Part shown: positions 1 through 64,000 of the stretch, in pieces
Position numbering within the stretch: position 1 is the stretch's first letter
Layout: each line of letters begins with the position of its first letter
Origin: Caldicellulosiruptor bescii DSM 6725
GTDB taxonomy: Bacteria > Bacillota > Thermoanaerobacteria > Caldicellulosiruptorales > Caldicellulosiruptoraceae
Length of the DNA: 64,000 bases
NCBI RefSeq assembly: GCF_000022325.1
Contig: NC_012034.1
Coordinates: 948,501-1,012,500 of the forward strand
Direction of reading: 5' to 3'
Notes under the pieces: model-generated
Seen by the model: the letters and a program-made list of their open reading frames with translations, nothing else
What the model was told of the DNA's origin: nothing
Database searches by the model: none
Position numbers and translations under genes: made by a program

Positions 1-678
1 GAGGCATCAGAGATAGGGGAATTTGAACATTACCTTGAGGATAAAAAACTTTCAAAAGAGTTGATTAGACTAATCGAAGAAAAACGATTTGAAGATATAA
101 ATGTTAAAGTTTCAAGATTTTTTGATGAGTGTCAGACTAATAAAGTGTCGCCTGAGGTGATTAAGGGTTATATTCTTTTTGCTGTGCTTGAAATAATAGA
201 TTATTTTGAAGTTTACCAGTTATTTGAGACTGATAGTATAAAGTTTATATTTAGAACCAATATACAAAAAAGTAAATTCTTGAGTAAAGTTATGGAAATT
301 TTGGAGCAGATTATAAACTGCATTGACGAAAATTCTAAATTTAATGGTTCGAGTTTTATGAAGAAAATAGAGTTGTTTATAAAGGAAAATTACAACAGAG
401 ATATAACAATTAAAAGTATTGCTCAACAATTTTATATCAATCCTATATATTTGGGAAGGATGTTTAAAAAACACTTTAACATGCCATTTAACAAATATTT
501 GCATTTAGTGCGCATTGAGAATGCAAAAAGATTACTTCTTAAAACTGATAAAAAGATTTATGAAATAGCTAAGGAAGTAGGTTATAGTGATCCTGACTAT
601 TTTGCATTAAAATTTGAGGAATATGTAGGCAAAAGTCCTTCAAAATTTAGAAATTCTGTTTCTGTCAACGAGGAGTAA
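1..678 (+). CDS. AraC-type response regulator, C-terminal part (5' end outside window)
   Basis: The reading frame is open from base 1, so the gene begins upstream and only about 225 codons are visible. The last ~100 residues form a two-helix-turn-helix AraC/XylS domain: a first HTH around 'IAQQFYINPIYLGRMFKK' and a second ending in 'VGYSDPDYFALKFEEYVGKSP', the family signature. The preceding helical region fits the linker of YesN-like response regulators, whose receiver domain would lie off the window. Its position 60 bp ahead of a glucuronoxylan cluster suggests control of those genes by a two-component system; that is inference. Family assignment is firm, target is not. Confidence 0.85.
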   Translation, partial: EASEIGEFEHYLEDKKLSKELIRLIEEKRFEDINVKVSRFFDECQTNKVSPEVIKGYILFAVLEIIDYFEVYQLFETDSIKFIFRTNIQKSKFLSKVMEILEQIINCIDENSKFNGSSFMKKIELFIKENYNRDITIKSIAQQFYINPIYLGRMFKKHFNMPFNKYLHLVRIENAKRLLLKTDKKIYEIAKEVGYSDPDYFALKFEEYVGKSPSKFRNSVSVNEE

Positions 679-737
679 TGTGGTTTTTATTATTTAGAAA
701 TCGTTTTCTAAATAGCTGCGGAAAGGTGTGATTAATT

Positions 738-2819
738 ATGATTTTATCAAGGAGCAGTAACCCAAACTATTCTATGTGTTGGCTTTCTTATAAACCTATA
801 GGTAAGAAAGAATATGTACATGAAGTTGAAAAATTTTTAGGGCAAATAGTTTTATTGGAGAAAAATATTTATTTCGAAAATGCGGCGAATGAACTTAAAA
901 AGGCTTTATGTGTATTGTTTGAAACTGAACTAAGATTGAACAATGCTTTAAGTCTTTATGTTGACAGTGGAATTATTTTAGGTAAAGTGACAAATGAAAA
1001 TCTTAGAGGTTTTATAACCGATGTTGAAAAAGAAGCAGTAGGTGAGGAAGGGTTTATAATAAAACTTGTAGATAAAAGTAAGAAAAAATACATTATTGTT
1101 GCTTCAAAGGGTGAAAAAGGAATAATATATGGGATATTTCATTTGATAAACAAATTTAGACTTAAAACAGGATTAAAAGAACTCAATTGTATAGAAAATC
1201 CAAAGGCCTCGTTACGAATTATTAACCATTGGGATAATATGGATGGAAGTATTGAAAGAGGATATGCGGGTAAATCAATATTTTTTACAAATGGTAGAAT
1301 AAAACGCAATTATAAACGTATATGGGATTATGCAAGGCTTCTTGCCTCAATTGGAATAAACGGTGTTGTAATAAATAATGTGAATGTAAGAGATAAGGCT
1401 ATATGGTTAATTACGCCAAAATATCTAAATGACCTCTCGAAAATAGCAGAAATTTTTAGACTCTATGGGATAAAACTTTACCTTAGCATAAACTTTGCAA
1501 GCCCAATTTATATAGGAGGTCTTGACACTGCAGACCCACTTGACAAAAACGTTCAAAAGTGGTGGAAGGACACTGTAAAAACTATTTACAGCTACATACC
1601 AGACTTTGGTGGATTTTTGGTAAAAGCCGATTCTGAGTTCAATCCAGGGCCGTATGTATACGGTAGAACACATGCAGATGGAGCAAACATGCTTGCAGAG
1701 GCACTTTTGCCTTATGGAGGAGTTGTTATATGGCGTGCGTTTGTTTACAACTGCTTGCAGGATTGGAGAGATACAAAGACAGACAGGGCAAAGGCTGCAT
1801 ATGACAATTTTAAACCACTTGATGGGATGTTCTCTAAAAATGTCATTTTACAGATAAAGTATGGTCCGATGGATTTTCAGGTAAGAGAACCTGTTTCACC
1901 TCTTTTTGGCGCTATGGAAAAGACAAACCAGATGATAGAGTTTCAAATAACCCAAGAATATACGGGGCAACAAATTCATCTGTGCTATTTGGGGACGCTA
2001 TGGAAAGAGATTTTAGAGTTTGACACATATTGTAAAGGAAAAGGTTCGTACGTAAAGAGAATAGTGGATGGAAGTCTTTTTGGAATGAAATATGCAGGAT
2101 TTGCAGGTGTTTCGAATATTGGGGATAGCATCAACTGGACAGGTCATGACCTTGCACAGGCGAATCTGTGGACGTTTGGAAAACTTGCATGGGACCCAGA
2201 TAAAAAGATTGAAGATATAGCAAGAGAGTGGGCCATTTTAACATTTGGAGATGACAAAAAAGTGGTTGACAACATTTTATGGATGCTTCTTAATTCTCAC
2301 GGGATCTACGAAAAATATACAACTCCGCTTGGGCTTGGCTGGATGGTAAATCCAGGTCATCACTATGGTCCAAACCCGGAAGGGTATGAGTATTCAAAGT
2401 GGGGAACGTATCATCGGTCAGATACAAAAGCAATTGGAGTTGACAGAACTTCAAGAGGGACAGGTTATACTTTGCAATATCACAAGCCCTGGCAGGAAAT
2501 ATTCGATGATATAAATAAATGTCCTGAAGAACTTCTTCTATTTTTCCACAGAGTGCCGTATGATTTTAGACTGAAAAATGGAAAAACGCTCCTGCAGTTT
2601 ATGTATGACTCTCACTTTGAAGGGGCTGATATGGTAGATAAACTTATAGAAAAGTGGGAGGAACTGAGAGGAAAGATTGATGAGGAGATCTTCAACAGAG
2701 TATATGAAAGATTGAAGATGCAAAAAGAACATGCAATGGAATGGAGAGATGTTATCAACACATATTTTTATAGAAAGACAGGAATACCTGATGAAAAGGG
2801 AAGACTAATATATCCGTAA
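738..2819 (+). CDS. aguA: alpha-glucuronidase, GH67
   Basis: A 693-residue protein, the usual length for GH67 enzymes that remove (4-O-methyl-)glucuronic acid from the non-reducing end of xylo-oligosaccharides. No signal peptide is visible, so it should act in the cytoplasm on imported oligosaccharides. The family's active-site blocks are present: '[11 protein letters not shown]' (E300 as likely general acid) and, for the paired acidic bases, D379 in '[12 protein letters not shown]' and E407 in 'ITQEYTGQQ'. A GGAAAGGTG ribosome site precedes the ATG. It heads a same-strand run with fructuronate reductase and mannonate dehydratase, which use the released uronate after isomerisation by an enzyme not seen here. 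Confidence 0.93.
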
Positions 2820-2854
2820 TATATATTTTTTGAAAGCGAGGTTGAAAAGTTGAA

Positions 2855-4474
2855 ATGTTTGAACTGAAGATAAAAGATATATCAAAGCAAGATTTATGGC
2901 AAAAAGCCAATATTATTTTGCCTAAGTTTGACATTGAAAAAATAAAAAATGCTACTTACACAAATCCTGTTTGGGTACATTTTGGAGCAGGTAACATCTT
3001 TAGAGGGTATATTGCAGCAATAGTTCAGGATTTAATAGAAAGAGGGGAACTTGACAGAGGAGTAATTGCAGCAGAGCTTTTTGACTATGAGATAATTGAC
3101 AGAATATACAAGCCTTATGACAATCTCTGCTTGGTTGTGACATCTGATGCAAAAGGCAATTTAGAAAAAAGAGTGATTGCAAGCATTACAGAGGGGCTAA
3201 AGTGTGATAAAAGCTTTGAAGCAGACTGGCAAAGACTTTGTAGAATTTTTAAAAGTTCCACTCTTGAGCTGGTGACATTTACAATAACAGAAAAAGGATA
3301 CAACCTCTTTGACCTCAAAGGTGACTATCTGCCTGCGGTAAAAGAGGATATAGAAAATGGACCGCAAAGTCCAAAAAGTTCGATGGGCAAAGTTGCAGCA
3401 TTGGCATATGTTCGATACAAAAGCGGCAAAAAGCCAATTGCATATGTGAGCCTTGACAACTGTTCTAAAAATGGTGAAAAATTGCAAAGTTCAATAGTTC
3501 AAATAGCTATAGAGTGGGCGAAAAGAGGTTTTGTTGAAGAGGATTTTGTTGAATACTTGAACGATAATTCTTTAGTAAGTTTCCCATGGAGCATGATAGA
3601 CAAGATTGTCCCAAGGCCATCGGAGAGAATAAAGGAACTTTTAGAGAAAGATGGACTGAAGAATATGGATATCATTTGCACATCAAAGAATACGTACATT
3701 GCACCGTTTGTCAATACAGAAAAGGCTCAGTATCTTGTGATAGAAGATAGTTTTCCAAATGGGAGACCGCCACTGGAAAGAGCAGGAGTATTTATGACAG
3801 ATAGAAAGACTGTGGAAGACTCTGAGCGGATGAAGGTTCAGACATGTTTGAATCCTCTTCACACGGCTTTGGCTATATTTGGCTGTTTGCTTGGGTATAA
3901 GACAATTTATGAAGAGGTAAAAGATGAGCATTTAAAAAGGCTTATCGAAAAGATAGGATATGATGAGGGATTGAAGGTTGTTGTTAACCCGAAGATAATA
4001 AATCCGAGGGAGTATATAAAGGAAGTGATAGAAGAAAGATTTCCAAACCCGTATATACCTGACACACCGCAGAGGATTGCAACAGACACATCACAAAAGA
4101 TGCCAATTAGATTTGGAGAGACTATAAAAGCATACGCAGAAAGCCCGGATTTAGATGTAAAAAGCCTTAAATACATTCCTCTTGTAATAGCAGGGTGGCT
4201 GAGATATTTGATGTGCATTGATGATGAAGGGAGAGCTTTTGAGCCAAGCCCAGATCCACTTATACTTGAGCTTAAAAAACATCTTGAGGGCATAGAACTT
4301 GGCAAAAAGTATGAAGATTTGGAAGAAAAGCTAAGACCAATTCTAACCAATGAGGTTATTTTCAGGGTTGACTTATTTGAAGTGGGACTATCTCAGAGGG
4401 TAGTAGAATATTTTAAAGAGATGATACAAGGCATTGGAGCTGTGAGAAAGACCTTGCAAAAGTATGTAAATTAA
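2855..4474 (+). CDS. uxuB: fructuronate reductase / mannitol dehydrogenase family
   Basis: A 539-residue member of the long-chain mannitol dehydrogenase family. The N-terminal Rossmann domain shows 'HFGAGNIFRGY', and the catalytic block is 'MKVQTCLNPLHTAL' with K327, N333 and H336 matching the family's Lys-Asn-His set. In UxuB enzymes this domain reduces D-fructuronate to D-mannonate with NADH. The gene starts 36 bp after GH67 and is followed 31 bp later by mannonate dehydratase, which favours fructuronate over mannitol or tagaturonate as substrate. An in-frame TTG lies 6 bp upstream of the ATG used. Family assignment is secure; substrate is inferred from neighbours. Confidence 0.86.
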   Translation: MFELKIKDISKQDLWQKANIILPKFDIEKIKNATYTNPVWVHFGAGNIFRGYIAAIVQDLIERGELDRGVIAAELFDYEIIDRIYKPYDNLCLVVTSDAKGNLEKRVIASITEGLKCDKSFEADWQRLCRIFKSSTLELVTFTITEKGYNLFDLKGDYLPAVKEDIENGPQSPKSSMGKVAALAYVRYKSGKKPIAYVSLDNCSKNGEKLQSSIVQIAIEWAKRGFVEEDFVEYLNDNSLVSFPWSMIDKIVPRPSERIKELLEKDGLKNMDIICTSKNTYIAPFVNTEKAQYLVIEDSFPNGRPPLERAGVFMTDRKTVEDSERMKVQTCLNPLHTALAIFGCLLGYKTIYEEVKDEHLKRLIEKIGYDEGLKVVVNPKIINPREYIKEVIEERFPNPYIPDTPQRIATDTSQKMPIRFGETIKAYAESPDLDVKSLKYIPLVIAGWLRYLMCIDDEGRAFEPSPDPLILELKKHLEGIELGKKYEDLEEKLRPILTNEVIFRVDLFEVGLSQRVVEYFKEMIQGIGAVRKTLQKYVN

Positions 4475-4504
4475 AAGATTTTCAAAAAGAAAGGGGCTAG
4501 AAAA

Positions 4505-5596
4505 ATGGGTTTTAAGATGACATTTAGGTGGTTTGGACCAAAGGATGACAATATTCCTCTTGAGTATATACGTCAGATTCCAGGCATATATGGTGTTGTG
4601 ACAGCGCTTTTTGATATTCCAGTTGGAGAGGTATGGCCAGAAGATAGGATTTTTGAGCTAAAAAAAATGGTAGAAGGTGCAGGGCTTAAGTTTGAGGTAA
4701 TAGAAAGCGTAAATGTCCATGAGGACATAAAACTTGGTCTTCCAAGTCGAGATAGGTATATAGAAAACTATAAACAGACCATAAGGAACTTAGCAAAAGC
4801 GGGAGTAAAGGTAATATGCTATAACTTTATGCCTGTATTTGACTGGCTGAGGACAGACCTTGCAAAAAAGCTCCCTGATGGTTCTGAGGTTATGGAATAT
4901 AACCATGAGATACTTAAAAATATGACACCAGATGAACTTGTAAAAAGCATGGAAAGGGGCTCACAAGGATTTTCTCTTCCTGGTTGGGAGAGCTACAGGT
5001 TAAAACAGCTCCAGAGCCTGTTTGAGATGTACAAAGATGTTGATGAGAATAAGCTTTTGCAAAATCTTATCTACTTTTTGGAGAATATAATTCCTGTGTG
5101 TGAGCAGTGCGATGTTAAAATGGCAATACACCCAGATGATCCACCGTGGTCACTTTTTGGTCTTCCAAGGGTTGTAACAAACAAGGAAAATATAGAAAAG
5201 TTTTTAAAAGCGGTTGATAGTCCGTACAATGGGTTGACTTTGTGCACAGGGTCGCTTGGAGCAAACAGGGAAAACAACATTCCGGAGCTTATAAGGTATT
5301 TTGGCAAAATGGGAAGAATACATTTTATGCATGTGAGAAATATAAAATTTACAGGTGAGAGGTCTTTTTACGAAACATCCCACCTGTCGACAGATGGTTC
5401 ATTTGACATGTTTGAGATTATGAAGGCTATATACGACATAGGTTTTGACGGGTATATGCGACCTGACCATGGAAGGATGATTTGGGGCGAAAAAGGGAGA
5501 CCTGGTTATGGACTTTATGATAGAGCACTTGGCATTGCGTATTTGAACGGGCTGTGGGAGGCAATTGACAAGATGTCAAGAAATGAGAAAAAGTAG
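4505..5596 (+). CDS. uxuA: D-mannonate dehydratase
   Basis: A 363-residue UxuA protein that removes water from D-mannonate to give 2-keto-3-deoxygluconate. The N-terminus 'MTFRWFGPKDD' and the metal-site region 'MAIHPDDPPW' (near residue 208), 'CTGSLGA', 'HVRNIK' and 'RPDHGR' are diagnostic of this TIM-barrel, divalent-metal enzyme. An AAAGGGG ribosome site sits 8-14 bp upstream of the ATG. It is the last gene of the hexuronate run before a mobile-element relic interrupts the intergenic region. KDG kinase and aldolase genes are not in the window. Confidence 0.93.
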   Translation: MGFKMTFRWFGPKDDNIPLEYIRQIPGIYGVVTALFDIPVGEVWPEDRIFELKKMVEGAGLKFEVIESVNVHEDIKLGLPSRDRYIENYKQTIRNLAKAGVKVICYNFMPVFDWLRTDLAKKLPDGSEVMEYNHEILKNMTPDELVKSMERGSQGFSLPGWESYRLKQLQSLFEMYKDVDENKLLQNLIYFLENIIPVCEQCDVKMAIHPDDPPWSLFGLPRVVTNKENIEKFLKAVDSPYNGLTLCTGSLGANRENNIPELIRYFGKMGRIHFMHVRNIKFTGERSFYETSHLSTDGSFDMFEIMKAIYDIGFDGYMRPDHGRMIWGEKGRPGYGLYDRALGIAYLNGLWEAIDKMSRNEKK

Positions 5597-5612
5597 TAAG
5601 TAGAAAAGAGAA

Positions 5613-5680
5613 AGGTTTCTCCCCAAAACCGCCTGCTGGGGCTGGGAGACTTTGATGTGGCGGACTATAAATACCCCAGC
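5613..5680 (+). repeat. relic of IS607/TnpB element right end (omega-RNA 3' pseudoknot)
   Basis: This stretch matches the right end of the TnpB element at about 13630-13695. Both carry CCGCC-TG-GCTGGGG, then GGCGGACTA, then AAATACCCCAGCC. CCGCC (5629-5633) can pair with GGCGG (5659-5663) while GCTGGGG (5635-5641) pairs with CCCCAGC (5674-5680); the two helices interleave and form an H-type pseudoknot, and both are kept in both copies although the connecting loop differs. No transposase gene accompanies this copy. It separates uxuA from the GH2 gene. Confidence 0.75.
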
Positions 5681-5718
5681 CATCTTGAGCCGCTGCTTTT
5701 CTGAAGCGGCTCAAGATG
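5681..5718. repeat. 14-bp perfect inverted repeat next to the element relic
   Basis: CATCTTGAGCCGCT (5681-5694) is the exact reverse complement of AGCGGCTCAAGATG (5705-5718), with a 10-base loop. There is no T-run after it, so it is not an ordinary intrinsic terminator. It abuts the conserved element end at 5680, where the targeting guide of a TnpB omega-RNA would lie. The other copy of the element has no equivalent sequence there. Confidence 0.7.
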
Positions 5719-5735
5719 TTCTTGAGTTTCAAAAA

Positions 5736-8168
5736 ATGCAGAAGATAAATTTGGACAGGTCATGGGAATATCTTGAGCTTGGTTTTGCAAATGTATTAAA
5801 CTTAACAAGTTCAGAATATGAGTGGAAAAAGGTGGATCTGCCACATGATGCTGTAATTGAAAAAGAAAGAAGTGAGGCTAATCCCTCAGGTGCCGGTGAA
5901 GGGTATACTGCGGGATGCAGTTTGTATTACAAAAAAGAATTGATTTTAGATGAAGAGTGGCAAGGCAAAAACTTAATACTTGAGTTTGAAGGAATCATGG
6001 GTATAGCTGAGGTTTTTGTAAATGGTAGGTTAGTTGCTAAACACTTCAATGGATACACAAGTTTTCTAATTGATATAACAAAGCATGTCAAGTTTGATGA
6101 TAAGAACATTATTATTGTGCGTGTAGAAAATACTCATAAGCCAAGCTCAAGATGGTACGCAGGTTGTGGCATATACAGACACGTGTGGCTACACATTGGT
6201 GGCAAGGTGTATATAAAACCATGGCATTTGCATGTTCAAACCAGAGCAATTGAAAATGAAACTGCAAAGTTAGAAGTAAGAGCTGTTGTTGTCAACAGTG
6301 TTAATGAAAAAGTTCAAGGAGTAATAAAATTTGATGTATTTTCAAAAGATGAGAAACTAATTCTCAGCAGTGAAGAGAAGTTTTTGATTGGTAAAAATGA
6401 AGAAAAGGTAATTGCCAAAACCTTAGAACTAAAACCATTTAAATATTGGGATATAGAAGACCCATATCTTTATAAAATTCAAGCAACTATTATTTGTGAT
6501 GAGAGTATTGAAGATAGTGCTTCTACATTGTTTGGTATTCGGACAATTTCAGTTGATCCCAAGGAAGGATTTAAATTAAATGGTAAGCCATTAAAATTAA
6601 AAGGTGGCTGTATTCATCATGACAATGGACCACTTGGAAGTGCGAGTTACGATAGGGCAGAAGAGAGAAAAGTAGAACTTTTAAAAGCTTCTGGATTCAA
6701 TGCGGTAAGACTTGCACATAATCCTTTTGCTCCAGCTTTTTTGGATGCATGTGATAGATTAGGGATGCTTGTGATAGAAGAATTTTTTGATGTATGGCAT
6801 GCTGGCAAGGTTAGCTTTGACTACCATCTATTTTTTGACAAGTACTGGGAAGAAGATTTGGAGTCCACCATAATGAGGGACTATAATCATCCTTCGATAA
6901 TAATGTGGTCAATAGGAAACGAGATTACATGGGGAGTTGGAGTTGATGTTGATGACGATAGTAGCTACTCAATATACACCTGGTGTGAACGATTAGCAAA
7001 AAAGGTAAAAAGTTTGGATTCATCAAGGCTAATAACAGCGGCACTGTGCGCAATTCCGGATGATTATAAAAGGCTTTTTGCTATAATTGAAGAAGGTAAC
7101 TATGTAATTAGAATGCTAAAACAAGAAGTAGATGTTATTGAAGATAAATGGGGCGAGTTTTCAGAGAAGTTTTCAAGATTTCTGGATGTAGTTGGTTATA
7201 ACTATAAAGTAGATAGATATGGATTCGATAGGTATAAATATCCTGACCGAGTAATCTGTGGCACAGAAACTTATCCATATACTCTTTTTAAAAACTGGAA
7301 ACAAACAATAGAAAATTCAAATGTTATAGGTGATTTTGTGTGGACGGCTATTGATTATTTGGGCGAAGCAGGTCTTGGTAGGGTAAGTATTGAAGCAGAT
7401 GACCTTAAATCTTTCTGCGGGTCTTATCCATGGTTTTTAGCAAATTGTGGGGATATTGATATTTGTGGGGAAAAACGTCCTCAATCGTATTATAGAGATG
7501 TTGTTTGGGGAAATAGAAAAGACCCTTATATTGTAATACTTCCACCGCAAGTTTATGGCAAAAAACTATATTTTAAACCCTGGGCATGGGAACCGGTCGA
7601 AAGAAACTACACTTTTCCTGGATATGAAGGGATGAAGGTGGCTATACATGTCTATGCAGATGCAGATGAGGTTGAGCTGTTTGTAAATGGCAGAAGTTTG
7701 GGAAGAAAAGAAGTAGGGATTAATACTCAGTTTAAAATGGTTTATGACACAATTTATGAACCAGGAGTGATAGAAGCTGTAGCATACAAAGATGGTAAAG
7801 AGATTGGCAGAGACAAAATAGAAACAACAGGTGAGCCCGTAGCCTTAAAACTGGTGCCTGATAGAGAAGTTATATCCTCTTCTTATGGTGATTTGTGCTA
7901 TATAAAAATAATGGCAGTAGATAGAAAGGGAAGAGAGGTTGTTTTTGCAGATAACAGAATAGTTGTAGAAGTTGAAGGTGTTGGCGAACTTGTTGCTTTA
8001 GGAAGTAGCAATCCTTTGTCAACAGAACCATTTGTTAGCCGAGAGAGAAAGCTCTATAAGGGGCGAGCATTGGCAATAGTAAAGAGCATTGGCAAAAAAG
8101 GAGAATTTAAATTGAAAGCTTGGGCAGAAGGATTGGATGGTGCACAAGTTTTTGTAAAATGCATTTAA
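5736..8168 (+). CDS. glycoside hydrolase family 2 protein (beta-galactosidase-like)
   Basis: About 810 residues from the ATG at 5736; the same frame is open to an ATG at 5652, but that extension is translated mobile-element relic and was rejected. Order: GH2 sugar-binding jelly roll (~1-150), Ig-like domain, TIM barrel with general acid/base E396 in 'WSIGNEI' and nucleophile E511 in 'CGTETYP', then DUF4982-like and Ig-like C-terminal domains. No signal peptide. GH2 includes beta-galactosidases, beta-glucuronidases and others; the cluster suggests trimming of xylan-derived side chains, but the substrate cannot be read from sequence. No good ribosome site precedes either start, possibly because the relic displaced it. 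Confidence 0.8.
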   Translation: MQKINLDRSWEYLELGFANVLNLTSSEYEWKKVDLPHDAVIEKERSEANPSGAGEGYTAGCSLYYKKELILDEEWQGKNLILEFEGIMGIAEVFVNGRLVAKHFNGYTSFLIDITKHVKFDDKNIIIVRVENTHKPSSRWYAGCGIYRHVWLHIGGKVYIKPWHLHVQTRAIENETAKLEVRAVVVNSVNEKVQGVIKFDVFSKDEKLILSSEEKFLIGKNEEKVIAKTLELKPFKYWDIEDPYLYKIQATIICDESIEDSASTLFGIRTISVDPKEGFKLNGKPLKLKGGCIHHDNGPLGSASYDRAEERKVELLKASGFNAVRLAHNPFAPAFLDACDRLGMLVIEEFFDVWHAGKVSFDYHLFFDKYWEEDLESTIMRDYNHPSIIMWSIGNEITWGVGVDVDDDSSYSIYTWCERLAKKVKSLDSSRLITAALCAIPDDYKRLFAIIEEGNYVIRMLKQEVDVIEDKWGEFSEKFSRFLDVVGYNYKVDRYGFDRYKYPDRVICGTETYPYTLFKNWKQTIENSNVIGDFVWTAIDYLGEAGLGRVSIEADDLKSFCGSYPWFLANCGDIDICGEKRPQSYYRDVVWGNRKDPYIVILPPQVYGKKLYFKPWAWEPVERNYTFPGYEGMKVAIHVYADADEVELFVNGRSLGRKEVGINTQFKMVYDTIYEPGVIEAVAYKDGKEIGRDKIETTGEPVALKLVPDREVISSSYGDLCYIKIMAVDRKGREVVFADNRIVVEVEGVGELVALGSSNPLSTEPFVSRERKLYKGRALAIVKSIGKKGEFKLKAWAEGLDGAQVFVKCI

Positions 8169-8324
8169 GGAGATTTAATTATCAATTTTTTCTAATTTAG
8201 TTAAATGGATATTTTGGGTATAATTGCCTTTCAACAAAAAGTATTGCTCAGTAATCGAGTTATATGATAAAATTAAAAACGACAGAGTAAAGAGGGATTA
8301 CTAAAAGAACAAAATATTTGAATC

Positions 8325-8370
8325 AAAGCCCACGAAGGGTTAAAGTAAATAGCTTTTCGTGGGCTTTTTT
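8325..8370 (+). terminator. intrinsic terminator in the leader of the cobalt/nickel operon
   Basis: AAAGCCCACGAA (8325-8336) pairs perfectly with TTCGTGGGCTTT (8356-8367) and is followed by a T-rich run. The 243-bp gap 8169-8411 otherwise has a TATAAT at 8219 and a small AGTAA/TTACT hairpin near 8287-8304, but no ORF. The terminator may end GH2 transcription or act as an attenuator ahead of the metal transporter. I could not match the leader to a cobalamin, NiCo or other riboswitch. Confidence 0.8.
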
Positions 8371-8411
8371 ATTTTTTCACAAATACTTTAAAAAAAGGAG
8401 GAAAGGTACAA

Positions 8412-9071
8412 ATGCACATTCCTGATGGTTATTTAAGTCCGCAAACTTGTGCTACATTTTATGCTGCATCTGTGGCAGCAGTTGGCTTTGCATTTGCAAA
8501 GTTTAAAAAATCAGTTGATGAAAAGACCTTTGTTCATCTTTCAGTGGCATCAGCATTTACATTTATTGTTATGATGTTCAACTTTCCGGTAGTGGGAGGA
8601 AGTTCTGCTCATATTACTGGAATACCGCTTATAACTTATCTGTTCGGGCCGTTTGCTTCAATCATAGCATCTACAGTGGTCTTGATAATTCAAGCTCTTT
8701 TGTTCAGAGATGGAGGAATTTTAGCACTTGGAACAAATGTGTTTAATATGGCCATTGCTATTCCGCTGGTTACCATTTTTGTCGACAGCCTTTTGAAAAC
8801 GGCTAATCTCAAGAATGAAAAGGTGAGAATGTTTATAAGCACATACATTTCAACAAATGTGGCTGCGCTTTTGACGGCAGTTGAGCTTGGACTTCAACCA
8901 ATTTTTTTTACAAAAGCAGGAAAACCGTTATATTTTATGTACGATTTGAAAACAACCATTCCTGCTATGATGGTTCCACACCTTTTGATGGTTGGAGTGA
9001 TTGAAGCAGTTTTGACAGTTTTGCTATATTCGCCTTTAAAAAATTTTGCTAAGATAAAAAAGGAAGTTTAA
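8412..9071 (+). CDS. cbiM: ECF transporter substrate-binding subunit CbiM/NikM
   Basis: A 219-residue integral membrane protein with about six or seven hydrophobic segments. It begins 'MHIPDGYLSPQTC', the invariant N-terminus of CbiM/NikM in which the amino group and His2 help bind Co2+ or Ni2+. A strong AAAAAAGGAGGAAAGG ribosome site precedes the ATG. It is the first of four tightly spaced genes forming a complete energy-coupling-factor importer. Cobalt and nickel versions cannot be separated reliably by eye; CbiN rather than NikL as partner favours cobalt. Confidence 0.92.
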   Translation: MHIPDGYLSPQTCATFYAASVAAVGFAFAKFKKSVDEKTFVHLSVASAFTFIVMMFNFPVVGGSSAHITGIPLITYLFGPFASIIASTVVLIIQALLFRDGGILALGTNVFNMAIAIPLVTIFVDSLLKTANLKNEKVRMFISTYISTNVAALLTAVELGLQPIFFTKAGKPLYFMYDLKTTIPAMMVPHLLMVGVIEAVLTVLLYSPLKNFAKIKKEV

Positions 9072-9086
9072 AGGGGTGTTTTTGTT

Positions 9087-9407
9087 ATGAAAAGGGGAGT
9101 TGACAATAACCTCAAGGTGAGTATAATAGTTCTGTTTGCCCTTGCTATTTTGACCCCGCTTGGGCTTTTGACGCAAAACCCGGCGTTTGGCGAGTGGACT
9201 GAAGAAGAAATAAAGAAAATGCTGGGGTTTGTGCCTGAAGGGTTAAAAAGGTATGCTGAGGTTTATAAATTTGACCTTTTTGATGGCTATTCAGTTAAGT
9301 TTATTTCCAACCAGTACATTGGCTATATTTTATCAGCACTTATAGGAATAGGGGTTATATTCGTCATATTTTTCTTATTAAAGCATTTGATGACTGAAAG
9401 GAAGTAA
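9087..9407 (+). CDS. cbiN: cobalt transport accessory protein CbiN
   Basis: A 106-residue protein with one N-terminal and one C-terminal membrane segment and an extracytoplasmic loop, the layout of CbiN. The loop carries 'EYTEEEIKKMLGFVPEGL'-like sequence (here 'EWTEEEIKKMLGF'), typical of CbiN. It lies 15 bp after cbiM and 6 bp before cbiQ. CbiN docks on CbiM and is needed for metal loading. Confidence 0.88.
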   Translation: MKRGVDNNLKVSIIVLFALAILTPLGLLTQNPAFGEWTEEEIKKMLGFVPEGLKRYAEVYKFDLFDGYSVKFISNQYIGYILSALIGIGVIFVIFFLLKHLMTERK

Positions 9408-9413
9408 GATAAA

Positions 9414-10205
9414 GTGCTGCCAGATTTTTTGAGAGAAGAAGATAACGCTAAAGTCAAAGTTGCAAAAGAAGGATATGTGGAAAAGAGTCTTTCTGGTTAC
9501 TTGAAAGTTTCTCAGTGGTTTTTCAAAAGAAGCAAAAGTTTATTTACAAGAATTGATGAGTGGGCAAAACTTTTGTTTTTAATATGGTTTAGTTTACTTG
9601 TGAGTATCTCTAATAGTATTTTGTTTTTAGCAGTTGCTTTTACTTTTGTATTGGTAGTTGCGGCAATATCAAAAGCTCATATCAAGGCATTGATTGTTTC
9701 ATCTTGGGGGTTTGTGCCGCTTGTTACATTTATCATAAGCATTCCTTATATGCTAATAACAAAGAATATTATGCCAGCTATTTTGCAGGTTTTAAAGACA
9801 GGTATCATTATAATGACAGGTGAGGTTGTAATATATAACTCAAGAATTGACAGGCTTTTTAAGCCTTTTTCTTTTTTTGGGGGATTGAAAGAATTCATAT
9901 GGCTTGTTGAGCTCACGATAAGGAACATCTTTGTACTTTTGCACACAATTACAGATATTTTGTTCGCAAAGAAGATAAGGACGGTGGGTGTATCAAGGAA
10001 TAGATTAGATTTTGTAAAATCTATGATAAGGGCCATTGCTCAAAAGACCATGTATATTTCAGAGGTTACTTATATCTCCATGAAAACGCGTGGCTTTTCA
10101 TCTGGAAATATTAAATCTGTGTATAGATTTAAGGTCACTATCTCAGAGCTTTTGGTGGTATTTTCATTAATTATTATGAGTATTTTGGAGAGGATTTTAA
10201 GATGA
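9414..10205 (+). CDS. cbiQ: ECF transporter transmembrane subunit CbiQ
   Basis: A 263-residue T-component starting with GTG after a GAAAGGAAG ribosome site. It has several membrane helices and the cytoplasmic coupling region with 'SYISMKTRGF'-type motif (here 'YISMKTRGFSSG', near residue 225), where the family's Ala-Arg-Gly/Arg-Gly signature contacts the ATPase. It overlaps cbiO by 4 bp, indicating coupled translation. Confidence 0.9.
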   Translation: MLPDFLREEDNAKVKVAKEGYVEKSLSGYLKVSQWFFKRSKSLFTRIDEWAKLLFLIWFSLLVSISNSILFLAVAFTFVLVVAAISKAHIKALIVSSWGFVPLVTFIISIPYMLITKNIMPAILQVLKTGIIIMTGEVVIYNSRIDRLFKPFSFFGGLKEFIWLVELTIRNIFVLLHTITDILFAKKIRTVGVSRNRLDFVKSMIRAIAQKTMYISEVTYISMKTRGFSSGNIKSVYRFKVTISELLVVFSLIIMSILERILR

Positions 10206-10951
10206 GCACAGTGTTCAGGGGAAAAGATATAACATACAGGGTAAACAACAAAACCATTCTTGAAGTAGCAAGTTTTGAGATTGAGAAAGGAAAGGCTTAT
10301 GCGCTGGTAGGTTGCAACGGGAGTGGAAAAACTACACTGATGAAAATACTTTCTGGAATCACACTTGATTTTGAAGGTGAGCTTTACTTTTATGATAAAA
10401 AAGTTAATAAAACTTCTTTTGATGAGCTTTTCAAAAACGGATTTTACAAAAAGGTAGGTTATATGTTTCAGGAGACAGAACTTCAGCTTTTTAATCTCAC
10501 TGTGTTTGATGAGATTGCTTTTGGCCCAAGGCAGTTTATGAATGATGAAAGCAAAATCCAAAAAAGAGTTTTGGAGGTAGCAAAGTTTTTGGGGATTGAT
10601 AATTTACTTGAAAGTGATATACTGACATTGAGCGGTGGGGAGAAAAAAAGAGTAGCGCTTGCTTCAATACTTGCAAATAACCCGGAGGTTTTAATACTTG
10701 ATGAGCCGACAAACGACCTTGACCCCAAAAGCATAAGGTTTTTTGCAAGGATTTTAAAACAGCTCAAAGATGTTGGAAAAACTCTAATTGTTTCTACGCA
10801 CCACTTTGACTTGCTTTTTCGCTTGGCTGATTATACAATTTTGCTTTCACCAGACCACAGAATACTGAAGATTGGCACTACAAAAGAGATTTTAGAAGAT
10901 AAAAATCTTTTGCTTGAAGCTGAAGTCATAGATGAAGAATTTGATGTTTGA
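10202..10951 (+). CDS. cbiO: ECF transporter ATPase CbiO
   Basis: A 249-residue ABC ATPase powering CbiMNQ. All motifs are visible: Walker A 'GCNGSGKTT', Q-loop 'YMFQETELQL', signature 'LSGGEKKR', Walker B 'VLILDEPTNDLD' and the H-loop 'STHHFD'. The start overlaps the cbiQ stop (ATGA). The operon ends here and the next DNA is a degenerate gene. Confidence 0.93.
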   Translation: MSTVFRGKDITYRVNNKTILEVASFEIEKGKAYALVGCNGSGKTTLMKILSGITLDFEGELYFYDKKVNKTSFDELFKNGFYKKVGYMFQETELQLFNLTVFDEIAFGPRQFMNDESKIQKRVLEVAKFLGIDNLLESDILTLSGGEKKRVALASILANNPEVLILDEPTNDLDPKSIRFFARILKQLKDVGKTLIVSTHHFDLLFRLADYTILLSPDHRILKIGTTKEILEDKNLLLEAEVIDEEFDV

Positions 10952-11002
10952 GATGTTAGGGCTACTAAATCAAAAATTTTTAAAGGGAAGTGAGCAGACC
11001 AT

Positions 11003-11160
11003 ATGAGGATTAGTAGACTTGATGATGTGGAAAAATTCAAAATCGAAAATGAAAGATTATTTTTTTCTGCCCAACATGAAGAGATTAAAATGGGTTTGAC
11101 TACAGGTATGTACTTTTTATGAAAACATTGAAGTACCTTCAACTAACATGACAGTGGATA
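11003..11160 (+). pseudogene. 5' remnant of a nicotinate phosphoribosyltransferase-like gene
   Basis: An ATG with a plausible AAGGGAAGTGAG ribosome site opens 39 codons ending at 11122. The segment 'AQHEEIKMGLTTGMYF' resembles the conserved N-terminal block of nicotinate phosphoribosyltransferases ('HEEI..G.TTD.YF'). The stop follows at once, but another frame continues with 'MKTLKYLQ', like the family's next residues, so this looks frameshifted and truncated. The remaining DNA up to 11395 has no recognisable gene. Family recognition rests on one short block. Confidence 0.45.
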
Positions 11161-11395
11161 TAAAAAATTTAGTAGTAAATATGCAGAATAACAGGAAGAA
11201 TTTCTGGTGTGACTATTAATACAAGATTGAAGAGGGTATCTATGTATACCAAATTCAAAGTTATATAAATTGGGAATTCTCACAGGTTGAATTGATTGAA
11301 AAATAATTTAGTAATTGGTAAAATAGATAACAAAGAATAAAATGATTATAATGAAAAATTTGTTGTGTCAATAAAGTTTAATCGGAGGGGTTGAT

Positions 11396-12166
11396 TTGGC
11401 TGGTGACAAAATAACCTTAAGACAGCTTGAAACCCATCTTTTCAAGGCAGCTGATATACTCAGAGGTAAGATGGATGCCTCTGAGTATAAAGAATATATT
11501 TTTGGTATGCTTTTTCTAAAATATACTTCGGATGTTTTTGAAGAAAAAAGACAGGAGTTAAAAGATAGATTTAAAGCTATGGGATTTTCTGAAAAACAAA
11601 TACATGAACTATTAGAAGATCCAAGCTCTTATGGTGATGCCTTTTTTGTCCCTGAAAAGGCAAGATGGGAAAATATTTTAAAGTTAAAAGAAGATGTTGG
11701 AAATCAGCTAAATAAAGCTCTGAGCGCTTTAGAGGAAGCAAATCCAGAGCTTGATGGAGTTTTGAAACACATAGATTTTAACGCAGTAAAGGGAAAAACC
11801 CGACTCAAAGATCAGCAACTTATTGACCTTATTAACCATTTCAACAAGTATAAACTAACACCTTCAAACTTTGAATTTCCTGATCTGCTTGGTGCTGCTT
11901 ATGAGTATTTGCTAAAGGAATTTGCCGATTCAGCTGGTAAAAAAGGAGACAGACTTGCAAGGTTTGGATTTAAATATCTTAAGTTTTTCATGGAGAGCTT
12001 TGGGGTAGAACTGGTAGTGTTAAATGGCAGAGAAAATGAAGAAGATATAAACAGAGAACTGGCAGAGGACTTAATAGCGATAGTAACATCTTTTGCAGCG
12101 AGGATTTATGGACAAAGAGGTGCTAAAAGACATGGTAACAGTTCAGGCGAAGTTAGTGTTCGATAG
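11396..12166 (+). pseudogene. HsdM N-terminus fused in frame to the C-terminus of an IS607 serine recombinase
   Basis: A TTG start follows GGAGGGG. Residues 1-184 are the N-terminal helical domain of a type I DNA methyltransferase (HsdM_N), up to '[10 protein letters not shown]', which should lead into 'GEFYTP' and the SAM-binding domain. Instead residue 185 onward ('[11 protein letters not shown]', '[21 protein letters not shown]') is the C-terminus of an IS607-type TnpA. The TnpA catalytic serine and DNA-binding N-terminus are absent. The missing HsdM part resumes at 13733 as 'GEFYTPSHVKKL'; removing the intervening DNA at the shared GGAG restores the frame exactly. The chimera is an accident of insertion and should have neither activity. 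Confidence 0.82.
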
Positions 12167-13670
12167 AGAGGAAGACAAAAAGGCAGTATTAGATCTTATG
12201 AGAAGATGGTCCTCTTGTATGAGGTATGCATACAAGAGGTTACTGGAAGGGCATAAAAGGAATGAACTCAAAAGAGAACTGCAAGGAATTTTTAATCTTA
12301 ATTCCCGATACGTTGATGATGCAATAATGAAAGCAAACAGTGTTTTAAACTCATGCAAAGAAAGAGGAGAAAATCCTGAAAAGGTCATTTTTGGTGGCAG
12401 GCAACTTTTTGAAAAACTAAAGAGGCGGCACATAAACGGCAAGGTATATAGGAAACTTCAACGAGAGTGGCAGGAGAAAAGGAAGGGGAATCTGTACTCA
12501 AGAGGAGACAGGAGCAAAAAGGGGAATCTCAATACAAGGATTGAGATAGACGGGAACTTCACAAAACTCAGGATTAACGTAGGAAAAAGAGAGTACGTAT
12601 ATGCGACGATACAAGCTGGATGGAAGATGAAAGGTAAGACATACATGGATAGGAACCTACTGCTACAAGCAATAAGCAGCTTTAGTGGACCTTATTCTGT
12701 AGAACTGAAACTCAAAAACGGTGTAGTATATGCCTACTTCACCGTTGAAGAAGTTTTCCCCAAGCCTGCGATAACGAGAGCAAATGGAGTTATAGGGATA
12801 GACACTAACGCATATCCAAAGAATGTTGCATGGGCAGAAACAGATGAGTACGGACAGTTTCTGGGATATGGCAGAATACCACTTGAGAAGCTTGAGAGTG
12901 GAAGCTCAAGCAAGAGAGAGTATTACAGGTGGCAGTATGCACACATGATAGTACAAATGGCGAAAGAGAAGCAAAAAGCCATAGTGATTGAGAACCTTAG
13001 CATACAGGACAGGGGCAGAAGAGGCGACTTTTCAGGTAGAAAATCAAGACGGATAAGGCACTATTTTGGAAGCAGATTACTTTTGGAGAAGGTAAAACTT
13101 CTGGCAAAACGGGAAGGAGTAGAGGTTATAGAAGTAGACCCGGCGTATACTTCTGTGATAGGGATGTTGAAGTATGCACCGCAGTATATGGTGAGCAAGG
13201 ATATTGCGGCAGCGTATGTAATAGCGCGAAGAGGACTTGGTTTGAGAGAAAGGATACCGCACAATTATATGCTGCTTCTTAGTAGGCTTGATGTAAACAA
13301 CCTGGAAGAGCTAAAAGAGTATGTAAGGAAGGTAGTCAAGAACAAACATCTGAGGAAAAAACAACTCAAAGCGATAGATAGAGCGATAAAGTTTTTACAA
13401 AGCTCTGGGAGTGAGCCAGGGAGGCTATCCGTGCCTCTGGATGGAACAAGCGCGGGTAGTCGTGGCAAAAAACACAATCCCTGGCAAGTTCTTAGGGTAG
13501 CGGTGGTAACGCCACTCTCCCCTGACAGAGTCCTGCGTGATATGTCTGTCTTGAAATCGCTTTTGATTTCAGGGCAAGTGGGGAAGACCTGTAAGGGCGT
13601 AAGTTCCTGCTTCTTGGGGCAGGGGCTATGGCTTTCCCAAATACCGCCTGCTGGGGCTGGGAAAGCCTGA
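12108..13670 (+). CDS. tnpB: TnpB RNA-guided nuclease, IS607-associated, without zinc-ribbon cysteines
   Basis: The ATG at 12108 has GAGG just upstream and overlaps the tnpA fragment, as usual in IS607 elements; an in-frame start at 12093 is also open. The RuvC-like active site is complete: D232 in '[10 protein letters not shown]', E295 in 'IVIENLSI' and D365 in 'SKDIAAAYV'. Where most TnpBs have CxxC pairs between the last two motifs, this one has '[14 protein letters not shown]' and no cysteines. The final ~90 residues are low-complexity translation of the structured RNA-encoding DNA and may be untranslated or dispensable. Known TnpBs cut DNA using an omega-RNA from the element 3' end. Confidence 0.85.
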
Positions 13671-13695
13671 AAGGCGGACTACAAATACCCCAGCC
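13410..13695 (+). ncRNA. probable omega-RNA (HEARO-like) overlapping the tnpB 3' end
   Basis: This GC-rich stretch differs sharply from its surroundings and holds several strong helices: TGAAATC/GATTTCA (13552-13558/13565-13571), CCTGC/GCAGG near 13605-13623, and a pseudoknot in which CCGCC (13644-13648) pairs with GGCGG (13673-13677) while GCTGGGG (13650-13656) pairs with CCCCAGC (13688-13694). TnpB elements are known to encode their guide RNA here, ending at the element boundary. The 5' limit is my estimate. The pseudoknot recurs at 5613-5680. Confidence 0.65.
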
Positions 13696-13732
13696 GCCAA
13701 TACTGTGCAATTTTACACAGTTTGGTTGACCA

Positions 13733-15625
13733 GGAGAATTTTACACACCATCACATGTTAAAAAATTGATGGTAAGGTTAGTTAAGCCCTGTGAGGGCAT
13801 GTCAATTTACGACCCAACTGTGGGCTCTGGTGGTTTCTTGATTGAAGCGTTCCACTATGTTGAGGAACAAGGGCAAAACCCAAGAAATTTAGCACTATAT
13901 GGGCAAGAGCTTAATGGATTGACATGGTCTATATGCAAAATGAATATGATTTTGCACGGCATTAATGACGCGCACATAGAAAATGAAGATGTGTTGACAA
14001 CCCCTATGTTTTTGGAAAATGGATACATAAAAAGGTTTGACAGAATATTGGCCAATCCACCTTTTTCAGAAAACTATACCCGCGCAAATATGCAGTTTGA
14101 AGAAAGATTTAAATATGACTTTACTCCTGAGAATGGAAAAAAGGCAGACCTTATGTTTTTGCAGCACATGATTGCAAGCCTGAAAGATGACGGAGTAATG
14201 GCAACAGTTATGCCCCATGGAGTTTTGTTCAGAGGTGGGCAAGAAAAGGTTATAAGGGAAGGAATTGTAAGAGATGATCTAATTGAGGCAATAATAGGAC
14301 TGCCGCCTAAGCTTTTCTACAACACTGGAATACCAGCTTGTATTATTGTGATTAATAAAAACAAGCCAGAACATTTAAAAAATAAGATCTTGTTTATCAA
14401 CGCTGATAGAGAGTATGGAGAAGGTAGAAATCAGAATTTCTTGAGACCAGAGGACATAGAAAAAATAGTTACAGTGTTCGATGAAAAGAAAGAGATACCT
14501 AAATACTCCAGGTTGGTTGATATAAAGGAGATAGAAGAAAACGATTTTAATCTGAATATTAGGCGTTATGTGGACAATTCTCCAGATCCTGAAATCGAAG
14601 ATGTTCGTGCACAGCTTTTTGGTGGTGTACCGAAGAAAGAAGTATTGCTGTATGAAAAACAGTTGAGGAAATTTAACTTGAGCTATGATATTTTGCTGGC
14701 AGAGAAGAGCGAAAATTATTTGGAGTTTAAAAAGGACATTACTGACAGAAATCAAATTAGGGAACTGATTGATAATTGCACTGAAGTGAAAGTTACAATA
14801 GAAAAACACAAAGAAAAACTTTTGGATTGGTGGCAGCTTGTAAGGACTGAAATTGAACAGTTTTTTGGCAGAAATAATCTTTGGAAGTTTAGAAATGAAG
14901 CTTTGAAAAAGTTGAAAGAAAGTCTGCTGCCAATTGGAACATTTGACGAATTTAAAGTTGCGGGCATATTTGCAAATTGGTGGGAAGAGCTTGTTTATGA
15001 TTTCAAAAGTATAGTTTCTGCTGGTTGGAATAGGAATTTGGTTGAAAGAGAAAGGATTAAGGAAAAGTATTTTAAAGAAGATGTAGAAGAAATGGAAGAA
15101 CTTGAAAGCAGGCTTGCCGAAATTGAAGCAGATTTAAGTGAGCTTTTAGAAGAAGTTGAAGATTGGGATGAAGAACAGCAGGGAGATAAAACTGCAAGCA
15201 AGGTCAAAGAGTTTTTGAAGGACTTGGTTAAAGATTTAAGATCAAAAGACAGCGAGGCTTCAAGAAGAGAAGCAAAAAAATGGGAAGATTTGTTAGAAAA
15301 TATTGCTCAAAAAGAAAAGGAAATTAAAAAGGTGAGAAGTGAGATAAGCAGAAAGCAAAAGGAAATTGAAAATAAGATAGATGAAAAGATTGAATCTATT
15401 ACTGAAGAAGAAGCAAAAGAGCTATTGCTCGTAAAGTTCTTTGAATTAATTAGCAATCAACTTGAAAAGTACTTAAATGCAGAAAAGAAAGAACTGATAA
15501 AGATTTTTGAAAAGCTTTGGGATAAATATCATGTGTCTCTTGAACATCTTTTAAAGGAACGAGAGCAGGAGGTCAGTAGGTTAAATAAATTTTTGGAGGA
15601 ACTTGGATACTATGAGAGAGTCTAA
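13733..15625 (+). pseudogene. hsdM: HsdM, catalytic part (3' portion of the split gene)
   Basis: The frame resumes at 'GEFYTPSHVKKLMV' and continues to a normal stop. Counting from an internal TTG at 13766, the SAM-binding motif is 'YDPTVGSGG' (residues 15-23) and the catalytic motif 'ILANPPF' (residues 94-100), as in N6-adenine methyltransferases of type I systems. The C-terminal half is long and strongly coiled-coil (Glu/Lys-rich). With its N-terminal domain detached by the IS607 insertion, a functional HsdM would need reassembly of two polypeptides, and no clear ribosome site is seen for this half. Confidence 0.85.
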
Positions 15626-16913
15626 ACAAGTGGAATTTAAAGCACAGTGGAACGACGAGCATCTTAGAACAATCTGTGCATTTGCTAATTCAGAAGGTGG
15701 AATAATATACATAGGTGTAGATGACAAAGGCAATCCTATTGGAATAACCAATATGGATAAACTTCTTGAAGACATACCAAATAAAATTTTAAGCAAACTT
15801 GGAGTTATTGCAGATGTTGATGTTGAAATGGTAAAAGGGCAAGAGGTAATAAAAATAAAAGTGGAAAAGTCAGAAGTGCCGATCTCATATGATGGCAAGT
15901 TTTACATTCGGACAGGTTCGACCATTCAGCAACTTAGCGGAAATGAACTTCTGAGATTTATGTTAAAAAAACAGCGAATTTTGTGGGATTCATTACCTTC
16001 TGAGGCAGGTGTTGACGAAGTAGACATCGAAACAATAGAAAGGTTTAAAAGGATGGCAAAGAAGAGATTGCCCGAAATATCCGAAGAAGATTCCATCGAA
16101 AAGATTCTCAAAAACCTTGAACTTGTAAAAGAGGATAAACTTACAAATGCAGGATTGTTGCTTTTTGGTAAAAAACCTCAAAAGTATATCCACGGTGCAG
16201 GTGCCCGTGTTGGAAGATTTAAAACTCCAACCATCATACTTGATACCATTGATGTTAGTGGAAATCTTTTCAAACAGCTTGATGGATTAATGGAAGCTAT
16301 TAAAAAACATTTGAATGTTCGATTTGAAATAAAAGGGATAGAAAGAGAAGATATATGGGATTATCCTCTTGAAGCTATAAGAGAGGCAGTAATAAATGCA
16401 TTAATTCATAGGGATTATTTAAGCCTTGCGGACGTTCAAATAAAGATTTATGATAATAAAATTTGGTTTTTCAATCCGGGTAAGCTTCCAGAAGAAATAA
16501 CAATTGAGATGCTAAAACAAGATCATGGATCAATACCACGCAACAGGCATATTGCTTATGTATTTTTCCTTGCAGGATTGATTGAAAAATGGGGAAGCGG
16601 TACAAAAAGAATGGTTGAACTTTGCAGGGAAGCAGGACTGCCAGAACCTGAGTTTAAAGAAGAAGGCGGTTTTGTGGTCGAATTTTATAAAGACATATAC
16701 ACAGAAGAGTATTTGACTAAGCTTGGGTTAAATGAAAGGCAGATAAAGGCAGTTATGTATGTAAAGGGGAAAGGAAAAATTACCAACAGAGAATATCGGG
16801 AACTGACAGGGCTTTCTGATGAGGGTACAAGAAAGGATATAAACGTTTTAGTTGAAAAAGGATTGCTGTTGCCTGTTGGGAAAGGAAGGAATACTCATTA
16901 CATTCTTAAATAA
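15612..16913 (+). CDS. AlbA_2 (Schlafen-like) plus GHKL-ATPase transcriptional regulator
   Basis: The ATG at 15612 overlaps the hsdM end by 14 bp and has GGAGG 13 bp upstream; a TTG at 15603 is also in frame. The N-terminus 'ESKQVEFKAQW' followed by 'ICAFANSEGGIIYIGVDD' is the AlbA_2/Schlafen domain. The middle carries a GHKL-like ATPase block ('EAVINALIHRDY', 'FNPGKLPE', 'KWGSGTKRM'), and the end holds a winged-helix-like segment. Such proteins are common passengers in type I R-M operons and defence islands. The ORF is intact while the flanking hsd genes are damaged. Function in this setting is unproven. Confidence 0.8.
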   Translation: MRESKQVEFKAQWNDEHLRTICAFANSEGGIIYIGVDDKGNPIGITNMDKLLEDIPNKILSKLGVIADVDVEMVKGQEVIKIKVEKSEVPISYDGKFYIRTGSTIQQLSGNELLRFMLKKQRILWDSLPSEAGVDEVDIETIERFKRMAKKRLPEISEEDSIEKILKNLELVKEDKLTNAGLLLFGKKPQKYIHGAGARVGRFKTPTIILDTIDVSGNLFKQLDGLMEAIKKHLNVRFEIKGIEREDIWDYPLEAIREAVINALIHRDYLSLADVQIKIYDNKIWFFNPGKLPEEITIEMLKQDHGSIPRNRHIAYVFFLAGLIEKWGSGTKRMVELCREAGLPEPEFKEEGGFVVEFYKDIYTEEYLTKLGLNERQIKAVMYVKGKGKITNREYRELTGLSDEGTRKDINVLVEKGLLLPVGKGRNTHYILK

Positions 16914-16966
16914 GTTGGCGATTTGTTGGCATTTAGTTGGCGATTGTGGCGATTATGGCGATTGTG
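16914..16966 (+). repeat. short TGGCGATT tandem repeat
   Basis: TGGCGATT occurs four times (16916, 16938, 16947, 16956), the last three exactly 9 bp apart. It lies between the AlbA/GHKL gene stop and hsdS. It may be a slippage-made simple repeat; no function is evident. Confidence 0.6.
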
Positions 16967-17054
16967 TAATGCTTATGTAGAAAAAATGTTTAATGAGGAT
17001 GCAAAACCATATCGAGGAGTGGCACTAATGTTTAAACAACAGGAAGAATTAAGA

Positions 17055-18331
17055 ATGGATAAAACAAAATGTATTCCTAAAAATTGGGGTGTTGTAAAGT
17101 TAGGAGAAAAATGTGAAATAACTATGGGACAATCTCCACCAAGTGAATCATACAATACGGAAGGAAAGGGAATGCCTTTTTTACAAGGCAAACAAGAATT
17201 TGGAAGCAATCATCCTGTAAATGTTAAGTATACCACAAAACCTTTAAAGATAGCTTTTGAGAATTCTATATTGATTTCAGTCAGGGCTCCAGTAGGTGAT
17301 GTTAATATTGCTGATAAGACTTACTGCATCGGGAGAGGATTAGCTTCATTAAGGGCAAAAAAAGGAATTATAGCTCTTTTCTTATATTATCTAATGGCTT
17401 TCCAAAAATCTGATGTTGAAGCAATAGGGGAGGGTTCAACTTTTCAGGCAATTACTAAATCTCAGATTTTCAATTTTAAAGTTCTTCTTCCTCCTCTCCC
17501 CGAACAACGCAAAATCGCTGAAATACTTGAGACAATTGATAATGCAATTGAGAAGACTGACGCCATTATAGAAAAATACAAACGCATAAAGCAAGGTTTG
17601 ATGCAAGATTTGCTTACTAAGGGAGTGGTATGTGAGGGTGAAGGTGAGAGTGAGAGGTGGAGGTTGAGAAATGAGAATATTGATAAATTCAAGGATTCAC
17701 CGCTTGGGAAGATTCCGGAAGAGTGGGAAGTGGTGGATGTCTACGGACATGTCAACTTAATTAATGGAGGAACTCCAAGCACAGAAGGCCCGAGTTTTGG
17801 AATGGAAGTATACCTTGGCTATCTGTAGAAGATTTTAATATAGGCAAAAGATGGGTTTTCTCAAGTTCAAAATACATAACTGAATTAGGTTTAAAGCAAA
17901 GTGCAACAAAGCTACTTAAAAAAGGTATGTTGATAATATCTGCACGTGGTACAGTAGGTGTGTTAGCACAACTTGGGGCGGATATGGCTTTCAATCAGTC
18001 ATGCTACGGCCTTGATGCAAAAGATAAAATGAAGCTCTCCAATGATTTCCTATATTATGCTTTAAAACATTTTATTACTTCATTTTTATCATTAGCATAT
18101 GAAAATGTATTTAATACAATTACGAGAGAAACCTTTAAAGAAATTTTAATTCCTCTTCCACCTCTTCCCGAACAACAACGCATAGCTTCAATTCTATCTC
18201 AAATAGATGAAGCCATAGAAAAAGAGCAAGCCTATAAGGAAAAGCTTGAAAGAATCAAAAAAGGCTTAATGGAAGATTTGCTAACAGGCAAAGTCAGGAT
18301 AAACCACCTTATTGAGGAGGAAGAAATATGA
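17055..18331 (+). pseudogene. hsdS: HsdS specificity subunit with a frameshift
   Basis: From the ATG at 17055 (AGGAAG upstream) the protein has TRD1, the conserved helix 'PPLPEQRKIAEILETID', then the start of TRD2 '(INGGTPSTEGP)'. Frame 3 ends at 17828, but another frame continues the expected sequence 'FWNGSIPWLSVEDF' from about 17792 through 'IISARGTVG' and the second conserved helix 'PLPEQQRIASILSQID' to 18331. The change fits loss of one base near 17789-17793, inside TRD2. HsdS normally sets target sequence for both methylation and cleavage; here TRD2 would be lost. A sequencing error cannot be excluded from one read. Confidence 0.85.
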
Positions 18332-18618
18332 ATAGTGATATACAAGTAATTCTACAAGAACGAAAAAATTATTTAGTGGAAAAGTTCGGAGTAATTGAAA
18401 TTGCTATCTTTGGCTCCTATGCAAGAGGCGAACAAAGAAAAGATAGTGATATAGATATCATTGTTGATTTTAAAGAGGGTTACAAAACATTCGATAATTA
18501 TATGAATTTGAAATTCTACCTTGAAGAACTTTTTGGTAAAAAGGTTGACCTTGTGATTAAATCAGCTATAAATCCACGTCTAAAGCCTTTCATAATGGAG
18601 GAAGCAGTATATGTCTAA
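18328..18618 (+). CDS. mntA: MntA-like nucleotidyltransferase antitoxin
   Basis: A 96-residue minimal nucleotidyltransferase. The GSX10DXD signature is intact: G29-S30, D41-x-D43, and a third acidic residue at D74 in 'KKVDLVI'. Its ATG overlaps the hsdS stop (ATGA) and has an AGGAGGAAG ribosome site; it overlaps the next gene by 8 bp. In characterised MntA-HepT pairs this enzyme AMPylates a tyrosine of the HEPN toxin and neutralises it. The pairing, spacing and motifs all agree with that role. Confidence 0.88.
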
Positions 18619-18958
18619 AAAGCGTATACTAAAAGTAATTCTTGAAGACATCGTTGAAGAGATTGACCGCATTAAAAAGTTTACACAAGGAATTGAAAAA
18701 TACAACAATTTTGTTGAAAATGAACTAGTTTTTTATGCAGTTTTAAAAGCTCTTGAAAATATTGGTGAAGCTGTTAAGCAGATTCCGGATGATAAAAGAG
18801 AACTTTATCCAATAGAATGGAAGAAAATCGCTGGTTTAAGGGATATTCTTATTCATGAGTATTTCGGGATAGATGCTGAAATAATCTGGGAGGTTATCAA
18901 AAAGAAGCTGCCGGAACTAGAAAAGGCAGTAAAATTCCTTCTTGAAAAGGAGAGTTAA
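18611..18958 (+). CDS. hepT: HepT-like HEPN RNase toxin
   Basis: A 115-residue HEPN (DUF86) protein, nearly all helical. The RX4HXY motif is R77-x4-H82-x-Y84 in '[10 protein letters not shown]', containing both the RNase residues and the tyrosine that MntA modifies in known pairs. It follows the antitoxin gene with an 8-bp overlap and is 2 bp from hsdR, so the module is embedded in the restriction operon. Unlike its hsd neighbours it shows no damage. Confidence 0.88.
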
Positions 18959-18960
18959 AA

Positions 18961-21515
18961 ATGTTTTACAAACTTGACGAAGAACATTATGTTGAAAATC
19001 CATTCCTCTTTCAGCTTCAAAGGCTTGGATGGAAGATTTACAGACAAAACAAAGATAACCCTGAGGATACAAAAGAAATAATATCGTTCACTTCTTCATT
19101 AGAAGCTGAATATGGTGAAAGCCAAAGATTAAGAGAAAGCTTTAAAGAAGTAATCCTTGAGGGAGTTTTAAGGGAGTCTTTAAAGAGAATAAACCCATGG
19201 ATAGAAGATGACCAAATAAGTGAAGTTATTCGAAGAATTACAACACCACAGTCAAACTCTCTTTTAGAGGCAAATAAAGAAATCCACGACTTGCTTTTAG
19301 AGAACACCTCAGTTTCTGAAAATAGAAAAACAGGAGAAAAAAGCCCAACTGTTAAGTTTATTGATTTTAAAAATCCGGACAATAATTCATTCATTGCTAT
19401 ATCACAGTTTAAAATGAATATAACGGGGACTGAAAAACATATTGTTCCCGATATAGTTCTTTTTGTAAATGGTTTGCCTCTTGTGGTGGTTGAATGTAAA
19501 TCTCCAGCAGTTGCTGACCCAATTTCTGAAGCAATTACTCAGCTTATGCGCTATTGTAACAGACGTGGCGTAATTGAGGGAAATGAAAAGCTTTTCTGGT
19601 ACAACCTATTTGTGGTAGCTACATGCAATCAGGTCGCAAAATATGGCACAATAACCTCAGAGTATGAGCACTTTGTTGAGTGGAAAGACCCTTATCCTTT
19701 TTCGCTGTCAGACGTAAATCCAGATGGAAATGTAACAAGCCAGCAAGTTTTGATTCATGGGATGCTTTCAAAAGAAAACCTTCTTGATCTGCTTCACACA
19801 TTCACCATCTTTAAAGAAGATCCAAAGAGCAAGATGATAAAGGTTGTTGCAAGATATCAGCAATTTAGAGCAGTAAAGAAGATGATAAAAAGGCTAAAAG
19901 AAGGCAAAACACCAACCGAAAGAGGAGGAATTGTTTGGCATACGCAAGGCTCCGGTAAATCTTTGACAATGATGTTTATGGTTCGAAAGCTTTATCACAA
20001 TCCTGAGTTTGGAAACTACAAAGTTGTTTTTGTCACAGATAGAAAAGATCTTGAAAAGCAGTTAAATGAAACATCAAGAAGTGTTGGATTTACTGTTAAG
20101 TTAGCAAGAAGCATTCAGGAACTTAAAGAACTTTTAAAAACTGACACACCCGAACTTGTCATGGCTATGGTTCATAAATTTCAAGAGAGGGAATTAAAAG
20201 GAGAAATTCCTGTCCTTAATACATCACCTAATATTCTAATATGGATGAAAATGGTAACAGTGGCAATGTTGGTATTTTGGTTGTTCAAAATATGCTAATA
20301 ACTGGTTTTGATGCACCTGTGGAGCAGGTTATGTATCTTGATAATGTGATTAAGGGTCATAACTTACTACAAGCTATTGCAAGGGTGAATAGAGTATACA
20401 AAAATAAGTCTTGTGGTTTTGTTATAGATTATGTAGGTGTTTTAAAACATTTAAAAGAGGCGCTGGCTATTTACGCTGATGAAGATATTGAGGAAATTTC
20501 AGAGGTTGTAAAGAACAAAGCAAAAAGCATTGATGAGCTAAAGTATGTTCACAATCTTATTGAAGAGTTTTTTGAAAAATATGGCATTAGAAATTGGCGC
20601 CAGAATGTAGATGAATGCATTGACATTCTTGTTGATGAGCAGGTCAGAAATGAATTTATAGCTCTTGTGAGATGGTTTAACCGCTGTATGGACGAGGTTC
20701 TTCCTGACCCTGCAGCACTAAAATACCTTACTGACTTGAAAATTCTTGCCTTCATAAAAGAATCCGCTCGAAATAGATACCGAGATGACAAGCTGAGTAT
20801 AAAAGATGCAAGCAATAAAATAAGAGAAATTGTGGAAGAATACCTGATCTTTCAGGGAATAGATCCCAAAATACCACCTACTCCACTTTTTGAAGACAAA
20901 TTCCTAGAAAAACTTCACAAAAAATCAAGCAAAGCAAAAGCTCAAGAGCTTCAGCATGCGATAATTGAGTATATTGATGAGCATTGGGAAGAAGATCCAG
21001 AACTTTATGAGAGGTTTTCAGATAGACTAAAGAGGTTACTTCAAGAATACAAAGAAAATGGGGATGCTCAATGTATTGAATTAGAAAAATTAAGAGAAGA
21101 GTTGAAAAAAGGGAGAGAAGCAGAACAGACTTATGGGCTTGACCCTAAGAAAGAAATGCCGTTTTTTGGGTTACTAAAAGACCAAATATTTGGGAAAAAA
21201 CCTGTAAGTGAACTTTCTGAGAGGGAAATAGATTTTCTTGTTAGCACAACAAGAGATTTGGTGGAATTAATAAGCAGAGAGGTTCAAGCGGTTGATTTTT
21301 GGGAAAGTGCAACAAAACAAAGAAAGTTGAAATCCTATATAATTTCGCACTTGCTTGAAAAAATATCACCTGCTATGTATGAAAACAACCATGATGGAGT
21401 TAAAACAGAAACTGCAGTATATATCTCTAATTCTTCCGGTCAAAATATATTCAACAAGAGAAATGAAATTGCTCAAAGACTTTTAGAACTTGCTTATCAT
21501 CATTTTAGGAAGTGA
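18961..21515 (+). pseudogene. hsdR: HsdR restriction subunit with internal deletion and frameshift
   Basis: The N-terminal part has the nuclease core 'VPDIVLFVNGLPLVVVECKSP' (D...ExK) and helicase motif I 'TQGSGKS' (residues 328-334). After 'TSPNILI' the frame breaks at about 20238. The next frame, from 20241 ('MDENGNSGNVGILVV'), jumps straight to the late helicase region 'LITGFDAP' and then the C-terminal helical domain. The DEAH box and motifs III-IV are missing, an estimated ~200 codons. Together about 850 codons remain of a protein usually near 1000 or more. It cannot translocate DNA as it stands. Confidence 0.87.
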
Positions 21516-21519
21516 TATT

Positions 21520-22194
21520 ATGGTAGACATTAAAATTGAAAAAATCATACGCTCAAATAGAAAAACCATAGCTTTGCAAATGACAGAAAATAGCACACTC
21601 ATAGTCAAAGCTCCGATCAATGTGGATGAAAAAACAATATGGGATGTTATTCAAAAACATAGAAAGTGGATTGACAAGAGAAAGAAAGAGATAGAAGCGA
21701 GAGATCCCAAAGTCTTGCCAAAAGAATTTGTCAGCGGAGAGGGATTTTTATACCTTGGCAGGTATTATAAACTGCACATAGTGGAAAACCAAGATTTCCC
21801 TCTCAAATTCGAAAATGGGTTTTATCTCTCAAGAAGTGCTTTGCCAGAAGCAAAGAATGTATTCATAGATTGGTATAAAAAAGCTGCCTATGAGAAGATT
21901 CTTGAGAGAGTAAACTGGTGGGCTCAAAAAAGAGATTTTAAGTACAACAAAGTAAATATAACAAATGCACAGAGAAGATGGGGTTCTTGTTCTGCAAAGG
22001 GTAACTTGAACTTTTCTTGGAGACTTATTATGGCACCGCTGTCTGTAATAGACTATGTGATTGTTCATGAGCTTGTCCATCTTGAAGAGAAAAATCATGG
22101 CAAAAATTTTTGGACAAAGGTAAAACTGCTCATGCCTGATTACAAGAAACATGAAGACTGGCTGAAGAAGAATGGGTATTTGTTAAATCTTTAA
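21520..22194 (+). CDS. YgjP-like M48-type metallopeptidase (DUF45)
   Basis: About 224 residues from the ATG at 21520, chosen because AGGAAGTGA lies 7 bp upstream; a TTG at 21490 overlaps hsdR and has no such site. The zinc-peptidase motif is clear: H183-E184-x2-H187 with H193 in 'HELVHLEEKNHGKNFW'. The 'WGSCSAKGNLNFSWRL' block is characteristic of the family. Genes of this family often lie at the end of type I R-M operons, as here, but their substrate is not known to me. Confidence 0.87.
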   Translation: MVDIKIEKIIRSNRKTIALQMTENSTLIVKAPINVDEKTIWDVIQKHRKWIDKRKKEIEARDPKVLPKEFVSGEGFLYLGRYYKLHIVENQDFPLKFENGFYLSRSALPEAKNVFIDWYKKAAYEKILERVNWWAQKRDFKYNKVNITNAQRRWGSCSAKGNLNFSWRLIMAPLSVIDYVIVHELVHLEEKNHGKNFWTKVKLLMPDYKKHEDWLKKNGYLLNL

Positions 22195-22233
22195 AAGTTT
22201 TCAAATTGCATAGGGATTGGAGGGATTTTGAAT

Positions 22234-22617
22234 ATGGCAAAAGTTGGTTGGGGACATTTTTGTGATTATGCTTTCTTCGATCAAGGAGGTAAAGTCTGTC
22301 TGATAGGAATTTTTAAATATATTTTAGCTCAACATGTACCTGTTCAACACACAAGGTGTGCCTTTGTATTCCAGGTACTGGGCGAACCTAATGAAAATGT
22401 AAAAATTGAATTAAGACTAATGCGACCTGATAGCAGAGAACCGCTCTTAAATTTACAGCATCCTGGTTTTGTTTTAAGCCCTGAGGGTGAGGCAATACAT
22501 GTTATAGGTCTTGATAATCTGCTATTGCCAGATTATGGGCCTTATGAAATGGAGGTATTTTTGAACAATACATATGAAGCTGGTTTCATTTTTGAAGTTC
22601 GTCGAATCTGCCAATAA
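22234..22617 (+). CDS. hypothetical protein (DUF6941-like)
   Basis: About 127 residues from the ATG at 22234, placed 9 bp after GGAGGG; a TTG at 22228 is too close to that site. Sequence features include 'FCDYAFFDQGGKVCLIGIF' near the start and a beta-rich body ending 'AGFIFEVRRI'. It resembles small uncharacterised proteins sharing the N-terminal 'CDYA' feature; I do not know a function. It has its own ribosome site, 33 bp after the peptidase gene, and no terminator was seen after it. Confidence 0.6.
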   Translation: MAKVGWGHFCDYAFFDQGGKVCLIGIFKYILAQHVPVQHTRCAFVFQVLGEPNENVKIELRLMRPDSREPLLNLQHPGFVLSPEGEAIHVIGLDNLLLPDYGPYEMEVFLNNTYEAGFIFEVRRICQ

Positions 22618-22747
22618 GTTTTGTAATTATCTATTTTTTGTTGGAAAGGAAATTCAAGATTCAAACACTTCTTTTTCAAATTTAATTAAAAAAATTCATA
22701 GTTGATTTGGTATGTGTTAGATTTGAAATACAGAAGAGTTAATTTTT

Positions 22748-22824
22748 TGGTGCGCCCGAGAGGACTCGAACCTCCGGCACATGGTTTAGGAAACCATTGC
22801 TCTATCCTACTGAGCTACGGGCGC
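22748..22824 (-). tRNA. tRNA-Arg (CCU anticodon)
   Basis: Read on the minus strand from 22824, the sequence folds as a cloverleaf: acceptor stem GCGCCCG/CGGGCGC, D-arm GCTC...GAGC, anticodon stem ATGGT/ACCAT around loop TTCCTAA (anticodon CCT), and a T-arm with TTCGAGT. The discriminator is A and CCA is encoded (22750-22748). Confidence 0.97.
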
Positions 22825-22844
22825 ACAACGTTTTTGCAAACAAT

Positions 22845-22873
22845 ATAATACAACATTTTGAGGCTATTGTAAA
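22845..22873 (-). promoter_or_regulatory. sigma-A-type promoter of tRNA-Arg
   Basis: On the minus strand, TTTACA (22873-22868) and TATTAT (22850-22845) are separated by 17 bp and lie about 20 bp ahead of the tRNA 5' end. Confidence 0.7.
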
Positions 22874-22921
22874 GAGCCTTGAGACAAAAATCAAGGTAGC
22901 TTGGAAAGAGATGCAAAGATA

Positions 22922-22950
22922 TTTACAACCTCTGAAAATACTGATAAGAT
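22922..22950 (+). promoter_or_regulatory. sigma-A-type promoter of serS
   Basis: TTTACA (22922-22927), 17-bp spacer, TAAGAT (22945-22950), 65 bp upstream of the serS start. No T-box leader elements are visible between it and the gene. Confidence 0.6.
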
Positions 22951-22952
22951 AA

Positions 22953-24278
<1,326 letters not shown>

Positions 24279-24293
24279 AAATTAGGAAAGAAC

Positions 24294-24339
24294 AAAGGTA
24301 GCAGCAGGACATCATTTAAAGATTGCTGCTACCTTTTTT
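24294..24339. terminator. bidirectional terminator between serS and the TVP38 gene
   Basis: AAAGGTAGCAGCA (24294-24306) pairs perfectly with TGCTGCTACCTTT (24324-24336); T-run follows on the plus strand and the A-rich start serves the minus strand. The minus-strand gene stop codon lies in the loop, so its last codons are part of the stem. Confidence 0.85.
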
Positions 24340-25026
24340 GTGCACCCAATTATGAATGGTTTTTATGATATTGTCTCTGTATACAACACCCAAGACAAAC
24401 AAAATAGTAGCTGCAGCAGAAACTACAATTGCCATTGTGTAGTTTTTCTCTTCAAGGCTGCTTCCAATGTATGATGAAAAAAATATTCCTGGCAGTCTTG
24501 CAATGGCAACAATTGCAAAAAATCTTAGCGGTTTTATTGGCGAAAGTCCAGCAATGTATGTCAGAATGTCTTTTGGAAGTCCTGGTATCAAAAAGAGCAA
24601 GAATATGGCTATTTCTCCTTTTGGAGAATTGATAAGTGAATAAAATTTTCTGAGCTTTTCTTCTGAGACAATTTTCCTCACAAGACTATATCCCAAAAGC
24701 CTTGTTATATAAAATACACACACAGAGCCTATCATGATTCCAATTAGTGAATATACTGTGCCAAGCAGCGTACCATAAAGATATCCGCCAGAGATTTGTA
24801 CAGCTTCACCTGGAATAGCAGAAATAATAACCTGAAGAATTTGAGTGAGGATGAAGACAAGTACACCAAGTTGACCAAAAGACCAAACCCAGCTTTTAAA
24901 TTTCTGCGGATTTGAGACAATATTTACAAGAAAATGAGAATATCGTATGGCTACTGCCGTTGCCAGTAAAATAAATCCTGCAATTGCAACGATATTTAAG
25001 ACAATTGAAAGATTTTTCCTCTTCAC
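24316..25026 (-). CDS. TVP38/TMEM64 (DedA-like, VTT domain) membrane protein
   Basis: A 236-residue membrane protein with an N-terminal helix and a VTT/SNARE-associated core. Key blocks are 'SGGYLYGTLLGTVYSLIG' and 'LFLIPGLPKDILTYIAGLS', matching the re-entrant proline-containing segments of the family. Related proteins act in lipid or ion handling in membranes, but this branch has no firmly established substrate in bacteria. It is convergent to serS and its gene has TTTTGCCCTCC just downstream of its start on the plus strand, i.e. a GGAGGGC ribosome site. Confidence 0.83.
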   Translation of the reverse strand: MKRKNLSIVLNIVAIAGFILLATAVAIRYSHFLVNIVSNPQKFKSWVWSFGQLGVLVFILTQILQVIISAIPGEAVQISGGYLYGTLLGTVYSLIGIMIGSVCVFYITRLLGYSLVRKIVSEEKLRKFYSLINSPKGEIAIFLLFLIPGLPKDILTYIAGLSPIKPLRFFAIVAIARLPGIFFSSYIGSSLEEKNYTMAIVVSAAATILFVLGVVYRDNIIKTIHNWVHKKGSSNL

Positions 25027-25154
25027 TTTTGCCCTCCAATGTCATAATTAAGATGTTTTATAATTTAACTCTCACCATATTACTATAACCTACTGATGAA
25101 TTCTTTGCAATCCCTAATCCAAATATATGCAATTATGGTGTATTCAAAAATATG

Positions 25155-25183
25155 TTGATTTTTTAACATTCAAAATATATAAT
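25155..25183 (+). promoter_or_regulatory. sigma-A-type promoter of the por operon
   Basis: TTGATT (25155-25160), 17-bp spacer and a consensus TATAAT (25178-25183), about 80 bp upstream of porC. Confidence 0.75.
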
Positions 25184-25262
25184 AAAAAGGTAAGTAGCCT
25201 TATAGTGATAAGTTTAGCTTTTTCAAATAAAGTTTTCAAATGTTTTTGAGGGAGGTTTGAAC

Positions 25263-25838
25263 ATGGGCAAGATGATTGAAATAAGATGGCATGGTCGAGG
25301 TGGCCAGGGTGCAAAGACAGCTTCACTTCTTTTAGCTGAAGCTGCTTTCAACACAGGCAAGTACGTTCAAGGTTTTCCTGAGTATGGTCCGGAGCGAATG
25401 GGTGCTCCTATCACAGCTTACAACAGAATAAGCGATGAGAAAATTACAATTCACAGCAACATTTATGAACCTGATTATGTAGTTGTTGTTGATGAGACAT
25501 TAATCGGAAGTGTTGATGTAACAAAAGGACTTAAAAAAGACGGTGCAATAATTGTCAACACTTCAAAGTCTCCTGAAGAAGTAAAAAAGTTGCTTGGGAA
25601 CTTTGAAGGGAAGGTTTACACAATTGATGCAAGAAAGATTTCAATGGAGTGTTTGGGCAAGTACTTCCCGAATATCCCAGTTCTTGGAGCAGTTATAAAA
25701 GTAACAGGCATTATACCCGAAGAAGAAGCGATAAAGGATATGGAAGGATCGCTTCATCACAAGTTTGCAACAAAGCCAGATGTAATTGAGGGTAACCTCA
25801 AAGCATTTGTTAGAGGAATGCAGGAGGTGCAAGGATAA
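25263..25838 (+). CDS. porC: 2-oxoacid:ferredoxin oxidoreductase gamma subunit
   Basis: The start chosen is the ATG 8 bp after GGGAGG; a TTG at 25257 is in frame. The protein (~191 residues) opens with 'IRWHGRGGQGAKTAS', the nucleotide-type motif of PorC, and has 'GFPEYGPERMGAP'. It is the first of four genes in the order gamma-delta-alpha-beta found for pyruvate:ferredoxin oxidoreductase in thermophiles. The complex oxidises pyruvate with CoA to acetyl-CoA, CO2 and reduced ferredoxin. Substrate (pyruvate rather than another 2-oxoacid) is inferred. Confidence 0.93.
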   Translation: MGKMIEIRWHGRGGQGAKTASLLLAEAAFNTGKYVQGFPEYGPERMGAPITAYNRISDEKITIHSNIYEPDYVVVVDETLIGSVDVTKGLKKDGAIIVNTSKSPEEVKKLLGNFEGKVYTIDARKISMECLGKYFPNIPVLGAVIKVTGIIPEEEAIKDMEGSLHHKFATKPDVIEGNLKAFVRGMQEVQG

Positions 25839-26137
25839 TGAGAAAGATGAAAATAACAGAAGATGTTACATGGAAGGAAATAACACCGGCAGGTGTAATC
25901 ATCGACCCTGGTAATGCAGAGGACTTTAAAACAGGCGACTGGAGAACAATGAGACCTGTATGGCATGAAGATAAGTGCAAGCAGTGTCTGTTCTGCTTCT
26001 ATGTATGTCCAGATTCATCGATAAAGGTTGAAAATGGGAAGATGGTCGGAGTTGACTATGACCACTGCAAAGGTTGTGGGGTTTGTACAGAGGTTTGTCC
26101 ATTTAAAGCTTTCGATTTTGTAGAAGAGAAGAAATAA
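25838..26137 (+). CDS. porD: pyruvate:ferredoxin oxidoreductase delta subunit (2x[4Fe-4S])
   Basis: A 99-residue ferredoxin-like subunit. Two CxxCxxCxxxCP clusters are visible, 'CKQCLFCFYVCP' and 'CKGCGVCTEVCP', binding two [4Fe-4S] centres that carry electrons from the thiamine subunit to ferredoxin. The ATG overlaps the porC stop by one base and has an AGGAGGTG ribosome site. Confidence 0.94.
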   Translation: MRKMKITEDVTWKEITPAGVIIDPGNAEDFKTGDWRTMRPVWHEDKCKQCLFCFYVCPDSSIKVENGKMVGVDYDHCKGCGVCTEVCPFKAFDFVEEKK

Positions 26138-26169
26138 GAATTTTGAATTTTAAGGAGGGGAAACTACAG

Positions 26170-27351
26170 ATGGCTATTCGTGATAGACTTTCTGGTAACG
26201 AAGCGATAGCTTTTGCAATGAAACAAATAAATCCTGATGTTGTTGCTGCTTTTCCAATTACACCTTCAACTGAGGTACCACAATATTTTTCTCAATATGT
26301 TGCAAACGGTGAAGTGGACACTGAGTTTGTTGCTGTTGAGTCTGAGCACAGCGCAATGAGCGCATGTATTGGTGCGTCAGCTGCTGGTGCGAGGACTATG
26401 ACAGCAACATCCTCCCAAGGATTGGCGCTGATGTGGGAGATGCTCTACATTGCAGCATCTATGAGACTTCCAATTGTTATGGCAGTTATAAACAGAGCTC
26501 TTTCTGGTCCTATTAATATTCACAACGACCATTCAGACTCAATGGGTGCAAGAGACAGTGGCTGGATTCAGATTTACTGCGAAAACAATCAGGAAGCTTA
26601 CGACTCTTTGATTCAGGCAATAAGAATTGCTGAGCACAAGGATGTAAGACTTCCTGTGATGGTGTGCTATGACGGATTTATCACAAGCCATGCTGTTGAA
26701 AATATAGAGCTTTTAGAAGATGAACTTGTAAAGAAATTTGTGGGCGAATACAATCCAGAGTTTTATCTTTTGAACGAACAAAACCCAATTTCAATGGGTC
26801 CGTTAGATTTACCACCGTACTACTTTGAGCACAAAAGACAGCAGGCTGAAGCTATGAGAAACGCTAAAAAGGTAGTCCTTGTAGTTGCGGAAGAGTTTGC
26901 TGCCTTGACAGGAAGAAAGTATGGTCTTTTCGAAAGCTACAAGCTTGACGATGCAGAGGTTGCAATAGTTGTTATGAACTCAACAGCAGGGACAGCTAAA
27001 GCTGTTGTTGATGAGTACAGAAGCAAAGGATACAAGGTAGGTCTTTTAAAACCAAGACTTTTCAGACCATTCCCTGTTGATGAGATTGTAGGGGCACTCA
27101 AACACTTAAAGGCAGTTGCTATAATGGACAAGTCAGATGGTTTTAACGCAGCTGGCGGTCCACTTTTCACTGAGATTACAAGTGCTCTTTATGGAAGAGC
27201 AGATGGTATAAAGGCTATCAACTACATCTATGGTCTTGGTGGAAGAGATGTCAAGACAGATGACATCGCAAAGGTTTATGACAGGCTTCTTGACATTGTC
27301 AAGACAGGAAATGTTGGAGAAGTTTACAACTATATTGGTGTGAGAGAATAA
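26170..27351 (+). CDS. porA: pyruvate:ferredoxin oxidoreductase alpha subunit
   Basis: About 393 residues from the ATG at 26170, which follows AAGGAGGGG; an in-frame TTG at 26143 lies before that site and was rejected. 'GNEAIAFAMKQINPDV' with 'AAFPITPSTEVPQ' is the PorA start, and 'ESEHSAMSACIGASAAGART' the pyrimidine-binding region of the thiamine site. Its partner beta subunit follows 17 bp downstream. Confidence 0.95.
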   Translation: MAIRDRLSGNEAIAFAMKQINPDVVAAFPITPSTEVPQYFSQYVANGEVDTEFVAVESEHSAMSACIGASAAGARTMTATSSQGLALMWEMLYIAASMRLPIVMAVINRALSGPINIHNDHSDSMGARDSGWIQIYCENNQEAYDSLIQAIRIAEHKDVRLPVMVCYDGFITSHAVENIELLEDELVKKFVGEYNPEFYLLNEQNPISMGPLDLPPYYFEHKRQQAEAMRNAKKVVLVVAEEFAALTGRKYGLFESYKLDDAEVAIVVMNSTAGTAKAVVDEYRSKGYKVGLLKPRLFRPFPVDEIVGALKHLKAVAIMDKSDGFNAAGGPLFTEITSALYGRADGIKAINYIYGLGGRDVKTDDIAKVYDRLLDIVKTGNVGEVYNYIGVRE

Positions 27352-27368
27352 GGAGGTGCAAATTAAAG

Positions 27369-28307
27369 ATGGCATACAATATAAAAGAGCTTGCTGCAAG
27401 ACCTGAAAGGTTTACAGGCGGACACAGAATGTGTGCAGGGTGCGGTGCACCTGTTGCTGTAAGAGCAGTACTGCGTGCACTCAAACCAGAAGATAGGGCT
27501 GTTGTTGGTGTTGCAACAGGATGTTTGGAGGTTTCAAGCTGTATTTACCCATACACAGCATGGAAAGACTCATTCATCCACAGTGCATTTGAGAATGCTG
27601 CTGCAACAGTTGCTGGTGCTGAGGCTGCATACAAGGTTTTGAAGAAAAAAGGGAAGGTCCAGAGCGAGTTTAAGTTCATTGCGTTTGGTGGTGACGGTGG
27701 AACATACGATATTGGTCTTCAGTCTCTCTCTGGCGCAATGGAAAGAGGACACAACATGGTATATGTCTGCTATGACAATGGTGCTTATATGAACACAGGT
27801 ATTCAGAGATCTTCTGCTACACCGCTTTATGCTGATACAACAACATCACCACAAGGCAAGGTTTTACCAGGTAAGATGCAGCCAAGAAAAGACCTTACAG
27901 AGGTTATGGTTGCGCATGGTATACCATATGTTGCACAGACAGCTTTCATCACACCAAACTTGAAAGATTTGATTGAAAAGGCTGAAAAGGCACTTTACAC
28001 GAATGGACCAGCATTTTTAAATGTTTTGGCTCCATGTCCAAGAGGTTGGAGATATGAGACATCAAAGCTAATTGAAATTTCAAAACTTGCAGTTGATACA
28101 TGCTTCTGGCCACTTTACGAGGTTGTAAATGGTCAGTACAGGCTCACTTACAAGCCAAAAGAAAAGCTTCCTGTTGTTGAGTTTTTAAAGACACAGGGAA
28201 GGTTCAGACACCTTTTCAAGAAAGGAAATGAACACTTAATTGAGCAGATTCAGCAGGAAGTTGACAGAAGATGGGAAAGACTTTTAGAACTTTGTGGTGA
28301 AAAATAA
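27369..28307 (+). CDS. porB: pyruvate:ferredoxin oxidoreductase beta subunit
   Basis: A 312-residue thiamine-diphosphate subunit. 'GGHRMCAGCGAPVAVRAV' supplies two of the cluster-binding cysteines, and 'GDGGTYDIGLQSLSGAMER' with 'YDNGAYMNTG' is the GDG...N thiamine/Mg motif. RBS AAGGAGGTGC. It closes the operon; a strong terminator follows 30 bp downstream. Confidence 0.95.
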   Translation: MAYNIKELAARPERFTGGHRMCAGCGAPVAVRAVLRALKPEDRAVVGVATGCLEVSSCIYPYTAWKDSFIHSAFENAAATVAGAEAAYKVLKKKGKVQSEFKFIAFGGDGGTYDIGLQSLSGAMERGHNMVYVCYDNGAYMNTGIQRSSATPLYADTTTSPQGKVLPGKMQPRKDLTEVMVAHGIPYVAQTAFITPNLKDLIEKAEKALYTNGPAFLNVLAPCPRGWRYETSKLIEISKLAVDTCFWPLYEVVNGQYRLTYKPKEKLPVVEFLKTQGRFRHLFKKGNEHLIEQIQQEVDRRWERLLELCGEK

Positions 28308-28336
28308 GCAATATAATAATATATATAGCATAAAGT

Positions 28337-28391
28337 AAAAAGGCTCTCTGCCTGAGAAGTTTGAAATGAGTTTTAGGCGGGGAGCCTTTTT
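28337..28391 (+). terminator. intrinsic terminator of the por operon
   Basis: AAAAAGGCTC..TGCCT (28337-28353) pairs with AGGC..GGAGCCTTTTT (28375-28391) and ends in a T-run. Confidence 0.85.
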
Positions 28392-28461
28392 GATATGTTT
28401 GTCTTTTATACTTTCACAATCAATGTTAAAATATATAAAAAGCAGGTTATGAGGTGAAAAG

Positions 28462-29295
28462 GTGAAGGTTGCATATTTAGGTCCTATTGGTTCATATTCA
28501 TATGAAGCTGCAAGAAGGTTTTTTGCAGACGAACAAGAGAAAAATCTTGTAGCGTGTGACACAATAGATGATGTGTTTGAGACTGTTGAAGAGAATGAGG
28601 TTGAGTTTGGAGTTGTTCCTGTTGAAAACTCCATTGAAGGAAGTGTCTCAACAACCCTTGATTATCTTTTAAAGTCCAAGGTTTATATAGTAAAGGAAAT
28701 AGTTTTGAAGGTAGAGCATTATCTTTGTGCAAGGGAAGAAGCAAAGCAAATTTTAACAATTGCATCACATCCGCAGGCGTTTTCTCAGTGCCATGACTAT
28801 TTGAGAAAGAATTTCAAAGAAGCAAAATTGATACAGGTTAGCAGTACCTCATATGCTGCAAGGATGTGCTCAGGCGGTGATGTGGACGCTGCAATCTGTT
28901 CTTTATTTGCAGCACAGCAAAATAACCTCAAAGTTTTGGCTGGGCCAATAAACCACGACAATAATTACACCAGATTTTTTGTTATAAGCAAGAATCCTAA
29001 CTTTGAAAAGGGAGAGAAAAACAAGACTTCAATTATCTTCTCCACCTATGACAAGCCAGGAAGTCTTTACAAAATTTTGGCTATTTTTAATCTTTATGAT
29101 TTGAATTTGACAAAGATAGAGTCACGACCGGCAAAGACTAATCTTGGTGAATATGTTTTTTTTGTTGATATAGATGGATTTGTGGATGATGAAGATGTAA
29201 ATGATGCGCTAAGAGTGGTTCAACGAAAATCTACATTTTTTAAGCTTTTAGGCTCTTATTCTGTTGTTTGTCCAGATTCGGAGAATAAAAATTAG
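28462..29295 (+). CDS. pheA: prephenate dehydratase
   Basis: A 277-residue monofunctional enzyme of phenylalanine synthesis, converting prephenate to phenylpyruvate. The GTG start gives 'MKVAYLGPIGSYSYEAA' after GAGGTG. The catalytic domain has 'PVENSIEGSV' and the 'NYTRFFVI' block with the essential Thr-Arg-Phe. A C-terminal ACT domain with 'TKIESRPAKTNLGEYVFFVDI' carries the ESRP motif that binds phenylalanine for feedback control. It has no chorismate mutase domain. It overlaps the next gene at TAGTG. Confidence 0.94.
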   Translation: MKVAYLGPIGSYSYEAARRFFADEQEKNLVACDTIDDVFETVEENEVEFGVVPVENSIEGSVSTTLDYLLKSKVYIVKEIVLKVEHYLCAREEAKQILTIASHPQAFSQCHDYLRKNFKEAKLIQVSSTSYAARMCSGGDVDAAICSLFAAQQNNLKVLAGPINHDNNYTRFFVISKNPNFEKGEKNKTSIIFSTYDKPGSLYKILAIFNLYDLNLTKIESRPAKTNLGEYVFFVDIDGFVDDEDVNDALRVVQRKSTFFKLLGSYSVVCPDSENKN

Positions 29296-30227
29296 TGGAT
29301 GGATGTGGATGGAGTATGAACAATAAATTGCTAAAAGAAGGGCTTATATCAATAGTTACAGGAGTTTTTCAGATGGTTTTGTTTTTACTTCAGTTTAATC
29401 CCATTTTTGCTTTGGTAGGTTTTCCTCTTTACGTTGTAGCAGCTAAAGAAAATTTTTTAAAAAAGATGGCTATATCGTATGTTATTTCTGCCTTAATCAT
29501 TATGATTCTTGGAAAATCCCCAATTAATTTACTTTTTATTCTAATAACATTTATCTTGCCGGTGTGCGTATTTTTGATTTTACGCGTTTCAAAAACTACT
29601 GTTATGGATTTTGTAATATACATCGCTGGATTTTTGTTCTATCATGTCCTTTTTATAAAGGCTATAAAAATTCTTTACAAGATAGATATCATAGAGCTTG
29701 TTCTTTCTATTCTAGAAGGCATTTTAAAAGGTTACTTTAACCCAGCTGGCGATGACAAACTGAATAAACTTGTGGAATTTTTGAAACTTTTGATGCCAGG
29801 ATTTGTAATTGTTGAGGCAATCACATTTGCACTTTTTGGGTATTATATTACCAAATTTGTAGCAAACATGGTTGGAATTCAAAAGGAATTTTTACCTTTT
29901 TCAAAGCTATTTATGCCCAAAGAAGTGACAGTTGGAGTTGTTGTATTCTTTATTCTTTCTTTATTTTTGACAAGCATCAATGTTCTTTATATTATTGTGA
30001 GCAATATGACAATAATTCTTTCGTGGCTTTTATTTATTCAAGCACTTTCTTTGATGTATGCAGTCATAACTGAAAAAATTCGCTCACCGTTTATTGGAGG
30101 CTGGCTTTTTGCAGTCTTGATTATGTTCAGTATGCATTTTTTAATTTTCTTTTTGATGATGTTCATTGGTTTTTTAGACCTTATAGTTGATTTTAAAAAA
30201 CGCAAACCAAAGAGGGTGGAATTGTGA
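29295..30227 (+). CDS. YybS-like DUF2232 membrane protein
   Basis: About 303-310 residues with roughly eight hydrophobic segments. The GTG at 29295 overlaps the pheA stop and has GGAG 11 bp upstream; the ATG at 29316 is the other candidate and gives a more usual N-terminus ('MNNKLLKEGLISI'). DUF2232 genes sit directly upstream of gdpP, rplI and dnaB in many Firmicutes, exactly as here. They look like small-molecule transporter-type membrane proteins; function is not established. The stop overlaps the gdpP start. Confidence 0.8.
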   Translation: MDGCGWSMNNKLLKEGLISIVTGVFQMVLFLLQFNPIFALVGFPLYVVAAKENFLKKMAISYVISALIIMILGKSPINLLFILITFILPVCVFLILRVSKTTVMDFVIYIAGFLFYHVLFIKAIKILYKIDIIELVLSILEGILKGYFNPAGDDKLNKLVEFLKLLMPGFVIVEAITFALFGYYITKFVANMVGIQKEFLPFSKLFMPKEVTVGVVVFFILSLFLTSINVLYIIVSNMTIILSWLLFIQALSLMYAVITEKIRSPFIGGWLFAVLIMFSMHFLIFFLMMFIGFLDLIVDFKKRKPKRVEL

Positions 30228-32227
30228 AAGATAAAAAGTCTCACTTTAGATTTGATTTTTCTGTATCGCAAGCAGGTTTTATACTTTCGCTGCTTTTTGA
30301 TTTTGTAATTATATATTTTAATATAAAAATTGGCTTAATTTGTCTTTCACTAATTGTTCTACTTACTATTTATAATATAAGGCTCAATAGAAAAAAGAAC
30401 AAACAACTTTTAGAATATATAGAAACTCTCACACTTAATATAGACACAGCATCAAAAGATACACTTTTGAAGTTTCCATTTCCGATTCTTATTTCAGAGT
30501 ACAATGGGGATATAATATGGTACAATCATAAATTCCTAAATACAGTTAAGAACAAGAAATTAATAGGCAAAAATCTTAAAGATGAGCTTCCTGAGCTTTA
30601 TTCAGCCATATTGGAAGGAAAAAGCAAAGTAGAGAAATTTGAGTATGAGGGTAATTTTTTTGATGTTATGATAACCATTGTTGAGGTGGAGGAAGGCAAA
30701 AATGAAAAGAGGTTTTTAAACCTGTTTTACTTTGTTGATGTTACTGATTTTGTTCTTCTTCAAAAGAAATATGAAATCCAAAATGTTGTTTTTGGTTATT
30801 TGACCATTGACAACTATGAAGATGTTCTGAATTCAGCACCGGAGGTATCTAAATCTTCTATTGTTTCTGAGATAGAGAAACGTATTACTGATTGGTTTTA
30901 CAATCAAATAAGGTCAGATGTGTTTTTAATGAAGTATGAACGGGACAAGTACTTTTTTATATGCAATAAAGAAGCCTTTTACAAGATGCAGGAAAGAAGA
31001 TTTAATATTTTAGAGCAGATAAAGGAAGTGAATCTGTACAATAAGATAATTCCTACCATAAGCTGCGGTATAGGTATAAGGCAAGATTCTATATTCCAGG
31101 CACAAAAGGATGCAAGGACAGCTCTTGACATGGCGCTAAGCCGTGGCGGTGACCAGTTTGTAATATTCTACGGCGGCAAGTTTGAATTTTTTGGTGGTAA
31201 AACAAAAGAACACGAAAAACGCTCAAAAGTGCGTTCACGTGTTATGGCACAGACAATAAAAGAGATTGTGAAACATTCTGATAAGATATTTATTATTGGT
31301 CATCAGTACTTTGACCTTGACTGTTTGGGTGCAGCTGTGGGTTTGAGCAAGTTATGCCTGAATTTGGTCAAGGAAGTGTACATTGTAATTAATTCCTACA
31401 ATCCTACAATTAAAAACTTTCTTCAGATGCTACTTGATGACCCTCAATACCAGAATATAATAATTGACCAGCAAAAAGCTTTGAAGATGAAAACCAAAAC
31501 CTCTCTTTTGTTTGTGGTAGACACTCAAAGATCAAGTTACATCGATATGCCGCAGATGATCTTGGAGTTTGATAAGATAATCGTAATTGACCATCATAGA
31601 AGACCTGCCGACTGGATAGAGCAGGCTCTTATTTGCTATTCAGAAACATACGCTTCATCTGTATCTGAACTTGTTGCAGAGCTTTTGAGCTATGAAGGAA
31701 TAAAGCTGAAAAAATTTGAGGCAGAAATATTATTAGCGGGTATAATGATTGACACAAGAGGATTTACAAAAAATGTTGGTGTGAGGACTTTTGAGGTTGC
31801 AACGTACCTCAGAGAGAATGATGCTATGCCGGAAACTATTAAAGAGTACTTAAAGGAAGACTTGGAAAGTTACATTTTAAAAAATCAGCTCATTTCCAAC
31901 CTGGAAATCATATATAACAATATTGCGCTTGTGGTTGATTATTCACAAGTGTGTCGGGATAATGTTATAATAGCAAAGGTGGCAGATGAGCTTTTGAACA
32001 TAAAAGGGATTGACGCTTCTTTTGTTGTGTGCAAAATAGAAAACAGTGTACTAATAAGCGGTCGCTCAAATGGCAAGATAAATGTTCAGGTTATATTAGA
32101 AAAGATTGGTGGTGGAGGTCATTTAGAGACTGCAGGGGCAAGACTTGAAAATATAAACATTGAAGATGCAAAAGAGGTTCTTTTAAAAGCCATCCAAGAG
32201 TATATTAATGAAGACCGAAACTTCTAA
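30224..32227 (+). CDS. gdpP: c-di-AMP phosphodiesterase GdpP
   Basis: A 667-residue protein with the full GdpP layout: two N-terminal membrane helices, a PAS-like segment (~75-165), a degenerate GGDEF domain ending near 'SRGGDQFVIFYGG', then DHH and DHHA1 domains. The DHH metal motifs are 'GHQYFDLDCLGA', 'VVDTQRS', 'IVIDHHRRP' (about residue 455) and 'AGIMIDTRGF', with 'GGGGHLETAGA' in DHHA1. The family hydrolyses cyclic di-AMP to pApA and so tunes osmotic and wall homeostasis. GTG start after AGGGTGG, overlapping the preceding stop by 4 bp. Confidence 0.93.
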   Translation: MKDKKSHFRFDFSVSQAGFILSLLFDFVIIYFNIKIGLICLSLIVLLTIYNIRLNRKKNKQLLEYIETLTLNIDTASKDTLLKFPFPILISEYNGDIIWYNHKFLNTVKNKKLIGKNLKDELPELYSAILEGKSKVEKFEYEGNFFDVMITIVEVEEGKNEKRFLNLFYFVDVTDFVLLQKKYEIQNVVFGYLTIDNYEDVLNSAPEVSKSSIVSEIEKRITDWFYNQIRSDVFLMKYERDKYFFICNKEAFYKMQERRFNILEQIKEVNLYNKIIPTISCGIGIRQDSIFQAQKDARTALDMALSRGGDQFVIFYGGKFEFFGGKTKEHEKRSKVRSRVMAQTIKEIVKHSDKIFIIGHQYFDLDCLGAAVGLSKLCLNLVKEVYIVINSYNPTIKNFLQMLLDDPQYQNIIIDQQKALKMKTKTSLLFVVDTQRSSYIDMPQMILEFDKIIVIDHHRRPADWIEQALICYSETYASSVSELVAELLSYEGIKLKKFEAEILLAGIMIDTRGFTKNVGVRTFEVATYLRENDAMPETIKEYLKEDLESYILKNQLISNLEIIYNNIALVVDYSQVCRDNVIIAKVADELLNIKGIDASFVVCKIENSVLISGRSNGKINVQVILEKIGGGGHLETAGARLENINIEDAKEVLLKAIQEYINEDRNF

Positions 32228-32256
32228 TTAAAGCAAAAAGGAGTGGAGATTCTAAC

Positions 32257-32703
32257 ATGAAGGTTGTGCTTTTACAGGATGTAAAAGGATTGGGGAAGAA
32301 AGATTCAGTAGTTGAAGTAAACGATGGGTATGCCAGAAACTATCTGATTCCACGAAAGCTTGCAGTGCCTGCAACAGAAGGTTTAGAGAAACATTTAAAA
32401 GAGAAAAAAGAAGCTGAACAGAAAAAGAAGGAAAAAGAGCTTGAGGCTGCAAAGGATTTAGCAAGTAAGCTTGAAAAGAGTCAGATTATTATAAAAGCAA
32501 AAGCAGGGGAAAATGGAAAACTTTTTGGTTCAATAACAAACAAAGAGATTGCCGAAGAGATAAAAAAGCAGCTTGGATTTGACATTAACAAGAAGAAAAT
32601 AGAACTTGACGACCCTATAAAGCTTATTGGAAGCTATGATGTTGTTATCAGACTATATCAGGGAGTTGTGGCAAAGCTCAAAGTTCATGTGACAGCAAGC
32701 TAA
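32257..32703 (+). CDS. rplI: ribosomal protein bL9
   Basis: A 148-residue protein of normal length. The N-terminal domain 'MKVVLLQDVKGLGKKDSVVEVNDGYARNYLIP' is given here only in part as motif 'VNDGYARNYLIP'; a long Lys/Glu helix links it to the C-terminal rRNA-binding domain. RBS AAAAGGAGTGGAG. It lies between gdpP and dnaB, a classic Firmicute arrangement. Confidence 0.97.
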   Translation: MKVVLLQDVKGLGKKDSVVEVNDGYARNYLIPRKLAVPATEGLEKHLKEKKEAEQKKKEKELEAAKDLASKLEKSQIIIKAKAGENGKLFGSITNKEIAEEIKKQLGFDINKKKIELDDPIKLIGSYDVVIRLYQGVVAKLKVHVTAS

Positions 32704-32728
32704 GTGAATATGAGGAAGTGAGAGAGAG

Positions 32729-34072
32729 ATGGAGCCCGACATTGTTCAAAGTCAAGAAGGAATACCCGAAAACCGCGAAGCAGAAGAGGCGGTTGTAGGG
32801 GCAATGCTTTTGAGCCGCGAGGTAATTTCTGATGTTGCAGAGATTTTAACAGAAGAGGATTTTGCAACACCACAGCTTAAAGAGATTTTTTCTGCTATTA
32901 TGGACCTTTTTGAAGAGGGCAAACCTGTAGATGTTATAACTGTAGCTGAAAGACTGAGAGAAAGAGGGACATACGAAGCAGTCGGAGGAAGTGAGTATCT
33001 GACAAATCTTGTTATAAATACTCCGACAACTGCAAATGCTACATATTATGCAAAGATTGTTGAAGAAAAGTCTCTTTTGCGAAAACTCATAAACTCTTCA
33101 ATGAAGATTATTGAAAAGTGCAAGAGCCAGACAGAAAGAGTTGAAGATATTGTTGATTTTGCTGAAAAGACAATCTTCAATGTGATTTCTCACAAGAATT
33201 CAAAAGATTTTTCTCATTTAAAAGAGATTTTAATTGAAACCTACAACAAGATAGAAGAACTATACCTTAGAAAATCACATATAATAGGTGTTCCCACAGG
33301 ATTTGCTGAGTTTGATAGAATGACAGCAGGTCTTCAACCATCAGACCTGATTTTGATTGCCGCAAGACCTGCAATGGGCAAGACAAGTTTTGCGCTAAAT
33401 ATTGTCCAGCACGCAGCACTGCGTGCTGGTGTTCCTGTTGCTATCTTCAGTCTTGAGATGTCAAAGGAACAGCTTGTAACCCGTATGATTTGCTCAGAAG
33501 CAATGATAGATAGTCACAAACTTAGAACTGGCAACTTAGAGGATGAAGAGTGGAAAAAGTTTGCAAAAGCTTTAGCACTTTTGTCAAACGCTCCAATTTA
33601 TATTGACGATACACCTGCCATAACAGTTTCTGAGATGAGAGCAAAGTGTAGAAGGCTCAAGCTCAAAGAAAAAGGTCTTGGTCTTGTGATGGTTGACTAT
33701 TTGCAGCTTATGACTGCCCGTGGCAGGTTTGAAAGCAAACAACAGGAAATTGCCGAGATTTCAAGGTCATTAAAAGCCTTGGCAAGAGAGCTCAATGTCC
33801 CAGTACTTGCACTTTCACAGCTGTCCCGTGCACCTGAAACAAGGGCTGACCACAGACCGATTCTCTCTGACCTTCGTGAAAGTGGGGCAATTGAGCAAGA
33901 TGCTGACATTGTTGCGTTTTTGTACAGGGATGAGTATTACAATCCCGACACTGACAAAAAACACATAGCAGAGCTTATAATTGCAAAGCACAGAAATGGA
34001 CCTACTGGCACAATTGAGCTCCTTTTCTTAGACAAACATACAAAGTTCAAAGATTTGGAGAAAAATAGATAA
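32729..34072 (+). CDS. dnaB: replicative DNA helicase
   Basis: A 447-residue DnaB-type hexameric helicase. The N-terminal domain starts at 'PENREAEEAVVGAMLL'. The RecA-like domain has Walker A 'ARPAMGKTSFALN' (about residue 215), Walker B 'LVMVDYLQLM', the 'ALSQLSR' motif and arginine-rich 'SDLRESGAIEQDADIV'. No intein or insertion. It unwinds DNA at the replication fork. Start 25 bp after rplI with GAAGTGAGAGAG upstream. Confidence 0.97.
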   Translation: MEPDIVQSQEGIPENREAEEAVVGAMLLSREVISDVAEILTEEDFATPQLKEIFSAIMDLFEEGKPVDVITVAERLRERGTYEAVGGSEYLTNLVINTPTTANATYYAKIVEEKSLLRKLINSSMKIIEKCKSQTERVEDIVDFAEKTIFNVISHKNSKDFSHLKEILIETYNKIEELYLRKSHIIGVPTGFAEFDRMTAGLQPSDLILIAARPAMGKTSFALNIVQHAALRAGVPVAIFSLEMSKEQLVTRMICSEAMIDSHKLRTGNLEDEEWKKFAKALALLSNAPIYIDDTPAITVSEMRAKCRRLKLKEKGLGLVMVDYLQLMTARGRFESKQQEIAEISRSLKALARELNVPVLALSQLSRAPETRADHRPILSDLRESGAIEQDADIVAFLYRDEYYNPDTDKKHIAELIIAKHRNGPTGTIELLFLDKHTKFKDLEKNR

Positions 34073-34110
34073 GTAAAATAACTATAAGATTGAAAAAGGG
34101 TGTGATACTG

Positions 34111-35355
34111 TTGGCAATTATCAAGGATTATTCTTTATGGGAAGATGGGCTAAAAAAAATTAACTGGGCAAGAAGGTTTATGCCTATCTTAAATCAGATA
34201 AGAAAAGAATATGAAGACAAAAAACCGCTTAAAGGCTTGAACATAGCAATTTCTGTTCATCTTGAGGCAAAGACAGCAAACCTTGCCCTGCTTTTGAAAG
34301 ACTTAGGTAGCAATGTTTTTGTCACAGGGTCTAATCCTTTATCTACTCAGGATGATGTTGCAAGCGCTCTTGTTCATGAGGGCATTGAAGTATTTGCGAT
34401 AAGAGGTGTGGATACATCCGAATATTTTAGTCATCTTGAGAAAACTCTTGAAAATGATATAGACCTTATAATTGACGATGGTGGAGATTTGACATATATT
34501 CTTCATACAAAGCGCGAAGATTTGGCAAACAGAGTAATTGGTGGCTGTGAAGAGACAACAACAGGTGTAATAAGGCTCAGAGCGCTTGAAAGGGAAGGAA
34601 AACTCAAATTCCCTATGATTGCAGTCAACAATGCTTTTTGCAAGCATCTTTTTGACAATCGTATTGGAACTGGTCAGTCTACATGGGATGGGATAATGAG
34701 AACCACAAATATAACAGTTGCAGGCAAGTATGTGGTTGTTGCGGGATATGGTTTTTGCGGCAAGGGAATTGCAAAAAGAGCTAAAGGGCTTGGTGCAAAA
34801 GTGATAGTTAGCGAGGTTCACCCAATCAAGGCTTTAGAAGCATACATGGACGGATTTGAGGTAATGAAGATGCAAGATGCTGCAAAGATTGGGGATATAT
34901 TTGTTACTGCAACAGGGTGCAAGGATGTAATAAGGTATGAACATATTTTGCAAATGAAAGATGGAGCAATCTTGTGTAATAGTGGGCATTTTAATGTTGA
35001 GATTGATATAGCTACGCTTGAGAAAAAGGCAGTCAAAAAGTACGAAGCAAGAAAGAATATCCAGGGATATGTTCTTGAAAACGGCAAAGAGGTTTTTGTA
35101 ATAGCAGAGGGAAGGCTTGTCAACCTTGCCGCAGCAGATGGACACCCAATTGAGATTATGGATATGTCATTTGCAATTCAAGCACTGTCAAGTATATATG
35201 TTGTTCAAAATCATAAAAAATTGGAAAAAAGAGTATATAATGTTCCAGAGGAGATTGACAAGTTTGTTGCTGAAGTTAAGCTAAGGTCTCTTGGGATAGA
35301 AATAGATAGGCTCACGCCAGATCAGAAAAAATACCTTGAAAGTTGGGAAGTGTAA
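34111..35355 (+). CDS. ahcY: adenosylhomocysteinase-family hydrolase
   Basis: About 414 residues from a TTG at 34111 preceded by AAAGGGTGTG; the frame extends to a TTG at 34090, which lacks a site. The NAD-binding motif 'VVAGYGFCGKGIAKRAKGLGA' (shortened: 'GYGFCGKGIAKR', about residue 212) and 'NNAFCKHLFDNRIGTGQS' are standard. The short form lacks the insertion of eukaryotic enzymes. Family members reversibly hydrolyse S-adenosylhomocysteine; some thermophile/archaeal ones prefer S-inosylhomocysteine. The next gene is a likely SAH deaminase overlapping this gene's end region, which makes the inosyl route worth considering. Confidence 0.9.
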   Translation: MAIIKDYSLWEDGLKKINWARRFMPILNQIRKEYEDKKPLKGLNIAISVHLEAKTANLALLLKDLGSNVFVTGSNPLSTQDDVASALVHEGIEVFAIRGVDTSEYFSHLEKTLENDIDLIIDDGGDLTYILHTKREDLANRVIGGCEETTTGVIRLRALEREGKLKFPMIAVNNAFCKHLFDNRIGTGQSTWDGIMRTTNITVAGKYVVVAGYGFCGKGIAKRAKGLGAKVIVSEVHPIKALEAYMDGFEVMKMQDAAKIGDIFVTATGCKDVIRYEHILQMKDGAILCNSGHFNVEIDIATLEKKAVKKYEARKNIQGYVLENGKEVFVIAEGRLVNLAAADGHPIEIMDMSFAIQALSSIYVVQNHKKLEKRVYNVPEEIDKFVAEVKLRSLGIEIDRLTPDQKKYLESWEV

Positions 35356-35360
35356 GTAAG

Positions 35361-36647
35361 ATGGATATATTAATTAAAAATGTTACAATTGTTACTTGTA
35401 ATGCGCAAAATGAGGTTCTAAAGGGTGATATTCTTATCAAGAATGGCAGGATTGCAAGGATAGCAGAAAATATAGAGTTATCTATTTATGAGCAAGCTTG
35501 TGTTAAAGTCATTGAAGGAAAAGATTTAATAGCCATACCGGGACTTATAAATGCACATACACACTGCGGTCAGACAATTTTGCGTTCTTTTGCAGACGAT
35601 TTGCCTTTGTATGAATGGTTATTTGAAAAGATTTTCCCGGCAGAAGAAAAGCTCACAAAAGAGATGATTTATTTTTCTTCTCTTCTTGGTATTGCAGAGA
35701 TGCTCAAAAGTGGCACAACTATGTTTTTTGACATGTATTTTCATGAGGATATGACAGCGAAAGCTGTGCAAGAGACTGGTATAAAGGCAGTTTTATCACG
35801 AGGACTTCAATCAGATGAGAAAGAAGATGTTAGACTTGATGAGACAAAAGAGCTGATTTATAATTATTCAAGTGATAAGATAAAAGTATTTTTCGGTCCA
35901 CATTCGGTTTATACATGTTCATATGAGCTTTTAGAAAAGGTTGCACAACTTGCACAGGAGTTTAGGACAGGTGTGATGATACATCTTAGTGAGTCAGAAA
36001 ATGAAGTAAATAGCTGCTTTGAAAAATATGACATGTCACCTGTAAAGCTATGCAATCAGGCAGGGCTTTTTGATACGATTTGTGTAGCAGCACACTGCGT
36101 GTATGTTGATGATGAAGATATCGAAGTTATGGCAGAGAAAAATGTATCTTGTGTTTACAACCCGACAAGCAATCTCAAGCTTGGCAATGGCTTTGCACCT
36201 GTGCAAAATATGATAAAGTCTGGTGTAAATGTTGCCATTGGTACAGATTCGGCAGCAAGCAACAACAACTTGAATATGCTTGAAGAGATGCACATTGCCT
36301 CTTTGCTTGAAAAGGGAATGTACAGGTTATCAGATATTTTGAAGGCAGAACAGATTCTAAAGATGGCAACAGTAAATGCAGCCATGGCAGCAGGTATCAA
36401 CAACATGGGTGTTCTTCACGAAGGTTTTTGCGCTGATATAGTGCTGCTGAAAGCAAATGATTTTAACATGCTGCCATGTTATAATCCAATTTCAAATGTT
36501 GTTTACAGTAGCAATCCTTCGAATGTGTATGCTACAATAGTGGATGGTCAGATCCTTTACATGGATGGGAAGCTTTTTACAATTGATGAAGAGGCTCTTG
36601 TGAAAGAGATAAAGAGCATAGAGAAGTTTTTGAAAGAGAGTATTTAG
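35361..36647 (+). CDS. mtaD: 5'-methylthioadenosine/S-adenosylhomocysteine deaminase
   Basis: About 428 residues from the ATG at 35361; GGAAGTG within the end of ahcY serves as ribosome site. It is an amidohydrolase TIM barrel: metal ligands H66 and H68 in 'NAHTHCGQT', then 'HLSESENE', 'AAHCVYVD' and 'IGTDSAASNN'. Characterised relatives deaminate MTA and SAH to their inosine forms. It starts 6 bp after ahcY stop, so the two probably act together in clearing S-adenosylhomocysteine after methylation. Confidence 0.9.
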   Translation: MDILIKNVTIVTCNAQNEVLKGDILIKNGRIARIAENIELSIYEQACVKVIEGKDLIAIPGLINAHTHCGQTILRSFADDLPLYEWLFEKIFPAEEKLTKEMIYFSSLLGIAEMLKSGTTMFFDMYFHEDMTAKAVQETGIKAVLSRGLQSDEKEDVRLDETKELIYNYSSDKIKVFFGPHSVYTCSYELLEKVAQLAQEFRTGVMIHLSESENEVNSCFEKYDMSPVKLCNQAGLFDTICVAAHCVYVDDEDIEVMAEKNVSCVYNPTSNLKLGNGFAPVQNMIKSGVNVAIGTDSAASNNNLNMLEEMHIASLLEKGMYRLSDILKAEQILKMATVNAAMAAGINNMGVLHEGFCADIVLLKANDFNMLPCYNPISNVVYSSNPSNVYATIVDGQILYMDGKLFTIDEEALVKEIKSIEKFLKESI

Positions 36648-36682
36648 AAATTTTTTTAAAGCCATGAAAGGAAGGACAAGAA

Positions 36683-38239
36683 TTGCAATATAAAAAGGCA
36701 ACAAAAATAGCATTGCAGCTATTTATAGTAACAGTCTTTACAAAACTGATAGGATTCATAAGAGAGGTAGCATTTGGTGCAAGGTTTGGTACAAGCGTAA
36801 AGGCAGATGCTTTCCCCCTTGCACTGCAGCTTCCGAACATCCTTTTTGCTTCTATTTTTGCTGCTTTTTCAACCTCATTTATACCGTTTTACACAGATAT
36901 ACGTGAAAAAAAAGGCGAGGATGAGGGAATAAAATTTACAAACAGTGTGATAAATACATTGCTTCTTGCATCAAGCATTGTTGCAATCTTTGGCTTTATC
37001 TTCTCAAAACAGCTAATTCAACTTCAAGTGCACCAAAGTAAAGAACTTCAAATAATGTATGCGTCAAGAATTTTGAAAATCACAATCTTTATGATAATAT
37101 TTACAAGTTCAGCAAACATACTTCAGGGCTTTTTGCAGGCAAACGAGAACTTTACAAAGCCGGTACTATCAAGCATTCCTTTTAATCTCTCAATTTTTAT
37201 CGCAATATTTTTGTCATACTTTGAACCGTTCAAGAAATTTGATATATATATAGTGGCGGTAGGATTTGTTGTCGGGTATTTTTGGAGTTTGGTTTACCAG
37301 CTTTATAATTCAAAGAAATATGGCTTTAAGTTTTATCCTGTGGTCGGACTGAAGGATGAAAACATAAAAAAGATGATAAAATTTTCTTTCCCGGTTTTCA
37401 TAAGCAGTAGCATGGCTCAGCTTTACACATTCATTGACAGATACCTTCTGACAGGGACGTCAACCGGTGCTGTTGCGGCTGTTGCATATGCAGGGAAGCT
37501 GAACGATATGGTGGTTGGAGTTTTTTCATCCTCAATTTCTGTTTTAGCTTTTTCAACCCTCTCTAATCTGCAGGCAAAAGGAGATAAAGAGAATTTTAGA
37601 AAGTTCTTTGTCTCTGCTTTAAACTCAATTATTCTGATGATGATGCCGTTTGCTATAGGAGGAGTGATTCTCTCAAAAGAGATAACAAGGTTAATTTACC
37701 AGCGAGGGAACTTTACAATTGAGTCTACATTGCTGACGGCTTCACCACTTATGTTTTACTGTTTGGGTTTTGTAGGCCTTGGTCTTAGGGATATGTTAAA
37801 CAGAACTTTGTATGTTTTAAAGGATTCAAAAACAGCTGTAAAAAACGGTGTTATTGCTATTGCTTGTAATATTGTACTTGACATAATATTTATTTATAAG
37901 TTCAAGCACACAGGTGCTGCTATGGCATTTGCGTCGGCAAACTACATTGCAGCAGTTTTGTTGTTTATTTCGCTCAGAAAAAAACTTGGTTCAATTGGCT
38001 GGAAAAGGATTGCAGGTGTGTTTGTAAAGGCGCTTGTTGCAAGCTTGGCAATGGGTGTCTTTGTATATGCATTTAAACAAAAATTTATTTATTTAACAAT
38101 GCCATTTAAATACTTTGCCATTTATACCTCGGCAAGTATTTTGCTTGGAATGGGAATATATGCAGGGCTTATATACCTTTTAAAGGTAGAGGAAGTGGGT
38201 TTGATTGTTAAAATGGTAAGAGAAAAATTTGGAATTTGA
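36683..38239 (+). CDS. murJ: lipid II flippase MurJ
   Basis: A 518-residue polytopic protein of the MviN/MurJ family with about 14 membrane helices. The start is a TTG preceded by GGAAGGA. Signature stretches include 'FTKLIGFIREVAFGARFG' near the N-terminus and 'FDRYLL'-like 'FIDRYLLTGTSTGAVAAV'. MurJ moves the cell-wall precursor lipid II across the membrane. It is followed 30 bp later by tyrS. Confidence 0.92.
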   Translation: MQYKKATKIALQLFIVTVFTKLIGFIREVAFGARFGTSVKADAFPLALQLPNILFASIFAAFSTSFIPFYTDIREKKGEDEGIKFTNSVINTLLLASSIVAIFGFIFSKQLIQLQVHQSKELQIMYASRILKITIFMIIFTSSANILQGFLQANENFTKPVLSSIPFNLSIFIAIFLSYFEPFKKFDIYIVAVGFVVGYFWSLVYQLYNSKKYGFKFYPVVGLKDENIKKMIKFSFPVFISSSMAQLYTFIDRYLLTGTSTGAVAAVAYAGKLNDMVVGVFSSSISVLAFSTLSNLQAKGDKENFRKFFVSALNSIILMMMPFAIGGVILSKEITRLIYQRGNFTIESTLLTASPLMFYCLGFVGLGLRDMLNRTLYVLKDSKTAVKNGVIAIACNIVLDIIFIYKFKHTGAAMAFASANYIAAVLLFISLRKKLGSIGWKRIAGVFVKALVASLAMGVFVYAFKQKFIYLTMPFKYFAIYTSASILLGMGIYAGLIYLLKVEEVGLIVKMVREKFGI

Positions 38240-38269
38240 AAAACTACGGAAAGGGGAAGGAGCTTCAAG

Positions 38270-39460
38270 ATGGATATCGAACATCAATTGAAGGTTTTTA
38301 AAAAAGGTGCTGCTGAGATAATTACAGAAGAGGAGCTTGTTGAAAAGTTGAAGCAAGACAGACCATTAAACATAAAACTTGGGCTTGATCCAAACGTGCC
38401 AGACGTTCATCTTGGACATGCTGTTGTTTTAAGGAAACTTAAACAGCTTCAGGACCTTGGGCACAACATAATCTTGATAATTGGCGATTTTACTGCAATG
38501 ATTGGTGACCCGACAGGAAAGTCTGAGACAAGAAAACAACTTACAAAAGAAGAGGTTCAAAAAAATGCTGAGCCTTTCAAACAGCAGGTTTTAAAGATTC
38601 TTGACCCGCAAAAGACCACAATAAGATATAACAGTGAATGGCTTGAACCCATGAACTTTTTGGATGTAATAAACCTTGCATCAAAATACACAGTTGCAAG
38701 AATGCTTGAAAGGGAAACATTTAGACAGAGAATGGAAAAGAACTTGCCACTCTCAATACATGAGTTTTTCTACCCACTTATGCAAGGTTATGACTCTGTT
38801 GTGATTGAAGCCGATGTTGAGCTTGGTGCAACCGAGCAAAAATTCAATATATTGATGGGAAGGACGCTGCAAAAGGAGTATGGATGCAAAACAATCCAAG
38901 TTGCGCTTTTGATGCCAATATTAGTTGGTACAGATGGTGTTAACAAGATGAGCAAGAGCCTTGGAAACTATATTGGAATAAATGAACCGCCCAATGTAAT
39001 GTATGGGAAAGTGATGTCAATTCCTGATGAGATTATGATTTCGTACTATGAACTCACAACCGATTTAGAACCTGAAGAGATTGAGGAGATAAAGAGAAAG
39101 CTTGAAGAAGGGACTCTTCACCCAAGAGATGCAAAGATGAGACTTGCAAGAGAGATAGTAAAGCTATACCATGGCGAAGAGGCAGCTAAAAAGGCCGAAG
39201 AGGAGTTCATAAGAGTGTTTCAGAAAAAAGATGTTCCAGATGATATTCCAGAAGTTGAGCTTGCAAATGCTAAGGTTTATCTTCCAAGGTTCATGGTAGA
39301 AAATAAACTTTGCTCCTCTACAAGTGAGGGAATGAGGCTTATTAAAAGCGGTGCTGTTAAACTCAACGGTGAGAAGGTAAATGAGCTTGACATTGAACTT
39401 CAAAACGGTGATGTTTTGCAGGTTGGCAAGCTAAAATTTGTAAAAGTAAAGCTTTTGTGA
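38270..39460 (+). CDS. tyrS: tyrosyl-tRNA synthetase
   Basis: A 396-residue class I synthetase with the HIGH-type motif 'HLGH' (47-50), 'LGLDPNVPDVH' in front of it, 'KMSKSLGNYIG' as KMSKS loop, and a C-terminal S4 RNA-binding domain ending '...LKFVKVKLL'. No T-box leader is present; it is probably read with murJ. Its last ~25 codons and terminator reappear, diverged, at 40225-40318 and 41785-41905. The native copy keeps only the first half of the terminator hairpin. Confidence 0.96.
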   Translation: MDIEHQLKVFKKGAAEIITEEELVEKLKQDRPLNIKLGLDPNVPDVHLGHAVVLRKLKQLQDLGHNIILIIGDFTAMIGDPTGKSETRKQLTKEEVQKNAEPFKQQVLKILDPQKTTIRYNSEWLEPMNFLDVINLASKYTVARMLERETFRQRMEKNLPLSIHEFFYPLMQGYDSVVIEADVELGATEQKFNILMGRTLQKEYGCKTIQVALLMPILVGTDGVNKMSKSLGNYIGINEPPNVMYGKVMSIPDEIMISYYELTTDLEPEEIEEIKRKLEEGTLHPRDAKMRLAREIVKLYHGEEAAKKAEEEFIRVFQKKDVPDDIPEVELANAKVYLPRFMVENKLCSSTSEGMRLIKSGAVKLNGEKVNELDIELQNGDVLQVGKLKFVKVKLL

Positions 39461-39763
39461 AGGATTTTTCCTTATCTTTGGGGCCCAGGAAGTTTTGGTT
39501 CAAGAGCTGAGTGTTTAAATTATCATTTCAAAACACACGGTAAAGAAGTAGCAGCATCAAATATATGTGAGTACGTGAGACTGGCTGATAAAGTAAGGCA
39601 GGATATTATTAAACAAAAGTTAAAGCCTGTAAAGCCTGTTGAAGGTGCAATTCCAAATGTATATAGATTCAAATATAAAATATATTATTTGCATGCGGTA
39701 TGCGTAAACTATGTTCCATCTGGTGATTTAATTAGTTTTGGCGAAAAAAATTCTAGTCCTTAA
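39461..39763 (+). pseudogene. orphan polymorphic-toxin C-terminal tip (relic)
   Basis: An open frame runs from 39461 to the stop at 39763 with no ATG and only a late GTG at 39575. The translation 'GPGSFGSRAECLNYHFKTHG' is followed by 'NICEYVRLADKV' and ends 'YVPSGDLISFGEKN'. This pattern (HF-KHG, EY-x3-A, a Tyr-Arg pair, then S/G-x-ISFG) matches the last ~90 residues of RHS/LXG/CdiA-type polymorphic toxins that carry a small RNase-like domain. No delivery domain is present; it is fused against the tyrS end. Recognition is by pattern, not search. Confidence 0.5.
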
Positions 39764-39866
39764 TTAATTATCAAAAAAACTGAATAATACAAATATCAAA
39801 ACCATTAATATTTTTTATATGAATTATGAATTATTATGTATTACCAAATGGAGGCATTATTAGAGA

Positions 39867-40217
39867 ATGTATACATGTGAATTTGGAATTATTTACAAAA
39901 TAGATCAGGGGAAGAAATATTATGAATATGAACCGGAGAGATATGATTGCGTATATATAAATTGTGATATTGTATTGGATTGGTGGGAAGTAGGATTAAA
40001 CCAGGTAAAAACGTATATTGGTGTAGGTTTTGAAAAGGAATTTTATGGTATAGACGTAGATGGGGTGTCATTGATACCACCAGAATCACTTTCTGTATTT
40101 GAAAAAATAGTAGAAAGTGACCCGAGGACAAAAGAAGATCCAAGTCTTAAGGAACTTTTGAAGAAGATTAAAAAAGCAAAAGAGGAGAATAAATATATGA
40201 TTTGTTTTGGTGTGTGA
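39867..40217 (+). CDS. hypothetical protein, possible immunity protein to the adjacent toxin tip
   Basis: A 116-residue soluble, acidic protein with aromatic-rich N-terminus ('IDQGKKYYEYEPERYDCVYI') and a charged C-terminal helix. GGAGG lies 12 bp upstream of its ATG. I do not recognise the family. Its size, acidity and place directly downstream of a toxin-tip relic are what immunity genes show; this is inference. It lies inside the segment bounded by copies of the tyrS 3' end. Confidence 0.5.
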   Translation: MYTCEFGIIYKIDQGKKYYEYEPERYDCVYINCDIVLDWWEVGLNQVKTYIGVGFEKEFYGIDVDGVSLIPPESLSVFEKIVESDPRTKEDPSLKELLKKIKKAKEENKYMICFGV

Positions 40218-40224
40218 AGTTTAA

Positions 40225-40318
40225 GATTGACCTTAAAAGCTTTGATGCCATACAGCTAAAAGATAAAATTGGTAAAACTAAAGCTTTTGTGAAGGAAAAA
40301 TCTTCGTAAAGCTTTTTT
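40225..40318 (+). repeat. second, diverged copy of the tyrS 3' end with a terminator
   Basis: AAATTGGTAAAACTAAAGC and TTTTGTGAAGGA here match the tyrS end (39434-39464) with two substitutions, and weaker similarity runs back to about 40225. A terminator follows: AAAGCTTT (40280-40287) with AAAGCTTT (40308-40315) and inner GAAG/CTTC, then T6. Confidence 0.75.
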
Positions 40319-40577
40319 GATTTTCATATTAAGAAACATTACGATTTTACAAACGCAGGAATTTGAGTTTAGTAGGTTGTTTGTTGTTGTGCCAGATAAA
40401 AAGCAAATAAATAATTTAAGAAGTAATATTATTATGTAAAGCTTGATTTTATATCAGAATTATATCAGTAAAAATTTTAACTGTACTAATATCAAATTAA
40501 ATTGCCAATAAATAATGGCAACATTTATTGATAAATAAAGTTTTTAAAGTATTTTTTAGGTTTAATAGTATTTCCAA
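40319..40577. other. AT-rich intergenic DNA with a possible small gene remnant
   Basis: From a TTG at 40317 a 40-codon frame runs to 40439 and includes 'FEFSRLFVVVPDKKQINN', which looks coding but is not recognised. The rest is AT-rich with a TTATATCAG direct repeat near 40450-40470 and no gene. Confidence 0.25.
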
Positions 40578-40606
40578 TTGTTTTTTTGATAATATTTTGG
40601 TATACT
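40578..40606 (+). promoter_or_regulatory. probable promoter of the lipoprotein gene
   Basis: TTGTTT (40578-40583), 17-bp spacer, TATACT (40601-40606). This implies a leader of about 160 nt, which contains a 34-codon ORF (40678-40782) overlapping the lipoprotein start. Confidence 0.5.
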
Positions 40607-40677
40607 AAAACTAACAGAGCATATGGTACAAGCTTGGAATATATTATATAAATGTGAATCAAAATATAAGTTACAGT

Positions 40678-40782
40678 ATGTTTCTATACAGTCCTTCTCA
40701 AACTCTGGTGGCATCAGCTGCTAATTATTGTATGTATAAACGACAGGTGTTAAATGTAATGAGAAAGGAGCTATGGAAATGA
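40678..40782 (+). CDS. possible 34-residue leader peptide
   Basis: An ATG opens 34 codons that end 10 bp inside the lipoprotein gene. The peptide includes 'SPSQTLVASAANYCMYKRQ', with less AT-biased codons than the flanks. No good ribosome site is present, so translation is doubtful. Confidence 0.2.
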   Translation: MFLYSPSQTLVASAANYCMYKRQVLNVMRKELWK

Positions 40783-41531
40783 GAAGGAGAATTATAATAA
40801 TTGGTATAATATGCATGTTTATCTTGACAGGCTGTGGATTGTTGTGTTGGTTTTTTTATGGAGGAAAGACAGAATCGAAGGGGGACACAGTCAAAGCAGG
40901 GGAGAAGGTAGTTTGGGCATCTGAGCTAAATAATAGAGCAGAAAATACTGAAGAAGGGGTAAGTGGAAAGCAGGAAGATAGCAACCAGAGTCAGACCACA
41001 TGCGATGCTGTTTATACTAATCTTGCAACTGAAATAAATGATCCAATTGCAAGAAAAGTTTTTGATTTAATTTTAATTAGTCATTCAGTTATAGCTGATA
41101 GGTATCAAGACACAAACAATATAGATAATAATTATATGCAAAAATCTTCTTTAGCAGAAGACAGAGATGATGAATTTTATTCAATCAGGAAGAAGAAAAA
41201 AGAACTTGATAAAGAGGCAATGGCTTATTATGAAAGTTTAATGGATGAACTTAAAAGAAATCCACAGAATTGGAAGAGTGTATGGAAGAGATATAAAGAC
41301 TATGCTATTGAATATTATGCTAAGGTAAGAAATTTTGATTATGATCCAGAAGTTAAAAAGATAACATATTTAAAGACAGAAGAAGGTAAGGAGTTAGCAA
41401 AGCAAGGTGGAATAACCGAAAAAGTCATTGAACAATGGCAGAAGAGGTATGAAGAGGTGAAAGAATACACAAGAGAGGAAGTCAGAAAACAACTTGAGGA
41501 ATCTGCCAAAGAGGCAGGTATACCAGAATAA
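40773..41531 (+). CDS. hypothetical lipoprotein
   Basis: A 252-residue protein with an N-terminal membrane segment and a lipobox L18-T19-G20-C21, so probably lipid-anchored outside the membrane. The rest is charged, low in structure at first (~25-75) and then mostly helical, with a Glu/Lys-rich C-terminus. GAGAAAGGAG precedes the ATG. I do not recognise a family. A terminator follows directly. Confidence 0.65.
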   Translation: MEMRRRIIIIGIICMFILTGCGLLCWFFYGGKTESKGDTVKAGEKVVWASELNNRAENTEEGVSGKQEDSNQSQTTCDAVYTNLATEINDPIARKVFDLILISHSVIADRYQDTNNIDNNYMQKSSLAEDRDDEFYSIRKKKKELDKEAMAYYESLMDELKRNPQNWKSVWKRYKDYAIEYYAKVRNFDYDPEVKKITYLKTEEGKELAKQGGITEKVIEQWQKRYEEVKEYTREEVRKQLEESAKEAGIPE

Positions 41532-41552
41532 GTAATGTATAACAATAATTTA

Positions 41553-41586
41553 AAAAGGGCTTACAGCAAAATCTGCAGGCCCTTTT
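41553..41586 (+). terminator. terminator of the lipoprotein gene
   Basis: AAAAGGGC (41553-41560) pairs with GCCCTTTT (41579-41586), with a weaker CAG/CTG inner pair. Confidence 0.7.
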
Positions 41587-41695
41587 ATTAATTAAAAACT
41601 TTTGCTTTATTCAATTGTGGTGTTGAGACAAAATAAAAAAGTTTTTGAAAAAGCAGAAGTTTGGGCTGTTATATAAAGGATTTTATAATAGTCAA

Positions 41696-41915
41696 TTGTA
41701 ATACTGATAAGAATGTAGTATAATGATATCAAAAGTTATTCCAAATTTTCATAACCTAAGCTTAGGTTGTACTAATTTTAGTTAACAGAGCGATGATAGG
41801 GTTTTTATTAACATTGAACTTCAAAATGGATATGTCTTGCAAATTAGAAAACTCAAATTTGTGAAGATAAAGCTTTTGTAAAGGGTATATTCCTTTGCAA
41901 AAGCTAATTTTTTAA
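41696..41915 (+). ncRNA. candidate small transcript with its own promoter and terminator
   Basis: TTGTAA (41696-41701), 17 bp, TATAAT (41719-41724) form a near-consensus promoter. A perfect 16-bp palindrome AACCTAAGCTTAGGTT (41753-41768) follows, then the third tyrS-end copy, then a strong terminator. No ORF with a start and ribosome site lies between, so a ~185-nt RNA is possible. Confidence 0.4.
41785..41886 (+). repeat. third, diverged copy of the tyrS 3' end
   Basis: In frame this reads 'INIELQNGYVLQIRKLKF' then 'VKIKLL' and a stop, against tyrS 'LDIELQNGDVLQVGKLKF' then 'VKVKLL' and a stop. The match includes the stop position and the DNA beyond it. No upstream tyrS sequence is left. 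Confidence 0.85.
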
Positions 41916-41918
41916 TTT
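41871..41918 (+). terminator. terminator of the third tyrS-end copy
   Basis: AGCTTTTGTAAAGG (41871-41884) pairs with CCTTTGCAAAAGCT (41892-41905; one G-U), followed by an AATTTTTTAATTTTT tail. Confidence 0.85.
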
Positions 41919-41924
41919 TTAAAT

Positions 41925-41966
41925 TGACTTTTAGTCATTGACGTTTGGCAGTGCATATGTTAAAAT
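41925..41966 (+). promoter_or_regulatory. promoter of the MMPL exporter with an overlapping TGACT-N3-AGTCA operator
   Basis: TTGACG (41938-41943), 17 bp, TAAAAT (41961-41966). Immediately upstream TGACT (41925-41929) and AGTCA (41933-41937) form a palindrome of the sort bound by TetR-family repressors that control RND/MMPL pumps. No TetR gene is in the neighbourhood. Confidence 0.6.
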
Positions 41967-41999
41967 AGGCTGTGTAAAATTTTAAAAGAGGTGAGGTGT

Positions 42000-44900
42000 G
42001 TGAGAGTAATTTTAAAGCGTCCGTGGCTGAGTACTATTATATGGGCTATTTTAACAGTAATATTTGTAGTTACTATGCCAGATATAAATAAAATAGTGCG
42101 ACTCAAAGGTGAACCTAAAATTGGTCAGGAATACCCATTTCAAGTTGCAGCAGCGTTAGAAAAAGAATATCAGGGAGTGCCAAAGGATAAAAAGCTTTCA
42201 ACAGTAGCAATTGTATTTTATGACAAAAACGGTCTTTCAGATGAAGACATTGTGGCAATTAAAAGGATAATTTATGGACTTAACAGCAACAGAGAAAAAT
42301 ACAACATTGAAAATATTTCAACTCATTTCAAGAATCCTGAGCTAAAAAACTACTACGTATCAGGCAACAACAAGGTTATCCTTGCAAGCATTCAGGCAGA
42401 CAAGTCAAAGAGAGAAATTATTGAGATAAGAGACGATATTTATAAGTTTATAGATTCTGTTAGAAAACCAAAGAGTTTAGAAGTGTATCTGACAGGTGGA
42501 GATTTAATTACCCAAGACTTTGTAAAGGCTTCAGAAGATGGTGTTAAAAAGACCGATGTCATCACAATTGTATTTATAATCATTGTGTTGGTCCTTGTTT
42601 TCCGCTCACCTGTCACTCCAATTGTTTCACTTTTAACAGTTGGTGTTTCGTTTTTAATCTCACTTAGCATAGTTGGGCACATAGCAGATAAGTTTAATTT
42701 TCCAATCAATACTTTCACAAGAACATTTATTGTTGTATCCTTGTTTGGAATTGGAACGGATTATAATCTATTGATTATTTCAAGATTTAGAGAAGAGCTT
42801 GCAAATGGAAAAGATGTCGACAATGCAATAATAACCACATTTAAAACCGCAGGAAAGACAGTGGTATTTAGCTGTCTTGCAGTTTTCACAGGTTTTGCAG
42901 CTTTTGCAGCAGCATCTTTTAACTTTTTCAGAGCAATGTCAGCAATTTCAGTAAGTGTACTTGTACTTTTACTTGTGCTTTTAACCTTGGTTCCAGCAGT
43001 GCTCAAAATTTTTGGTAAAAATCTTCTCTGGCCATTTAATAAAGAAATACAGCACACCCATAGCAGACTCTGGGAAGCTGCTGCGAGACTTTCGACTAAA
43101 TATCCTTATGTTGTTTTGACAACAGTTATTTTAATTTTAATACCTTTTCTTTTATCAGTCAGAGGCGATTTGTCATTCAACACACTAAACGAGCTTTCTG
43201 AAAAGTACAAATCCGTAAAAGGATTTAACATAATTTCAAAAAACTTTAGTAGTGGAAAGACATTTCCTGTTACGATTTATTTAAAATCTAATAAGAGCTT
43301 AGCAACTTCGGATGCACTATCTGACATTGAAAAAATAACTGAGGTATTGAGCAAGCAAAAAGGTATAAAAGATGTATATTCAGTAACAAGACCTCAAGGG
43401 GAGATTATAAAACAATTTACTTTGTCAAACCAAGCAGATACTGTTATAAAAGGTATTGATAGTTTGAGAGATGGTCTTTTGAAAGTTAACAATGCAATTG
43501 AGACTATAAACAAAAATTTAAATATGTCAACAAAAGAATTTGATGTTCAAAAACTTATAACTGGCATTTCACAGCTTGAGAATGGTGTATATGAATTGAA
43601 AATTTCTTTAGAAAAACTAAATGGTGGATTTGAACAGGGGTTAAATGGTTCTAAGAAGATATATGATGGTCTTAATAAGCTTTCAATTGGAAGCAGCAAG
43701 CTGTCTGAAGGCTTTAAAGAATTCTATTCTGAGTATACAAGGTCAATAAATAAGGTAAAAAGGGAATTACAGGGATTTGATGTAAATCAAATTGAACTTT
43801 TATTGACAGGTATTAATACTGCTAATAACAATTTAAAAGCACTTTCAAATAAGTATCCGGAAATCTCAAAGGATATCAATTATATTATGGCATCTGAGAT
43901 TTTATCAAAAATTGAAACTGAAGCAAATAAGTTTGCTCCAAAGTTAAAAGAGTTTTCTTCTGAATATGAAAAGATTTCAGCCCAGATAAATGAAGCTGAC
44001 AAAGCTCAGAAGCTTATTTCAAATTCTATTGATAGCATAGCTTCAGCTTCAAAACAGCTTGCTGATGCTCATGGGAAGGTTCTAAGTGGCTACTATCAAA
44101 TTGACAAAGGTCAAAAGCAAATAATCTCAGGTGTAAACCTTATGTATTCAAAACTTCAGGAGTTTGACAAACAAAAAGAACAGATTCTAAAAAAAGTGGA
44201 TGAACTTCAGACAGGGTTTACAAGTTTAAAATCAGCGCTTTTGCAGATTTCTGATGCACTTAACAAGATGGCAAATTCTATGCAGAATATGAAGAGTTAT
44301 TTTGAAGGATACAAAACAACAAACATCTTTTACGTCCCACCAGAGGCTATAAAAAGCAGTAGCTTCAAAAAGGCTTTAGATTCATATATGAACAAAAATA
44401 GAACAATAACAAAGATAATCTTGATTCTTGACACAAATCCATATACAAACAAGGCAATTGACATAGTTGACAATGTGGAAAAGGTTTTAAATAACTCTTT
44501 AGAGTTTATAAACACAAAGTTTGTGTCGGTAGGAGTTGGTGGGATATCATCTTCAAACCACGATTTGAGAAGCATTTATTTTAAGGATTTCAAGACTTTG
44601 AGACTTATAATGATAATAAGCATCTTTATTCTCATGTTCCTAATTTCAAGGTCAATCTTTAATGCTGCAATAATGGTAATAATAGTTTTTGCCGACTACT
44701 ACCTTGCACTCTCTATAACAGAGATGATTTTCAAAGGAATATTCAAGTACGAAGCACTCAACTGGGCAGTGCCATTTTTCACCTTTGTTGTGTTCTTAGC
44801 TCTGGGTATAGACTACAGTGTATTTTTACTGATAAGGTTTTACGAATATAGAAATTTAGAACTTTCAGAAGCACTGAGACTTACCTCGGCAAACATTGGG

Positions 44901-45080
44901 CATGTTGTAACATCAGCGGTGATAATTTTAGCCGGCACATTTGCGGCAATGCTGCCATCTGGGATTTTGACATTAATGCAGGTTTCCATCTGTGTTGTGA
45001 TAGGCCTTGTTCTGCTTGCATTTTTTCTGCTTCCATTTTTGTACAATACTTTGATGAGAATAAAAAGGGATATAATATAA
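42000..45080 (+). CDS. MMPL/RND-family exporter
   Basis: About 1026 residues from the GTG at 42000 (AGAGGTGAGG upstream; a GTG at 41991 is also in frame). The architecture is RND-like and duplicated: a first membrane helix, an extracytoplasmic domain, helices with 'GIGTDYNLLIISRFREEL', then a ~400-residue coiled-coil-rich extracytoplasmic domain (residues ~440-830), and a second helix bundle with the matching 'LGIDYSVFLLIRFYEYR'. MMPL proteins export lipids or hydrophobic compounds using the proton gradient. Substrate unknown. The 3' end from about 44121 is repeated almost exactly at 54794. Confidence 0.88.
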   Translation: MRVILKRPWLSTIIWAILTVIFVVTMPDINKIVRLKGEPKIGQEYPFQVAAALEKEYQGVPKDKKLSTVAIVFYDKNGLSDEDIVAIKRIIYGLNSNREKYNIENISTHFKNPELKNYYVSGNNKVILASIQADKSKREIIEIRDDIYKFIDSVRKPKSLEVYLTGGDLITQDFVKASEDGVKKTDVITIVFIIIVLVLVFRSPVTPIVSLLTVGVSFLISLSIVGHIADKFNFPINTFTRTFIVVSLFGIGTDYNLLIISRFREELANGKDVDNAIITTFKTAGKTVVFSCLAVFTGFAAFAAASFNFFRAMSAISVSVLVLLLVLLTLVPAVLKIFGKNLLWPFNKEIQHTHSRLWEAAARLSTKYPYVVLTTVILILIPFLLSVRGDLSFNTLNELSEKYKSVKGFNIISKNFSSGKTFPVTIYLKSNKSLATSDALSDIEKITEVLSKQKGIKDVYSVTRPQGEIIKQFTLSNQADTVIKGIDSLRDGLLKVNNAIETINKNLNMSTKEFDVQKLITGISQLENGVYELKISLEKLNGGFEQGLNGSKKIYDGLNKLSIGSSKLSEGFKEFYSEYTRSINKVKRELQGFDVNQIELLLTGINTANNNLKALSNKYPEISKDINYIMASEILSKIETEANKFAPKLKEFSSEYEKISAQINEADKAQKLISNSIDSIASASKQLADAHGKVLSGYYQIDKGQKQIISGVNLMYSKLQEFDKQKEQILKKVDELQTGFTSLKSALLQISDALNKMANSMQNMKSYFEGYKTTNIFYVPPEAIKSSSFKKALDSYMNKNRTITKIILILDTNPYTNKAIDIVDNVEKVLNNSLEFINTKFVSVGVGGISSSNHDLRSIYFKDFKTLRLIMIISIFILMFLISRSIFNAAIMVIIVFADYYLALSITEMIFKGIFKYEALNWAVPFFTFVVFLALGIDYSVFLLIRFYEYRNLELSEALRLTSANIGHVVTSAVIILAGTFAAMLPSGILTLMQVSICVVIGLVLLAFFLLPFLYNTLMRIKRDII

Positions 45081-45312
45081 AAGGAACTTCGAAAAAATTT
45101 GAAAGCTGCCTCCAGAGAAGGGGGCAGCTTTTTGTTTGCGAAAAAACATGAGAAAATTTAAGAAATTTAGAGATATTTGAAGAAAGAGAGAGCTGATAGC
45201 TAAAAATTGCTTAAAATTAACTAAAAAAAACGAGTTTGACAGGATGAAAATTAATAAAGTAAAATTGAGGTGAAAATTCCAAGGAGAATATTAGTAAATA
45301 TAGCAATCTGCA
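44121..45312 (+). repeat. 1.2-kb direct repeat, copy 1
   Basis: From ATAATCTCAGG at 44121 through the exporter stop and terminator to about 45312 the sequence matches 54794-55996 at a constant offset of 10673 bp through the coding part, with about ten amino-acid differences in 313. Confidence 0.9.
45102..45133 (+). terminator. terminator of the MMPL exporter
   Basis: AAAGCTGCC (45102-45110) pairs with GGCAGCTTT (45123-45131), then T-run. The gap from here to 45414 is AT-rich with no gene and belongs mostly to the direct repeat. Confidence 0.85.
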
Positions 45313-45414
45313 AGGTTACAAAGCCATTAACCTCTTTTTATGGGTACTAAACGAGCATTCCTGTAATGAACGAAAATGAGTGAAAATGACGAGAAATGAG
45401 ATTTGAAAAGATAA

Positions 45415-45482
45415 GGTACCTCCTGGTAAAATACAGAATGTAAGTTGTACAACTTACGACAAAACACAACAAAGGAGGTACC
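45415..45482. repeat. nested inverted repeats at the 3' side of the IS256 transposase
   Basis: GGTACCTCC (45415-45423) is inverted at 45474-45482, enclosing a perfect palindrome GTAAGTTGTACAACTTAC (45440-45457). It may be part of the IS end or a terminator; I could not pair it with the other end of the element. Confidence 0.5.
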
Positions 45483-45498
45483 CTCTTTGAGAGACTTG

Positions 45499-46728
45499 TC
45501 AAGAATTTTGTGTTTCCAATTTATAACGCAAGTTGTAAAGTTGGGTTATGTTATTGATGCATTTTCTAATACTGGGAACTCCATTTTTCCATTTTGTACG
45601 GCGTAAGTTCTCTCGCTGTAAGTAAATATTAATTTCTAAGACTTTGGCAGTCTGAAAGTATCCACCTGAATTTACTCTAATCTTTTCAATCATGCTGTTT
45701 ACACTTTCAACGGCGTTTGTGGTATAGATATGCTTTCTTAATTCCTCGGGGTATTTCATATGGGCAAGATAAAACTCTGCTTTTTCTGATATTGCTTTAA
45801 TAAATCGAGGATATTTTGCAAGGTATTCATCACAAAGTTCTTTAAATTTCAATACAGCTTCATCGAAATCAGGAGAAAAGGTTTTGATTTTGTCCAAGCT
45901 CTTGTTAAAAGCTGAAGCATCCTCTTTTGTCATATGTTTTCTGACATTACGTTGGAGGTGGACAAAACACAGTTGATGGTCAGCAAGAGGATAAGCAAGT
46001 TTGACAGCATCTATAATACCTGGGAAGTCATCACTTATGACAATTAGAATCTCTTTTAGCCCTCTTGTAATTAAGTCTTCAAATACTTTCATCCAATCAG
46101 CCTTATTTTCTTTGCCGAAGAAAGTGTAGACACCGAAAATGTCTTTTTTACCTTCTAAGTCGATACCGAGGACAACATAACAAGTAGCTTGTTTAACCTT
46201 AGAATTATCCTTAACTTCACAATGATAACCATCGATGATGAGAGCAAAAGCACTTGTTGGTAGTTCTCTTTGTTTGAATAACTGAAGCTCATTTTTAAGG
46301 TCTTCTTTGATTTTTAGTATTTCATTTTCGGAATATGGAAGATTCAAAGCTTTCAAAGTCTGGACAAGGGAACTTTCGGAATAACCATTGACGACTAAAG
46401 ACATAAGCAGGTCAGTGTATGAACTATCAACTCTTTTGTAGCGGTCAGGGAGGATAGAAGGTCGGAAATTACCAGTACGTGTGCGAGGGACAGAGATTTC
46501 AAGACTGCCAACAGGTGTTGCAAGTTTTCTATCGTAAAAACCATTGCCTTTGTCATTGTCATTTTTAGCAAGGTACACTGATCTTTCCGATAACATAAAG
46601 CAATCGAGCAAGTTTTCTAAGAGTTGTTTTAGAGCTGGGCGGTTAGGATCATCTTTGGAGCAATACATATTTAATACTTGCTCTACAGCCATGTTTTTAG
46701 CAGTTTCGTGAATTTCGTTTTTATTCAT
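45499..46728 (-). CDS. IS256-family (mutator) transposase
   Basis: A 409-residue, full-length transposase with the DDE triad of the family: 'FALIIDGYH', 'VISDDFPGI' followed by 'ADHQLCFVHLQRN' (the C/H helix signature), and 'TTNAVESVNSMIEK'. The reading frame is intact. A plausible right end with CAGTGGACACAATTT lies near 46770-46790, but I could not find a convincing inverted partner on the left, so the element borders are left open. Confidence 0.92.
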   Translation of the reverse strand: MNKNEIHETAKNMAVEQVLNMYCSKDDPNRPALKQLLENLLDCFMLSERSVYLAKNDNDKGNGFYDRKLATPVGSLEISVPRTRTGNFRPSILPDRYKRVDSSYTDLLMSLVVNGYSESSLVQTLKALNLPYSENEILKIKEDLKNELQLFKQRELPTSAFALIIDGYHCEVKDNSKVKQATCYVVLGIDLEGKKDIFGVYTFFGKENKADWMKVFEDLITRGLKEILIVISDDFPGIIDAVKLAYPLADHQLCFVHLQRNVRKHMTKEDASAFNKSLDKIKTFSPDFDEAVLKFKELCDEYLAKYPRFIKAISEKAEFYLAHMKYPEELRKHIYTTNAVESVNSMIEKIRVNSGGYFQTAKVLEINIYLQRENLRRTKWKNGVPSIRKCINNITQLYNLRYKLETQNS

Positions 46729-46810
46729 TCTCAGTGACCCCCTTTGATGATTATTTCAATACTAATTATACAGTGGACACAATTTTATTTTAACTCCCGG
46801 AGTTCAAATC

Positions 46811-48420
46811 GATAGTGTCAAGAGTTTGTAGGAAAAAATTTTTATCAGAATATACCTGCATTATAGAAGCTACAACTAATCAAAGACTTTAATGCTCTTC
46901 GTAACTGGTTAACTTTACCATTTGCTATAACTGGTATATTATTCCACTTTTCCGTACCTTTTCGTACTCTTTTCCCGTTCTTTATAATTCCTTTTGCTAT
47001 TTCTTTAACTTCTTGCCTTTCTGACTTCTTGGCTTTTATCTTCTCTAAATATACATTCATAAGTTCAAAACCATTATATTTTAAACTCAATAACTTTACC
47101 ATGGTCTCCGCTATATCTTCGCTCCATCCTCTTGGTCTTGAACTCATCCTCTCTGCTAATACATGACTTACATGCCCTTCTGCACTACATCCCTTTATAT
47201 TAACATTCGCTGCTTCTAATACTATATTATCCCAGTGCGAAAGTATGTATCTCCTTCCCTTCTTTATCCTCCTCTTAGCTAACTCATCTTCTTTTACCTC
47301 CTCCATCTTTTCTTTTACTAATGCCTCAAATCCCTCTCTATCCTTCTCTCTTAATGCTTTCAAAATCTCATTAAATAATTTTCTATCCCCTCCTGCTATT
47401 TTCATTATCTCCTTCGTTAAGTGAAACTTATCTAATACAAATTCCGCTCCATCTATCCACTCTAATCCCTTCTTTATCCAATTAGCTCCATCTCCTAAAA
47501 GATATATGTTTTCTATCTTCTCAACTTCAAAATTCTCTTCAATATACTTACCCACTTTTGCCCAAAAATCATCTGCATCCTCTTTTACACTGCTAAAATA
47601 ATGCAAATCCTTTAATTCCTTCCTAATAACAACGCCCTTCTCTTCCTTATATCCCGTATTTATGTAAGCAAGCTTCGCTATCTCTTTCTTCCCATTCTGT
47701 AATGAAATATGGTCTTCATCCGCCTCGATATAAAGCTCTTTTACAACTTTCTTCTCTCCTTTTACACTCTTGCTATGCTGGATTTCATCTAATTCTTTAC
47801 TATCTATCCCTTTCAAAATATTCATTACACTTTGTCTACTAATCCTATCCTCCCCTAATACTTCCTTTGCTGCCTTCTCATATGACATGTCTACTACTCT
47901 CTCTATTATCGCTCCCTTTACCGCATTGTCTATCCTTTGATATCTCTCTATCCCTAAAACTATATCAACTAAATAAACATATCCTTTGCCTTCCTTATCT
48001 TTGTAATATGTTCTCTCATATTCAATATCACCAAATATTGTCTTTAAACCCCTCTTGTCTCTCCTCACAACTTCATACCTCTTCTTCCTCTCTTCGTTTT
48101 CTTTCAATGATTCATCTATAAGTTCACATGCTTCCTTTATCATCTCCTTGCCTATCAGGTCTAACTGCTTCTTAAGTTCAATTGAATATTCCGCTAAATC
48201 CTTCTCCCTTTTCACTATCTTCTCTAATCCTTCCTCAAAAGTCTTTAAAAGTTCTTCTATTTTTGATACAATATTTTCAGTCATTTTGCTCCCTCCTTTG
48301 GTTTGTTTTTCCTTTTTCTTTTTTTATTTTTTCATCATTATATTCTACTTCATTTTTTCTCTTCTACCAAGAGGAGGGAGCTTTTTTCCATCCAATGTCC
48401 TATAAATATTTTACACTAAG
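46811..48420 (-). mobile_element. ISLre2-family insertion sequence, complete, with 9-bp target duplication
   Basis: The element is bounded by GTTCAAATC direct repeats (46802-46810 and 48421-48429), and 9 bp is the duplication known for ISLre2. Terminal repeats are imperfect: TAGTGTCAAGAG.TTT.TAGG on the left and TAGTGTAAAATATTTATAGG on the right (inverted). It lies directly beside the IS256 copy. Confidence 0.85.
46845..48284 (-). CDS. ISLre2-family transposase (UPF0236)
   Basis: A 479-residue intact protein. Typical blocks are 'FGDIEYERTYYKDK', 'YIEADEDHISLQ' (first Asp), 'YLLGDGANWIKKG' (second Asp), and 'NVNIKGCSAEGHVSHVLAER' leading to 'MSSRPRGWS', the family signature with the last acidic residue. 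An AAAGGAGGGAG ribosome site precedes the start on the minus strand. Being intact and framed by clean target repeats, it may still move. Confidence 0.93.
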   Translation of the reverse strand: MTENIVSKIEELLKTFEEGLEKIVKREKDLAEYSIELKKQLDLIGKEMIKEACELIDESLKENEERKKRYEVVRRDKRGLKTIFGDIEYERTYYKDKEGKGYVYLVDIVLGIERYQRIDNAVKGAIIERVVDMSYEKAAKEVLGEDRISRQSVMNILKGIDSKELDEIQHSKSVKGEKKVVKELYIEADEDHISLQNGKKEIAKLAYINTGYKEEKGVVIRKELKDLHYFSSVKEDADDFWAKVGKYIEENFEVEKIENIYLLGDGANWIKKGLEWIDGAEFVLDKFHLTKEIMKIAGGDRKLFNEILKALREKDREGFEALVKEKMEEVKEDELAKRRIKKGRRYILSHWDNIVLEAANVNIKGCSAEGHVSHVLAERMSSRPRGWSEDIAETMVKLLSLKYNGFELMNVYLEKIKAKKSERQEVKEIAKGIIKNGKRVRKGTEKWNNIPVIANGKVNQLRRALKSLISCSFYNAGIF

Positions 48421-48479
48421 GTTCAAATCTTAAAAAATGTGTTGAGGGTAAGAAGTGAAGGAGAAGGGATTAGATGATT

Positions 48480-48700
48480 TTTTATAGAAGGTAGATTGAA
48501 AAGTGTGAGCGGGTGGTCAGAGTACATCCCAATACGGGCGAAGCCCCTGCATACGAGCTGAAACTTAAGTCCACGCCATGGTAGATGGGACGAAGGAATT
48601 GAGGGCAAGGGAGAAAAGACCCTGAGAGACATGAGAGGGTAAACGCCATGGTTATTGTGGATAAATACCCGCCGTAATATGGTAGAATAACAAGATAAAT
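48480..48700. other. GC-rich, structured-looking non-coding stretch
   Basis: Between the ISLre2 element and the AT-rich module lies about 220 bp that is much richer in GC, with segments such as GGGCGAAGCCCC and two CGCCATGG blocks (near 48576 and 48641). No credible ORF on either strand. It could be a fragment of a structured RNA or intron; I could not identify it. The rest of 48430-48769 has no gene. Confidence 0.4.
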
Positions 48701-48769
48701 ACAAGATGGAGGCCAATTCTAAGTTGAACATGGTAGAATAAAGCAATAATAACAATATCAAGAGCAAAA

Positions 48770-49347
48770 TTGTTTGTTTCGATAACGAAATTTAAAGAAA
48801 TCGTGAGATATTTTGAGAAAATCAAAGGTATATTGAGAGAGGGAGGCAAATTGTTATCAAATGATCTTATTTGCTTAATAATATCAAATGATATAACTGG
48901 ATATTGTATTGATGAAAGCATAGGATTGAGGGTTGATAGAAATAATAAGTTATTGTATAATTATTGGTCTTTGTTAACGAATAATCATAAACCATTATAT
49001 TGTGATAATTGTCAAACATATTATAAAGCAAGAGAGGTTTTGGGAGATAAATTTATTGCTTTTTCAAAGATTGATTATGTTATATTTGTAGAAAAAGTGC
49101 CAATAAGTGAACCGAAAATAAAAAGATTAAATAGGAAAGAAGCGTTATATTTTTTTTGAAGAATAAAATTAATCCTAACAAACGAATTGTTGATTTGTAC
49201 ATTCCACTTGAGTTATTTGAGAAGCTTTCTAATAAATGTACCTATTACAGATTACTTTTGCCAGATTGGAATTTAGAAGAAAAGGTGATTGATTCAAAAG
49301 TAACATGTAATTGGTTATTAGATAATTTATATAACAATACAGAGTAG
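48770..49347 (+). pseudogene. HprK-like kinase fragment, frameshifted
   Basis: Two overlapping frames (48770-49159 and 49156-49347) meet at a run of eight Ts. Together they read like the C-terminal two thirds of an HprK-related kinase: 'LREGGKLLSNDLICL' resembles the '...GYKLLSDDLV' strand after the P-loop, and 'YVIFVEK', 'IKRLNRKEAL' and 'TYYRLLLPDWNLEEKVID' fit the C-terminal pattern. No P-loop precedes it. HprK-like genes accompany nucleotidyltransferase and ABC genes in some lasso-peptide clusters. Assignment is by pattern and tentative. Confidence 0.42.
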
Positions 49348-49391
49348 AATTATTGAATAAGCTTATATTTATTGGGAAAGGGTGCAAAAGG

Positions 49392-50999
49392 ATGAATTTT
49401 AAATACTATGTAAGAATAGTATTGTTATTACCTACTATTTTCATTGTTTTTATAAATTTAATTGAGGGTATCATAAACATATATATTTCTAATACCTTTG
49501 CTAAATTATTTTCATTAGCTATCCAAAAAGATATGGAGGTTTTTATATGTAATGTAGTTACCTTTCTTTTAATTTATCTTATTATTATTTCTGGCAAATT
49601 ATTTTTTTCATTGTTAATTGAATTTTTTAAAGAGAATAGAATTATTGAACTAAAGAAAAAGTTATTTATGTTGTTTTTGAATAACAAATATTCATTAATA
49701 GAAAAATATGGACAAGGTGAGATTTTAAATAGATTAGAGCAGGACTTTAATGATATAGTAAAGTGTTTTTATGTTCATTATTCTTCAGTTTTTTCAGCCT
49801 TAATATGTTTAGCAGGTTATTTTATTTTTTTGGGTCTAAAAAATTTTTCTCTTTCAGTTATTTTTTTTGGTCTTTGGATTTTACCTATATTTCCACTGTT
49901 TTTTACAATAAAATATATGAATAAAATAGTTGAGGAAAGTCATCGTGCAGATGATGAGTTAACAGGTTTTATTAAACAGTCTTTTGAAGGAATTGAAGTA
50001 ATAAAAGCATATAATCTTTATGAATGGGCCTCTTTAAGATTTCTTTCCTTGGAAGAAGTCAGCAAAAAATGTGCAAATGAAATGGAAAAAGTAGGAACAA
50101 TTGAAGATATACTTTACAACTTATGCAACAATATAGCAAAATTTAGTACATATATCATGTTAGGTTTATTTTTATATAAAAAATTAATAACTCCTGATTT
50201 GGTTGTAGTGTTCATATCACTTTTTCCTATTGTAATTGATAATTTTAAAGTAGCAGCAAAAGGTTTTCAAAATTTGAGGGTTGAAAAAAGTTCTTTTGAA
50301 AGAATTAGTGAAATACTAAATTTTGATATAGAAGATCAATATGGGAATATGATACAAATAAATGAAATTGAAAATATTGTGTTTAAAAATGTTTCGTTTT
50401 CCTATGAAAATTCTAAGAGTATCTTCAACAAATTAAATTTTCGTATCAACAAAGGAGATAAAATATTGATTATGGGTTCTAATGGAAGTGGAAAAACTAC
50501 TCTTTTGAAGCTTATAATGGGACTTTATGAATCTTTTAAAGGTGATATTCTTATTAATGGTGTACCACTTTCAAAAGTAGATTTTAAGAGTTTCAGCAAA
50601 CACATTTCATTTATTCCTCAAAATTTTACTTTCTTTACACAGGATATAGATAATAACCTTAATATGATGATTCAAGACAATTTGGAAGATAGAAAAAGAA
50701 GTTTACTGCACTTGTTTGGTTTGGATGATATTTTATCAAAAAAAATTAATCAACTTTCAGATGGGCAAAAACAGAAAATATCAATAATAAGAGGGTTGTT
50801 GAAAAAGTCTTCAATCTTAATAATTGATGAACCGACTAATTATCTTGATACTAAAAGTATAGAAATTTTGAAAGATATTCTTTGTAAAAGTGAAAAAACA
50901 ATAATAATTGTTTCACATAATATTGAATTGGCAAGTTGTGTAAATAAAATTTGGAGAATCGAAAACCAATCAGTAAACGAAATTGCTGAAATTTATTAA
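49392..50999 (+). CDS. ABC exporter, fused membrane and ATPase domains (first of two)
   Basis: About 535 residues from the ATG at 49392 (GGGAAAGGG upstream; TTG at 49353 in frame). Six N-terminal membrane helices are followed by an ATPase with Walker A 'GSNGSGKTT', a variant signature 'LSDGQKQK', Walker B 'ILIIDEPTNYLD' and H-loop 'IIVSHN'. There is no C39 peptidase domain. It is 17 bp from a second half-transporter, so a heterodimer is likely. DNA here is markedly AT-rich compared with the core genes. Role in peptide export is inferred from context. Confidence 0.87.
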   Translation: MNFKYYVRIVLLLPTIFIVFINLIEGIINIYISNTFAKLFSLAIQKDMEVFICNVVTFLLIYLIIISGKLFFSLLIEFFKENRIIELKKKLFMLFLNNKYSLIEKYGQGEILNRLEQDFNDIVKCFYVHYSSVFSALICLAGYFIFLGLKNFSLSVIFFGLWILPIFPLFFTIKYMNKIVEESHRADDELTGFIKQSFEGIEVIKAYNLYEWASLRFLSLEEVSKKCANEMEKVGTIEDILYNLCNNIAKFSTYIMLGLFLYKKLITPDLVVVFISLFPIVIDNFKVAAKGFQNLRVEKSSFERISEILNFDIEDQYGNMIQINEIENIVFKNVSFSYENSKSIFNKLNFRINKGDKILIMGSNGSGKTTLLKLIMGLYESFKGDILINGVPLSKVDFKSFSKHISFIPQNFTFFTQDIDNNLNMMIQDNLEDRKRSLLHLFGLDDILSKKINQLSDGQKQKISIIRGLLKKSSILIIDEPTNYLDTKSIEILKDILCKSEKTIIIVSHNIELASCVNKIWRIENQSVNEIAEIY

Positions 51000-51016
51000 C
51001 AGCGAGGTAGTTTTTT

Positions 51017-52621
51017 ATGGTGATTAAAGAAAAAAATAGATTAGTTAAGGATTTTTTGGTTAAATATTGGTATGTATTGTTGTGTGATATAATTATTTTT
51101 TCTCTACAAAATATTGTAGACATATATTTGGTATCAAAATTAGGAGTTTATATGGATGCAGCATTAAAAAGAGATTTTTATTTATTGAAAAACAACATAA
51201 TTAATCTTCTATTTATTCTGTGTATTGTTATTTTTGTTTTGCCGTGCATATCTTCTATATATAGAGCTTTATTATTTGGGAAGGTAGTAGTCCTACACGA
51301 TACTAATATCTACAAAAAATTTTTGTGTCAAAAGCTTTTGAAATTAAATAAATTGACAGTTGGTGAAGTGCTGACAAGATTTAATGATGATATAAGATTA
51401 TTTAGATTTGCAATTTTGGATGTTGTTGAAATTTTGTTTTCTTGTATATTCATACTTTACGTACTATATGTAATGATAAAAATAGAAATTTTTTATTCAA
51501 TATTATCTTTTATATTAGTTTTACTTCCTATAATAATTCCTCTAATCACAAAAAAACAAAACCAGAGAATTACAAAATATGGTCAGGAGAGGAAAGATGA
51601 ATTAAGAGAATTAGAAAATCAAGTTGTTCAAAGTTTTTTGTATATTAAAGTTCATTCATTAGAAAAGGAAATAAAGGAAATGATAAAAAAGTGCTACCAA
51701 GACTTTATTGAAAAGTATGTAAAAGAGAAGATCAAAACTTCAGTTATTTTAAAGACAATGGATGATACTTTCTCTCAGATTTCAATGCTATTTATGTATA
51801 TTTTGGGCAGTTATTTTATGTTAAGAAATAAAATTTCCTTGGGAGATTTTATAAAAATAACTGGATATTCAATTTTGATAAAGGGAATGATAAATTACAT
51901 CATTAATACGATTAACCAGTTTTATAAACTTAAAATATTCTCAAAGAGGATATTAGATTTAATAAACTCTCCAGAAAGATATGGAGGAAAAGTACTAACA
52001 AAGGACATAGAAATTGTAGAGATAAAAAATATAGGATATAGGTTTGATAAAGATTATATTTTCAAGAATATTTCTCTTGACATAAAAAAAGGAGATAAAG
52101 TAGCAATAATAGGTGAAAATGGGTCTGGAAAGACTACTTTTTTAAAAATTCTTTTAGGTTTCTATGAGGACTATGAAGGTGAAATTTACATTAATGGGAT
52201 TGAACTCAAGGAAATAAATTTAGAGAGTTTAAGAGAAAGAATTGGGTATTGTTCTCAACAGCCATTTATATTTAACTTTTCAGTGGAAGATAATATCAAG
52301 ATGGTGAAATTCAACAAAGAAATAAATACTTTAGAGAGCGTTATGAAAAAACTAATGTTGGAAGAAATAAAAGACAAACGTGCGGGTGATAATGGAATTT
52401 ATTTATCAGGTGGGCAAAAACAACGAATTTCTCTTGGAAGAGCAATGCTCAAAGGGAGGCAATTTTATTTGTTTGACGAAGTAACTGCAAATTTAGATGA
52501 AGAGGGGAAAAAAGTTATTTCCAGTCTGCTAGAAGATCCAAACACTACTATTATTATGGTTACTCATGAAAGGAACTTATTGAGATATTTTAATAAAATT
52601 TATCAAATTGATTTCAATTAA
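51017..52621 (+). CDS. ABC exporter, fused membrane and ATPase domains (second of two)
   Basis: A 534-residue half-transporter with about six membrane helices, then Walker A 'GENGSGKTT', signature 'LSGGQKQRIS', Walker B 'FYLFDEVTANLD' and H-loop 'IMVTHE'. It keeps the canonical signature that its partner lacks, as often seen in heterodimers with one degenerate site. The ATG follows AGCGAGG. It is followed 29 bp later by the nucleotidyltransferase gene. Confidence 0.87.
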   Translation: MVIKEKNRLVKDFLVKYWYVLLCDIIIFSLQNIVDIYLVSKLGVYMDAALKRDFYLLKNNIINLLFILCIVIFVLPCISSIYRALLFGKVVVLHDTNIYKKFLCQKLLKLNKLTVGEVLTRFNDDIRLFRFAILDVVEILFSCIFILYVLYVMIKIEIFYSILSFILVLLPIIIPLITKKQNQRITKYGQERKDELRELENQVVQSFLYIKVHSLEKEIKEMIKKCYQDFIEKYVKEKIKTSVILKTMDDTFSQISMLFMYILGSYFMLRNKISLGDFIKITGYSILIKGMINYIINTINQFYKLKIFSKRILDLINSPERYGGKVLTKDIEIVEIKNIGYRFDKDYIFKNISLDIKKGDKVAIIGENGSGKTTFLKILLGFYEDYEGEIYINGIELKEINLESLRERIGYCSQQPFIFNFSVEDNIKMVKFNKEINTLESVMKKLMLEEIKDKRAGDNGIYLSGGQKQRISLGRAMLKGRQFYLFDEVTANLDEEGKKVISSLLEDPNTTIIMVTHERNLLRYFNKIYQIDFN

Positions 52622-52650
52622 ATTTTATTTTAGGAGGAGAATGGTATATA

Positions 52651-54267
52651 ATGAAAGTATGTGAGGTTTTATATAATCACTTGATAAATTATATAAAAGA
52701 TGAGAGTCTTCTATATAAATTTGCTGAAAGTTACGAACTAGATAGAGTATTATTTTCAAAATATAATATAGATGACGAAGTCTTAAATAGAACAACCGCA
52801 AAAATAAAATTTCAAAAATTTATCAATGATATTATATTTAACGAGATGTTAAATATAAATGAAATTTGTTCGAAGATAAAAGTTTTGTTTTTGAAAGGTA
52901 TTTTACTAAGCTATGATTTATATAAATACCCAGAAATTAGAAAAACAAGTGATATAGATATTTTAGTTACTTGTGACGATTTACCAGTATTATTAGACCA
53001 TTTAGGTAAGTTAGGATATAAAGATGAAAAAGGATTACATGTAAGTGATAATTTAATTAACGTTTATGATTTAAAACTACGAGGACATAATCATTTACCT
53101 TCTATGAACAAACAGTTAATTATTGGGAATATGCTAGTTAATGTTCCGATTGAAGTTCATTTAAAATTTACATGTAACTGGGATGATGAAAATGAATTTA
53201 TAAAACAATTGATAAATAAAGCAGAACAATATAAAGTTAAAGGGAAAATTTTCTATCGGTTAGATGTTAACAATAATTTTTTATATTTATTATATCATTT
53301 TTCAAAGGATTTTATCTTGGATTATTATTCTATGTTAACAGAAGGGAAGGAGCCATACTTAAGATTATTACTACTTATAGATATTTTACTTTTTGAGAAT
53401 AAGTATAGAAATAAGATTGTTTGGGAGGAGATATTAAAAAATGCCGAAAAACTAAATATAGTAGGTGAAGTTCTATTTGCATTAAAGTTAATTTCAGAAA
53501 TATTTCCTAAAGGAATGTATCAAAAATATATAGTTGAACTCCAAAATGTCTATCATAACTCTCTTCATAATGTAAAAGAAGGTTTTAGAAAAAAAGTTAT
53601 TAAAGAGTTATTGAAATATAATGCTTCAAAGCTTATTTTTAGTAACAAAGCAGACATAATAAAAACAGCTATTTTTAAATTGAGAGAAGGTATATTTCTT
53701 ATTTGCCCATATAAAATTAGAAAATCTTGCGAAAATATATTATTTTATAATTTGAAATGTTGTTTGTTGAATACAGAAACATATGAAAGGAATGAAATAA
53801 TTTTAAATGGAGAAAATATTTCTATTGGAGTTAGCTGGGACTATAGTTTTTTCATTATTGTAATAAAATTACCATCATCAGAATTAGAGCATTGGTATAA
53901 AAAAGATATGGAAATTATTTTAAGTTTTTACAATTATCAAATATTAAAGATGATAGATATTAAAATCAAAGATGTTAGTGGGGAGAAAAGAATAATTGAA
54001 GGTGAGTATAATGTTAATCAAGATAAGATATTAGAAAATATACTTGATAAAGTACAAATAACAAAAAACGATGATAGCTTTTTACTTCAGCTAAAAATTC
54101 CTTGGAATGTTATATTGATTAATCAAAAACAGGGCAATAGATTTTTATTTGATATTCAAGTTAATGGAAAAGTAGATAAAAATATTGATAAAATAAATTA
54201 TTTGGGTTGTTGGTTTTTAGCAATAAATGATCCTACAACAATGGCAGAAGTAATATTAGTTAAATAA
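52651..54267 (+). CDS. nucleotidyltransferase-family protein (NTP_transf_5-like)
   Basis: A 538-residue protein after a TAGGAGGAGA ribosome site. The N-terminal third has the family core 'VLFLKGILLSYDLYKYPEIR' followed by 'KTSDIDILV', giving the D-x-D pair of the nucleotidyltransferase fold. The C-terminal ~180 residues look like a beta-sandwich and are not recognised; the N-terminal type usually ends near residue 370. In lasso-peptide clusters of Firmicutes a protein of this kind modifies the product together with an HprK-like kinase. Here precursor and cyclase genes are missing. Confidence 0.72.
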   Translation: MKVCEVLYNHLINYIKDESLLYKFAESYELDRVLFSKYNIDDEVLNRTTAKIKFQKFINDIIFNEMLNINEICSKIKVLFLKGILLSYDLYKYPEIRKTSDIDILVTCDDLPVLLDHLGKLGYKDEKGLHVSDNLINVYDLKLRGHNHLPSMNKQLIIGNMLVNVPIEVHLKFTCNWDDENEFIKQLINKAEQYKVKGKIFYRLDVNNNFLYLLYHFSKDFILDYYSMLTEGKEPYLRLLLLIDILLFENKYRNKIVWEEILKNAEKLNIVGEVLFALKLISEIFPKGMYQKYIVELQNVYHNSLHNVKEGFRKKVIKELLKYNASKLIFSNKADIIKTAIFKLREGIFLICPYKIRKSCENILFYNLKCCLLNTETYERNEIILNGENISIGVSWDYSFFIIVIKLPSSELEHWYKKDMEIILSFYNYQILKMIDIKIKDVSGEKRIIEGEYNVNQDKILENILDKVQITKNDDSFLLQLKIPWNVILINQKQGNRFLFDIQVNGKVDKNIDKINYLGCWFLAINDPTTMAEVILVK

Positions 54268-54540
54268 AGATTTGTTTTGTTATATCTATGAATTAGAGCG
54301 ATGAATTAGATTGATAGAACGATGACGAAATATCAATAGTAGACTCAATTTTTATAGAAGTTAGATTTATTTTTTTGCGCAAGGGTATATTTATTGTTGG
54401 TTCAATGTTGGGTAAAATAGATAATAACAAAGCAATTACCGGTAATATAAAATGTGCATTTTCAGCAAAGAAAGTAGTTTTATTTAAAAACAAAAGAAAG
54501 TTGAAAGCATCCATAAATTTATGTAAATTTTGCAAGCGAA
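54268..54540. other. AT-rich DNA without a supported gene
   Basis: An ORF at 54375-54587 has a start but its last third is a shadow of the MMPL relic and no ribosome site is seen. Nothing else recognised. Confidence 0.4.
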
Positions 54541-55753
54541 AAGTGTATCAATTATATTATGGCTGCAGAGATTCTATCGAAGATTGAAAGTGAAAGCAGC
54601 AAACTTGCCCTTAAGCTAAAAGAATTTTCATCTGAATGTGAAAGGATTTCATTACAAATTTCAGAGGCAGATAATTCTTTAAAACTTTATCTCAAATTCG
54701 ATTGACAGTATTGCTGTAGCTACCAAACATCTTGCAGATGCTCAAGGAAAAGTTGTAAGTGGTTATAACAAAATTGACAAGGGGCAAAAGGAAATAATCT
54801 CAGGTGTAAATCTTATGTATTCAAAAATTCAGGAGTTTGACAAACAAAAAGAACAGATTCTAAAAAAAGTGGATGAACTTCAGACATGGTTTACAAGTTT
54901 AAAATCAGCGCTTTTGCAGATTTCTGATGCACTTAACAAGATGGCAAATTCTATGCAGAGTATAAAGGGTTATTTTGAAGGATACAAAACAACAAACATC
55001 TTTTACGTCCCACCAGAGGCTATAAAAAGCAGTAGCTTCAAAAAGGCTTTAGATTCATATATGAACAAAGATAGAACAATAACAAAGATAATCTTGATTC
55101 TTGACACAAATCCATATACAAACAAGGCAATTGACATAGTTGACAATGTGGAAAAGGTTTTAAATAACTCTTTAGAGTTTATAAACACAAAGTTTGTGTC
55201 GGTAGGAGTTGGTGGGATATCATCTTCAAACCACGATTTGAGAAGCATTTATTTTAAGGATTTCAAGACTTTGAGACTTATAATGATAATAAGCATCTTT
55301 ATTCTCATGTTCCTAATTTCAAGGTCAATCTTTAATGCTGCAATAATGGTAATAATAGTTTTTGTCGACTGCTACCTTGCACTCTCTATAACAGAGATGA
55401 TTTTCAAAGGAATATTCAAGTACGAAGCACTCAACTGGGCAGTGCCATTTTTCACCTTTGTTGTGTTATTAGCTCTGGGTATAGACTACAGTGTATTTTT
55501 ACTGATAAGGTTTTACGAATATAGAAATTTAGAACTTTCAGAAGCACTTAAGTTTACCTCAGCAAACATTGGTCATGTTGTAACATCAGCGGTGATAATT
55601 TTAGCTGGCACATTTGCGGCAATGCTGCCATCAGGGATTTTGACATTAATGCAGGTTTCCATCTGTGTTGTGATAGGCCTTGTTCTGCTTGCATTTTTCC
55701 TGCTTCCATTTTTGTACAATACTTTGATGAGAATAAAAAGGGATATAATATAA
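54541..55753 (+). pseudogene. 3' half of a second MMPL exporter gene
   Basis: From TATCAATTATATTATGGC (about 54543) this DNA aligns with the first exporter from about 43870. The first ~250 bp are clearly diverged and contain a frame break near 54690; from 54794 onward it is nearly identical to copy 1 and open to the stop at 55753. Only the second membrane bundle and part of the extracytoplasmic domain are encoded, so no working pump is expected. The N-terminal half is absent. Confidence 0.88.
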
Positions 55754-55996
55754 AAGGAAATTCGAAAAAATTTGAAAGCTGCTTCCAAGAGAAGGGGGGC
55801 AGCTTTTTGTTTGTGAAAAGACATAAGAAAATTTAAGAAATTTAGAGATATTTGAAGAAAGAGAGAGCTGATAGCTGAAAATTGCTTAAAATTAACTAAA
55901 AAAAAAAAAAAAAAACGAGTTTGACAGGATGAAAATTAATAAAGTAAAATTGAGGTGAAAATGCCAAGGAGAATATTAATAAATATAGCAATTTGC
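54794..55996 (+). repeat. 1.2-kb direct repeat, copy 2
   Basis: Near-identical to 44121-45312. The A-run in the shared 3' flank is 18 long here (55898-55915) and 8 long in copy 1 (45223-45230). Similarity ends at about 55996. Confidence 0.9.
55775..55806 (+). terminator. terminator of the second MMPL copy
   Basis: AAAGCTGC (55775-55782) pairs with GCAGCTTT (55799-55806), the counterpart of 45102-45133. Confidence 0.8.
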
Positions 55997-56448
55997 ATAT
56001 TGTCTCTTGCGAATGAGATAATTTATATGCAAATAGGTTAGTATACCAGGGAATGCAAAAGATATTGTAACTTACTTACATTGCATAAAAAATTTTGATT
56101 TACAGAGGCATCTACCTTTTCATGAGCGCTCATGAAGGGATGCAAAAAATAAAATAGGCGTTTGCAAAATGGGTGGTGATTGAAGGTAAGAGATGCCAAT
56201 ACTAACATGAAATACAATCAAGATACAAAAAGAAAAGCAAAATGATAACCAAACATTATCAATACAAACAAGATTAATCAGCAACAAACATATGACGAAA
56301 ATTAACAACTTTTAAAAAGACAATAATATCCTAAGCCTTCTAAGCTTCTTGGTTTTAGAAGGTTAAGAAAAAACAAAATCGTAAATTTTTCAAAAGTTAA
56401 TAATTCGATAAAAATTGTGAGTTTAAGCTATAAGCTTTTTAAGTTTGT
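55997..56448. other. non-coding DNA with palindromes
   Basis: It holds an 18-bp perfect palindrome TTCATGAGCGCTCATGAA (56119-56136), flanked by GCATC/GATGC that extend the pairing, and an imperfect TTTGCATAT/ATATGCAAA pair at 55989-56032. No gene is supported. Confidence 0.5.
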
Positions 56449-57663
56449 TCAGTTTTTTATAGTCAATTTAGAACAATAAAGCTTAATGTTGTGAGCGAGG
56501 ATAAATAAAAGAGAAAAAGTAATGGCAGATAGCAAGAAATCAGAGAAAATAGAAATATGGTCATAAGGACAGAATAGTATCAGAGCCCATGTAGGATTTC
56601 AGGTGGAAAATAGTCTGCTCTACAGCAACACGTTTTTTGTAGAGGTCAAAAAACTCTTGAGAATTTCTGCTCAGACTTGGGAAAGAGCGAAAATCGTCAG
56701 GATATATAAACTATTGCCCCCGATTTAGAGGTAGTACAAGGTTGAGGGCAAGAGCAGACACGTTTGCCATCTTTGTATTGTGACATAGGGCAAGTCCATT
56801 TAAGGCGCAAAGAGCGATTTTTACCCTGACATTTGCCTTTGGGTTTAAAAGGTAGATTGAACTTTTTACAAGAAGAAGCACCATCTTCAGAAATAACAAT
56901 ATTAGGGCTTGATGTAGGTGTAGTATTATTTTTAGAAGCTCTTGTATTAAGAAGAATAACGATTTTGAAGAAGTTAAAAGTATTTTTTAAAGTGGAGTAT
57001 ATGTTGTGGGAATCCAAAGCACTGTCAGCGATGAAAGTGGAGAAATTTTTGGGGATATAAGAGAATAAAGTTTCGAGCGAAGGAATTAAAGCGGCAGAAG
57101 TCGGAGATAGCTTTTTCTTGATGTGGGTCAGAAGAAGTAGAATCAGAGTTAAACAGAGGGACTAATGCTAAAGGAATACCGAGAGCGCTTATGATGACAG
57201 CAAATTTCAAAGCCCAGCAGAAATGGCCATTTGTGAACATAAGGCGGATGTTAGGATTAGCGTTAGCACTTTTAGGCAAAGAAGAATAAACAGCAGAAGT
57301 AGATTTTATCGGAAGACAGCTCAGGATTAGCTTTTGATGTATTTTTCAGCAGTAGATGAATGAACTTAGGGTTATTTTCACGGACCTGAGGGACAATACC
57401 TGTTGTGTATCAAAGATTAAGATTGAAGAAGCTTGAGGGCATTGTTGGAGAGAAATATTGTTGCGTGGATAGAGATATTTTGAAAGAGTTTATGGATTTC
57501 ACTGTTAAATAGTTTTCTGAAGCGAGAGAAAGTGGAAATAGAGGGAACATTTCCATTTAGGTTACAGAAAGAACGAAGTTCATAAGAGTTAAGAAGAACA
57601 GCGCGAAGCTGTGTAAGGGTATTTAGTTTGAGTAATTTTTGGACAAGGAAGCACAGAAGCATA
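56449..57663 (-). pseudogene. decayed DDE transposase (IS1182/IS4-like)
   Basis: Three minus-strand pieces in different frames make one protein: N-terminal 'LNGNVPSISTFSRFRKLF', middle 'RLMFTNGHFCWALKFAVIIS' with 'FNSDSTSSDPHQEK', then 'CPMSQYKDGKRVCSCPQPC' and, further on, 'LYKKRVAVEQTIFHLKSYMG' (the last acidic residue of the triad) and 'LFILAHNIKLYCSK' ending at 56449. Several frameshifts and stops are present. Family is assigned from overall layout; the precise subgroup is uncertain. Confidence 0.75.
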
Positions 57664-58034
57664 GATTCTAAGGAGAAGTATCTATGCTTGCAAAATGTTT
57701 ATAGTAAGCATTGTAGAAAGAAGAAGGTATATAATGTGACAAGTCGATAAATCTATTGAACAAGCCCGAGAGGGTATCAAGGCTTGTAGAGAGCCAAAAC
57801 CTTTAGGTGGGAAAATAAGTCTAAAAATGAAAGTTGTTTAGGTTTGGTTTTGAAGATTTTGGAACCCTCCTCATAGTAGAAGATTTGTTTTATATAATCA
57901 TATTTTACTACCTACAATTATGAGGAAGGTGACCAGACTTTTTTGATTCTATGTAAAGCTTGATAACGCTCATCTTGAGCGTTTTTGCAAAAGGCTAAAT
58001 GCAAAAATAAAAAGTAGGGAGGGTAAGAAGTAAG
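57664..58034. other. gap with a hairpin terminator ahead of the secreted-protein gene
   Basis: AACGCTCA (57965-57972) pairs with TGAGCGTT (57976-57983) and is followed by TTT; it may end upstream transcripts. An imperfect CCTCATA/TATGAGG pair at about 57868-57928 may be an old IS end. No gene is supported. GGAGGGTAAGAAG precedes the next start. Confidence 0.5.
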
Positions 58035-58460
58035 ATGTTCAAAAAGCAAAAGTTACTAAAATTTATTGCGGTTTTTGTATTTGTTTTTATCTTTTTTACA
58101 TTAAATAATATTACTGCTACGTTGGGTGGAACAACTTTAAAAACAGCGCAAAATTCGGTACAATATTATTCGTGGTGTGGTGTTCCTATATTTGGACTGG
58201 GTGTAAAGGGACATTATTCTTCAGATGGTTCTAAAATTGTAAATTATTCTACTACTTATAGTCTCCCATGGATAAACACTTTATCGCTTTGGCAATATAG
58301 TAATGCTAGCTCGTCATGGATTTATCAAACCTCCACTAAAGGTATTTGTGAGGCATATGCTAGATTTACCTTAGGTGTTGGTGTTCAAACACAATATTTA
58401 TTTTTGGGTTTACCAATACAAACACGAGATGTGTTTGTTCAGGCTACAGCATTGCCTTAA
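58035..58460 (+). CDS. small secreted protein, bacteriocin-like
   Basis: A 141-residue protein with a clear Sec signal: 'MFKKQKLLKF' then a hydrophobic stretch to about residue 23, with likely cleavage near residues 29-40. The mature part (~100 residues) is rich in Ser, Tyr, Gly and aromatic residues, has two cysteines (C48, C105) that could pair, and similar 'GVPIFGLGV' and 'LGVGVQTQYLFLGLPI' stretches at its two ends. I do not recognise the family. It is followed by a strong hairpin and ABC transporter genes, the usual setting of a bacteriocin and its immunity exporter. Lactococcin-972-type proteins are a loose comparison only. Confidence 0.55.
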   Translation: MFKKQKLLKFIAVFVFVFIFFTLNNITATLGGTTLKTAQNSVQYYSWCGVPIFGLGVKGHYSSDGSKIVNYSTTYSLPWINTLSLWQYSNASSSWIYQTSTKGICEAYARFTLGVGVQTQYLFLGLPIQTRDVFVQATALP

Positions 58461-58475
58461 GTATTTAAGAAGTAC

Positions 58476-58502
58476 GGGGCAATTTCGTTAAGAAATTGCC
58501 CC
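58476..58502 (+). other. 11-bp intercistronic hairpin
   Basis: GGGGCAATTTC (58476-58486) and GAAATTGCCCC (58492-58502) pair perfectly around GTTAA. No T-run follows. It may stabilise the upstream mRNA or limit read-through into the ABC gene. Confidence 0.7.
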
Positions 58503-58549
58503 ATTGATAACACTTTATGGAATATTAAGCGTTTAAAGGAGTGAAAAAA

Positions 58550-59440
58550 TTGACAACAGTATGTGTTAATAATATCTTCAAGTGCTTTGGCAACAAGGAA
58601 GTTTTAAAAGGAATAAATATTGTGTTTGAAGAAGGTAAAGTCTATGGTTTGTTTGGCAAAAATGGTGCAGGAAAATCCACATTGTTAAAAATTATATTGG
58701 GACTTTTGCTTCCTACACAAGGAAGTGTTTCTGTTTTTGGTAAAAATCCACGCGATGGTGGCTTAAAAGAAGTTAGTTATCTTTCCGAAAATTTAGCAGG
58801 ATATTTTGACTTAAATGCGTATGATAATATTGACATAATAGCTAAAATGCAGGGAGTAAAATTACGAAAGGAAGAAATTTTTAAAATTCTTGAGTCTGTT
58901 AACTTGAAAGAAGTAGCATCGAAAAAAGTTAAAGATTTTTCGCTTGGGATGAAGAGGAGACTTCAACTTGCTTTTGCATTTTGCATTGGTGATAAAAAAT
59001 TGTTTATTTTAGACGAACCAACTAATGGACTTGATATTGAAGGTGTGTTTTGGTTTAAAGAAAAGATTAAAGAAGTGAAAGAAAAAAAAGATAAGACTAT
59101 AATTATTTCAACACACGCTTTCGAGGAGCTTGAAAATGTAATAGATGAGTTTATCATAATTCACAAAGGAGAAATAAAGAAAAAAAGCGATGTTTGTGAT
59201 TTAGAAATTAAAAATAAAAAATTTGTAAAAGTTAGCAACAAAGATACAGAAAAATTTACTAAACTTGTAGATTTATTAAAGTTGAATTACACGAGAGTTG
59301 CTAATACTGAATTTATAGTTGAAGAAAATGAAAAAATAAATTTACTTGAACAAATAGTAGTAAATGGTATTAAGTTACAGAGGTTTGAAACATATAGGGA
59401 AACAATAAAAAGTGTATTTAAGGCAGTGACAAAGGAGTAG
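58550..59440 (+). CDS. ABC transporter ATPase
   Basis: About 296 residues from a TTG at 58550, which is 9 bp after AAGGAG; the GTG at 58541 abuts that site and is less likely. Motifs: Walker A 'GKNGAGKST', signature 'FSLGMKRRLQLA', Walker B 'LFILDEPTNGLD' and H-loop 'IISTHAFEEL'. The single ATPase domain with a ~80-residue C-terminal extension is typical of ABC-2 exporters for antibiotics or bacteriocins. Its permease gene follows immediately but is split by an IS. Confidence 0.9.
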   Translation: MTTVCVNNIFKCFGNKEVLKGINIVFEEGKVYGLFGKNGAGKSTLLKIILGLLLPTQGSVSVFGKNPRDGGLKEVSYLSENLAGYFDLNAYDNIDIIAKMQGVKLRKEEIFKILESVNLKEVASKKVKDFSLGMKRRLQLAFAFCIGDKKLFILDEPTNGLDIEGVFWFKEKIKEVKEKKDKTIIISTHAFEELENVIDEFIIIHKGEIKKKSDVCDLEIKNKKFVKVSNKDTEKFTKLVDLLKLNYTRVANTEFIVEENEKINLLEQIVVNGIKLQRFETYRETIKSVFKAVTKE

Positions 59441-59566
59441 GTGTTGAAAATGATTTATAATATTCTTGCAGGTGAATTAAAGAAAGTTTTAAAATCCAAA
59501 TTATTTTTAATTTCAATGATTATTTATATTTTAATTTTTGTGGTAGCTTTAGTTAATAGGTTTTTT

Positions 59567-60680
59567 TAGGTTGTTGAATAAAAGAGATTAACATAAAAGA
59601 TAATAAATAGATATATAAAAAGCCATCCTCCTTGAGGTAAAATTATAGGAAGAGAAGACAAAAAACACATAACAAAGGAGGATGGCAATGACTAATTTTA
59701 TTAAAACACAAAATCAAAAATTTTTAAAGATACTTATGACAATTGAGAAAGTAATAAAAGCTCTGGGATTAAAGATAAAAAGCAGCAGAAGTAAAAAACC
59801 AAAGAAGTTTAAGTTAAGCCATATAATAGCTTGTTTTGTTTACAAAGTCAAAAACAAGATAAACAGCTTCAGGGAATTAGAATACAAGATAAACGAAGAT
59901 GAAGAATTTAAAAAAGCTATAGGGATAGAGAAGAGCCCCGATCATTCATATTTTTCGAAATGGGCCAAGATAATTGAAGAAGAATATATAGAAGGAATAG
60001 CAAGAATTTTAGTGAGAGAAATAGATCCACAGACAAAAATTTGTGCTATAGATTCTACCCCTTTGAGAAGTTTGAGGGGTGACAAAGAAGCAGGAACAGG
60101 AGTATGTATTAGTTTAGGTTTTTACAATGGATATAAATTACATGTAATAGCAACAATTGGAGATGAGGTTATACCAATAGTATGGTGGTTGACACGTGCA
60201 AATGTCCATGACAGTAAAGTAGTAGAACTTTTGTATTGATCTAAGATATTTGGCTTGATGTGATATTAGCGGATGCAGGTTATGATTGTGTAAAGTGGTT
60301 TGAGGTGGCAGATAAACTTGAGATAAAGTTTGTAGCGGCGGTAAATAAGAGAAATAGTAAGGATTTCGGTAATGTAAAAAATATTTTGAGGATAAAGAAT
60401 ATAGAATTTTTAGGAAGTGAAGAAGGGCAAAGGTTGTATAAGCAAAGGACAAAAATTGAAAGATTATTTGGGAAATTAAAAGGAGAATACAATTTAGAAC
60501 AAGTAAGGTTAAGAGGTTTTAGAACGTATAAGAGGCATGTGGACTGGATAATGATTACTTATTTGATAGAAGTCTATATTCAAAAAATTGAAAACTGTAA
60601 ATTTTCTTTTAAATACACGTGGAATAATTTGTAATCCTATATAGTAACATTAATGGTATAATTATTTATTCAACAACTTA
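59567..60680 (+). mobile_element. 1.1-kb insertion sequence with 9-bp target duplication
   Basis: Ends TAGGTTGTTGAATAA (left) and TAAGTTGTTGAATAA (right, inverted) are flanked by AGGTTTTTT at 59558-59566 and 60681-60689. It carries one interrupted DDE transposase gene. Confidence 0.88.
59688..60634 (+). pseudogene. IS5/IS4-like DDE transposase, interrupted
   Basis: The ATG at 59688 is 7 bp after AAGGAGG. The first frame has 'ICAIDSTPLRSLRG' (first Asp) and stops at 60239; a second frame resumes 'VILADAGYDCVKWFEV' (second Asp) from about 60258 and has 'RTKIERLFGKLKGEYNLEQV' (Glu). Between them a stop and a one-base shift break the gene near 60236-60250. The DDE set is otherwise complete, and the element ends and target repeats look fresh, so the break may be recent or a sequencing error. 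Confidence 0.82.
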
Positions 60681-61386
60681 AGGTTTTTTAATAAAACTTC
60701 AGGAGTTTATTTATATAAGATTGAATTAGAAAAGCTAAATTCATTTTCATTGATTTTCTTTTATATAATGCATGTTCTGTTTTTAGGAGCTGTACTTGGA
60801 GGGTACGTAGGAGGATATGAGTTTCATAGTAACACTTTTTGTTTTTCTCATATATTTGAAGGTAGAATAAAACAACATGTTCTCAAAATATTTACACTAC
60901 TTATTTTATTGATTGGAATTTTGTTAATTACATTTATAATCACAAACGTATTCTGTGTTTTTCGAATTTCTGATATTGAATTTAGATTTAATTTTAAAAG
61001 ATTAATCGGACAATCGTTAGTTGTACTACTGATTTCATTTGAATTAAGTCTTTTTTCATATATATTAGCAATCGTTATAAGAAAAATATATGTTGCGATT
61101 TCTGTTGCAGTATTGTTACCGTTTTTGATAAATATTTTATGTAACATCTCTAATGTATTTAAATATTTAAATCAATATTGGTTTACTACAGTTAATTCTA
61201 TGTTAATATCTCAAGTTTTTTCTAATATAGCTTCTTCAGAAAATTATGTAACAATAAAATTGATTGATAAGAGCATTTTAAATAGTTTCAATCTATTGTT
61301 ATTAGTTTCTATTAGTTATCTTATAGTGTTTTTAGTAATTATATTACTAATTGGCTTTTTTTGTTTCAGATAATTAGTGTGTACAG

Positions 61387-61836
61387 GTGGTGGTGGTTGA
61401 GCAAATGAGAGCCAAATTTTTACTAAAAGTTATTTTGGTTTGTTTTCTATTTTTAGGTGTGTTGTTGTTTTTTAATTTAGTAAATTTTCGGCAGTTAAGT
61501 AGTGATAAAATAAGTTATAATACTTCTATTAATAGGATTGGCACAAAAGAATATACAACAGAAATAAAATTTAACTACAGTGTTACATATGGACAAGAAA
61601 AACCTTTTTTGATTTATGTAAACAAGGATTCATTGGTGCTTAATTGTCAACACATAAAGTGTACTAATAAGGTAACAATTAAAATAAAAGACAGAAGAGG
61701 CAGGATAATTTACAAAAAAGACATTGGGGATGAAAAAGATGAAAAGTTAGAGATCAGTAACTTGAAAAATGGAGAGTATGAGGTTATTCTTGCTTTTCAT
61801 AAAGGTGTAGGAGAAGGGTATATAAAAATAGAGTAA
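61387..61836 (+). CDS. membrane-anchored hypothetical protein of the bacteriocin-like locus
   Basis: About 143-149 residues; GTG 61387 or ATG 61405 as start (no clean ribosome site). One N-terminal membrane helix ('LLKVILVCFLFLGVLLFF') is followed by an extracytoplasmic beta-rich domain ending 'LKNGEYEVILAFHKGVGEGY'. It lies 13 bp after the ABC-2 permease on the same strand. I do not recognise the family; a role with the exporter or immunity is possible. Confidence 0.55.
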   Translation: MVVVEQMRAKFLLKVILVCFLFLGVLLFFNLVNFRQLSSDKISYNTSINRIGTKEYTTEIKFNYSVTYGQEKPFLIYVNKDSLVLNCQHIKCTNKVTIKIKDRRGRIIYKKDIGDEKDEKLEISNLKNGEYEVILAFHKGVGEGYIKIE

Positions 61837-62009
61837 AGTATTGTATTACTAAGACAAACGGTATAATGTCAAGGAGGTTTTTAAAAAAATTTTTTTAGAT
61901 AATTAGGGTGAAAAAGGCAATAGAATACCGAGCCGCTCAGCATGGAAAAATTTAACTGGCAGCTTGTTTGGGAAAGATTATTAAATTAAAAAATTGGGAC
62001 TAACTAAGT

Positions 62010-63257
62010 ATTGTAAACATCACCTCTTTCTTGATATATTTGACCAAGGCTAGAGCATTGCAAAGATCAGAGGAATTAATCGTCTTGCGGTGAGGACGAG
62101 GGCACGTTTATGCTGATGACAGGTCCACCTCTGAAAACTTCTTGTTGTAGAAGGCTTTGTAACGTACTGTGTGCTACAGTACACAGTTAGCAGCTTCAAC
62201 AAGATAGTATTCTGAGAATATTGGTTACAACACTTAGCTAATGAAACATCTTGGGCATTGAAGTTGCCTGATTGGTACTAAGTCCAAATCAAGCCAGAAT
62301 ACTTTGCCAAAGCAGCTACATTTTTGAAACGCTTGATATCACCGATTTCAGTACAGATAGCAGCTGCAAGAACATCTCCTATGCCAGGGATGGTAGTCAG
62401 GGTTTGAGAGAAAGCTTTAAGTAGTTTAGAGATTTCTTTGTCGAGTTTTTTGAGTTGTTCTTGCATAAATCTGATGTTTTCAAGAGTCATAGACAAAGCT
62501 AAGTCATTTGCCTCAGCCAACAGAGGATGTAATCTGTATGAACGCTTGAGCCTCGGTTTTAAGTATTTCAGCGATTTTATTGACATCTGAGAGTCTATTG
62601 TTGCCGTTATCGGATATGAACTTAATTAAATCTTTCTTGTGGCATGGAGGCAATGTCGTCAGGTGTAAAGTTTTCGATGATAGCACAAGAAGCTTTACCG
62701 AAGATATCTGAAAATGGACAGTCTTGAGAATAAGTAGAGAATTTAAGGTATATGAGATTGAGGGCTCTGTTTTTTTCACGTGTCAAATTGTGAACAAGAT
62801 GATAGCGCATTCTGGTAAGGCGTTGTAGCGCAGCATATTTAAAATCAGGCAAAGGTGTTGGGTTGAGTTTGCTGAACCTGACACTATTGAAGCGATGATA
62901 ATTGCATCGATGCTATCTGTTTTAGGCAAGAAAGTATAGATTTTTTTAAAGCCTTTGACTATGCTTGGGTTGAGAACATAAAAAGTTGGTTTATATGGCA
63001 GCAGTTCAGATGAAGAAGCAAGATACAAGTGCAGATGCCAAGCGTAATGTGAAGTTGCTTCCATGCCAAATTTAACGTAGGATAGATTGTACTGGCTGAA
63101 GTAATCAATAACTCCTTCTGATTAATTCATTAGCACCTTCTTGATGGTTAGGCAAGGAAAAAGATTTTTTAATCAAGTGATTACCGGCATCATCGACGAA
63201 GAAGATAGAATTTGACTGACTACTGATATCAATGCCCACTATTAAAGTATTTGGCAA
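62010..63257 (-). pseudogene. IS110-family recombinase, decayed
   Basis: On the minus strand an AAAGGAGGT site precedes a TTG at 63257. The N-terminus 'IVGIDISSQSNSIFFVDDAG' is the start of the DEDD domain; after a frameshift near 63115 come 'KFGMEATSHYAWHLHLYLA', 'KTDSIDAIIIASIV' and, in other frames, the helical linker and the C-terminal Tnp_20 block 'TTIPGIGDVLAAAICTEIG' with 'FKNVAALAKYSGL'. Degraded coding sequence ('KHKRALVLTARRLI') can be followed to about 62010. At least four frame breaks, so no active recombinase. Confidence 0.85.
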
Positions 63258-63274
63258 TTTGAAGACCTCCTTTT

Positions 63275-63520
63275 TGCAAGTAGTGGTAAGAAAAAGTATT
63301 AAGCCCTTTATCCCTGGGGATTACATGACAATAGCAGCCTCGCCGATATTAGAGCTACTTGAGCAGTTTATGCTGTAGCACACATCTGACATGCTCAAAT
63401 CAGATGTGGTAAACTGCTAGTGCTTAAGCCTTCGAGTAAACATTACTCATGTAATCCTTTGGGGCTGAAGTCTTTCTCAAGCTGTGGCGTGCAGATATCA
63501 AAGCACGTCCAGCAGGAGGT
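63275..63520 (-). ncRNA. candidate IS110 bridge RNA (left-end non-coding region)
   Basis: Directly upstream of the recombinase start the DNA folds strongly. An 11-bp helix pairs 63318-63328 with 63447-63457 (GGATTACATGA/TCATGTAATCC). Inside it GCAGTTTA (63363-63370) pairs with TAAACTGC (63410-63417), and ACATCTGA (63382-63389) with TCAGATGT (63400-63407), leaving an 11/2-base internal loop. Bridge RNAs of IS110 elements are known to be encoded here and to use internal loops to read target and donor DNA. The 5' and 3' ends are estimates. Confidence 0.55.
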
Positions 63521-63772
63521 GTTCAAAAATATCCAAATAAACTAAATCAGGCTTAAACTTTTTCTGATTTTAGTTTACCAAAGATAAAGGGCAAATTTAA
63601 ACTGTAGCAGTCAATTTTAATATTCAATTTTTGAGAAGTGAGTATTTTAAGAAAGGTGCATTATCAAAATGAATTTCCAGTAATCAATTGGTACTAATAA
63701 TTTAATGTACCAATTGAGATATGAATTTTTAAGTGATTTGATAATTATATGTTACGAGTGGTAGGTGGTATA
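63521..63772. other. intergenic DNA with an inverted repeat ahead of a permease gene
   Basis: CAATTGGTAC (63685-63694) and GTACCAATTG (63707-63716) form a perfect 10-bp inverted repeat with a 12-base spacer, about 55 bp upstream of the next start; it could be an operator. No gene is supported here. Confidence 0.5.
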
Positions 63773-64000
63773 GTGATAAGCTTCAAAACATTAGAATCTG
63801 AGATAAAAAAGCTGTTTAAATCTAAACTTATTCTTTTAATATATTTTTTCTACGTAATACTAATGATTATGATATATAGAAACACAAATAGAGACATAAC
63901 TTCAAATAGTATTTTTTCTCCTTATGCATCAGGTTTGTTGTTATATTGTAATTTAATTGGCGGTATAGCGATAACAATTATTTCTGCTCTAATATGTGAT
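63773..64000 (+). CDS. ABC-2-type permease, N-terminal part (runs off the window)
   Basis: A frame from a GTG at 63773 (TAGGTGG upstream; ATG 63749 also in frame) is open for 76 codons to the window end. 'LESEIKKLFKSKLILLIYFF' resembles the split permease start 'LAGELKKVLKSKLFLISMII', so it is a paralogue of the gene at 59444. A second hydrophobic stretch begins near residue 60. It probably belonged to the same exporter locus before IS110 entered. Confidence 0.7.
   Translation, partial: MISFKTLESEIKKLFKSKLILLIYFFYVILMIMIYRNTNRDITSNSIFSPYASGLLLYCNLIGGIAITIISALICD

Follow-up and report, generated by a model that had tools for sequence, protein, structure and literature searches.

Structured 5′ leaders of bacterial genes include riboswitches, attenuators, and ribosomal-protein leaders. 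To our knowledge, the exaptations of TnpB systems known so far keep the protein. TldR is described in the available part of its source as an exapted, nuclease-dead TnpB with a guide RNA (PMC13418256). According to the accessible portion of another report, IS607 TnpB with a RAGATH-18-derived reRNA comprises the IS607 tnpA, tnpB, and a pseudoknotted RNA at the right end (PMC11061315). In this work, we analyzed a window of 64,000 nucleotides (the whole stretch of DNA studied) from Caldicellulosiruptor bescii DSM 6725 and found a related RNA end in front of a GH2 glycoside hydrolase gene. As in the IS607 TnpB/RAGATH-18 reRNA system, so far as the accessible portion describes it, tnpA, tnpB, and right-end pseudoknots occur here, and the Shine-Dalgarno-like insertion sites of our elements resemble the TAM given there (AGGAG or GAGGG); unlike that system, the focal copy lacks tnpB, the terminal CCAGG, the upstream half, and any match to RAGATH-18 in Rfam. 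The likeness to TldR, on the available description, is that a TnpB system is in host use. However, TldR keeps both protein and guide RNA, whereas the RNA end alone is apparently retained at GH2, as an apparent cis leader, with a natural experiment over 11 genomes. Like other structured leaders, it is a conserved folded RNA located right before a start codon; unlike them, it derives from a mobile element and has no known terminator, ligand, or partner. Searches of the open-licence literature listed no report of a conserved guide-RNA end that lacks TnpB, nor of these elements inserting at Shine-Dalgarno sequences, which is no proof of absence.

The RNA-like block lies on the + strand between the stop of uxuA (5596) and the start of GH2 (5736). 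The upstream gene encodes mannonate dehydratase (4505–5596, + strand; PF03786, E 5e-169), and the downstream gene (5736–8168, + strand) has matches to PF02836, PF00703, PF02837, PF16355, and PF18565. The fold of the block (5618–5718, + strand) consists of hairpin A with the pairings B and C, followed by hairpin P4. In helix A, 5618–5623 pairs with 5644–5649, and its loop bears the 5′ strands of the two pseudoknot helices, namely, B (CCGCC at 5629–5633 with GGCGG at 5659–5663) and C (GCTGGGG at 5635–5641 with CCCCAGC at 5674–5680). The three helices are mutually crossing, and the loop of A thus pairs twice with downstream sequence. P4 (5681–5718) adjoins helix C with no gap in between, and its 14-bp arms (5681–5694 and 5705–5718) form a perfect inverted repeat with a z of −6.3 against shuffles. 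A spacer of 17 nt without a strong Shine-Dalgarno sequence (5719–5735, + strand) separates P4 from the GH2 ATG. The original prediction had described helices B and C, in this copy and in a TnpB element, exactly as we find them and had recognized the perfect repeat; helix A was overlooked. Minimum-free-energy folds show no joint A, B, and C, pseudoknots being outside that folding model, and in G001 the fold of the hairpin region favors a different pairing. The Rfam search of the window returned one tRNA only, with nothing relevant for the block at E up to 10; for RAGATH-18 and the other Rfam families, the block is below the gathering score. Neither a + strand terminator-like site nor a promoter-like site was found in 5300–5900. 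An internal promoter was rejected for this reason, as was an intrinsic terminator or attenuator, and TTTTT follows P4 in G007 alone.

The block matches the right end of an IS607-type TnpB element in the same window. The match is real, although it extends over about 62 bp (13635–13695, 84% identical over query positions 16–77) and not the 68 bp originally given. This element (11947–13734, + strand) splits the hsdM gene of a type I restriction-modification locus (11396–15625), with HsdM_N and N6_Mtase on either side. The junctions are at 11945–11946 and 13733–13734, the deduced empty site is GCTGGTAAAAAAGG|AGAATTTTACACACC, and the joined flanks read AGKKGEFYTPSHV. The element includes a 3′ fragment of tnpA, a serine recombinase gene (11945–12163, + strand; NF033518 IS607 transposase, E 1.2e-20, profile positions 128–186 of 187), and tnpB (12132–13670, + strand; TIGR01765, 9.8e-24; TIGR01766, 7.3e-15), which reads into the pseudoknot. 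The TnpB protein has no Pfam family at 0.001 and a weak TNB-domain match only at E up to 10. An IS605 origin was rejected because the sequence before tnpB is the IS607 tnpA fragment. The right end (13630–13734, + strand) has the same order as the focal block: A (13630–13667; GGCTTTCCC/GGGAAAGCC), B (13644–13677), C (13650–13694), and P4 (13695–13728), followed by ACCAGG (13729–13734). The element therefore does not end at CCCCAGC, as had been assumed, since full elements run on with their own hairpin of about 30 nt and ACCAGG. For the same reason, a guide does not sit at the inverted repeat; the repeat is P4, which the elements also have at this position, and its reading as a guide was rejected. 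The window element thus has the tnpA and tnpB of the IS607 class, whereas the focal copy has neither gene of its own and no terminal CCAGG. A tnpB gene is absent near all 11 GH2 leaders described below and also in L001, L061, and L067. Compared with a TnpB guide RNA that has its scaffold beside tnpB, the focal copy shares the pseudoknot part and lacks the upstream stem and the adjacent tnpB. Homology to the right ends of IS607-type TnpB elements supports the predicted origin as a solo right end.

We searched 41 genomes, which include 12 of the genus of the window (g1, with G000 as the genome of the window) and 29 others. In G000, a BLAST search with 5605–5690 gave nine strong copies (E 2.8e-39 to 2.3e-10) among the 12 matches listed, and BLAST found the pseudoknot core in 22 of the 41 genomes. 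The further copies that had been suggested as a check do exist; a covariance model built with A and P4 identified 114 copies in the 41 genomes at a cut-off of 40 bits. For 90 of these, a tnpB match in the same orientation lies no more than 600 bases upstream. Five more abut contig edges; the remaining 19 are solo, of which 11 precede GH2 and eight occupy other places. Among the solo copies not located before GH2, L134 is truncated, and L138 has lost six of the 20 pairs of A, B, and C. A second solo pseudoknot with P4 (L133:2613–2732) was observed in G010, after an ABC permease gene and 15 nt before a lipase-like gene for which none of the 11 other genomes of the genus has a relative. The anti-Shine-Dalgarno duplex of this gene, behind the solo block, is −2.9 kcal/mol. 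Furthermore, two copies of tnpB (L132, G002:C1:40733–42229; L139, G011), of which one has an open frame, have right ends that lack the pseudoknot. In these ends, a P4-like hairpin directly follows the upstream stem and is followed by AACCAGG, so the pseudoknot is a separable module.

A search at 1e-100 recovered the GH2 gene from 11 of the 12 genomes of the genus, and the 29 other genomes searched gave no match. In all 11 GH2-bearing genomes, the RNA block lies after the uxuA stop codon and ahead of the GH2 start codon, in each case without tnpB. The genome without GH2 (G011) is also missing uxuA; in the neighboring genus (G012), uxuA is present with ordinary sequence downstream. Within the genus, eight genomes make up a close clade, and G005, G007, and G008 carry GH2 at 76–77% identity. 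Between G000 and G005, the pseudoknot core (three segments of 40 nt in total, picked with the alignment already in view) is identical at 40 of 40 positions, compared with 99 of 216 fourfold sites in GH2 (46%). Between G000 and G007, the corresponding values are 38 of 40 and 95 of 219, and the two core differences belong to a single compensated pair in helix C. Among the leaders, the spacer sequences that flank and separate the helices have diverged, and G003 has a helix A of seemingly intermediate form, with the element-like type of G005 on one side and the G000 type on the other. The terminal CCAGG is gone from all 11 leaders, which also lack the conserved stem found upstream of the pseudoknot in the elements. 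Cognate tnpB matches are still present in 10 of the 11 leader-bearing genomes; G009 has none at 1e-10 and keeps the leader. With its constant position before orthologous genes and its compensatory changes, the block has the properties of a conserved structured cis leader. The same place in all GH2-bearing genomes and the decay of L134 and L138 also argue against the idea that it is a stranded relic. Relatives do carry it as the spacer between uxuA and GH2, yet this spacer is conserved and structured, not ordinary.

Covariation, the other check that had been suggested, was detected as well. Among the 11 leaders, 98.0% of the 198 cells in A, B, and C are paired, and three pairs have changed on both sides (two in A and one in C, the latter from UA to CG in G007). 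The covariation score is 0.137 compared with 0.079 in shuffles, and none of 500 shuffles, which ignore kinship, reached it; with the partners slid, the score is at most 0.059. The count of pairs changed on both sides was reached by 33 of 500 shuffles, and further pair types, one of five measures, were not above shuffles (495 of 500 reached the value). For helix A, 93.9% of cells are paired in the leaders, and the helix is partly broken in the close clade, with one mismatch each in G009 and G010 and two in G004. A wider set of 34 sequences comprised eight leaders and 26 other ends, picked for diversity from 63 distinct ones. In this set, 94.3% of 1004 cells are paired, 17 of 31 pairs have changed on both sides (including six of eight in A and two in C), and none of the five covariation measures was reached by any of 500 shuffles, again ignoring kinship. 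Helix B is invariant in both sets and provides covariation evidence neither way. When aligned from its base, P4 retains at least 11 of its 12 pairs in each of the 11 leaders, even though the sequence is largely replaced between clades. The excess of G-U over A-C cells (14 versus two, of 330) indicates that the folded strand is the + strand RNA, which is that of uxuA and GH2.

The elements target Shine-Dalgarno sequences. The empty site at gyrA (...AAAGGGAGG|AAAAATTAAAGCATGG) occurs in five genomes, an element is located in the Shine-Dalgarno sequence in G006 (L069), and only the right end, a deletion derivative of the element, is present in G000 (L042). The gyrA gene of G000 therefore stands behind ACCAGG. 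For gyrA, the duplex energy is −11.2 at the empty site and falls to −4.3 behind the element or its end. The site at a DUF1646 gene is empty in six close copies (AGGAGG|TATA), whereas two genomes (G034 and G019) have an element end there (CCAGG|TATA). A second conserved solo end at this gene was considered and rejected; the ends in G034 and G019 are element-like with CCAGG, and the six other close copies examined are empty. The filled and empty sites at gyrA and the DUF1646 gene, together with the hsdM site deduced from its own flanks, indicate insertion at GG without target duplication. For 54 of 66 element ends, the start codon of an ORF of at least 60 aa lies at +3 to +22; with any AGG of the window as the control, the figure is 296 of 1568. 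This control is rough, and the 66 ends include some that represent the same locus in two species. These findings agree with the preference of IS607 for GG stated in the available parts of two sources (PMC6188088, PMC10711439) and with the TAMs AGGAG or GAGGG reported for IS607 TnpB in the accessible portion of a third (PMC11061315). Such targeting accounts for the occurrence of elements immediately ahead of start codons, including those of gyrA and of dnaN in G003, and prompts one to ask how expression of the host gene is maintained. Because gyrA is essential and its duplex is weakened to −4.3, element ends of this kind must permit expression. The gyrB-gyrA spacers (L069:640–1220; L095–L106) contain small ORFs in several genomes, which resemble a toxin-antitoxin pair with a Fic/Doc-like frame.

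In all 11 leaders, the end of P4 is 15–17 nt from the GH2 ATG, and the anti-Shine-Dalgarno duplex of GH2 is +0.3 to −2.8 kcal/mol, such that none has a strong Shine-Dalgarno sequence. For comparison, the median at the first ATG of 33 window ORFs of at least 200 aa is −6.5, with some as weak as the leaders, and the neighboring genes have −5.4 (GH67), −6.7 (uxuB-like), and −7.3 (uxuA). Alternatively, GH2 may just be a poorly translated gene. On balance, the sequence patterns lean toward an exaptation, in which the right end of a TnpB element serves as a cis-acting leader of GH2 and probably aids the start of translation. Given the insertion of elements into Shine-Dalgarno sequences, the leader would most simply derive from such an event at GH2, for which no empty site is known as proof. 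An IS607-type TnpB element may have inserted into the GH2 Shine-Dalgarno sequence, downstream of uxuA, before the genus diversified. The element body would then have been lost, while the 3′ part of the guide-RNA region (hairpin A with both pseudoknot helices, followed by P4) remained and presumably took on, by exaptation, the role of a cis-acting leader within the uxuA-GH2 message. The folded block, 15–17 nt before the ATG, could present an unpaired start region and replace the missing ribosome-binding site. An action at translation start is suggested because the block stands at the ribosome landing site and the usual signal is missing. The exaptation as such is favored by the presence in 11 of 11 genomes, the conservation of the core far beyond fourfold sites, the compensatory changes, the leader kept in G009 without a cognate tnpB, and the decay of other solo copies.

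The nearest rival to a role in translation, which we consider possible at a clearly lower probability, is a role in RNA decay that is also cis-acting. The block may stop a 5′-3′ exonuclease of the RNase J type or mark a cleavage point between uxuA and GH2, thereby stabilizing the GH2 mRNA. The same conservation data fit, a hairpin with its loop tied twice downstream is compact, and the 5300–5900 region has no + strand terminator and no promoter-like site; however, stabilization does not require the fixed 15–17 nt to the ATG or the missing Shine-Dalgarno sequence.

An action in trans appears somewhat less probable still. TnpB from other copies may bind the leader, either as a riboregulator or as a guide RNA with the GH2 start as the guide, and the latter would cut insertion-free alleles that have the Shine-Dalgarno sequence as TAM. 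Leaders and elements conserve the same nucleotides, tnpB matches occur in 10 of the 11 leader-bearing genomes, and AGGAG or GAGGG is a TAM in the accessible portion of the IS607 TnpB report (PMC11061315). In contrast, G009 retains the leader with no tnpB match at 1e-10, all 11 leaders have lost the terminal ACCAGG beside the guide and the conserved upstream stem of the elements, and one open-frame tnpB, in G002, is associated with a right end that lacks the pseudoknot.

It is very improbable that a functionless solo end has persisted by chance, since the core is identical at 40 of 40 positions compared with 46% of fourfold sites, compensatory changes accompany its presence in 11 of 11 genomes, and loss of parts or pairs is seen in L134 and L138. 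Solo ends can nevertheless form, as in 19 of the 114 copies, including the gyrA deletion derivative in G000. A cellular leader later captured by elements is equally improbable; the open-frame tnpB element lacking the pseudoknot, which is thus a separable module, and the second solo leader in G010 would fit, but the RNA occurs with tnpB in two genera (g1 and g5) and the GH2 leader in g1 only, and the intermediate helix A of G003 is expected of one old drifting insertion.

A doubtful extension of the exaptation reading is that the pseudoknot and P4 may be a portable device, carried by IS607-type TnpB elements, that keeps genes with an element-split Shine-Dalgarno sequence expressed. This could operate through a Shine-Dalgarno-poor translation start or a block to 5′-3′ decay, and GH2 and the G010 lipase-like gene would have kept the device after element loss.

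Beyond the genus, pseudoknot matches were observed in contigs titled Caldisericum exile (L116), bacterium 42_11 (L123), Bathyarchaeota archaeon (L128), and an unnamed bacterium (L129), which reflect either a wider spread or misbinned contigs. Finally, G000 (L141) and G006 (L142) share, at the same place, a short element in which tnpB is reduced to its terminal portion, upstream of a small ORF that looks like one for a histone-like DNA-binding protein.

What the first reader, a model, noticed from the sequence alone, without database searches (positions are those of the whole stretch)
11396..12166. Clean in-frame chimera of HsdM and the C-terminus of an IS607 recombinase
The joint falls exactly where excision at a shared GGAG rebuilds hsdM ('GKKG' + 'EFYTP'). 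Yet the element's left end lies inside tnpA, so it lacks ~130 codons. Either a deletion stopped exactly at the insertion point, or a shortened element with a left end inside tnpA moved by itself or in trans. GG on both sides fits IS607 targeting.
Basis: partly seen in the sequence, partly recalled or inferred. Interest (0 to 1): 0.6.

Follow-up and report, generated by a model that had tools for sequence, protein, structure and literature searches.

The report
Truncated mobile element inside broken hsdM
A common type of jumping gene landed in a bacterial DNA-methylase gene and then lost its left end in a 448-base deletion, leaving an accidental fused reading frame; the short form did not jump by itself, and this is ordinary gene decay apart from one odd detail: the deletion stops exactly at the insertion point.

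Summary
The 256-codon ORF is real: 184 HsdM codons plus the last 72 codons of an IS607-type TnpA, followed by an intact tnpB, a guide-RNA region and the element's right end. The genome is Caldicellulosiruptor bescii-like. Six relatives carry uninterrupted hsdM reading AAAAAAGGAGGAGAATTTT (GKKGGEFYTP); splicing the window's joints gives GKKGEFYTP, one codon short. The full element ends in an AGG exchange core (left AGG-TCACAACAG, right TTGACC-AGG). No other copy in 12 genomes begins inside tnpA: full-length copies carry tnpA upstream, and mobile tnpA-deleted forms keep the left end. So a full element inserted at a Shine-Dalgarno-like GGAGG, and a 448-bp deletion then removed the left end, 130 tnpA codons and 1-3 bases of hsdM. 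What remains odd is that the deletion's hsdM-side end lies inside the 3-bp core that TnpA cuts, with 2-bp microhomology. A failed TnpA reaction would explain this, but it is one case, and another left-end-less copy (near gyrA) has its breakpoint 333 bp away. The surrounding type I restriction locus is also broken in hsdS and hsdR.

The parts
11396..11947 (+). 5' part of hsdM (codons 1-184, HsdM_N domain)
   Evidence: Pfam HsdM_N E 6.2e-34; 98-100% identical to hsdM of relatives
11946..11949 (+). left joint: breakpoint after 11946, 11947 or 11948 (AG microhomology), inside the AGG exchange core; 448 bp deleted relative to a full element (452 relative to copy L029)
11948..12166 (+). 3' fragment of IS607-type tnpA (codons 131-202 and stop), in frame with hsdM
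   Evidence: NF033518 partial match; full-length copy L030 has a 202-aa TnpA
12108..13670 (+). tnpB, intact reading frame overlapping the tnpA end; RuvC-like D/E/D motifs (GIDTN, IENL, SKD); no CxxC zinc ribbon
   Evidence: TIGR01765 E 1e-23, TIGR01766 E 7.6e-15; intact in all five near-identical copies
13628..13730 (+). right-end guide-RNA scaffold (pseudoknot plus terminal hairpin)
   Evidence: covariance-model hit G000:962128-962230; pair counts; no Rfam match
13732..13734 (+). AGG core of the right end (TTGACCAGG)
   Evidence: identical right ends in the genus; empty versus occupied site near gyrA
13735..13754 (+). expected guide segment = hsdM flank AGAATTTTACACACCATCAC; in intact relatives it is preceded by GGAGG, a TAM-like sequence
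   Evidence: sequence; intact alleles; published IS607 TnpB TAM AGGAG (PMC11061315); inference
13735..15625 (+). 3' part of hsdM (N6_Mtase domain), cut off from its start
   Evidence: Pfam N6_Mtase E 6.7e-90; relatives G002 and G009 have one uninterrupted frame of 821 codons
16923..18331 (+). hsdS split into two overlapping frames (frameshift)
   Evidence: two Methylase_S fragments; one 458-codon frame in G002
18961..21515 (+). hsdR with a 655-bp deletion at 20241/20242, no microhomology

Best explanation
A full-length IS607-type element (about 2.24 kb, tnpA + tnpB + guide RNA) inserted into hsdM at an AGG inside the Shine-Dalgarno-like run AAAAAAGGAGG. Later a single deletion of about 448 bp, joined at a 2-bp AG microhomology, removed the left end, 130 tnpA codons and 1-3 bases of hsdM. 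That stranded the element, because TnpA acts on both ends, and left an in-frame HsdM-TnpA fusion by chance (1 in 3). The copy keeps an intact tnpB and right-end guide RNA. tnpB is probably still translated, because its start lies inside the tnpA remnant. The fusion and the split hsdM are pseudogenes in a decaying type I restriction locus. Shown: insertion site, element ends, missing bases, deletion size, absence of other copies starting there, broken hsdS and hsdR. Inferred: order of events, end joining as the cause of the deletion, loss of mobility, tnpB expression.
For: Six relatives with GGAGGAG at the site. Ends defined on an occupied/empty pair near gyrA: GGGAGG-AAAAATT empty, GGGAGG-TCACAAC...TTGACCAGG-AAAAATT occupied. 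All other copies reaching this position run on into upstream tnpA, and shortened forms keep the left end. The closest sibling, L028, differs at 2 of 1743 aligned positions and has both ends. The deletion was reproduced from a full copy, with three equivalent breakpoints. Another deletion in the same operon: 655 bp in hsdR without microhomology. IS607 ends are bound by TnpA over 8-78 bp of the left end, and GG is exchanged without target duplication (PMC6188088).
Against: A random deletion would rarely end inside the 3-bp core (roughly 3 in several hundred), so plain chance is uncomfortable. No strain with the undeleted insertion was available. The GGA codon could in principle have been lost before insertion, though six of six relatives have it.
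Confidence: 0.9

Rival explanations
1. The truncation is the scar of a failed TnpA reaction: the recombinase cut at the left core (A^GG), during excision or integration, did not re-join, the element end was chewed back about 446 bases, and the end was joined to the untouched hsdM side by a 1-2 base overlap. (A sub-case of the best explanation: it concerns only the cause of the deletion.)
For: The hsdM-side breakpoint lies inside the AGG core, one option being exactly A|GG. Published work proposes that IS607 ends join sequentially at one GG (PMC6188088). The right end is intact. No Ku gene was found, so joining would be by a Ku-independent route.
Against: One case only. The other left-end-less copy that can be judged (near gyrA, L034) has its breakpoint 333 bp outside the insertion point. 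L033/L061 and the G008 copy cannot be judged.
Confidence: 0.3
2. The truncation is an interrupted repair event: TnpA excised the element, TnpB cut the restored hsdM site, and copying the element back from a sister chromosome stopped inside tnpA.
For: Right end intact and left part missing fits copying from the right side. The intact hsdM site carries a TAM-like GGAGG before the guide match.
Against: IS607 TnpBs cut 16-22 nt beyond the TAM (PMC11061315), so the left broken end should carry extra hsdM bases; these would all have to be trimmed back to the core. A single case.
Confidence: 0.08
3. A shortened element with its left end inside tnpA transposed into hsdM by itself or in trans.
For: tnpA-deleted relatives appear to move in trans: L053/L062 share one internal deletion at two sites, as do L036/L054/L056 in three genomes, and L028/L031 share a 34-bp tnpA deletion.
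Against: All of those keep the left end. No copy starts at this tnpA position. hsdM lost bases at the joint, which IS607 exchange does not do. There is no AGG at the element side of the joint.
Confidence: 0.02
4. The in-frame HsdM-TnpA fusion is a functional, selected protein, for example one keeping tnpB translationally coupled to hsdM.
For: The frame is kept through to the tnpA stop, which lies 59 bases past the tnpB start. tnpB is intact in five of five near-identical copies while tnpA is intact in one.
Against: In-frame fusion has a 1-in-3 chance. The catalytic domains of both parents are lost or cut. hsdS and hsdR are also broken.
Confidence: 0.05

Closest known systems
IS607-family elements (IS607, IS1535, ISC1926; PMC6188088)
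   Same: Serine-recombinase TnpA with N-terminal MerR-like domain, overlapping tnpB, exchange at GG without target duplication
   Different: The window copy lacks the left end and most of tnpA; the sites are Shine-Dalgarno-like AGG before start codons rather than any GG
RAGATH-18-guided IS607 TnpBs (ISFba1; PMC11061315)
   Same: IS607 TnpB with a structured right-end RNA and an AG-rich TAM (AGGAG) resembling the GGAGG at the insertion site here
   Different: No Rfam match for the RNA; no sequence match to a solved TnpB; the zinc ribbon is missing
Type I restriction-modification hsdM/hsdS/hsdR
   Same: The order and domains are those of a type I locus
   Different: hsdM, hsdS and hsdR are all broken here; intact in G002 and G009

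Membership tests
IS607 family | serine-recombinase TnpA with N-terminal DNA-binding domain | tested here: met
   Full copy L030: NF033518 E 3e-68, Resolvase and MerR domains; the window copy keeps only the last 72 residues
IS607 family | exchange at a GG shared by both ends and target, no duplication | tested here: met
   Occupied and empty alleles near gyrA share AGG only
IS607 family | both ends present (mobile element) | tested here: not met
   Positions 1-449 of the full element are absent from the window copy
TnpB RNA-guided nucleases | RuvC catalytic D/E/D and right-end guide RNA | tested here: met
   GIDTN, IENL and SKD motifs intact; covarying RNA fold
TnpB RNA-guided nucleases | guided cleavage activity | not testable with these tools
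   needs an assay
RAGATH-18 reRNA (Rfam) | match to the family model | tested here: not met
   no match up to E 5 on 13380-13800
Type I HsdM | HsdM_N and N6_Mtase domains in one protein | tested here: not met
   the domains lie in two frames separated by the element

The most novel reading that the evidence does not exclude
The joint is the scar of a half-finished IS607 TnpA reaction: a left-end cut at A^GG that was repaired by end joining. If recurrent, this would be an unrecognised way in which IS607/TnpB elements lose their transposase end and become stranded tnpB-plus-guide units.
Probability: 0.3. Interest if true: 0.4.

Novelty: new member of a known kind. Interest (0 to 1): 0.22.

Why it matters
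It also shows how an IS607 element becomes a stranded tnpB with a guide against the intact form of the gene it broke. If the breakpoint position reflects TnpA cleavage, such scars could be used to study IS607 strand exchange, whose mechanism is still debated.

Tried and rejected
Rejected: the tnpA-internal position as a transposon end (no second copy). Rejected: exact rebuilding of hsdM (relatives have one more codon). Rejected: recombination of TnpA at a GG inside tnpA (the tnpA side reads TATCCAGACAG, with no GG). Tested for recurrence of core-anchored truncations: L034 no (333 bp away), L033/L061 and the G008 copy not judgeable. Exact joint in other species' genomes: none. Laying the whole genome in the Python box was not available. 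No paper was found on Caldicellulosiruptor IS607 elements.

Full report
The object. The window lies in a 2.93-Mb genome of the genus Caldicellulosiruptor. The ORF at 11396-12166 is HsdM codons 1-184 followed in frame by the last 72 codons of an IS607-type TnpA. tnpB (12108-13670), a guide-RNA scaffold (13628-13730) and the right end (TTGACCAGG, ending at 13734) follow; hsdM then resumes.

Element ends. Five near-identical copies exist in this genome (the hsdM copy, L028-L031), plus a sixth more distant full-length copy (L032) and two right-end remnants. A full copy (L030) is 2237 bp: AGG-TCACAACAGTTG...TTGACC-AGG. The exchange core was fixed by an occupied/empty pair near gyrA: empty AAAGGGAGG-AAAAATT (G006), occupied AAAGGGAGG-TCACAACAG...TTGACCAGG-AAAAATT (G005). 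This agrees with GG exchange without target duplication in IS607 (PMC6188088).

hsdM before insertion. In six other genomes the sequences left and right of the element are contiguous and read AAAAAAGGAGGAGAATTTTACAC, GKKGGEFYTP; the rest of hsdM is intact in G002 and G009. The insertion therefore used the second AGG.

The left joint. Starting from a full copy inserted at AGG, a single deletion gives the observed sequence with three equivalent breakpoints: left side retained to GG, GGA or GGAG; right side from AGACAG, GACAG or ACAG of tnpA. It is 452 bp measured on copy L029, which carries small insertions, and 448 bp on L030 (counted from the alignment). The hsdM-side breakpoint is inside the AGG core.

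Did a short element move? Every other copy in 12 genomes that contains this position continues upstream into tnpA. Shortened forms that seem to have moved, because they occur at several unrelated sites with the same internal deletion, all keep the left end: L053/L062; L036, L054 and L056 in three genomes; L055 and L057-L060. L028 and L031 share a 34-bp tnpA deletion at different sites and also keep both ends; gene conversion between copies is an alternative there. So trans-mobilisation is plausible in this genus, but the hsdM copy is not an example. TnpA binds 8-78 bp inside the left end in a relative (PMC6188088), and that part is absent here.

Why does the deletion stop at the core? Chance placement within 3 bp is unlikely but is judged after the fact. 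The only other judgeable left-end-less copy, near gyrA in this genome, lost 333 bp of flank as well. An hsdR deletion of 655 bp in the same operon shows that deletions without microhomology happen here. A failed TnpA cut is a fair but unproven explanation. Ku was not found.

Context. hsdS is frameshifted and hsdR deleted here; G004 and G006 have also lost parts of this locus, while G002 and G009 keep it intact. In the five near-identical C. bescii copies tnpB is intact in all and tnpA in one.

Target preference. 26 of 33 insertions in the genus have a start codon with an ORF of at least 50 codons 4-13 nt after the right-end AGG (20 with ATG), against 12% (5% ATG) of AGG sites in the window and 30% (20% ATG) of GGAGG sites. 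Selection against insertions within genes may contribute, and a few of the 33 share ancestry. The published TAM of related IS607 TnpBs is AGGAG (PMC11061315). The hsdM site AAAAAAGGAGG looks like a Shine-Dalgarno sequence inside a gene.

Noticed in passing
window 5613-5720 (G000:C1:954113-954220): Stand-alone copy of the IS607-TnpB guide-RNA fold, with no tnpB beside it, in the 5' leader of a glycoside hydrolase family 2 gene. Found in the corresponding region in 10 genomes of the genus; helices covary across stand-alone and element copies (8 pairs with changes on both sides, 93% of cells paired against 38-52% when slid). No Rfam match above chance. It may be a domesticated guide-RNA-derived leader element.
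   Followed up: partly
L141 (G004:C1:693375-693481), L144 (G001:C1:230113-230218): Two more copies of the same RNA fold that look stand-alone, just upstream of possible start codons.
   Followed up: no
genus-wide, e.g. L028-L030, L032, L054: These IS607-type elements sit in Shine-Dalgarno sequences 4-13 nt before start codons (26 of 33), and their right end AGG re-supplies an SD-like sequence to the downstream gene.
   Followed up: partly
window 12108-13670: This TnpB has RuvC-like motifs but no CxxC zinc ribbon and no Pfam match above cut-off.
   Followed up: no
window 16923-21515: hsdS is frameshifted and hsdR carries a 655-bp deletion; the type I restriction locus looks inactive here, damaged in G004 and G006, intact in G002 and G009.
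   Followed up: partly
G000 copies L028-L031 and the window copy: tnpB is intact in all five near-identical copies while tnpA is intact in only one.
   Followed up: partly
G000:C1:6341-6456 (L034): A 116-bp right-end remnant upstream of a gyrA-like gene; the deletion also removed 333 bp of flanking sequence present in relatives.
   Followed up: yes
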